From NCBI GenBank assembly GCA_016235815.1, contig JACRIM010000015.1, forward strand, positions 1 through 32,571: a stretch of DNA of 32,571 nucleotides, read 5' to 3'. The stretch's first letter is position 1. Each line of letters begins with the position of its first letter. The notes under the pieces are model-generated. The model searched no databases and was not told the DNA's origin. It worked only from the letters and a program-made list of their open reading frames with translations. Shown piece after piece: positions 1-32,571 of the stretch. A program made the position numbers and the translations under genes. Origin of the DNA: Planctomycetota bacterium. Its GTDB lineage: Bacteria; Planctomycetota; Phycisphaerae; UBA1845; UTPLA1.

Positions 1-158
1 ATCCGCACCGCACTCTTGCCTTTCAAAAAACCCAGCGTGTGCGACACGCTGTACTTCGGCGGGATGCTCAGACACAGGTGGATATGGTCCGGCATCGCCC
101 GGCCCTCGATCAACTCCACCCCACGCTGGCGGCACAGGTCAGAGTAAAAGGGGTCATT
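1..158 (-). pseudogene. IS200-type Y1 transposase fragment, cut by the window edge and lacking its N-terminus
   Basis: Reading the minus strand from 158 down to 1 gives an open frame whose sequence is typical of the IS200/IS605 TnpA (Y1 HUH single-strand transposase) family. It contains SDLCRQRGVELIEG, then MPDHIHLCLSIPPKYSVS, then GFLKGKSAVR. The HIH in MPDHIH is the HUH metal-binding pair. The catalytic tyrosine would lie beyond the window edge. An in-frame TAG at 161-159 and the absence of an ATG before the MPDH codon mean the usual N-terminal 40-60 residues are missing. I infer a truncated remnant, although the part outside the window cannot be seen. The family call is firm; whether it is active is not known. 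Confidence 0.75.
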
Positions 159-586
159 CTACTTTTCCAGTTGGTGCTTACCGAACGCACGCCTCGCGGC
201 TCATCCGACACACATGATAACGAACCGTATGGGCCCTTCCTGAGCCGACCCTTCACGCGACCGACGAATGCACCAATCAGAAATCAACGCGTCGCACCCG
301 ATCGTTCGACCGCGACGACGCCGCAAGCGACTCGCCTTGCGAATTCCGCCATCGGCCGCGACGCCAACCCTCACCCGCGCAACGACTTAGCAACAAAATC
401 ACGCCCGCCTGAAACACTGAGCAAGATTGACAGGTGTCAAGCAGAAAAAGAAAGGAACCACCCATGTGCGTCAATACCAATCACCCACCGCTCGCCCACC
501 GGCCAGGCTCCGTCACTCGACCGCTTGGTCCCCCGATCCCCATGTCCCCCGGTCCCCTCGGGACCATGCCGGCAAACGCCAGCAGA

Positions 587-787
587 TCGAAGATCCGCCT
601 GGGTGGACGCCAGCTGTTTTTCAATTCCCACGCAAATTTGCCGCAATTACACCACCACCCCCCCACGTCGCGAAGCGACCACTTTCTCCCCTTTGTGCCG
701 CAGTTTACCCGCCGTGGCGGGTGCCTCAGCGCCTTCCCCCGTTCCCCGTTCCCTCTTCCCTCAGCGCCTCAAGTCGAAGATCCGCCT
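587..787 (+). repeat. 14-base direct repeat flanking a C-rich segment
   Basis: TCGAAGATCCGCCT occurs at 587-600 and again at 774-787. Each copy is followed by a similar G-rich stretch (GGGTGG and TGGCGGG). A shorter repeat, CCTCAGCGCC, lies at about 724 and 760. The second long copy directly abuts the heptamer array. This may be a dispersed repeat cassette associated with the heptamers; within the window it cannot be tested further. Confidence 0.6.
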
Positions 788-800
788 TGGCGGGCCTCAG

Positions 801-950
801 GACTCAAGACTCAGGACTCAGGACTCAGGACTCAGGACTCAGGACTCAGGACTCAAGACTCAGGACTCAAGACTCAAGACTCAGGACTCAGGACTCAAGA
901 CTCAGGACTCAGGACTCAAGACTCAAGACTCAAGACTCAGGACTCAAGAC
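801..950 (+). repeat. Tandem heptamer array, 21 units of GACTCAR
   Basis: Twenty-one uninterrupted units of GACTCA plus a purine run from 801 to 947, then a partial GAC before a T-run. Twelve units end in G and nine in A, in an irregular order. The preceding bases CCTCAG are a degenerate first unit. Because 7 is not a multiple of 3, each frame reads the same seven-residue peptide repeat (LRTQDSG-like), which creates false open frames. The array resembles the short tandemly repeated heptamers known from cyanobacteria in form, but I do not recognise this family. Two short copies of the same unit occur at the right end of the window. Confidence 0.95.
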
Positions 951-1261
951 TTTTTTGCGTCCTTTTGCGGGCTTTCGCACTATTTTGCGGGGGTGTTTTT
1001 CCCTATCTGGATCCCGTATCAGTCTGGGGCGCGGGCACCGACCAGAAAACGCTATGGATCGTTGTGTATTTTCGTAACCATAGGATTTGCAACAGGTTAC
1101 AGACGCATGCGCGTTGATGGTGCAACATCGAACATCAAAATAATGGGCCATTTTTCAAGGGAATACCCGGTCTTTAGTTAACCGCCTCCCCTTCGTGGCC
1201 GAGAAAGCGGGTATCCCCGGTAATGGGCCGGGAGTCATCGAACCGTTCGAAAGGACAGAAA

Positions 1262-1654
1262 ATGGCATTTCGATTTACGAAGACGAACGCTACGAAAAAG
1301 GCGTTCCGCACACAGGTGAGCCGGAAGCAGAACATGTTCAAGCGCTTCAAGAAGCGATTTGCTTCGGCCACAAACCCCACCGAGAAGCGATTCTGCCGCT
1401 CGGAAGCCAACAAGATCTGCAAGCAGCTCAAGACGTTTGCCAAGCAGTATCGCACGTTCGGCTTTGGCACGACCAGCTGGATCACCAAGAACTACAACAT
1501 GACCAGCTTCACCAAGGGCAACGCCCGCAAGAACACGAAGCGGACCTACGGCCGACGCACGAACAAGACCTATGCTCGCAAGACGCGAACGTGGTCGCGC
1601 AGCCGATTCAACCGCTCGAACAGCAAGGCCCGCAAGAGCTATGCGGCCTGGTAA
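1262..1654 (+). CDS. Ultra-basic, aromatic-rich small protein (possible nucleic-acid binding)
   Basis: This 130-residue protein has 20 Lys, 18 Arg, only 2 Glu and no Asp, so its net charge is about +36. It also has 20 aromatic residues (12 Phe, 5 Tyr, 3 Trp) and many Thr, Ser and Asn. The basic residues are spread along the whole chain rather than in a tail, often as R/K next to F, Y or W. I recognise no family: it lacks the Ala/Pro/Lys pattern of H1-like proteins and the HU fold signature. I chose ATG 1262 because AAAGGA sits about 8 bases upstream; an in-frame ATG at 1223 has no such site. Codon use (AAG, CGC, ACG) is that of a real gene. It stands alone and is followed by a strong terminator. 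Binding and compaction of DNA or RNA is an inference from composition only. Confidence 0.75.
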   Translation: MAFRFTKTNATKKAFRTQVSRKQNMFKRFKKRFASATNPTEKRFCRSEANKICKQLKTFAKQYRTFGFGTTSWITKNYNMTSFTKGNARKNTKRTYGRRTNKTYARKTRTWSRSRFNRSNSKARKSYAAW

Positions 1655-1724
1655 GTTCGCCGCAGGGAACCCGCGTTGATTGAAGCCGCCGGAGATTGCG
1701 GCCCACCTCGACGCGACACGGTAT

Positions 1725-1780
1725 GGAGCCAGTGCTCAAAGGGCGGCGGAGCCGAGTGAGCACTGGCTCCTGCTATTTTT
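1725..1780 (+). terminator. Rho-independent terminator after the basic-protein gene
   Basis: A perfect 14-base-pair stem (1725-1738 with 1757-1770) with an 18-base loop is followed by TGCTATTTTT. It lies about 70 bases past the stop codon of the basic-protein gene and ahead of proC, so it separates the two transcription units. Confidence 0.8.
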
Positions 1781-1895
1781 ACTGAGCTTCAGAGCCGCGA
1801 CCGTGAGGAAGCGGGTTCTTCGTGGCCAGGCGCGGGGCCACTACCAAGCGTACAATCAATCGTTTGGAGCCATTTCCTTCCGGAGCATGAGTCTC

Positions 1896-2717
1896 ATGTC
1901 CTCACACCACTATGCCCTCGGCGTCCTCGGCACCGGCCACATCGCCGCGGTGATCGTCAATCGTCTTATCTCCAGCGGCTATCTCGCAGAGGATCGCATC
2001 ATTGTTTCGCAATCGAAAAAGCTGGCTGCGCATCCGCTGCCGGTGAAAGTGGCCGACGACAATCGCGACGTCGTTCGTCATTCGAAGATGGTCATGCTGT
2101 CGGTCACGCCGCAGCGTTTTGCCGAGGCGGCGGCGTCGATTCGCGAGGTTGCAAACGGCGATCACTTGTTCGTCAGCCTGATGGCCGGCGTGGGGACGGA
2201 TCGCATCGCGGCGGCACTGAGCGACTCGCCGGTTCGCGTGGTGCGGGCCATGCCGAATCTCCCATTTGGACTTGGCCGAGGAGTTACGGGGCTTTTCAAG
2301 GGAGCCCACGCCACGCCTGACGACTTGGAAGAAGTGAAGCACTTCTTCAACGCGGGCGGCGTCAGCGTGGAGGTACAGCGCGAGGAACTCATGGACGCCG
2401 TGACGGCCGTTGCGGGGTCGGGGCCGGCGTACTTTTATTACTTTGTCGAGATGATGATGGCCGGCGGCGTCGCGGCGGGTCTGCGGCCCGAGGATGCCCA
2501 GGTGCTTGCGGCGCACGCGTGCGTCGGCGCCGGGGCGATGTTGCTGGAGAAGGATGCGTCACCGACGGAACTTCGCGAGGCCGTGACCAGCCCCGGTGGT
2601 ACGACCCAGGCGGCGATGAACACGCTCCGCGAATGCGGCGTTGCCGAGCATGTGACGGAGGCGGTGCTAGCGGCGTTTCGACGTGGGCAGGAGCTGGGGA
2701 AGCTTAACAGCAAGTGA
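1896..2717 (+). CDS. proC: Pyrroline-5-carboxylate reductase
   Basis: This 273-residue protein catalyses the last step of proline synthesis, the NAD(P)H-dependent reduction of 1-pyrroline-5-carboxylate to L-proline in the cytoplasm. The N-terminal Rossmann motif reads GVLGTGHIA. AMPNLP follows the nucleotide-binding domain, and the C-terminal dimerisation domain carries AVAGSGPAY and VTSPGGTTQAA, both hallmarks of P5CR. The length matches the family (about 270). The frame is open further upstream to 1680, but that part crosses the terminator hairpin and has no family similarity. ATG 1896 has GGAG 10 bases upstream, while ATG 1887 is too close to it, so 1896 is preferred. It appears monocistronic. 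Confidence 0.93.
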   Translation: MSSHHYALGVLGTGHIAAVIVNRLISSGYLAEDRIIVSQSKKLAAHPLPVKVADDNRDVVRHSKMVMLSVTPQRFAEAAASIREVANGDHLFVSLMAGVGTDRIAAALSDSPVRVVRAMPNLPFGLGRGVTGLFKGAHATPDDLEEVKHFFNAGGVSVEVQREELMDAVTAVAGSGPAYFYYFVEMMMAGGVAAGLRPEDAQVLAAHACVGAGAMLLEKDASPTELREAVTSPGGTTQAAMNTLRECGVAEHVTEAVLAAFRRGQELGKLNSK

Positions 2718-2782
2718 CGCTCGCGCCGCCTGGTTGCGACCGGCCTACTCAAACCTGATAAACGATTCCAACTCGGCAAAAC

Positions 2783-3883
2783 TCAGTGAGACCGGGGTGT
2801 TTTGCAATCCGCCTGCACGGGTAGGCCAAGAAAGGTGCGGATTTCGGATTCGGTGGGCGTGCGGGCGGTGCTGAGCCAGGCGGCGAGGATGGCCCAAGCT
2901 GCGCCGCCCGGGCAGGCGATCCTTAAGGTACGGTCAAGATCATTGATTGCTGCAACGCCGTGGCGTTCATCGATCAAGATTCCATGCGTCATCGGACTAA
3001 TGACGCGGAAGGTATCACTTCGCGGAAACAAAACTACTTCGCGCAATAATATCCCGCCCGGAATGAGAAACCATTGTCGATCAAGAAACAGCGGCCTTAT
3101 CCATGCGAACACCCAACCAGAAACCAACAGAAACGGTACCACGCTACCTATCGACAGCCCTTTTGTCACAGCGTCATAGATCATTATGACAAGCCAACAT
3201 AACTGAAGGGTCAACACTGATATTTGTGACGCCGCATTTGCAAATTTCTTTGCTCGCGATTTCGATGCCGGCGGGTTTTGAGCCTTAGACGGTAAAGCCG
3301 GTTGTTGACGCTCTCGCACTTCAAGATTGGACATGCAAAGCCACACCAATTGTTCGATATCGCGGCTTAATTCAATCGGCTCGAAGTATATGTCGGTAGA
3401 AATAGGATCAACTGAGTTGTCGGGCCGTTTCGCGTTAATCCAAACGGCGTGGCCGGGTGGAATTGTCGTGACTGCCTTTCGAAGTATGCGATTATAAAAC
3501 GTGAATTCGCGCATAAGTTGTTCGATGTGAGCAGGAAGGCTCTCAAGGCATGGATCGTTCATTGTTACATGCTGTTGGGCCGAACCATGTGCATGACAAG
3601 CAACCCTTTTTCGTTTGCGAGAGTCAAGGCGTTGAAGTGCCAAAGCAAATAGGGCTGACGCTCCAAATCCGCAAAGTAATGAGGCCAATACGTCAATCGA
3701 TGTTGAAGCGGATCGCCAACCTATCTTTAGGCACCCAGACCCAAGCGCCATGCCGACAAAGAATGAAATGAACATGCCGCTCCCTAGCGTCAGGAGGTGA
3801 AGAGCGGATGATGTTTTTTGGCGCAGCGAGAGATGATGAATTGTCAATCGACTCTTCGGCCCGGTTGTCTTCTCGTCACTCAT
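2783..3883 (-). CDS. Membrane protein of unknown function, AT-richer than its neighbours
   Basis: The protein has 366 residues and four predicted membrane segments: a pair at about 28-50 and 62-84, and a second pair at about 220-237 and 245-264. A soluble region of about 135 residues lies between the pairs. The C-terminal 100 residues (around WFLIPGGILLREVVLF) have the alternating pattern of a PH-like beta domain, which would fit its upstream neighbour, but this is only a suggestion. The start ATG lies 6 bases after the stop of the zinc-ribbon/PH gene, so the two are very probably co-transcribed and coupled. Base composition is clearly lower in GC (some stretches about 42-50%) than the flanking genes, hinting at a different origin. 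No function can be assigned. Confidence 0.75.
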   Translation of the reverse strand: MSDEKTTGPKSRLTIHHLSLRQKTSSALHLLTLGSGMFISFFVGMALGSGCLKIGWRSASTSIDVLASLLCGFGASALFALALQRLDSRKRKRVACHAHGSAQQHVTMNDPCLESLPAHIEQLMREFTFYNRILRKAVTTIPPGHAVWINAKRPDNSVDPISTDIYFEPIELSRDIEQLVWLCMSNLEVRERQQPALPSKAQNPPASKSRAKKFANAASQISVLTLQLCWLVIMIYDAVTKGLSIGSVVPFLLVSGWVFAWIRPLFLDRQWFLIPGGILLREVVLFPRSDTFRVISPMTHGILIDERHGVAAINDLDRTLRIACPGGAAWAILAAWLSTARTPTESEIRTFLGLPVQADCKTPRSH

Positions 3884-3889
3884 GGCCCG

Positions 3890-4558
3890 TCAGACATTTT
3901 CTACAAACAGCGTTCCCTTGCCGCGGACGGCGCGGACGTTGCGGCGCAGTGCCTCCAGCACGTCGGCTGGGTTGGCGATGGATTCGAGCCACACGGCTTC
4001 ATCGGTCTTGTCGCTGCCGATCAGCTCGATGTCGCCGGTGTTCACGAGGCGGTCGATGATTCCCTGGCGCATGCGCACGTCATCCACGCGGACGAGTTCC
4101 ATCTGATCCATCACGCGGCTGAGGATGCCGCGATGAATGAACAGCCGTTGCGTGGTGAGGCGGTATTCCTGGCCGAGCGTGGTCATGGCCTGTCGCACGA
4201 GTACGAACGCGGCACCCGCGCCGATGAGCACCCACGAGGCTGTTCGAAGACCTTCACCGCCTTGCGCCCGTTGGACGCCGTAGAGTGCGCCGAGACTCAG
4301 TACGGCCCAGACGAACCAGGCACCGTAGGACGCGCGCCATGCCGGGCGGCCGGTCCAGACTTCCTTTTCGAGAGCAGGATCGCGATAGACATTTGGCGCG
4401 TCGTTTGGCCCGGGGGTCGTCGGCGCTTGGCTAGAGGATTGGGGTGCGGCCGGGGTCGGCGTTCGCGTGGACATCGGCGCGGGGGCTGTGGCGGTGCCGC
4501 AATAGCGGCAGAACTTGCTGTCGGGTTCGATGGGTTTGTTGCACTTGGGGCAGGTCAT
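3890..4558 (-). CDS. Zinc-ribbon and bacterial PH-domain membrane protein
   Basis: This 222-residue protein begins with a zinc ribbon (CPKC at 3-6 and CRYC at 17-20), followed by a Pro/Thr/Ser-rich linker to about 55. Two membrane segments (about 76-94 and 107-122) precede a bPH2 (YdbS/DUF304-like) domain from about 130 to 205, visible in YRLTTQRLFIHRGILSR and DIELIGSDKT. The family is associated with envelope functions but its biochemical role is not established. The gene heads a two-gene operon with the membrane protein downstream and is divergent from the glycosyltransferase gene, with only 37 bases between the start codons. Confidence 0.85.
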   Translation of the reverse strand: MTCPKCNKPIEPDSKFCRYCGTATAPAPMSTRTPTPAAPQSSSQAPTTPGPNDAPNVYRDPALEKEVWTGRPAWRASYGAWFVWAVLSLGALYGVQRAQGGEGLRTASWVLIGAGAAFVLVRQAMTTLGQEYRLTTQRLFIHRGILSRVMDQMELVRVDDVRMRQGIIDRLVNTGDIELIGSDKTDEAVWLESIANPADVLEALRRNVRAVRGKGTLFVENV

Positions 4559-4595
4559 GGAGCGGCTCCAGCGTGGAGCATATCATGACTCGCGA

Positions 4596-6686
4596 ATGAG
4601 TTCGACAGCCCCTAGTTGGACGCGCGGCAGGACCGCGGGCGTGTTTGTCGCGATCGTTGCCCTTGCCTTGGGCTTGCGGCTTGCAAACCTCTACGCCATC
4701 GAGGGGATGGCGTCGTTCTATCACCCGATTAACGATGGCCGGTCGTACGACGAGTGGGCCAAACGAATCGCGGCGGGTGATTGGATAGGCACAGAGGTGT
4801 TTTATCAAGCGCCGTTGTATCCATATTTTCTCGCGGTGACACAGCTTGTGACCGGGCACGACTTGTGGCGAATCCGGTTGGTGCAAATCGCACTGGGGGG
4901 CGTCGGGTGTGGGCTGCTGTTTCTTGCGGGGCGTCGGTGGTTTTCACCGGCGGCGGGTGTCGCGGCGGGGCTTGTGGCGGCGGTGTATGCGCCGGCGATT
5001 TTTTTTGATGCGCAAATCCAGAAGGCGGTGCTGGACTTTTTCTTCATGTGTCTGCTGGTGTACTTGCTCGGTGGACGGGTGAGGCCGTGGACGATGATTG
5101 CGACGGGCGTTGTGTTGGGGTGCTTCGCGCTGACACGGGAGAATGTCGTCCTTTTCGCGCCGGTGATTGCGGTGTGGCTTGTCGTGCGGCTTGCATTGGA
5201 ACAAATGAAGAAACGGGCGGTTGCCGTTGCGTTGTTTCTCGCGGGGGTGGCAGTGGTGCTCCTGCCTGTCGGCATTCGCAATCAGCGAATCGGCGGGTCG
5301 TTTCTGATCACGACGTCGCAATTCGGGCCGAACTTCTATATCGGCAACCATGCAGGCGCGACAGGGTGTTATGTGCCGCTGCGCCCGGGGCGGAGCGATC
5401 CGGCCGTGGAGCGAGTCGATGCCACGGACTTGGCACAGCAAGCGGTGGGACGTGCGCTCACGCCGGCCGAGGTGTCGGACTACTGGGCATCGCAGGCGTG
5501 GGCGTGGATTCGCGGGAACCCCGGGGCGTGGGGCAACGTGATGGTGTCCAAGCTGCTGTGGCTGATCAACGCGTATGAGGTGCCGGACGCGGAGGACATT
5601 TATTTTCACATGGAGTATTCGTCGGTACTGCGGACATTGGGCAGGGTGTTGCATTTTGGCGTGCTTGCGCCGCTGGCAGTTCTCGGCGTGTTGCTCACGT
5701 GGAAGCGATGGCGCGAGACGTGGCTGCTGCACGCGCTGCTGGTGACGCTGGCGCTGAGCATTCTCGCGTTCTATGTGATGGCTCGATATCGCCTGCCGAT
5801 GACGCCGATTTTGATCCTCTTTGCGGGTGCGGGGCTTGTGGAGGCGTGGAAGAAGGCGAAGCAGTCGGGGGTGCTTAGCCTGGACCTCGTCGCTGTCGCA
5901 GCGGGGCTGGCGGCCGTTCCGATGAACTGGCACCTCATTGATCGGTCATCACACTCGGCGATGGCGCGGTCCAACATGGGGTCGGCGTATCTGCTAGCGG
6001 GCAAGTTCGACGATGCAGCCCGCGAGTTTGAGGAGGCGATCCGGCAGAATCCGAAGCTTTCGACGACGTATGTGAATCTGTCGAACGCGTATTGGCGGGC
6101 GGGGCGGCTGGATGATTCGATCGAAAGCCTGCGCAAGGCGCGAACGCTGTTGCCGGATGATGTGGAGGTTGGTTTTGACCTTGGGAATGCGCTGGCCGAG
6201 CGCGGCGATTTGGCCGAGGCGGAGCCGCTGATTCGCGCAGCGTTGTCGATCTCGCACCGGCGACCGGATGTGTACAGCAGTCTGGGTGTGCTGCTGGTGA
6301 AGCAGAATCGCTGGGACGAGGCGATAGAGACGCTGCGGCGGGGGGCGGCGGAACATCCGGAGCAGGTGACGATCCTTGCGAACCTTGCGTGGAACCTGGC
6401 GACGTGCCCCGTGGATCGGCTGCGTGATGGTCGCACGGCAGTGCAACTTGCGGAGCAACTTTGCATGCGTACCGAGGCACGCGATCCACGGGCGTTGGAT
6501 ATTCTCGCGGCGGCGTATGCGGAGACGGGGAACTTCGAGGCAGCGGTTGTGACGGAACAGCGGGCCGTCAGTCTGGCCGCAAAACAGCCTGACTCGAAGG
6601 ACGCCGAGGAGTTTGCGACAAGGCTCAAGCTTTATCAAGCGAAAACGCCGTATCGCAGGGCGGAGATGCAGCGACTTGGAAAATGA
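4596..6686 (+). CDS. GT-C membrane glycosyltransferase (PMT/ArnT-like) fused to TPR repeats
   Basis: The protein has 696 residues. The first half (to about 440) is polytopic with roughly ten hydrophobic segments. An acidic first-loop motif after the first helix (NDGRSYDEWA, about 46-55) resembles the catalytic loop of GT39/GT83 enzymes, which transfer sugars from polyprenyl-phosphate donors on the outer face of the membrane. A TPR region runs from about 455 to 610 with repeats such as SAYLLAGKFDDAAREFEEAI. The last 90 residues form a module (NLAWNLATCP, then LDILAAAYAETG, ending TPYR) also found in the protein at 21377. ATG 4596 is chosen because earlier in-frame ATGs overlap the divergent gene. 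There is no strong Shine-Dalgarno site. Acceptor and donor are unknown. Confidence 0.85.
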   Translation: MSSTAPSWTRGRTAGVFVAIVALALGLRLANLYAIEGMASFYHPINDGRSYDEWAKRIAAGDWIGTEVFYQAPLYPYFLAVTQLVTGHDLWRIRLVQIALGGVGCGLLFLAGRRWFSPAAGVAAGLVAAVYAPAIFFDAQIQKAVLDFFFMCLLVYLLGGRVRPWTMIATGVVLGCFALTRENVVLFAPVIAVWLVVRLALEQMKKRAVAVALFLAGVAVVLLPVGIRNQRIGGSFLITTSQFGPNFYIGNHAGATGCYVPLRPGRSDPAVERVDATDLAQQAVGRALTPAEVSDYWASQAWAWIRGNPGAWGNVMVSKLLWLINAYEVPDAEDIYFHMEYSSVLRTLGRVLHFGVLAPLAVLGVLLTWKRWRETWLLHALLVTLALSILAFYVMARYRLPMTPILILFAGAGLVEAWKKAKQSGVLSLDLVAVAAGLAAVPMNWHLIDRSSHSAMARSNMGSAYLLAGKFDDAAREFEEAIRQNPKLSTTYVNLSNAYWRAGRLDDSIESLRKARTLLPDDVEVGFDLGNALAERGDLAEAEPLIRAALSISHRRPDVYSSLGVLLVKQNRWDEAIETLRRGAAEHPEQVTILANLAWNLATCPVDRLRDGRTAVQLAEQLCMRTEARDPRALDILAAAYAETGNFEAAVVTEQRAVSLAAKQPDSKDAEEFATRLKLYQAKTPYRRAEMQRLGK

Positions 6687-6748
6687 ATTGATACGCGCCA
6701 GTAGCGACGCGAGTGCCGACGAGACAATAGCAAGCCGCATCGCAATTA

Positions 6749-7231
6749 CTACTTGGCTCGGCGTATGGCGTTTCTGCGAAGCAATTCGTCGAGGAGAGAT
6801 TCCGCAATATGAAATCTTGTGCCGCGTAATCTCTCAATTGCAATTGGTAAGTCGAGTAGGCTCTGATCTGCGGCGCGTTCGAGGACGCCAACCGTACCAA
6901 TCACCGGAATGTGCCTTACCATCGCCTCTTTTCGTCCAATCAATTCGTCGATCAGCAGGAAGTCCGGCTTCAGTTCGAGGGCAAGACTTATTGCCGCCTG
7001 TTCACCAAGGTCGAGGCGATTGATTGAATCGATGTGATGTGCGGAACGCGATTCCAACCATGTGGGACGGTTGTGAATGAAGCTCCGAACGCGCTCCGGC
7101 GCCCCTTGGCGAGAAAGCTCTTCGACAACTTCCGGCGGAATAACGACGCGAGAAAAAAGTTGAGGCAGGATATTTACGTGCTCGATCTCAACGAGATAGT
7201 TGATTGGAGAACTGTCGGCAACGACAAGCAT
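6749..7231 (-). CDS. PIN-like toxin, DUF3368 family
   Basis: The protein has 160 residues and the DUF3368 pattern: VADSSPINYL at the N-terminus, a central LDLGEQAAISLA, and LLIDE further on. Asp6, Glu77 and Asp95 sit where PIN nucleases carry their metal-binding acidic residues. Members are predicted VapC-like ribonucleases. The gene begins 6 bases after the stop codon of the UPF0175 gene, in the usual antitoxin-first order. No Shine-Dalgarno site precedes the ATG, so translation is probably coupled to the antitoxin. Base composition is lower in GC than the neighbouring ahcY, which fits a mobile module. The toxin role is inferred from family and context. Confidence 0.82.
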   Translation of the reverse strand: MLVVADSSPINYLVEIEHVNILPQLFSRVVIPPEVVEELSRQGAPERVRSFIHNRPTWLESRSAHHIDSINRLDLGEQAAISLALELKPDFLLIDELIGRKEAMVRHIPVIGTVGVLERAADQSLLDLPIAIERLRGTRFHIAESLLDELLRRNAIRRAK

Positions 7232-7237
7232 GGTCTA

Positions 7238-7510
7238 TCACGCAGGGCCGAACCGTCTCTTGATTGCGGCACGATCCGCTTCAAGGTCGGAAAGTGAATA
7301 GTTGAGATTTACGCCGTGCGCTCCCAGCCACTCTTCTGTTCCCCACCGGTCTTGGAGACCAAGCAATGTTTGCACCTCAAAGCGACTCAGTTTCCCGGTT
7401 CGATAACCCTCAATGGCCAGAGCTTCCACGGCCGCGCGGGACAAGTCCTTACCCCACGCTTCATACAGAGTATGTTCGGCTTCGTCCGGAATGTTAAGGC
7501 TCAATGTCAT
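7238..7510 (-). CDS. UPF0175 family antitoxin
   Basis: This 90-residue protein opens MTLSLNIPDEAEHTLYEAW and continues with VEALAIEGYRTGKLSRFEVQTLLGLQDRW, the pattern of UPF0175, a ribbon-helix-helix-like group paired with DUF3368 proteins. It would neutralise the DUF3368 nuclease and probably repress its own promoter. The frame continues upstream to 7981, but that stretch crosses the ahcY terminator and is antisense to nothing coding in this direction, so ATG 7510 is the sensible start. The short tail GVNLNYSLSDLEAD is typical of the family. Confidence 0.85.
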   Translation of the reverse strand: MTLSLNIPDEAEHTLYEAWGKDLSRAAVEALAIEGYRTGKLSRFEVQTLLGLQDRWGTEEWLGAHGVNLNYSLSDLEADRAAIKRRFGPA

Positions 7511-7579
7511 ACGTTTATCATAGCAAACCCTGTTATCAACCGCGACATCTTTGTTTGCCGCTGGGGACCGACGTCCAAG

Positions 7580-7611
7580 AAAAAAGCCCCGTCGCATCGC
7601 GACGGGGCTTT
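7580..7611 (-). terminator. Rho-independent terminator of ahcY
   Basis: Read on the minus strand, an 11- to 13-base-pair GC-rich perfect stem (7599-7611 with 7583-7595) with a 3-base loop ends in TTTTTT. It lies about 50 bases past the ahcY stop and insulates ahcY from the toxin-antitoxin pair. The A-run on the other side could give some bidirectional activity. Confidence 0.9.
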
Positions 7612-7662
7612 GGAGTGGCATCTGTCCAAGGTTCGCGGGGCGGCATCCCACCTTGGTTCGAC

Positions 7663-9099
<1,437 letters not shown>

Positions 9100-9167
9100 C
9101 TAGGGGGTGATGCGTTGTTCAATTTAACGTCGTTAGTCGGTCGAAGCGCGTCACGCGACGGCTTGGC

Positions 9168-10145
9168 TTACTTTACTTTTGCTCCGGTGACCATGAACAG
9201 TCGCGGAGCTTCCATGGTTCGTGATTCGCGCTCGGCCGAGGCCAGGCGACGATGGTGAACATTTGCGAATCCGGCACGATTCACCTGCGATGCCAGATCA
9301 TCCGGCTCGAATCCCCACCACAGGTCCTGCATGGTTTCGTAGAACGACTGGTTCTCGTGTGATTGCTGTTCGATAAGCAGCACGCGGCCGCCGGGGCGCA
9401 CGACACGGTGAATCTCGGCGAGCGCGTCCGCGGGTTTTTCCACATGGTGCAGCACGAGGCAGGCGATGGCGAGGTCCGCTGTGCTGTCTTGTATCGGCAG
9501 TCGATTGAGGTCGCCCTGGTGGAACGTGACGTTGGCGGCACCGTGATCGGCGACGCGCTGACGGGCGCATTCAAGCATGGTGGCCGCGGGTTCGACCGCG
9601 ATGACATTGCGAAAGTTGTCGGCGAGGGTCGGAAGCAGAAATCCCGTGCCGGTACCAATGTCGGCGACGGTCCACTCGGCAGGAAGCAACGAGAGCATTG
9701 CCTCCAACGCGAAGGCGTCGCCGAAAGCCGCGGCACGAAGCTCGTCCCATTTTCTGCCGAGGCGATCGAAGAAGGAGCCGGTGCCGCCGCGACGATCCGC
9801 CAGCACGCGCTGCAGCCGATCGCGAAGCGTCGTGGAGAGCGGCGAGGTTGCGAACCAATTCATAAGCAGGGGAGTGAGGGCGTTTCCTTGGTCCTCAACA
9901 GAATGGACACGGTAATAGGATGTTGCACCGTCACGACGATCCAACACCAACGCTGCGCTGCGCAGGGATTTCAGGTGACGGGAAATGGTTGACTGTGGTT
10001 GGCGAAGGATTTCAACAAGTTCCGTGACACTGAGTTCTTCGGCGAGCAGCAATTGAACAATGCGCTGTCGCGTCGCGTCTGCGAGTGCGCGGAAGATCCG
10101 CTCGCTGTCGCCGGGCTTCGATGTTGAAGGTGTCTTCGACGCCAT
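9168..10145 (-). CDS. ArsR-type regulator with methyltransferase-like domain, SahR-like
   Basis: This 325-residue protein has an ArsR winged helix at about 15-85 (RIFRALADATRQRIVQLL, recognition region QPQSTISRHLKSL) and a class I SAM-binding Rossmann domain from about 145 (DIGTGTGFLLPTLA at 162-175, then VLHHVEKPADAL and RVVRPGGRVLLIEQ). The metal-sensing Cys pair of classical ArsR is absent. The architecture and the adjacent ahcY match SahR, the SAH-responsive regulator known from Proteobacteria, in which the methyltransferase-like domain serves as the ligand sensor. It may therefore repress its own operon until SAH accumulates. An alternative is a true methyltransferase whose product is cleared by AhcY. 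A strong promoter overlaps dyad elements at its start codon. Confidence 0.88.
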   Translation of the reverse strand: MASKTPSTSKPGDSERIFRALADATRQRIVQLLLAEELSVTELVEILRQPQSTISRHLKSLRSAALVLDRRDGATSYYRVHSVEDQGNALTPLLMNWFATSPLSTTLRDRLQRVLADRRGGTGSFFDRLGRKWDELRAAAFGDAFALEAMLSLLPAEWTVADIGTGTGFLLPTLADNFRNVIAVEPAATMLECARQRVADHGAANVTFHQGDLNRLPIQDSTADLAIACLVLHHVEKPADALAEIHRVVRPGGRVLLIEQQSHENQSFYETMQDLWWGFEPDDLASQVNRAGFANVHHRRLASAERESRTMEAPRLFMVTGAKVK

Positions 10146-10188
10146 ATCCGTGTATGCGGATAATAGGATATAAGTCCTCTGTCGTCAA
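10144..10188 (-). promoter_or_regulatory. Promoter and probable operator of the SahR-like/ahcY operon, near-leaderless
   Basis: On the minus strand TTGACG (10188-10183), a 17-base spacer and TATTAT (10165-10160) form a good sigma-70 type promoter. The expected transcript start, near 10153, leaves only about 8 bases before ATG 10145. TATCCG-N6-CGGATA (10162-10145) is an inverted repeat overlapping the -10 box and start codon, and a third half-site, ATATCC, lies at 10171-10166. A repressor bound here would block the polymerase, which suits autoregulation by the ArsR-type protein. Confidence 0.7.
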
Positions 10189-10242
10189 GACCATGATTTG
10201 CAGCATTTTGAAAAGTGTTGTAAAGCATTGACCATAAGCGAG

Positions 10243-11481
10243 TTATGGCATCATCGATCGCGCCATCGCTCTTGCTTCGTCGATGGAGTGAAGCGTGCCA
10301 TTGAGCTGGTCATAGTAGGCCCTTTCGAGGACCTTCTTAAACGCTGGGCCGGGCTGAAATCCCATGGATTCGAGGTCGTGGCCGGTCAGAAGAGGCGGGG
10401 GGGCGATGTCTTCCGGTCGGATTTCGGCGATGCGCCGTTTGATTTCGCTCAGGCCATCGCCAGAAATCTGATTGCTTGCCACACGGGCTGCGCAGATTGT
10501 TAATAACTCGCTGAATGCCGGATTGGCCATGAGGAGCTTCAGATCCGCGAGCGTCAGGCGGGCGGGATCATCGAGCGAATCGCGATGGGCGTGCAGCCAT
10601 TGCACGGTTTTTTTTGTGTAGTTGCTGCAGCGAAGGGCGTCGCATGATTCGTCGATGGCCGTTTCGTCGAGGCTTGCGAGCATGACAGCGAGTGCGGTTT
10701 CAAACGACGCATCGGTGGGCAAATGGCTTAGCTCATCGCTCGTCCGGCCAAAATCCATTGATACCTTCGCTGCATGCGCCCAGCATTTTGCGAGCACGCC
10801 GCACTCGTGGAGCAATTGAACTGCCGCAGCGCGGCGTGGATGAGTGAGGACAATTTCCAGCTCTTCGCGGATGCGCTCGGGGCTGATGCGGGCGATCTCA
10901 GGGGCGTGCTCGCGCATGGCAGTCCAGGTTGCTGGGTCGATTTCGAATTCGAATCGCGCAGCGAAACGAACGGCTCGGAGAAGCCGCAGATGATCCTCGG
11001 CGAATCGTTTCGTCGGCTCGCCGATGGCGCGAATCACTCGGCGGGCAATGTCGTCGCGCCCGCCAACGTAGTCGACGACCTCGTTCTGCACAGGGTCGAA
11101 GAACATGCCGTTGATCGTGAAATCGCGGCGCTTCGCATCCTCGCGTGCATCGGTGAATTCGACGCCGGACGGGTGTCGGCCGTCGGAATAGGCCAAATCT
11201 CGCCGAAAAGTCGCCACTTCCACCGTCTGTTTGCCCATCCGCACCAGGACGACGCCGAATTTCGCACCGACCTTTTGCGTTCGCTTGAACAGCGAGGAAA
11301 CCTGTTCAGGCCGTGCCGATGTGGCGACGTCGAAGTCGCTTGGCTCGTGGTCCATGAGCATGTCGCGCACGCAGCCGCCGGCGAAAAGTGCTTCATGGCC
11401 GGCCTTTCGTAATTGCTGCACGATCTTCAAGGCGGCGTCGCGCGGCGATAAGGCGGGTGGTTTGGAATCAGCGGCGCTCAT
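10243..11481 (-). CDS. CCA tRNA nucleotidyltransferase / poly(A) polymerase family protein
   Basis: This 412-residue class II nucleotidyltransferase has FAGGCVRDMLM (about 34-44) and the metal-binding DFD shortly after, then RRDFTINGMFFDP, the arginine-rich LLRAVRFAARFEFEI and RISPERIREELE. Such proteins add or repair the 3' CCA of tRNAs, or in some lineages act as poly(A) polymerase; motifs alone do not decide. No HD domain is evident in the C-terminal part. Its ATG overlaps the rsmD stop by 4 bases (ATGA), so the two are translationally coupled. Confidence 0.9.
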   Translation of the reverse strand: MSAADSKPPALSPRDAALKIVQQLRKAGHEALFAGGCVRDMLMDHEPSDFDVATSARPEQVSSLFKRTQKVGAKFGVVLVRMGKQTVEVATFRRDLAYSDGRHPSGVEFTDAREDAKRRDFTINGMFFDPVQNEVVDYVGGRDDIARRVIRAIGEPTKRFAEDHLRLLRAVRFAARFEFEIDPATWTAMREHAPEIARISPERIREELEIVLTHPRRAAAVQLLHECGVLAKCWAHAAKVSMDFGRTSDELSHLPTDASFETALAVMLASLDETAIDESCDALRCSNYTKKTVQWLHAHRDSLDDPARLTLADLKLLMANPAFSELLTICAARVASNQISGDGLSEIKRRIAEIRPEDIAPPPLLTGHDLESMGFQPGPAFKKVLERAYYDQLNGTLHSIDEARAMARSMMP

Positions 11482-12080
11482 GCATCGCCCCCTGCGAATT
11501 GGTAGATCGACAGCGTCATACCGCCGTACGAACGCTGGTCGATGCGGGTCCAGTCGTTGGGCAAGGAATCCGGCAGCAAGGTCTTGGAATCATGCCGCCA
11601 GATCAGCAACGCGCCCGGAGATGCACCGATCTCTTTTCCAAGTCGCTCGAGCAATCGCATCATGTCACCGCCCGGCTCCAGCGATTCGCTCATGGCGTAT
11701 GGCGGATCGAGGAAGATCACATCAAATTGCGAATCGTCACGCTCGGGGAATCGGACGTATTCCGCCGGAGCATGATGAATCCGTGCATCGGGGCCGATTC
11801 GCAACGCGTCAAGATTGGCCCGCAAGCATCGAATCGCCTCGGCGTCCTGATCGACGAAGGCGCACGACTTGGCTCCGCGTGACAGGCACTCGATGCCCAT
11901 GCTTCCGCCGCCGCAGAACAAATCGAGTACGCGAATGGCGGGCAACTCGCCCGGCATCGCCAGCCGCGAGCCAAGCCAGTCGAATAGCGCCGTCTTAACA
12001 CGATCGAGAATGGGGCGCGTCTGGCGGCCCGGCGGGGCGTCCAGATTGCGACCACGATGGATGCCGGCAATCACGCGCAT
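11478..12080 (-). CDS. rsmD: 16S rRNA m2G966 methyltransferase RsmD
   Basis: This 200-residue protein is a SAM-dependent methyltransferase that modifies guanine 966 of 16S rRNA. It begins MRVIAGIHRGRNLDAPPG, continues with RPILDRVKTALFDWL, then the SAM site LDLFCGGGSMGIECLSRGA and the catalytic DPPY in VIFLDPPYAMS. The frame continues upstream to 12344, but family similarity starts at MRVIAG, so ATG 12080 is chosen; ATG 12107 is a possible alternative. Neither has a clear Shine-Dalgarno site. It overlaps the downstream CCA-enzyme gene by 4 bases. Confidence 0.92.
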   Translation of the reverse strand: MRVIAGIHRGRNLDAPPGRQTRPILDRVKTALFDWLGSRLAMPGELPAIRVLDLFCGGGSMGIECLSRGAKSCAFVDQDAEAIRCLRANLDALRIGPDARIHHAPAEYVRFPERDDSQFDVIFLDPPYAMSESLEPGGDMMRLLERLGKEIGASPGALLIWRHDSKTLLPDSLPNDWTRIDQRSYGGMTLSIYQFAGGDA

Positions 12081-12194
12081 GTCGGGAGTATACCGGGCAG
12101 ATTCCATGCATGAATCGCTTCGTGAAAGAGCGACGCACGAAATCACTGAGCCGCCACGTTTGAAGCGAAAAACCGGCTGTATTCTGCACGCCGG

Positions 12195-12222
12195 TTGACA
12201 CAATCTCCCTTTTCCATACACT
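12195..12222 (+). promoter_or_regulatory. Candidate promoter of ppdK
   Basis: TTGACA (12195-12200), a 16-base spacer and TACACT (12217-12222) make a perfect -35 and a 4/6 -10. The predicted leader is about 120 bases. The ppdK start has GAGGGAG (12332-12338) ten bases upstream. Confidence 0.55.
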
Positions 12223-12348
12223 TGCAAGGCTCGAAAAATGTAAGCCGACCGGGGGGCATTGCAACGCCCAGCGGCGCCGGATTTCTTCTCGAACCAACCG
12301 ACCGGACACCTCGTACCCACACGAACCGGCTGAGGGAGCAGCACTCTT

Positions 12349-15108
12349 ATGGCAACGAAATACGTTTATTTTTTTGGTAATGGCAAGGCAGAGGGCAAGG
12401 GCACGGACAAGTTGCTCCTTGGCGGCAAGGGCGCAGGCCTCGCCGAGATGACCCACATCGGTTTGCCCGTTCCGGCAGGCTTCACGATCACGACGCAGGC
12501 CTGCAAGCTCTTCTACGATCGCAACAAAAAGTGGCCCACCGGAATGGAGGCGGAGGTCAAGCAGCATCTCGTGCGTCTGGAGAAGGCGTGCAAGAAGAAG
12601 CTCGGCGATGCGAAGGATCCGCTGCTCGTATCGGTTCGCTCGGGTGCGCCGGTGTCGATGCCGGGCATGATGGAGACGGTGCTGAACCTCGGCCTGAATG
12701 ACAAGTCGGTTGAGGGCCTGGCGAATTGCACAAAGAACGCCCGCTTCGCGTGGGACTCGTATCGCCGCTTTATCCAGATGTATTCGACGGTCGTCGTCGG
12801 CCTGCCGAAAGACATACTCGAGGGCAAGCTGCACAGCATGAAGCATTCGCTCGGCATCAAGGCCGACACCGACCTGACGCCGGACAACCTTCGCGATCTC
12901 TGCGGTCAGTTCAAGTCGTTCTTCCGCGAGCAGACGGGCAAGGATTTTCCGCAGAACCCTTGGGAGCAGCTCTACGGCGCGATTAACGCCGTGTTCAATT
13001 CGTGGATGGCGGAGAAGGCCATCAAGTATCGCGAGGTTGAGAAGTTTTTCGGTCTGCCCGGCACGGCCGTGTCGGTTTGCCAGATGGTCTTCGGCAACAT
13101 GGGCGAGGACAGCGGCACGGGCGTTTGCTTTACGCGCGATCCGAACACCGGCGAGAACGTGTTCTACGGCGATCTGCTGATGAACGCGCAGGGCGAAGAT
13201 GTCGTCGCGGGCATTCGCACGCCGATACCGCTGCGCGAGTTGGGCAAGAAAAACGCCGACGTGTATGAGCAACTTTGTGGCGTCCGGGTCATTCTTGAGA
13301 CGCACTACAAAGAAATGCAGGATCTGGAGTTCACCGTCGAGCGTGGCAAGCTCTATATGCTGCAATGCCGCACGGGCAAGCGCGCGCCGGCTGCGACGTT
13401 TCGCATCGCCGTCGATCAAGCGACAAAGCCGCTGCTCTCCAAGGCCGAGGCAGCACGCTTCGTGAAGAAGGGCTACCTGCCGAAGCGTTACGTTGCTGCG
13501 GCGACGAAGCCGGTGCTGTCGAAGGAAGAGGCAATCTGCCGAATCACCGGCACTGACATCGAACGGCTCTTCTATCCGATCATCGATCCCGATTTTGATT
13601 CGAAGTCGCTCTCGATGCGACAGCTTGGCGTTGGTATCAACGCCGTGCCGGGCGCAGCGTGTGGCGAGATTGTCTTCACCGCGCCGATCGCCGAAAAAAT
13701 GAACGCCGCCGGGAAGAAGGTCATTCTTGTTCGCAAAGAGACCAGCCCGGAAGACGTGGGTGGCATGCACGCGGCGCAGGGCATTCTCACCGCGACCGGC
13801 GGCAAGACCAGTCACGCGGCGGTCGTCGCACGCGGTTGGGGCAAGTGCTGCATCGTCGGCTGCGATCAGTTGCAGATTGACGAAGCTCATGAGACCTGCA
13901 ACATCAACGGGAAACGGCTTCGCGCCGGAGATTTTGTCACGCTCGATGGTTCGACGGGCAGCATCTACGAGGGCGAGTTGAAATTGGTGTCGCCGACGCT
14001 GCCGAAAGAATATCAAACGTTGATGAGCTGGTGCGATGAGCGTCGAACGATCAATGTGCGAACGAACGCTGATACGCCATATGACGCCGAACACGCCGTG
14101 CGGATGGGCGCCGAAGGCATCGGCCTTTGCCGTACCGAGCACATGTTCTTCGACACCGAGGAGCGGCGGCTGGCGATTCAGCAGATGATCGTCGCGAACG
14201 TGGAGAAGGATCGACGAGCGGCGCTGGATAAGCTGCTGCCCTTCCAGCGGCAGGATTTCATCGGCATCTTCGACGCGATGAAGGGCCGGCCGGTGACGAT
14301 TCGCCTCATCGATCCGCCGCTGCACGAGTTCGTGCCGCACACCGAAGAGAAGCAGCGCGAGCTGGCCCGTCGAATCGGTGTCGATTACGAAACGGTCGCA
14401 CGGCGCGTCGAGCAGTTGCACGAGGCCAACCCGATGCTCGGCCATCGCGGATGTCGTCTGTGCATCACGTATCCAGAAATCCTGGAGATGCAGGTCCGGG
14501 CGATCATCGAGGCGGCGGTCGAGTGTCGCCGTCGCGGCATCAAGGTCGCGCCGGAGATCATGATCCCGCTGACCATTGACGCGATGGAGTTAAAGCTGCT
14601 CGCCGACCGCACTCGCGCGATCGCCGATGAGATTCTCTCCGCAGCCGCGGTGAAATTGCCGTACCTCGTCGGCACCATGATCGAAACGCCGCGCGCTGCC
14701 CTTACGGCTGACAAGATCGCCGAGGTCGCGGACTTCTTCAGTTTCGGCACGAATGATTTGACCCAGACCGTCATGGCGCTTTCTCGCGACGATGCGGGTC
14801 GCTTCCTGCCGGACTATGTGAATCAAGACAAGGCCGCGATCTTCAAGGCCGACCCCTTCCAGTCGATCGACGTGGAGGGCGTTGGGCAGCTGATCGAACA
14901 CGCCGTGTGCGGCGGCCGGAAGACGAAAAAGATGCTCAAGATCGGCATCTGCGGCGAGCACGGCGGCGACCCGAGCAGCGTGCATTTCTGTCACGGCGTC
15001 GGGATGGACTACGTGAGTTGTTCACCCTATCGCGTGCCGATTGCACGGCTTGCGGCGGCGCAGGCGGCGATCAAGGACAACAAGGGCAAGCCGGCGAAGA
15101 AGAAGTAG
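12349..15108 (+). CDS. ppdK: Pyruvate, phosphate dikinase
   Basis: This 919-residue enzyme interconverts pyruvate, ATP and phosphate with PEP, AMP and pyrophosphate, linking glycolysis and gluconeogenesis. The N-terminal ATP-grasp domain has LLGGKGAGLAEMT and VSVRSGAPVSMPGMMETV. The phosphohistidine loop TGGKTSHAAVVARGWGKCC places the swivelling His at about 489. The C-terminal PEP/pyruvate barrel shows EGIGLCRTEHMF, FSFGTNDLTQT and GICGEHGGDPSSV (catalytic Cys about 868). The total is slightly longer than the classical enzyme of about 875 residues, with a Lys-rich tail. The gene is monocistronic, with its own promoter and terminator. Very long open frames on the opposite strand are shadows of its GC-rich codons. 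Confidence 0.97.
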   Translation: MATKYVYFFGNGKAEGKGTDKLLLGGKGAGLAEMTHIGLPVPAGFTITTQACKLFYDRNKKWPTGMEAEVKQHLVRLEKACKKKLGDAKDPLLVSVRSGAPVSMPGMMETVLNLGLNDKSVEGLANCTKNARFAWDSYRRFIQMYSTVVVGLPKDILEGKLHSMKHSLGIKADTDLTPDNLRDLCGQFKSFFREQTGKDFPQNPWEQLYGAINAVFNSWMAEKAIKYREVEKFFGLPGTAVSVCQMVFGNMGEDSGTGVCFTRDPNTGENVFYGDLLMNAQGEDVVAGIRTPIPLRELGKKNADVYEQLCGVRVILETHYKEMQDLEFTVERGKLYMLQCRTGKRAPAATFRIAVDQATKPLLSKAEAARFVKKGYLPKRYVAAATKPVLSKEEAICRITGTDIERLFYPIIDPDFDSKSLSMRQLGVGINAVPGAACGEIVFTAPIAEKMNAAGKKVILVRKETSPEDVGGMHAAQGILTATGGKTSHAAVVARGWGKCCIVGCDQLQIDEAHETCNINGKRLRAGDFVTLDGSTGSIYEGELKLVSPTLPKEYQTLMSWCDERRTINVRTNADTPYDAEHAVRMGAEGIGLCRTEHMFFDTEERRLAIQQMIVANVEKDRRAALDKLLPFQRQDFIGIFDAMKGRPVTIRLIDPPLHEFVPHTEEKQRELARRIGVDYETVARRVEQLHEANPMLGHRGCRLCITYPEILEMQVRAIIEAAVECRRRGIKVAPEIMIPLTIDAMELKLLADRTRAIADEILSAAAVKLPYLVGTMIETPRAALTADKIAEVADFFSFGTNDLTQTVMALSRDDAGRFLPDYVNQDKAAIFKADPFQSIDVEGVGQLIEHAVCGGRKTKKMLKIGICGEHGGDPSSVHFCHGVGMDYVSCSPYRVPIARLAAAQAAIKDNKGKPAKKK

Positions 15109-15134
15109 CTCGGTTTGCTTTCGTAGGAAAGTCC

Positions 15135-15168
15135 AAGCCCGTGAAGCGATCCTTTACGGGCTTTTTTT
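15135..15168 (+). terminator. Rho-independent terminator of ppdK
   Basis: AAGCCCGTGAA pairs with TTTACGGGCTT around a 7-base loop (one G-U pair) and runs into a T-tract at 15162-15168, about 27 bases after the ppdK stop. The stop codon of the convergent lipoprotein gene lies inside this T-tract. Confidence 0.88.
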
Positions 15169-15553
15169 ATGCGCGAATCAACGGGTCTTCGCCGTGTTTG
15201 GCTCTATGGCGAAAGGGCATGAGGTCCTCTGGCGTGCGCGTGGGGAGTCGAGTCAATGCACGACGCGACATCGCGGATGAGGTAAGCCAGATGATCTTGC
15301 CGACGGGGTATGTAAGCCCCATGAGTAGCACGCCGAGGCCGAGCAGGCGAAGGGTCCATTTGTCGTTCTGGTTTACGTCGCGGCCGGCGGATTGCTCGGT
15401 TTTGAACTGAGCAAGGGCGATCGAGAGTTCGCGTACTTCGGCGCGGATTCCGGCGACGCTGCTGTCGGCGTCACGACTTGCGTGGGCACGGGGTTGAATG
15501 CAGCCCGTCACAAGAAAGCCCACAGTGAATGCGATGGCAACGATAATTTTCAT
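15167..15553 (-). CDS. Small lipoprotein with an extra membrane segment
   Basis: This 128-residue protein has a lipoprotein signal (MKIIVAIAFTVGFLVTGC, lipidated Cys 18). A heptad-like stretch follows at about 33-54, and a second hydrophobic segment at about 69-91 (LRLLGLGVLLMGLTYPVGKIIWL), then a basic C-terminal tail. Having both a lipid anchor and a transmembrane helix is unusual. The ATG overlaps the stop of the upstream lipoprotein gene by 4 bases, so the two are coupled and perhaps form a complex. I do not recognise the family. Confidence 0.75.
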   Translation of the reverse strand: MKIIVAIAFTVGFLVTGCIQPRAHASRDADSSVAGIRAEVRELSIALAQFKTEQSAGRDVNQNDKWTLRLLGLGVLLMGLTYPVGKIIWLTSSAMSRRALTRLPTRTPEDLMPFRHRAKHGEDPLIRA

Positions 15554-15972
15554 CGCTCGTTTCCGTTCTGGGGCTGTTGTACGGCGAGCGCTTCACAGAT
15601 CGGATCGAGTAGCCGTGCGGTCAGTCTCAGTTTTGCGGCGGTGTCCAAGGATGCGTCTCGCCAGATGGCATCGGCGCGGGTTTGCACGTCGGGCGGGATC
15701 TCGCGGTCGGTCGTACCCATCATCGAGGCCTGCACTTGGCCGGAGACGCCCTGATATTGGGCGACGGCGTAGTACTCCATGCCGCCGGATACGCGGATGC
15801 CCGGATTGATGACGTGTCCGCCGGCGGCGATCTGGCCGGTGCCGGATTTTCCAAGGCGCGCAGCAGTGTCGGCCATCACACCGCGCATAGCATCCATCAT
15901 CTGGGCGTGTTGATTGAAGAGACTTGAACAACCGGTCATTGCGGGGATGAGCAGGATTACAACGCGCGACAT
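15550..15972 (-). CDS. Small lipoprotein of unknown function
   Basis: This 140-residue protein begins MSRVVILLIPAMTGCSSLF, a short signal with lipobox AMTGC (Cys 15). The mature part is Met/Gln/Ala-rich with a glycine-rich middle. The start at 15972 is chosen because GGAGG lies 9 bases upstream; the upstream in-frame ATG at 16014 would add charged residues before the signal. It is followed by the second lipoprotein with a 4-base overlap and preceded, 119 bases upstream, by the TMTC-like gene on the same strand. No family was recognised. Confidence 0.75.
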   Translation of the reverse strand: MSRVVILLIPAMTGCSSLFNQHAQMMDAMRGVMADTAARLGKSGTGQIAAGGHVINPGIRVSGGMEYYAVAQYQGVSGQVQASMMGTTDREIPPDVQTRADAIWRDASLDTAAKLRLTARLLDPICEALAVQQPQNGNER

Positions 15973-16091
15973 GACAGTGGCCTCCGAAACAGGGTCTGAT
16001 TTTTCTCCCAACACCTATCAATCTTGCTCGGTGTTTCAGCCGCGCCTGTGATTTGATGTAAGTTGCTTGGAGAAGTGGACTTAGCGATGGA

Positions 16092-17972
16092 TTATCGCGA
16101 AGGGGTGGATGCCGCGAGGCTTGCTTTCGCGGTGCGCAGTTTGTCGGCTGCGGCGGTTTGATGCCGGCGTTCGGCTTCCACAATGGCGCGGTCGTAGTAA
16201 CGCGCTGCTTCGTCGGCACGGCCGGTATTGGCGCAAAGTTGGGCGAGCAATTCGAGTGCCGGGGCGTTTTCGGGATCGAGTTCGAGAACCCGGCGTAGGC
16301 GCGGCTCGGCTTCCTCGACGTAAGCCGCGTTCAGGAAGAGTCGGGCGAGGCCGAGATGGGCCGGGACAAGGTCAGGATTGATGTCGAGGGCCGCGCGAAA
16401 TTGTTTCGACGCGCGATCCGGGTCGCCTCGGCGTTCGTAGCATGCGCCAAGGAAGTAACGACTTGCGGCGTCGGCTGGGTTTTCCGCAAGATCGGCTTCG
16501 TAATGGAGGATGGCGTCGTCGAGCCTGTTCTGTCGACTGTAAAGGGCAGCGAGGTTTCGATGAACGAGAGGCTGTGTCGGGCGGATCCGAAGTGCGGTCT
16601 CGAATTCGCGAATGGCGTCGTCGATTCGACCTTCATTCATGTGGACATGGGCAAGCAGGGCGCGGGCGGTGGCGTTGTGGTCATCGTAGTCGATGGCACT
16701 TTGCCACAGGGCAAACGAGCTTCGCCAGTTGGCGACCTGGAGTCGTGCCATGGGGGACCAAACGGCGGTGATGCTGATCGCGATGCAAGCGGCGATGAAG
16801 CCAGATCGATTTGCAGCGCGGGCGAGTGCTGATCCGAGAAGAACGTACAGGGGCATGGTTGCGAGGTAGCTATAGCGGTCGGCGGCGAGTTGGGGTCCGC
16901 GCTGCATGATGCCGCTAACCGGGGCGAGAATGACGAGATACGCAATGGCGGCGAGGACGAGTCCGGGAGCCTTCGTGCGCAAGGCGGTCACGATGAATGC
17001 GATCATGCCGCAAGCGACCAACGACACAATGACCGATGGGTGATCGAGGCCGAAGTTTCCCGGGAATTCGTAGAAGTGGGAGAGTCGGCCGGGGGCGACG
17101 GTTTTCCATAAGTAGAATGCGATGGAAAAGGGAATCTGCGCGAGGCGTAGTGTGAGTGGGCTCTTGTCCATGGAGGCGACGGATGATCCCGCAGCGAGTA
17201 CGGCGTTGCATGAACCGAGAATGCTGATGAGGAGGAATGGGAGCTTCTCTCGGCAGATGGGGCGGTGCTCCTGATTGAGGCAGCTTGAATCGGCGCGGAG
17301 TCTTCGGAGCGGATACCAATCGAGCAGAATCAAAAGGGCGGGAAGCACGACGGCATGTTCCTTTGAGAGGACCGCGGCAACGAAGAATGCGAATGATGCC
17401 CATGGAAAGGATTGACGCGACGCATTCGCATGGCGGAGATACGCGAGCGTCGACAGGCACATAAAGATCAATGCGAGGATGTCGGTCCGGGCGCTGAGCC
17501 AGACGACGGATTCCACGCGCAACGGGTGTACGGCAAAGAGCAGGGCCGTGGCTGCGGCGGCGAAATCGATCCTTGCGGGAGTGGTTTGCAGACGGAAAAG
17601 CGGTAGTAGTTTACGCACGAGTTGATGCACGCACAGGGCGGCGACGATATGCAGCGTGATCTGAGTCACGTGAAATCGCCGCGGATTCAGACCGGCGAGC
17701 GCATGGTCGGCGGCGAACGAGAGCCAATTCAGCGGCTGGTAGTGGCCGAGATGGTAGGTGGTGAAAGCCCAGTGAATCGTGTCGAACGAGAATCCGCGAT
17801 AGGCGGTGTTTTCAATGAAATTGGCGGGATCGTCCCAATTGACGAAGCCATACTCTCGTGCAGGGGAGAAGGTAAGCCCAACTGCGGCGGCAATGAGGAG
17901 GGGATAGGTGATCGACCTGACGGCGCTCCGGGCGCGGGGCACGATCGGAGTCGGCTCGGTCGTCGTCATCAT
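16092..17972 (-). CDS. TMTC-like polytopic membrane protein with C-terminal TPR repeats
   Basis: The 626-residue protein has an N-terminal segment YGFVNWDDPANF followed by an external loop and a motif HYQPLNWLSFAADHALAG, typical of bacterial relatives of the TMTC O-mannosyltransferases (GT-C fold; the Asp pair in NWDDP would be in the first loop). About ten hydrophobic segments follow, then TPR repeats across the last 200 residues (for example LAALYSRQNRLDDAILHY). It would act at the cytoplasmic membrane with polyprenyl-phosphate sugars. The start is the ATG pair at 17972/17969, since 18017 would overlap the upstream gene. It is the second gene after the TPR protein, with a gap of only 17 bases, so they form an operon. 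Confidence 0.82.
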   Translation of the reverse strand: MMTTTEPTPIVPRARSAVRSITYPLLIAAAVGLTFSPAREYGFVNWDDPANFIENTAYRGFSFDTIHWAFTTYHLGHYQPLNWLSFAADHALAGLNPRRFHVTQITLHIVAALCVHQLVRKLLPLFRLQTTPARIDFAAAATALLFAVHPLRVESVVWLSARTDILALIFMCLSTLAYLRHANASRQSFPWASFAFFVAAVLSKEHAVVLPALLILLDWYPLRRLRADSSCLNQEHRPICREKLPFLLISILGSCNAVLAAGSSVASMDKSPLTLRLAQIPFSIAFYLWKTVAPGRLSHFYEFPGNFGLDHPSVIVSLVACGMIAFIVTALRTKAPGLVLAAIAYLVILAPVSGIMQRGPQLAADRYSYLATMPLYVLLGSALARAANRSGFIAACIAISITAVWSPMARLQVANWRSSFALWQSAIDYDDHNATARALLAHVHMNEGRIDDAIREFETALRIRPTQPLVHRNLAALYSRQNRLDDAILHYEADLAENPADAASRYFLGACYERRGDPDRASKQFRAALDINPDLVPAHLGLARLFLNAAYVEEAEPRLRRVLELDPENAPALELLAQLCANTGRADEAARYYDRAIVEAERRHQTAAADKLRTAKASLAASTPSR

Positions 17973-17989
17973 CGAGAAACCGCGGCGGC

Positions 17990-20158
17990 TTACTTGCCAT
18001 CCAGCTCTGACAGCCACTGGCGATTCTCGGCATCCAGGGATCGCCCTTCCTTGAGTCGATTCAGGATGGTGCGTAATTCGCTGCGGAGTGCGTCTTTGTC
18101 GGGGGCGGCGTCGTTGCCGATGGCGTCGAGTAGTTTCTTAATCGTCTTCGCATTCAGGCCGTCGAGATGGGGTGTCCTGGTTTTTTCGTTTAGTTTCTTG
18201 CATCGTTGGTAGGCATCGCGGAGGGATTTGACAGCGTCGCCCCGATTGCCTTCGGCAACCTGAAGCTCGGCATATTCGTGCAGCGTGCGGACCATCTCGA
18301 CCTGTTCGAATTCCTGGTATTTTTCAACGGTTTTCTTGCAGTCATCCAACGCGAATCTGGCAAGATCAATTTTCTTTTGAAGGAGGTAGATTCGGCCCAT
18401 CTGGCGGAGGGCGATGGCGTTGCTCTTGGATTCCGCTCCGAACTTACTCTCGCTGATCTTGAGAACCTGGTCGCATGTACGTTCCGCGCCGGCGAGGTCG
18501 CCAGATCGCTCGTAGGCGATGGTCAATGCCATGAGCGGTGCTGCGGTGCGCCGATCGCCGACGCCATACAACTTGTTTGCAATGTCCACCGTCTTCTTGA
18601 GGATGTCGCGTCCTTCCGTTTGTCGACCGACAGCGACCAGCATGTTACCGAGCATCTGGCCGCGAGCGACCGTACTGTCATCCGGTAACGCCGGGTCGTC
18701 CCATTTTGCCGCTTCCTGCAGCGCGGCGATGCCGCTGTCGTACATTCGATAGGCATCGTAGACTTCCGCAATCAGTCGTACTTCATTGGCAGCGCCCCGT
18801 GTATTGCCGAGTTTTTTGACTTCCGCGGCCTTTGCCAGCGCACTTTTGAGAATTCCGTCTGCTGCATCGCGCCGGCCTGCTTCGAACGTGGCGGTGCCGA
18901 GGCGGGTAATACGGCCGACAACCATGGCATCGATCGGCGCGGCACGTTTTTCATCGGCGTCCACGGCCTGCTTAAAAAGGGCAATGGCCTCCTCAACACG
19001 TTTGAGGTTTTGCAGGTTTACGCCGAGGTTCACGGTTTCGGTGGTGGTGTAGGGGTGGTCTGGCCCAAGGAGTTTCTGGAAGATCGCGAGCGCCTTCTGG
19101 CGGAGCGGGACGACCTGAGCCTCAACCCCAAGGCGTGTGTAAAGCCATGCGAGATTGCTGTAGGAGATTCCGACGTCCTTGGAATCCGGTCCGGCAACGG
19201 CTTCACGCACAACAAGGGCGCGAATTTTTGAGGTGAGCGCATCGTCGTAATCACCTCGCATCGCAAGAACGGTACCGAGATTGTCGCACGCTTCCGCTGA
19301 GTCGAGCGTGTCGCCGGTGGTCAGGCTGTAGATGCGAACGGCCGTCTTGTGGGCCGAGAGGGCGCGCGTCAGATCTCCAATGTTGAAATACAGCCAACCT
19401 TGCCGGTCCAGAATGCGGGCAAGGACCGGATGGAATTTTCCATATGCTTTTTCAGTCGATTCGACGCCGCGGTCAAGCGACAACTCGGCCTCTTTCATTT
19501 GCGAAAGCTCTGTTTGTGCGGAACCGATGATCCGGTAGCACTCGCCCAGCTCATGATGGCCGCGTCCGAGGATTCGCTCACGGATTCCCAGGGCCTTGGT
19601 GGCCAGACTCAGGGCGTTGGCGTATTCATTTTTGTCATAGGCAGCTTCCGCCTTCAGTTGTGCCCGGTCGGATTCGGCGAGGTCGTTCAATTCGTCTGGC
19701 GGGGAGGCAACGTATCGAGCCAGTGTTTTTTCGGCGGCAATGGCTGTAATGGTGTGGAAGTGTGCGGATCCGTAGATTGCGAGGCGGAGTCGCAGGGCCT
19801 CGCGTGCCTTCGGAAGCGCACCGGCAAAGTCGCCTTTCTTGCGAAGCTGGTGCGACTCGTCCAGTAGTTTGCCGGCCTGCTCTGCTTCTTTCCTTTGGGC
19901 ATCCGTGAGCGGTTTGCCTTCGAGGTTTGTCTTATCGGCAGGCAGCAACAGGGGTTGCTTTTTGACTTCCGCCAGGCTCACTTCGAAAGGAGGCCAAGGG
20001 TCGATCAGCGATGCGGCGGGTTGGGAGGTTTGCGCGGTCGCTCGCCCTGCAGCCACGGCCGTAAGAGCCACGACGCAGAGCACGAATCGATCAAGAGCGC
20101 GATAACTTCGGGAGAAAGGCACGGGGCGAACTCCAACGATGGGGGTGAACGGTTCCAT
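17990..20158 (-). CDS. Exported kinesin-light-chain-type TPR protein
   Basis: The 722-residue protein has an N-terminal hydrophobic signal (about 20-40) with a likely cleavage site after ATAQ. Many tandem 42-residue TPR units of the kinesin-light-chain type follow from about 70 to 670, for example ALSAHKTAVRIYSLTTGDT and ALTSKIRALVVREAVAGPDS. Such repeats bind peptides, so it is likely a periplasmic scaffold. It is the leading gene of the two-gene unit with the TMTC-like gene and sits just behind the PEP-CTERM gene terminator. ATG 20158 is chosen because the earlier ATG at 20194 falls in the terminator T-run. Confidence 0.8.
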   Translation of the reverse strand: MEPFTPIVGVRPVPFSRSYRALDRFVLCVVALTAVAAGRATAQTSQPAASLIDPWPPFEVSLAEVKKQPLLLPADKTNLEGKPLTDAQRKEAEQAGKLLDESHQLRKKGDFAGALPKAREALRLRLAIYGSAHFHTITAIAAEKTLARYVASPPDELNDLAESDRAQLKAEAAYDKNEYANALSLATKALGIRERILGRGHHELGECYRIIGSAQTELSQMKEAELSLDRGVESTEKAYGKFHPVLARILDRQGWLYFNIGDLTRALSAHKTAVRIYSLTTGDTLDSAEACDNLGTVLAMRGDYDDALTSKIRALVVREAVAGPDSKDVGISYSNLAWLYTRLGVEAQVVPLRQKALAIFQKLLGPDHPYTTTETVNLGVNLQNLKRVEEAIALFKQAVDADEKRAAPIDAMVVGRITRLGTATFEAGRRDAADGILKSALAKAAEVKKLGNTRGAANEVRLIAEVYDAYRMYDSGIAALQEAAKWDDPALPDDSTVARGQMLGNMLVAVGRQTEGRDILKKTVDIANKLYGVGDRRTAAPLMALTIAYERSGDLAGAERTCDQVLKISESKFGAESKSNAIALRQMGRIYLLQKKIDLARFALDDCKKTVEKYQEFEQVEMVRTLHEYAELQVAEGNRGDAVKSLRDAYQRCKKLNEKTRTPHLDGLNAKTIKKLLDAIGNDAAPDKDALRSELRTILNRLKEGRSLDAENRQWLSELDGK

Positions 20159-20194
20159 ACTCCGAGGCCACGGCTCGGGAGTGTTGCGGCGCAA

Positions 20195-20235
20195 TAAAAA
20201 AGGGGCCGCAGGTACTATCGTACTTGCGACCCCTT
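20195..20235 (-). terminator. Rho-independent terminator of the PEP-CTERM gene
   Basis: Read on the minus strand, a 16-base-pair stem (20235-20220 with 20215-20200, one G-U pair and one mismatch) with loop GATA is followed by a run of six T. It ends about 40 bases before the TPR-protein start codon, so the next operon needs its own promoter or read-through. Confidence 0.85.
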
Positions 20236-20257
20236 GGGTTCACAATGAGGAGGAATC

Positions 20258-21058
20258 TTACTTGCGGCGTCGGAGAAGGGCGACCGCACCGAGGCCGAGG
20301 AGGGCCAGGGTTGAAGGCTCCGGCGTGACTTCGATATTGAGGTTATCAATGGCGAGGCCGGCGTCGTTGCCTTGATCGTTGACATCCATCCAACGGATGA
20401 AAAGGCTGGCACCGGGGTTGAGCGTTGTCAGGATCATGCCGGAGATCGCGGCCTGATTGGCCGGAAGGTTACCGTCAAGAGCCCCATTGGTCGTAACAGG
20501 CGTAGGGCCAACGACATTCAACCCAGGGAGAACGTTGGACGAGCCTACGTCCGTCAAATAGTTAGCCGAGTTGGAGGAACCACCGGAAAGCCCCCAACCA
20601 AACGTCAGCGTATTGGGTGTTCCAGAGGACGAGGTCGATGATCGCCAGAATTCAGCGGTCGCGCTGATGAAAATGGACGTGATCGCCACACCGGTGTTAT
20701 TCACGATTTCAACGCCGAAGGTGGCGGCGTTGGAGCCGGAGCCGACCGCACCCAAAGCGCGTTCCGGATTTCCGGCAGCGTTGCCGTAACTATAGAGAGC
20801 ACCACTATTGCCAGTACCCGTGTCAGCAATAAGAGCCATCGCGGATGCGCCGGTACCAGAGTTTTTCACGCCGTCCCAGCCATTTCCGAGGCCGACCTGA
20901 GTTCCGATGGTAGCACTGAGTGGTGTGCTGCCGGTGTTGATCAGCGTGTCGAAATTCTCGGAAACGGGGGCCAAGCTGTTCAAGATGATCGACGCGCTCG
21001 CATTGGCGGTCGTGATCAGCAGGGCAGTCAAAGCCAAAACAGTTGCTACGCGCTTCAT
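20258..21058 (-). CDS. PEP-CTERM anchored exported protein
   Basis: This 266-residue protein has a Sec signal (MKRVATVLALTALLITTANASA) and a C-terminal PEP-CTERM tripartite sorting tail: TPEPSTLALLGLGAVALLRRRK, that is PEP, hydrophobic helix and Arg cluster. The mature part is low in charge and rich in Gly, Ser, Asn and Thr, as in secreted beta-rich proteins. The exosortase that would cut such proteins is not in this window. The start at 21058 has GGAGGA 7 bases upstream; the frame's earlier ATG lacks this and would precede the signal. PEP-CTERM proteins are often glycosylated, which fits the surrounding glycosyltransferases. Confidence 0.9.
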   Translation of the reverse strand: MKRVATVLALTALLITTANASASIILNSLAPVSENFDTLINTGSTPLSATIGTQVGLGNGWDGVKNSGTGASAMALIADTGTGNSGALYSYGNAAGNPERALGAVGSGSNAATFGVEIVNNTGVAITSIFISATAEFWRSSTSSSGTPNTLTFGWGLSGGSSNSANYLTDVGSSNVLPGLNVVGPTPVTTNGALDGNLPANQAAISGMILTTLNPGASLFIRWMDVNDQGNDAGLAIDNLNIEVTPEPSTLALLGLGAVALLRRRK

Positions 21059-21124
21059 TTCAGATTCCTCCGCACTAACGGCGATCACAGTCTTGCGACG
21101 TCCGTGGTGCAATTCTTTTTATGG

Positions 21125-21191
21125 GGGAGACTCTCTCCCTCCTCCTATTGCTTCAGATACCATATTAACGGATTACGGAGTCGTGAGTCAA
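21125..21191 (-). promoter_or_regulatory. Candidate promoter and leader hairpin of the PEP-CTERM gene
   Basis: TTGACT (21191-21186), an 18-base spacer and TAATAT (21167-21162) on the minus strand would give a leader of about 95 bases before ATG 21058. The leader contains a small perfect hairpin GGGAGA-N3-TCTCCC (21139-21125). The divergent gap between this gene and the next one (21059-21376) holds no gene. Confidence 0.5.
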
Positions 21192-21361
21192 CTGTTCCGA
21201 GGCAATTAGGCAAATCTTAATTCCAGCTTGGAAAACGGGTTGGACGCCGGTTTTGATCTGCCAAAGCGTATCCCCGGGGTGGTGAATAGGATGTTTGAAT
21301 GTTGAACTAGGGTAATTGTGCCGACAGTAGGGACGATTGGTTTCGTTCGTTAGTCAAGGTC

Positions 21362-21377
21362 TGGTATAAGTTTGCGA
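21362..21377 (+). promoter_or_regulatory. Extended -10 element directly before the TMTC/TPR gene
   Basis: TGGTATAAG (21362-21370) is an extended -10 (TG-N-TATAAG) ending 6 bases before ATG 21377, so the predicted transcript starts at or next to the A of the start codon. The -35 region is weak, as extended -10 promoters allow. This implies a leaderless mRNA if ATG 21377 is the start. Confidence 0.4.
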
Positions 21378-23404
21378 TGTTTCCTCTTCGCCCATTACAG
21401 GTCGGCTCCCCTAAGGGGTTGGCAGTGCAAACTCGGGGACCCGGTGGGCCGGCTTGCTGGGCGCTAATCGGATTTACGATAGCGGCTGTCTATGCGAATT
21501 CGTTGCGTGTACCGTTCTTATTTGACGATTTTGCGACCATTGTTGAAAACCCTCATGTACGAAAGCTCTGGCCCCTCTGGGAGGCAATGAGCGCGCCCCG
21601 GCAAACCGGCGCGGCCGGCCGGCCAACCCTGAGCCTATCGCTGGCGCTTAACCATGCAATCAGCGGATATTCGGTCTTCGGGTTTCATATCCTTAATATC
21701 CTGATTCACACCGCTTCCGCGTTGCTGGTACTTTCGATCCTGAGGCGGACTCTTCGGTCGCACGTATTTGGGGGGAGATTCGATGCGCATGGGGACCGGC
21801 TTGCGCTGGTGATCGCATTAGCATGGGCGGTCCACCCATTGCACACCATGTGCGTGACGTACATTGTGCAGCGGGCTGAGTCGATGATGGGGCTGTGCTA
21901 TCTTGCGACGATGTATTGCGTCATGCGGCATCACGACGCTCCGAATCGGCGATGGTGGGGAGTCGCCTCCGTCGTGTTCTGTCTGACCGGAATGGGCGCC
22001 AAAGAGGTAATGGCCACAGCACCCCTTGTCATTCTTGTTTACGACGCGATTTTTCTTTCCAACTCATTTCGTGAATCTCTTCGGCGCCGTAAATGGGTTT
22101 ACGGTGGTCTGGCGGCCTGCTGGATTCCGCTCGGCCTCATGGTGGCCGCCGCGCCACGATCTGAGTCGGCGGGCTTGTCATTGGCGTCGATTTCGGCATG
22201 GGAGTACCTGCGTACTCAGCCACAAGTGATCCTGCATTACATCAGGCTCGTCGTGTATCCCTACCCGCTGGTGCTGGATTATGAATGGCCGGTGGCAAAA
22301 CAGTGGTGCGAGATCGCGGGTCCGGGGGCGGTAATTCTCGTACTGCTCGCGGCGACTTCGATCGGCGTTTATCGGCGGCGTCCGTGGGCGATGTTGGGCG
22401 TGTGGTTCTTTGGCGTGCTCGCGGTGTCGTCCAGCGTGGTTCCGATCGTGATCGTTGCTTCGGAACATCGAATGTACCTGCCCTCGGTGACGGTAATCGC
22501 GATTCTTGTGCTCGGGGGTGATGCGATTTTGTCGAACGTTCGGTCAATACCGGGGTACACGAAGCGTGTGATTGTCGGCGCAGCGATACTTTCATTGTGC
22601 GGTGTAACGATCGCGCGGAACAGGGACTACTATTCGGCGATCGCGTTGTGGAAGGACGTCATTTCGAAGCGGCCCGCCAACCCGCGAGGGCATTGCAACC
22701 TGGGCGCGGCATTGGAGGCCGACAACGATTTGGCCGGTGCGCTTCGACACATTGAGCATGCGGTCGCATTGAATCCGCGATATGGGGACGCGCGCTATAA
22801 CCTCGGCTCGGTGTTGGGCAAACTGGGACGTGTCGATGAGGCGATGGTGCAGTTAGAGGAATGTCTGCGGTTGCGACCGAACGAAGAGCGGGCGCACTAC
22901 AACCTTGGCTATGCGTATCAATTGAAGGGCCGCTATCGTGAGGCCATCGGACACTATCGGGCGGCGTTGGAGATTCGACCGTCGTATGTGATGGCGCGGA
23001 GCGGCCTGGGCGTGGCGTTGGCATTCAGCGGAGTGCCGACGGATGCCATCGCGGAGTTGCGGACTGCGCTCGCGTCCGAACCGAACCACGTCGCCACCCT
23101 TAACACGCTGGCGTGGCTGCTGGCAACATGTCCGCGCCCGACGCTACGGAACGGCCCGGACGCAGTGAAGCTGGCCGAGCGGGCGAATCAATTAACCGGC
23201 GGAACGAGCAGCGGGGCACTAGATACGTTGGCGGCGGCGTATGCGGAAGCGGGGCGATACGTGGAGGCCGCACAGACCGGTGAAAAGGCTCTGACGATCG
23301 CGGAGTCCGAGAAGCAGGGTGCCCTGGCGGAGGCCATACGAGCACGGGTCGCGTTGTATCGGCAGTCGAAGCCGTTTCGGGATTCGACGGTGGATGGCCA
23401 ATAG
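21377..23404 (+). CDS. TMTC-like membrane protein with TPR repeats and conserved C-terminal module
   Basis: This 675-residue protein has a first helix followed by LRVPFLFDDFATIVENPHV, the acidic first-loop region of TMTC-like proteins, and later PTLSLSLALNHAISGYSVFG and AWAVHPLHTMCVTYIVQRAESMMG, which match the TMTC pattern. About ten membrane segments reach to about 410. TPR repeats run from about 430 to 570, and a C-terminal module (TLAWLLATCPRPTLRNG, LDTLAAAYAEAGRYVEAA, ending SKPFR) is shared with the GT at 4596. ATG 21377 follows an extended -10; an in-frame GTG at 21425 with AAGGGG 6 bases upstream is an alternative start. The substrate is unknown; a polyprenyl-phosphate sugar donor is likely. 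Confidence 0.82.
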   Translation: MFPLRPLQVGSPKGLAVQTRGPGGPACWALIGFTIAAVYANSLRVPFLFDDFATIVENPHVRKLWPLWEAMSAPRQTGAAGRPTLSLSLALNHAISGYSVFGFHILNILIHTASALLVLSILRRTLRSHVFGGRFDAHGDRLALVIALAWAVHPLHTMCVTYIVQRAESMMGLCYLATMYCVMRHHDAPNRRWWGVASVVFCLTGMGAKEVMATAPLVILVYDAIFLSNSFRESLRRRKWVYGGLAACWIPLGLMVAAAPRSESAGLSLASISAWEYLRTQPQVILHYIRLVVYPYPLVLDYEWPVAKQWCEIAGPGAVILVLLAATSIGVYRRRPWAMLGVWFFGVLAVSSSVVPIVIVASEHRMYLPSVTVIAILVLGGDAILSNVRSIPGYTKRVIVGAAILSLCGVTIARNRDYYSAIALWKDVISKRPANPRGHCNLGAALEADNDLAGALRHIEHAVALNPRYGDARYNLGSVLGKLGRVDEAMVQLEECLRLRPNEERAHYNLGYAYQLKGRYREAIGHYRAALEIRPSYVMARSGLGVALAFSGVPTDAIAELRTALASEPNHVATLNTLAWLLATCPRPTLRNGPDAVKLAERANQLTGGTSSGALDTLAAAYAEAGRYVEAAQTGEKALTIAESEKQGALAEAIRARVALYRQSKPFRDSTVDGQ

Positions 23405-23477
23405 TTTTTAGTAAGCCTGCTCGCACGCAAGGGGTCGTTCGCACGAATCAAGTGAGCGCCTGTTCGCCACGGCGAAT

Positions 23478-24902
23478 CTACGACAGGCGTTGCGCGGCTC
23501 GTTGGGATGCGACGAGCATCACCGCGATTTGCAATCCGCAAATGAGAAGGCCCCAACAGAAGATTCCGCCGTCGAGCATGCGCTCGGCGAGCCGGTCGCC
23601 GAGGAAGCCTTCGCCGCCGGCCACGAGGAATGCGAACTGCACGGCGAGCGCTGCAACGCAACCCGCACGAAACCGAGGCGACCACGGCAGGCACGTCAGC
23701 ACATACCACACGGCGAGATAGACGATGGGTAGCGTCGTTGCGTGGTGTTTCCATGTTCGCTCGCCCATAAGCAGCATCGCGACGAGCACGAGGGCGAATT
23801 CGAGCCAGATGCGGACATCGGCTCGGCGTTGAACGCGGTGTCGGCAGAACCATGCGAGTGAACCAAGCACGCCGATGGTAATGCACGGACGAATCAAATT
23901 GCCCAGCGCGGTCACCGGTCGGGCCATGTCTTCCATTCCTATTTCCATGGCCTGATTGACGGTCATGTGCTCGATGCTGAGGAGGCCGGCGTTGGAGAGG
24001 ATTCGCAGAAGCACGCCGTAGAGCGACTGGTTGGCGATTTCGATGGTGGCCCATCCGTGTCGAGCGTATGGCTCTGCCAACATGTGATACCAGTTGCGAT
24101 GTAGCTCGATGTTCCTGGCGAAGCCGAGGTACAGACTGGGAATAATCAGGAAGACCAGGGCAAGGCCGATCGCGGCGCCGAGAGCGACTTTCCACTGGCG
24201 TTTGTAGAGAAAGTAAACGAGCAACAGGGCCGGCGTCACTTTGGTCACAATTGCGAGAGCGATGAATGCGCCGGCGAGCAGGTCTTTGTTGCGCAGGAAG
24301 CATGTCCACGTGAGCGCGACCCAGATCATCATGAAGATGTTGAGGTTGGCGTGTTGCAAATCGGAGATGATGGGGCGAATGCCAAAGATACCGGCTGCAA
24401 TGAGCACCCCAAGGGGAATGCGAATTTCTTGCTCGCGTAAGGTGCGAAGAAGAAGTGCCATGGCGAAAATGAATCCACCCGATTTGAGGACGGCCCAGAT
24501 GATTCCGGCCGGCAGGTAACCGAGTTTGGAGAGCGGTACGAGGCACATCAGTACAAATGGCGGCGTGGGGAACCAGTGGCCTGTGCCGTAGGGGTCGGTC
24601 GATCCATCGCCCAGGACGGCGGCCGTGGGGAGCCAGCGGCCGAGGGCGGTCTGATGCCGTTCACCGCCTTCGCGATAGGCGGACTTGTCGACCTTTCGAA
24701 TGCGGACGGAAGATTGCACGGAGGGGATGATGAGCAGTGCGACGAGAATGATTGCTGAAATGACCGGGGCGGCGGGGTTTTGCAGGCAACGAGAATCGAT
24801 GCGGCCCAGTAGTGTGGAGTGGTAGGCGGCCGAGGCAGAATCGGTCCGTGCGGCGTAATCAAGTGTTCTCCGATCAGGATGGTTGGGCGCCGACGAGTTC
24901 AT
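23478..24902 (-). CDS. GT87 (DUF2029) polyprenyl-phosphate mannosyltransferase-like membrane protein
   Basis: This 474-residue polytopic protein carries the DUF2029 pattern: PTPPFVLMCLVPLSKLGYLPAGIIW, DLQHANLNIFMMIWVAL and AIVTKVTPALLLVYFLYKRQW, followed by more helices. GT87 enzymes such as mycobacterial PimE add mannose or similar sugars from polyprenyl-phosphate donors outside the membrane. The acidic first-loop residues are in the region of KVDKSAYREGGERHQ. AGGA lies 5 bases before ATG 24902. It is convergent with the TMTC-like gene, 73 bases apart, and alone in its unit. Confidence 0.82.
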   Translation of the reverse strand: MNSSAPNHPDRRTLDYAARTDSASAAYHSTLLGRIDSRCLQNPAAPVISAIILVALLIIPSVQSSVRIRKVDKSAYREGGERHQTALGRWLPTAAVLGDGSTDPYGTGHWFPTPPFVLMCLVPLSKLGYLPAGIIWAVLKSGGFIFAMALLLRTLREQEIRIPLGVLIAAGIFGIRPIISDLQHANLNIFMMIWVALTWTCFLRNKDLLAGAFIALAIVTKVTPALLLVYFLYKRQWKVALGAAIGLALVFLIIPSLYLGFARNIELHRNWYHMLAEPYARHGWATIEIANQSLYGVLLRILSNAGLLSIEHMTVNQAMEIGMEDMARPVTALGNLIRPCITIGVLGSLAWFCRHRVQRRADVRIWLEFALVLVAMLLMGERTWKHHATTLPIVYLAVWYVLTCLPWSPRFRAGCVAALAVQFAFLVAGGEGFLGDRLAERMLDGGIFCWGLLICGLQIAVMLVASQRAAQRLS

Positions 24903-25034
24903 AGCGTCCTGCCGCTGCCTTTCGTTTCGTGGTCGGACTATACCGGCTCGAAATCCGAACGGCGAATCGCCCGGCTCTCATTCAATTCGCAAACGGGGGT
25001 TACGAATGAATGGTGCTTGCAGGCGAGTCCGCCT

Positions 25035-25064
25035 TTGACTAAAATGTAACCCAGGCTACATTAT
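25035..25064 (+). promoter_or_regulatory. Promoter with an 18-base dyad in its spacer, before the beta-barrel gene
   Basis: TTGACT (25035-25040), an 18-base spacer and CATTAT (25059-25064) form a promoter-like pair. An imperfect dyad ATGTAACC-CA-GGCTACAT (25044-25061, one mismatch) fills the spacer and reaches into the -10 box. An operator in this place, with a slightly long spacer, is the arrangement used by MerR-type activators, or a repressor could bind there. The regulator is not in the window. Confidence 0.45.
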
Positions 25065-25117
25065 GGACGCGTGGTAAATCTGTTCTTACTTTGCTAATAA
25101 ATGACCGGGGCTGGCGG

Positions 25118-26023
25118 ATGCAATCGATGAGTCCACACACTTACGGCACACGCGGTGCGACGGTTGCGCTTGGACTCGCGTTGCTGTTGATTCCGCACGT
25201 CTCGGCGGTGGCGCAGGACCCGACGTCGCAGCCCGCCGAGAGTTCCAAAAACTGGCTGGGGCTTCGCGCCGATCCGATCGATGACAACCTGATCACCGAT
25301 CGCCCGGATTTCACCGAGTCGACCTCGCTCGTGCCGGTCGGCCGAATGCAGTTGGAGGGCGGGTACACCTATACCTACAACGACGACGACGGGGTCCGCG
25401 CCATTGATCAGACATTCCCCGAATACCTGCTCCGTATCGGTCTACACAAATTGCTGGAGTTGCGTGTGGGTTGGGCAGGGATGTCGCTTACCGAAGAAAT
25501 TTACATGGAGGCGAACGACGTGGGTCGTTGGGTGCGCCGCGACGAACATGTGGACGGCGCAGGCGATACGAACCTCGGCGTCAAAGTGCCGTTCTTTGGC
25601 GGCGACGGACTGCGACCCGAGCTAGGCATGATCGCGCAGGTGTCGATTCCGTCGGGAACCGATTCCAAGACATCCGATGACGTGGACCCCGAAGTCAAGT
25701 TTCTTTGGGCCTACGGTCTCACGGAGCGCCTCGCACTGTCGGGGAACGTCAATCTAGCCGTGCCGACCTCGGACGGCAGACGATTCTTTCAGACGGCCGC
25801 GTCTGTCTCTTTGGGTGTGTCAATCACGGATCGCTGGGGAGTTTATACCGAGTACTTCGGCTTCTACCCGAACGACCGCGGGCAGGATTGTGCGCATTAC
25901 GTCAACGGCGGTACAACTTTCTTGATCACCAATAACCTGCAACTCGATTTACGCGTCGGCGCGGGGCTGAACGACGAAGCGGACGACCTCTTCCTCGGTA
26001 CTGGTTTCGCCGTGCGCTGGTAA
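25118..26023 (+). CDS. Outer-membrane beta-barrel protein, phenol-degradation MetA-like transporter family
   Basis: The 301-residue protein has a signal peptide with a core around GATVALGLALLLIP and likely cleavage after SAVAQ. The mature part has the pattern of the Phenol_MetA_deg family: LITDRPDFTESTSLVPVGRMQLEGGYTYTY, then repeated beta strands ending FLGTGFAVRW with an aromatic terminus, as barrels have. The family is a broad one and the cargo cannot be named. The start is uncertain: an in-frame ATG at 25091 is upstream, and 25118 or 25127 are the alternatives that give a normal signal peptide. A 39-residue ORF follows 12 bases after the stop. Confidence 0.8.
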   Translation: MQSMSPHTYGTRGATVALGLALLLIPHVSAVAQDPTSQPAESSKNWLGLRADPIDDNLITDRPDFTESTSLVPVGRMQLEGGYTYTYNDDDGVRAIDQTFPEYLLRIGLHKLLELRVGWAGMSLTEEIYMEANDVGRWVRRDEHVDGAGDTNLGVKVPFFGGDGLRPELGMIAQVSIPSGTDSKTSDDVDPEVKFLWAYGLTERLALSGNVNLAVPTSDGRRFFQTAASVSLGVSITDRWGVYTEYFGFYPNDRGQDCAHYVNGGTTFLITNNLQLDLRVGAGLNDEADDLFLGTGFAVRW

Positions 26024-26035
26024 AGGAAAAACGCC

Positions 26036-26155
26036 ATGAACTTCACATTGGATCTGCTTTTTTTTACCGTTCAGCAGCTCATCACCGCACTTATCAGTGT
26101 TCCGGTGTCGCTTATTACCGACATCCTGCGGGCGATCTTCGTTTCGGCCGCTTAA
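26036..26155 (+). CDS. 39-residue hydrophobic microprotein
   Basis: This short reading frame of 39 codons plus stop starts 12 bases after the barrel gene, with AGGA about 8 bases upstream of its ATG, so it is probably translated in the same transcript. The product (MNFTLDLLFFTVQQLITALI, then SVPVSLITDILRAIFVSAA) is almost entirely hydrophobic with few charges (Asp6, Asp30 and one Arg), as expected of a small membrane protein. I recognise no family. The first 10 codons hold a TTTTTTTT run, which could be a slippery site or simply the LeuPhePhe codons. Real, but function unknown. Confidence 0.6.
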   Translation: MNFTLDLLFFTVQQLITALISVPVSLITDILRAIFVSAA

Positions 26156-26337
26156 GCGAGAAGCGGTCGTTGGGTCGATCCGAACGAATCTGTTATCGCC
26201 ACTGTGCCGATAAGGTGCCGTGAATTGGAACGCGATCAGTCTCCGCTGTACAAATCACTCGCCATCGCTCACACCCCATTCGATAGTGAATTCGGCAGTC
26301 TGCGCCGACCGTCGCCGGTCGGCCGGGGGGACGCCGA

Positions 26338-26823
26338 ATGGGCGACGACGATCCAATTCCGCTTGAAGAATCCACGCTGACCTGGGCCGACATCATTCCC
26401 GATCAGAGCGCGATGGATGCGCCGATTGCCACCGATGGCGGCCATAAGCGCGCCTATGCGCGCCACGAGTGCACAAGCGTAAGTATTTGTCTGACGCTTG
26501 AACATCAATCCGGCAGGGTCGAGCATGTGGAGTGTCCGGTCGTGAACGCCTCGGCCGGCGGATTCGCAGTGCTGTATGACGCGGTGCTCCGGAAAGGTAT
26601 GCGCGGAAAGGTTTCGTATCGCTCGGCGACAGGCCGACCGGTGAATGTGTCATGCACCGTGCGGCATTGCACGCCGACGAGCGAAGGACGCTATCGCCTT
26701 GGGTTGAAGCTGGATCGAACGCTGAAGTTCGAAGAGGCCCGCCCGGCGCGAACGGGCATGGGCCGCGAGGTTTCGCCGGGACTGCGGCCGAGGAAGTTGA
26801 AGGCCGTCTTGCCGCCGTCTTGA
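26338..26823 (+). CDS. PilZ-domain protein, possible c-di-GMP receptor
   Basis: The 161-residue protein has an RxxxR motif (RAYAR) and an NxSxxG motif (NASAGG), the two c-di-GMP binding elements of PilZ domains, in the expected order with a beta-barrel in between and after (about 40-130). The C-terminus is basic. The start ATG is preceded by a G-run. c-di-GMP binding is a family inference. It stands alone between the barrel/microprotein pair and the UbiA gene, with 182 bases of unannotated sequence before it in which I see nothing. Confidence 0.8.
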   Translation: MGDDDPIPLEESTLTWADIIPDQSAMDAPIATDGGHKRAYARHECTSVSICLTLEHQSGRVEHVECPVVNASAGGFAVLYDAVLRKGMRGKVSYRSATGRPVNVSCTVRHCTPTSEGRYRLGLKLDRTLKFEEARPARTGMGREVSPGLRPRKLKAVLPPS

Positions 26824-26930
26824 ACCTGGATTTCTCGCGGGTTTTGTGTCCTGTATGCGGCGTGATTCGCTTTTGACCTTTCCCCATCCACTCCGTAAGG
26901 TACAACCAACGCCGCGATAGGAGCCCGTCG

Positions 26931-27881
26931 TTGGTTCGTACTGTTCTTGCCGCCATTCAACTCACGCGACCGGCCCAGTGGGTCAAGAATGTGTTCGTCT
27001 TCGGCGCCCTCGTCTTCGGCGCGCGGCGCGGCGACCCTTCGGCCATTGCACAGGCGACCGCGGCCTTTGCGATCTTCTGCATGTTGTCGGGCGCGGTGTA
27101 TGCGTTCAACGATCTGCTGGATTACAAGGAAGACGCCCATCATCCGACAAAGAAGCGGCGGCCGGTGGCGAGCGGTGCGCTGTCGCCGGGGCTGGCGGGC
27201 GTGATTTCGATCCTGCTGGCGACGGTGGGGGTGTTTTTATCATTTCGCTTGCCGCAGAGCTTTGCGCTGACGGCCGTGGGCTATCTCTCGCTCAATCTCG
27301 TCTATTCGCTTTGGGCGAAGCACCGTGTTTTGCTCGACGTAATACTCATCGCCATCGGGTTCGTGATTCGGGCGTTGGCGGGGGCGGCGGCGATCGAGGT
27401 TGAGGTTTCGGCGTGGCTGGTGGTTTGCACGTTCACGCTTTGCTTGTTCCTCGGTTTCGGCAAGCGCCGGTGCGAAATTGCCGTAATCGAGAGCGGCGAA
27501 AAGGCCAAATCCCACCGTTCAACGCTGGCCCATTACACGCCGGATTTGCTCAATCAATTGCTGTCGGTCACGGGCGGCGGGGCGGTGATTACGTTTCTGT
27601 TGTACACGCTGGACCCGAGTACACCGTCGCCCCACTCCTTGGTGTTCACGACGCCGCTCGTCTTCTTTGCGATCTTTCGGTATGCGTTCGTGATCGAGCA
27701 GGGGGAGCTGACCGGCCCGACGGATGTGCTAATAAAAGACCGTCCGTTCTTGATAACGGCGATTCTGTGGACGCTGATCACGGGGGGGTTGATTGCGTAC
27801 GGCCCGGCGGTGGAGAAGTACCTGCCGCGGCTGCGCTATCCGGGCATGCCGGCGACGACGCAGCCGGGGGACGTGGGCTAA
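26931..27881 (+). CDS. UbiA-family prenyltransferase, phosphoribosyl-polyprenyl-phosphate synthase candidate
   Basis: The 316-residue protein has eight to nine membrane segments. Its opening LTRPAQWVKNVFVFGALVFG, the motif YAFNDLLDYKEDAHHPTKKRRPVASGAL (contains the Asp-rich NDxxDxxxD-like motif) and LDVILIAIGFVIRALAGAAAI with FLGFGKRRCEI are those of decaprenyl-phosphate phosphoribosyltransferase, which makes a polyprenyl-phosphate ribose phosphate for pentose donors. Other UbiA enzymes cannot be excluded. The start is a TTG with AGGAG 7 bases upstream; no ATG is in place. The partner oxidoreductases for arabinose formation are not in the window. Confidence 0.8.
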   Translation: MVRTVLAAIQLTRPAQWVKNVFVFGALVFGARRGDPSAIAQATAAFAIFCMLSGAVYAFNDLLDYKEDAHHPTKKRRPVASGALSPGLAGVISILLATVGVFLSFRLPQSFALTAVGYLSLNLVYSLWAKHRVLLDVILIAIGFVIRALAGAAAIEVEVSAWLVVCTFTLCLFLGFGKRRCEIAVIESGEKAKSHRSTLAHYTPDLLNQLLSVTGGGAVITFLLYTLDPSTPSPHSLVFTTPLVFFAIFRYAFVIEQGELTGPTDVLIKDRPFLITAILWTLITGGLIAYGPAVEKYLPRLRYPGMPATTQPGDVG

Positions 27882-27959
27882 GTTGGTCGTTTGAGGGGAA
27901 GCACTCGAATCCGGGCACGCTGCGGCTCGACGGCGAGAGATTCACAACGACCTGAATTC

Positions 27960-28190
27960 TCAGGATATCGCGAGGGACAATTCCGACTCCTCGGCTCGCC
28001 ATGCGGCATACGCCAAGGCTTCGAGGATGTCGTCCGATTCAAGATAGGGATAGGCCCGAAGGATGTCGTCGTGAGACTTGCCTCCGGCAAGGAGTCCGAC
28101 AACGGTTGAGACGGTTACGCGCAAGCCACGGATGCAGGGTTTCCCACCCATGACTTCAGGATCGAGTGTAATTCGCGGAAACCCTTCCAT
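27960..28190 (-). CDS. DUF433 antitoxin, without a visible toxin
   Basis: This 76-residue protein has the DUF433 pattern (ITLDPEVMGGKPCIRGLRVTV, then LLAGGKSHDDILRAYPYLESDDILEALAYAA), a winged-helix antitoxin usually followed directly by a DUF5615 PIN-like toxin. No such gene follows: the DUF433 end faces the convergent UbiA gene 79 bases away. It is therefore an orphan, perhaps a solo antitoxin acting on toxins elsewhere. Confidence 0.85.
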   Translation of the reverse strand: MEGFPRITLDPEVMGGKPCIRGLRVTVSTVVGLLAGGKSHDDILRAYPYLESDDILEALAYAAWRAEESELSLAIS

Positions 28191-28372
28191 TTCGTCAATG
28201 ATAGCACATAATCCCTAATCCGGCAATGCCTTACAGTCGAACCAGCGATCAGTCCAGTAGTACGATCTCTACAAGAATCGGTTGTATCGTTGCGTTCAAA
28301 CCCGGGTACCGGCCCCATAATCTGTGACAGGGATAGGGCGGGCTGATCGTCTTGAAAGGGTGTGTGGACGCG

Positions 28373-28927
28373 ATGATGGCGCTTGGCATGGACGACGGCG
28401 ATCACGAGCTGATCGCCGCGGCTCAGAAAGGCGAGCGAAGCGCCCTTGATGCCTTCGTGCGCCGGCATGATCGCTGGGTTCGCAATGTGGTGTATGCCAC
28501 GAGCGGGGACCCGGCGAGCGTCGATGACATCGTGCAACGTGTCTGGGCCACGGTGTGGCAGCAGATCGGCACGCTGGTCGATCCGGCCCGGTGGCGCGGC
28601 TGGCTGTATCGGATGGCCAAGAACGCGGCCATCGACGTCGGCCTGAAGCATGCCCGGGAGCGAAAGTCTCGGCGGGCATTCAATGAGGATTCACCCAGTC
28701 GCGGCGCCGACCCGGCAAAGCGGCTGATCATCGCGGAGGAACATCGGCGGGTGCTTGCGGCGATTGACGCGCTGCCGCCGATCTATCGCGAGCCGTTCAT
28801 CCTCCGGCATCTGGAGGAATGGAGCTATGCCCAGATCGGCGAGGCGTTGGGCCTTCCGGTTGATACGGTGGAGACGCGATTGGTGCGAGCCAGACGGCAC
28901 TTGCGAAGTGCCCTGAAGAGCGAGTGA
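28373..28927 (+). CDS. ECF-type RNA polymerase sigma factor
   Basis: The 184-residue protein has sigma region 2 (FVRRHDRWVRNVVYATSGDP, SVDDIVQRVWATVWQQ, RWRGWLYRMAKNAAID) and sigma region 4 (LPPIYREPFILRHLEEWSYAQIGEALGLPVDTVETRLVRARR). It would direct RNA polymerase to a small set of promoters. The gene for a membrane anti-sigma factor follows 7 bases after its stop. The frame opens at TTG 28352; ATG 28373 is chosen here, ATG 28376 or 28388 are alternatives. I did not find a clear ECF promoter for it in the 28191-28351 gap. Confidence 0.9.
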   Translation: MMALGMDDGDHELIAAAQKGERSALDAFVRRHDRWVRNVVYATSGDPASVDDIVQRVWATVWQQIGTLVDPARWRGWLYRMAKNAAIDVGLKHARERKSRRAFNEDSPSRGADPAKRLIIAEEHRRVLAAIDALPPIYREPFILRHLEEWSYAQIGEALGLPVDTVETRLVRARRHLRSALKSE

Positions 28928-28934
28928 TTCAGCC

Positions 28935-29498
28935 ATGACGGATTTCGAAACGCCACTACCAAATGTCGATGAGGCCACCGAGCGGTTGATCTGCCGGGCG
29001 TTGGATGGCGAAGCCACACCGACGGAACTGACCGAATTGGCGTCCTGCCTGCTTCGGAATGAGGCAGCGCGGCGGCTTTACGACGAGTATCAAGCGCAGG
29101 ATGCGTCGGCGGCGAAGGCCCTTCGAATGGAGTTTGAGAGCGCCACGACGGCGGCCGCGGGGTCCGTGCGGCGCGGTTTGTGGCTCGCCACCGCGGGCGC
29201 GGTGCTGACCGCGGCTGCCGTCCTGGCGTTTTCATTTGTGCCGGGTGTCTGGCGAAGCCTCGGCACCGGTTCGCGACCGTCGATTACGCAGAATGACAAG
29301 CGCGTCGCGCCGAATTCGACGCATCAATCCATGGAGCCGACGTACGTCGATTACAACGGCGGCGACGTGTTGCCGCGGTATCGGCAGCGCGACATTCAAC
29401 GAGATGTGATCGGCATTCGCGGGCCGAACAACGAGATTTATCTGTTCGAGCGCGGCAAACAATCGACGCGGATGGTCCCCATCTCCGGCGAGTTGTAA
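28935..29498 (+). CDS. Membrane anti-sigma factor
   Basis: The 187-residue protein has an N-terminal cytoplasmic part (to about 80) with the anti-sigma-like pattern ICRALDGEATPTELTELASCLL, a single membrane segment at about 82-104, and an external part of about 80 residues with a Tyr/Arg/Asn-rich end. No zinc-binding HxxxCxxC motif is visible, so it would be a non-ZAS type. Position 7 bases after the sigma gene and the topology support the call; direct evidence is lacking. Confidence 0.75.
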   Translation: MTDFETPLPNVDEATERLICRALDGEATPTELTELASCLLRNEAARRLYDEYQAQDASAAKALRMEFESATTAAAGSVRRGLWLATAGAVLTAAAVLAFSFVPGVWRSLGTGSRPSITQNDKRVAPNSTHQSMEPTYVDYNGGDVLPRYRQRDIQRDVIGIRGPNNEIYLFERGKQSTRMVPISGEL

Positions 29499-29581
29499 CG
29501 AGAAACAAGTGCGAGTCTGCCACAGGATGTTCCCTTGAACGCGATCGCGGCGCGGGAACGCAAGCAAAGGAGTCGTTCGTT

Positions 29582-30853
29582 ATGTTGATGGTTCAAGCAT
29601 TGATGGTGTGGTCCATGTCGTCCGTCGTGGCGAATGTGGGCGTCGGCATGATCGATCCGCCGACACAGGGGGCGAAGGCCCATGTGATGTGGGTTGATAC
29701 GCAATCTGGAAACGTGGATGTCGATGGTGAAGATGGCGGCCACACGCTGCACTTCGTCGCGGGTCAGCCGATGCAGGCGGCGCAGCCGGGCGGACCGTGG
29801 CTGGGTATTGCGTTCGGCCCGGTGGCCAAGCCGCTCGCGTCGCAGTTGCGACTCGACGCCGGCACCGGCCAGGTCGTGACAAACGTGGTGGAAGGCTCCC
29901 CGGCCGATACGGCGGGCCTGCAGCAGTATGACATCATCACGGCGATCGACGGCCAGAATGTCTCCAGCAAGATCGATGATTTCATGTCGATCATCCAGGG
30001 CTACAAGCCCGGTGAAACGCATTCGCTGACCTTGCTACGCGGCGGCCAGCGGGTGACGGCGACGATCACCATCGGCGCCCGGCCCGAGCAGATCGGCGTG
30101 TCGAAATACAAGAACGATGACGAGGAGATCTTCGGCGATCGCATCTTCAATCGCGGCGGCATGTTGCAGAAGGATGACAAAGGCAACTGGGTCTTCAAGA
30201 ACTTCAACCAGGCCGACCTTCCGGATGTGTGGAAGTTCATCCCGGATGCGAAGGATTTCAACGTCAAGATTCCGTTTGGCGGCGTCGGCTCGAACATGCA
30301 GATCATGATGCACAAAGATGATGAGCACATGACTCGTATCGAGAAGGGCGACGACGGCAAGATCACCGTCACAACCACGACCAAGGAGAACGGCAAGGAG
30401 TCCACCTCGACGAAGACGTACAACACCGAGGAAGAGTTCAAGGCGGCCGAGCCGGAACTGTCGAAGACAATGTGCTTTGATCCGAACGGCGCGTTTCAGT
30501 TCTTTGGCGATGCCGATATGCACATTCAGGGTCTCGATGATGAGGTCAAGCTGAAGATTCACGAGGCCATGAAGAACGCTCATGGGGCGATGGGCAAAGC
30601 CAACGTGTTCATGAAGAAACTGGACGGCGTGCCTGGGTTGCCCGGTGAGCCGGCGACGTTCGCCTTTGGTCGCAAGGCCAAGACGAGCTTTGAGACGATG
30701 TCGGACGGGAAGATTCGCGTGACCACGCGATCGGGCGGCGAGGAACTGGTGACGGTGTATGACAACGCCGACGCGCTTCGCGCCGCACAGCCCGAACTGC
30801 ACAAGAAGTATCTGCGACTGCAGGATTCGCAGAGCGGCACGGCTAAGAATTAG
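29582..30853 (+). CDS. PDZ-domain protein with a duplicated C-terminal unit
   Basis: The 423-residue protein has a hydrophobic N-terminus, an HtrA-type PDZ domain at about 72-165 (GPWLGIAFGP, TNVVEGSPADTAGLQQYDIITAIDGQNV) but no trypsin-like protease domain. Two similar units follow at about 258-297 (DDGKITVTTTT to FKAAEPELSKTM) and 375-411 (SDGKIRVTTRS to LRAAQPELHKKY). AAGGAG is 9 bases before the ATG. It follows the anti-sigma gene by 83 bases on the same strand, so it may sense or chaperone envelope proteins for the sigma system. Function unknown. Confidence 0.8.
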   Translation: MLMVQALMVWSMSSVVANVGVGMIDPPTQGAKAHVMWVDTQSGNVDVDGEDGGHTLHFVAGQPMQAAQPGGPWLGIAFGPVAKPLASQLRLDAGTGQVVTNVVEGSPADTAGLQQYDIITAIDGQNVSSKIDDFMSIIQGYKPGETHSLTLLRGGQRVTATITIGARPEQIGVSKYKNDDEEIFGDRIFNRGGMLQKDDKGNWVFKNFNQADLPDVWKFIPDAKDFNVKIPFGGVGSNMQIMMHKDDEHMTRIEKGDDGKITVTTTTKENGKESTSTKTYNTEEEFKAAEPELSKTMCFDPNGAFQFFGDADMHIQGLDDEVKLKIHEAMKNAHGAMGKANVFMKKLDGVPGLPGEPATFAFGRKAKTSFETMSDGKIRVTTRSGGEELVTVYDNADALRAAQPELHKKYLRLQDSQSGTAKN

Positions 30854-30936
30854 CTTGCTCCCACTCCACCTGTGCCGCGGACCCCGTGCTCGCAACACGC
30901 CGCGGTGCCCGCCACGCTTCCAAGCAGCGTGGCGCG

Positions 30937-30984
30937 ACAGCCGCGATCAAGGCCGGACACGCCGGTTTGATCGCGGCTGTTTTG
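30937..30984 (+). terminator. Rho-independent terminator after the PDZ gene
   Basis: A perfect 14-base-pair stem (30937-30950 with 30967-30980) whose loop carries a second small CCGG/CCGG stem is followed by TTTGTTTT. It lies 84 bases after the PDZ-gene stop. Confidence 0.8.
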
Positions 30985-31066
30985 TTTTCCGAGATTGCAT
31001 TTTCGTGGTTCGAGATGAATGGCATGAACGAACCCGCTTGCAAACACGCGCGGCTCGGAAAAGAAG

Positions 31067-31096
31067 ACGGCACGGACGCGAGGTCCGTGCCGTTTT
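31067..31096 (-). terminator. Terminator hairpin between the convergent PDZ and pseudopilin genes
   Basis: An 11-base-pair perfect stem (31067-31077 with 31083-31093, 5-base loop) is followed on the minus strand by a T-rich run (TCTTCTTTT) and on the plus strand by TTTTG. It sits 33 bases past the pseudopilin stop, so it probably ends that gene and could work in both directions. Confidence 0.65.
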
Positions 31097-31128
31097 GAAT
31101 TGGTCGAGATCGTCGTGTCGTCGGGCGA

Positions 31129-32148
31129 TTAACGCTCGTTCGACAGCACCTGGAAGTTGGCAACGTCATCGAGGTTGCCGTAGAGGCCGTCCTTGCCGGG
31201 CGAGAGCAGGATGAAGCGATCCGACTTAACAGGTCGTGGATTCAGGATCGGGGCCGGCGCGGGTGGCGCGACCGTCGTGTCATAGGACGAGGCGCGAATC
31301 GAGCGGATGAATTCGGCAAACTTGTTAGACAAAACCGTGCCGTAATTGCCAGGAGGTGCAACAAATGGGAGTTCCTGATCGGCGTCAGAAATCTTGTGTG
31401 GTGAACTGGGATAACTTGTGAAACCTGCATTGTCCTGACCATCGTAAAAACCGTTGCCGTAGTTCGGGTTAGGTGGAGGCGTAGCGAGTAGTGAGGTAAT
31501 AATAGGTGTTGTCGCCGTGGCCGACGGATTGGCGCGATAGTAGAGGATCGGCCAGCCGAACTTGTCACGAAAGACGCGGCAAAGCAGCGACGTAGCTCCA
31601 GAACCTTGGATGCTTGGTTGTGGATTTAAGCTCTGGCCACCCACATTGGCAGTTACGAGGCGACCGAATGCATCCTCGGGCGGCTTATCCGTCGAGGTTA
31701 CGTCCACTCCATCGACTGGAATATAGGGGGAACGACGTGCATTGGTTGGCGTCCAGCGGTCATAGGTGCCAGCCACCGTTGGCTTCGGGTCATAACCGAG
31801 GAAATCGCGACCGACCAAAGCATCAACGAGCAGATGCGCCCCTTGCAGGGGAGCAGTTTCGATTCCAACTTCCCAGTTGTTCAATTCTGCAGTGAGGTTT
31901 CCGCCAGCGTTATTTATGTCGTTGGCGTAAAAGACTGCATTTGAGGCCGGGTACTTGCCCTCGTCACCCTGGAAGCTCTCGAGGCCGACTTCCATGGCGT
32001 TTAGTTGTGCCCGGACGGCTGTGGTGCGGGCCTTGTCGCGGGCAGCACCCAAGGCGGGTGTCAGGATGCCAATGAGCAGGGTGATGATGGCCATGACCGT
32101 CAGTAACTCAATGAGGGTAAAGGCCTTACGTCGGCTGGTTCGATTCAT
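31129..32148 (-). CDS. Type II secretion/type IV pilin-like prepilin with N-methylation signal
   Basis: The 339-residue protein begins MNRTSRRKAFTLIELLTVMA, a prepilin leader with cleavage at Ala|Phe (most members have Gly|Phe) and a Glu5 in the mature part, then a long hydrophobic helix (to about 30) typical of GspG/pseudopilins. The C-terminal part is a large, Pro/Asn/Ser-rich globular domain ending SPGKDGLYGNLDDVANFQV, a GspG-like calcium-binding pattern. The start at 32148 has GGAGGA about 10 bases upstream; the frame extends upstream to 32271, with no signal sense. It could be part of a secretion system or a large planctomycete pilin-like surface protein; no other pilus gene is in the window. 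Confidence 0.85.
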   Translation of the reverse strand: MNRTSRRKAFTLIELLTVMAIITLLIGILTPALGAARDKARTTAVRAQLNAMEVGLESFQGDEGKYPASNAVFYANDINNAGGNLTAELNNWEVGIETAPLQGAHLLVDALVGRDFLGYDPKPTVAGTYDRWTPTNARRSPYIPVDGVDVTSTDKPPEDAFGRLVTANVGGQSLNPQPSIQGSGATSLLCRVFRDKFGWPILYYRANPSATATTPIITSLLATPPPNPNYGNGFYDGQDNAGFTSYPSSPHKISDADQELPFVAPPGNYGTVLSNKFAEFIRSIRASSYDTTVAPPAPAPILNPRPVKSDRFILLSPGKDGLYGNLDDVANFQVLSNER

Positions 32149-32205
32149 GATTGCATGTCCTCCGCAGGAAAAAGTAACGCGGCGTGTGCCCCCGAGTGCC
32201 CAGAA

Positions 32206-32235
32206 ATTATACGCGGCAGAGGGGGGCGGAGTAAA
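32206..32235 (-). promoter_or_regulatory. Candidate promoter of the prepilin gene
   Basis: On the minus strand TTTACT (32235-32230), an 18-base spacer and a perfect TATAAT (32211-32206) give a predicted leader of about 50 bases before ATG 32148. The SD GGAGGA is in this leader. Confidence 0.6.
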
Positions 32236-32288
32236 GTTATGATTCCTAATTCCATTGTTATACAGGACCAAGTGTCCGGGGGCATAGT

Positions 32289-32421
32289 CCTGAGTCTTGA
32301 GTCTCGAGGGTTGGCAGGCTCAAGATCGGCCTGTTTTCTGTGTTTTCTCTTATCGCCAAGCGATGATTCCATCCAAAAGGCCCCCGTAAACGAGTAGGTA
32401 CCTCATCGCTCAAGACTCAGG
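32289..32421. repeat. Inverted pair of heptamer-type repeats around 107 bases
   Basis: CCTGAGTCTTGAG at 32289-32301 is the exact reverse complement of CTCAAGACTCAGG at 32409-32421. Both belong to the GACTCAR heptamer family: the minus-strand copy reads GACTCAAGACTCAGG and the plus-strand copy continues as GTCTCAGGACTCT to 32432. The 107 bases between hold no gene. This resembles the ends of a small element, or two arrays degraded to a couple of units. Confidence 0.7.
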
Positions 32422-32515
32422 TCTCAGGACTCTAAGTAGCACCGCAGAATGATTCATTCGATCCGGTCCAATTGGTCGACCTTTGAAGAGACGGCGGAGC
32501 CGTCGGGAGGTCGTC

Positions 32516-32571
32516 ATGGGACGTGGGATCAAGTTGACCGAGGCGGAGCGCGAGGCCTTGGACTTGCTTCG
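32516..32571 (+). CDS. Start of a gene cut by the window edge, possibly a transposase or HTH protein
   Basis: GGGAGG lies 5 bases before ATG 32516, and the 18 complete codons read MGRGIKLTEAEREALDLL. The opening resembles the N-terminus of IS630-type transposases, which have a charged stretch then an HTH, but 18 residues are too few to be sure. A simple HTH regulator is the alternative. Confidence 0.45.
   Translation, partial: MGRGIKLTEAEREALDLL

Follow-up and report, generated by a model that had tools for sequence, protein, structure and literature searches.

Nucleoid condensation tied to a cell stage is described in Chlamydia, where sigma-28 ChIP-seq is reported to yield only hctB and tsp, and where the hctB product (HctB, or Hc2) is found in elementary bodies (EBs) and condenses DNA (PMC12282069). 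Hc2 is described as composed of lysine-rich pentamers (PMC2848022), and knock-down of hctB alone is reported to change little (PMC13317200). The C. pneumoniae hctB promoter fits TNAAG and GCCGATA with a 15-nt spacer, the minimal -10 being GCC or CGA (PMC3333780). The published sigma-28 consensus is TAAA-N15-GCCGATAA, also given as TAAAGTTT-n11-GCCGATAA (PMC2859248, PMC8325347). The E. coli aer gene is reported to use GCCGACAT; thus, GCCGAC works as a sigma-28 -10 (PMC2859248). Chlamydiae and planctomycetes are placed in the same PVC group of phyla (PMC3444138). In the planctomycete Gemmata, a tomographic study reports HU as two sequences, finds no homologue of histones and leaves open the nature of particles seen along the DNA filaments (PMC3440768).

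We analyzed a stretch of 32,571 nt from a Planctomycetota bacterium (assembly GCA_016235815.1, contig JACRIM010000015.1), hereafter the window, that contains a gene for a small ultra-basic protein. This gene is a concrete, family-specific candidate for planctomycete nucleoid compaction, with a promoter-like element and a leader that can be tested.

The gene, its product and its distribution

The following features of the gene and its product were delineated:

Positions 1249 to 1255, forward strand: Shine-Dalgarno-like GAAAGGA, from the sequence.
Positions 1262 to 1654, forward strand: coding sequence of the 130-residue ultra-basic protein (130 residues plus stop), from orthologues, composition, alignment and dN/dS.
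Positions 1295 to 1456, forward strand: predicted helical hairpin, residues 12-65 (helices 12-35 and 39-65), from AlphaFold, with invariant Q23, F26, R28, R32, E41, F44 and E48.
Positions 1517 to 1651, forward strand: predicted disordered K/R/S/T/Y tail, residues 86-130, acid-free and ending in SYAAW, from the model and the alignment.
Positions 1725 to 1780, forward strand: intrinsic terminator, a 14-bp stem followed by TTTTT, from folding energy.

An earlier note, made from the letters of the window, had drawn attention to this frame, and a recount reproduced exactly its coordinates, its length and its composition (K 20, R 18, E 2, D 0; net charge +36; 29.2% K+R). The note had also described aromatic residues along the entire length; the count of 20 stands, and an even spread does not hold across the family, as Phe makes up 10.3% of the N-terminal part and 0.5% of the tail. 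The ribosome binding site that it had assigned to the gene is present as GAAAGGA, six bases before the ATG, and so is the strong terminator, in which positions 1725-1738 pair with 1757-1770 (-39.9 kcal/mol, z -6.35; 0 of 200 shuffles equally stable). A simple terminator scanner does not list the stem at 1725-1770, presumably because the inner part of the stem-loop is larger than its loop limit. The gene downstream encodes pyrroline-5-carboxylate reductase. Upstream, at 796-951, the window carries a tandem array of approximately 22 copies of the 7-base unit CTCAGGA, and at the contig end (positions 3-95, reverse strand) it carries a fragment of an IS200-type transposase (Pfam Y1_Tnp, E 3.7e-7).

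A protein search detected one full-length orthologue per genome in all 17 genomes of the host family (12 genera), its own genome included. The orthologues are 36-47% identical, with E values from 2e-12 to 4e-23 outside the own genome. Searched against the order, a profile of the 17 orthologues recovered the same 17 and nothing credible in 97 other genomes; against a sample of the phylum, it found nothing credible in 391 other genomes. The N-terminal domain alone, searched against a sample of the class, found 16 family genomes (one was not drawn) and none of 381 others. It should be noted that these profile searches scored the best candidates of a first look, up to 36 per genome for the order, 10 for the phylum sample and 14 for the class sample, so very diverged relatives can be missed. 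Several weak matches were rejected. In the protein search these were matches in three genomes of the order (E 0.031, 0.064 and 0.076; two have stops inside) and a second match in one genome (G012, E 0.022), which contains stops. The profile matches in the order (E 0.005 and 0.008) and in the phylum sample (E 0.003 and 0.004) contain internal stop codons and correspond to the C-terminal part of the profile (position 54 onward). The suggestion of a lineage-specific protein is thus borne out at the level of the host family; the protein is not planctomycete-wide, as the samples searched yielded no credible match beyond this family. The profile search that the earlier note had proposed recovers homologues, and these have the same charge pattern, the tail being acid-free in all 17.

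Using the Nei-Gojobori method, we obtained dN/dS of approximately 0.2-0.4 in six of six tested pairs of close relatives (for example, 0.025/0.085 and 0.042/0.193), and in all six pairs the ratio was lower in the N-terminal domain than in the tail. Judged by these comparisons, the ultra-basic reading frame is a real gene under purifying selection.

The orthologues share a domain of approximately 75 residues in which G69 and W73 are invariant, as are the hairpin residues listed above. In the AlphaFold model, pLDDT is approximately 90 for the hairpin and below 50 for most of the tail, and the picture was the same with a second orthologue as the query. The tail varies from 38 to 74 residues across the 17 orthologues; its 1,000 residues, taken over the 17 species, include no Asp, Glu or Leu and consist largely of R (24.1%), S (18.0%), T (15.0%), K (10.0%), A (9.4%) and Y (4.5%). 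The only acids of the window protein are E41 and E48, and Glu is invariant at both positions (17/17), as if acidic residues had been purged except at two structural places. The C-terminus is Ala-Trp in 15 of 17 orthologues, often as YVAW (SYVAW in relatives), and VAC in the other two. Such a nearly constant end on a variable tail is perhaps a recognition tag for a protease or a partner.

Structure searches with Foldseek and VIA-align against the PDB and viral models returned generic helical hairpins only, among them two-helix folds of EncB, designed repeats and CNOT3 (Foldseek best E 2.1; VIA Z up to 9.2, a level that unrelated helical proteins have in common), and no nucleic-acid-binding fold was matched with weight. 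Sequence searches gave nothing significant in Pfam for any of the 17 orthologues, or in NCBIfam, PHROGs (best E 0.04) and PADLOC for the window protein, which also has no match among PDB sequences. The earlier note had named a known ribosomal or phage family as what would speak against a new architectural protein; we looked for both and found neither, as there was no ribosomal match in Pfam (17 orthologues) or NCBIfam (window protein only) and no match of the window protein in phage records (tblastn). A pattern search of viral contigs found none either, and there was none in plasmids. Among open-licence papers, no title or opening of an abstract that we found describes the protein.

The promoter-like element and the leader

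Upstream of the gene, the following elements were found:

Positions 1178 to 1182, forward strand: -35-like TTAAC, its TAAC (1179-1182) corresponding to TAAA in the sigma-28 consensus, from conserved spacing and a sigma-28 scan.
Positions 1198 to 1205, forward strand: -10-like GCCGAGAA, commonest family form GCCGACGA, CCGA being invariant in 15 of 15 aligned leaders.
Positions 1216 to 1232, forward strand: leader hairpin 1, family core GGU-ANNGG-ACC (here GGU-AAUGG-GCC), from folds and a flank-swap test.
Positions 1238 to 1250, forward strand: possible leader hairpin 2, UCGAA CCG UUCGA, adjoining the ribosome site, from stem scores and folds.

The promoter-like element, TAAC-N15-GCCGA, starts 83 nt upstream of the ATG and had escaped the earlier note. 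Taken as 1179-1182 plus 1198-1205, it matches 10 of the 12 positions of TAAA-N15-GCCGATAA. The TTAAC-like and CCGA elements are 21 nt apart in 15 leaders, aligned gap-free there, and reading of the other two gives the same distance (with TCAAC in L011 and TAAAG in L017); the -35 is TAAC in most orthologues. When 180 nt upstream of each orthologue were scanned with the consensus, the element was the best or joint best site in all 17. Its mean score was 8.53 of 12. In base-shuffled sequences, the best site scored 7.17 on average, and 0 of 300 shuffles attained 8.53. The controls, upstream regions of 165 further likely genes from these loci, had a mean of 7.16, with 48 reaching 8 and 12 reaching 9, whereas 15 of the 17 orthologues reached 8 and 10 reached 9 (rank-test p 9e-8). 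With 48 controls at 8 and orthologues that are non-independent, the scan is weak. Of 10 flagellin upstreams scanned in the same way, nine reach 8 and one reaches 10; for three of these flagellins, the highest score belongs to a site other than the flagellin promoter. The conserved promoter-like element fits the sigma-28/WhiG consensus, a reading that draws on the flagellin upstreams and the consensus scan. We had first read it as an ECF promoter, and an ECF factor may be the alternative.

Every one of the 17 family genomes encodes flagellins. A strong FliA/WhiG match (223-250 bits) occurs in 16 and a weaker one (184-206 bits) in all 17, the incomplete genome G004 having the weaker match only. 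Among 27 readable flagellin upstreams (30 loci fetched), 10 contain a promoter of the type GAAAGTC-N12-GCCCGATA within approximately 300 nt. The -35 of our gene is placed alike relative to CCGA, but its letters differ from the flagellin type, so the gene may be read by a sigma paralogue. Five regions around the weaker FliA-type sigma offered no lead; in four of the five (L187-L190), this sigma follows a gene of 417-451 residues.

No visible regulon emerged, since the element is not in excess elsewhere: TTAAC-N16-CCGA has 17 matches in the own genome versus 30 for a reversed control, and CTYAACY-N15-CCGAC shows no excess over its control in the 17 genomes. A regulon of very few members would give such a result, as in Chlamydia, where sigma-28 serves two promoters (PMC12282069); so would a motif that is wrong. 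One match that recurs in a sister species lies, as judged by eye, inside a LemA-like gene. In a genome of another family, a clear CTTAAC-N16-CCGACG is found upstream of a response-regulator-like gene (L097, 1501-1543).

Directly 3' of the promoter-like element lies hairpin 1, with the core GGUANNGGACC; this position suggests that transcription would start at its foot. It appears in the predicted fold of all seven leaders tried. Its own flanks pair better than swapped ones (49.0 versus a mean of 35.4; 1 of 5000 permutations, 13 distinct leaders), in a test on related sequences that allows a 3' bulge and uses a scoring scheme devised for this analysis. A rigid column-wise test of an ungapped stem was not significant (54 of 500 shuffles reach the covariation score), because a bulge of one to three bases moves the outer stem. 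The loop motif is lost in L011 and L017. Hairpin 2 is supported on average: its mean stem score is 4.44 in the 17 leaders, base shuffles average 3.33, and 0 of 500 attain the leader value. Taken singly, only 6 of 17 leaders fall below 0.05; the hairpin is part of the best fold in four of seven, and its sequence varies between lineages. When whole leaders are folded, most energies are unremarkable (z from -2.64 to +0.94, seven leaders).

A covariance model of the promoter and hairpin 1 was built on 15 of the 17 leaders, leaving out L011 and L017 with their degenerate loops. Searched against 114 genomes with stricter filters and the best 46 candidates scored per genome, it recovers its own 15 by construction, and among the matches listed no other site scores near them (next best E 8.8e-4). 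Behind 15 further loci fetched from this search, no family-like gene was found. At gathering scores, no Rfam family was matched in the nine sources searched.

The CsrA consensus is ANGGA, and CsrA-bound flagellin leaders are known. The leader studied here resembles them in having a hairpin with GGA near its loop before a purine-rich ribosome site; it differs in that the core of hairpin 1 is ANNGGA, not ANGGA. We rejected CsrA control through hairpin 1, as the loop misfits ANGGA and the core GGTANNGGACC is absent from the 10 flagellin leaders examined. The gene csrA is present in 15 of 17 genomes, and a CsrA-controlled flagellin system is likely. Ten flagellins (L108, L110-L115, L123, L132 and L135) are preceded by a sigma-28 site and have leaders, 127-260 nt long, that end in TTCAGGGAGGAAYC; separately, in 15 of the 15 genomes having csrA, a different flagellin gene is found within approximately 1 kb of it.

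Neighborhood and competing explanations

We compared 17 surroundings of the gene, in the window and in 16 relatives, taking approximately 8 kb in either direction or as far as the contig reaches. No neighboring frame of at least 90 residues was matched in three or more of the other surroundings, and the first and second neighbors, read by eye, differ between genera. The 5' region travels with the gene, and its neighbors are not conserved across the 17 surroundings, in agreement with the single-gene unit proposed in the earlier note. The gene and its orthologues make up a new protein family, restricted to the host family and equipped with a coherent regulatory unit.

Kept as a single gene in every family genome searched, with a sigma-28-type promoter-like site and a folded leader, it makes a good candidate for a protein that packs DNA or RNA at a particular stage. 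Our preferred explanation, to which we give an even chance, is that of a nucleic-acid-condensing protein, most likely of the nucleoid, that would be made at a particular cell stage. A polymerase of the sigma-28/WhiG type would transcribe the gene when a motile or another specialized cell form is made; the mRNA would start near hairpin 1, which could protect the message or allow its translation to be tuned. The helical-hairpin domain may serve as a fixed scaffold, possibly a dimer, while the arginine-rich tail would coat DNA (or RNA) without sequence preference and neutralize its charge, and this coating could compact or silence the nucleic acid alongside ordinary HU. An architectural role on DNA is plausible, and both the sigma-28-type promoter-like site and the parallel with chlamydial hctB make it more so. 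HU genes, separate from the ultra-basic gene, are found in 17 of 17 family genomes; therefore, a second compactor is not obviously needed, which counts against this explanation. An HU gene precedes the ultra-basic gene by 420 nt, in the same orientation, in two genomes of one genus (L054 and L056) and speaks for a nucleoid protein; against this, in the third genome of that genus (G016) there is no HU on the contig of the gene.

A lineage-specific ribosomal or hibernation factor, or another RNA-binding protein, with the leader giving translational feedback, is unlikely, albeit with some substance. Basic helical domains with basic tails are common in ribosomal proteins, and the conserved leader hairpin travels with the gene. 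Some of the weak structural matches are ribosome-bound helical proteins; for helical bundles, however, intermediate Z values carry little information. The gene upstream in L052 resembles rnpA by eye, which would suit an RNA role. On the other hand, no ribosomal protein family is matched, no ribosomal protein gene was recognized by eye among the first and second neighbors in the 17 surroundings, and a sigma-28-type promoter would be odd for a ribosomal protein.

The same promoter-like site, together with flagellin genes in every family genome, one of them approximately 15 kb from the gene on the same contig (G007), could indicate an accessory protein of the late flagellum or of motility, produced together with flagellin. 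We consider this rather improbable: the promoter-like element differs from the flagellin type, there is no match to a known family, and no flagellar gene was recognized by eye among the first and second neighbors in the 17 surroundings. Furthermore, flagella occur far beyond the host family, whereas the gene was not found outside it in the samples searched. The charge logic of a cation-rich tail would apply equally to an organizer of another cytoplasmic polyanion, e.g., polyphosphate or a storage granule. This is very unlikely, as no linkage to polyphosphate or PHA genes was recognized by eye among first and second neighbors and no family was matched.

A phage, plasmid or defence origin, which a small orphan gene and the IS200-type fragment at the contig end might suggest, is scarcely credible and largely refuted by the distribution, with a single full-length copy in all 17 genomes and no relatives in phage records, viral contigs, plasmids or PADLOC, and nothing significant in PHROGs. 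Finally, GC-rich genomes yield long basic frames by chance, but a spurious frame has practically no probability here and is refuted by the orthologues, dN/dS below 1, the conserved 5' region, the ribosome binding site and the terminator.

Comparison with sigma-28 promoters, HU and Hc2

The nucleic-acid-condensing protein that we favor can be set against three described systems. Its promoter-like element shares with sigma-28 (FliA/WhiG) promoters the TAAA/GCCGATAA layout and the spacing; the difference lies in the -35, which is TAAC in most orthologues, unlike the flagellin promoters of the same family. With HU, it shares the character of a small basic nucleoid protein (a candidate one here), and the HU gene is adjacent in two genomes. 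However, the HU profile (PF00216, Bac_DNA_binding) is not among the families matched by the 17 orthologues at E <= 1, and these genomes encode HU separately.

We propose that the protein works like chlamydial Hc2, which is thought to act by coating and compaction; the proposed likeness is one of mode of action. Both proteins are small, very basic and variable in length, and both have an acid-free, highly basic region, which here is the tail, predicted to be disordered in two models. Sigma-28 reads hctB, and the present gene has a candidate site of that type. The protein described here differs in its predicted helical-hairpin N-terminal domain, its R/S/T/K tail, its Ala-Trp end and its leader hairpin. 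Pfam includes an Hc2 family. None of the histone-like Pfam families is matched by the 17 orthologues at E <= 1; with no profile linking the two, we do not class the protein as an Hc2 member.

A bolder version, which we hold as tentative and somewhat doubtful, is that this would be the planctomycete family's own developmental chromatin protein, an acid-free, arginine-rich condenser driven by a factor of the sigma-28 family when a specialized cell form, e.g., a motile one, is made, with its dose set by the 5' hairpin. If the protein does condense nucleic acid in one cell form, stage-specific chromatin with a switch of the sigma-28 type would not be confined to Chlamydia, and the same logic in Chlamydiae and Planctomycetes would represent either an old PVC habit or convergence.
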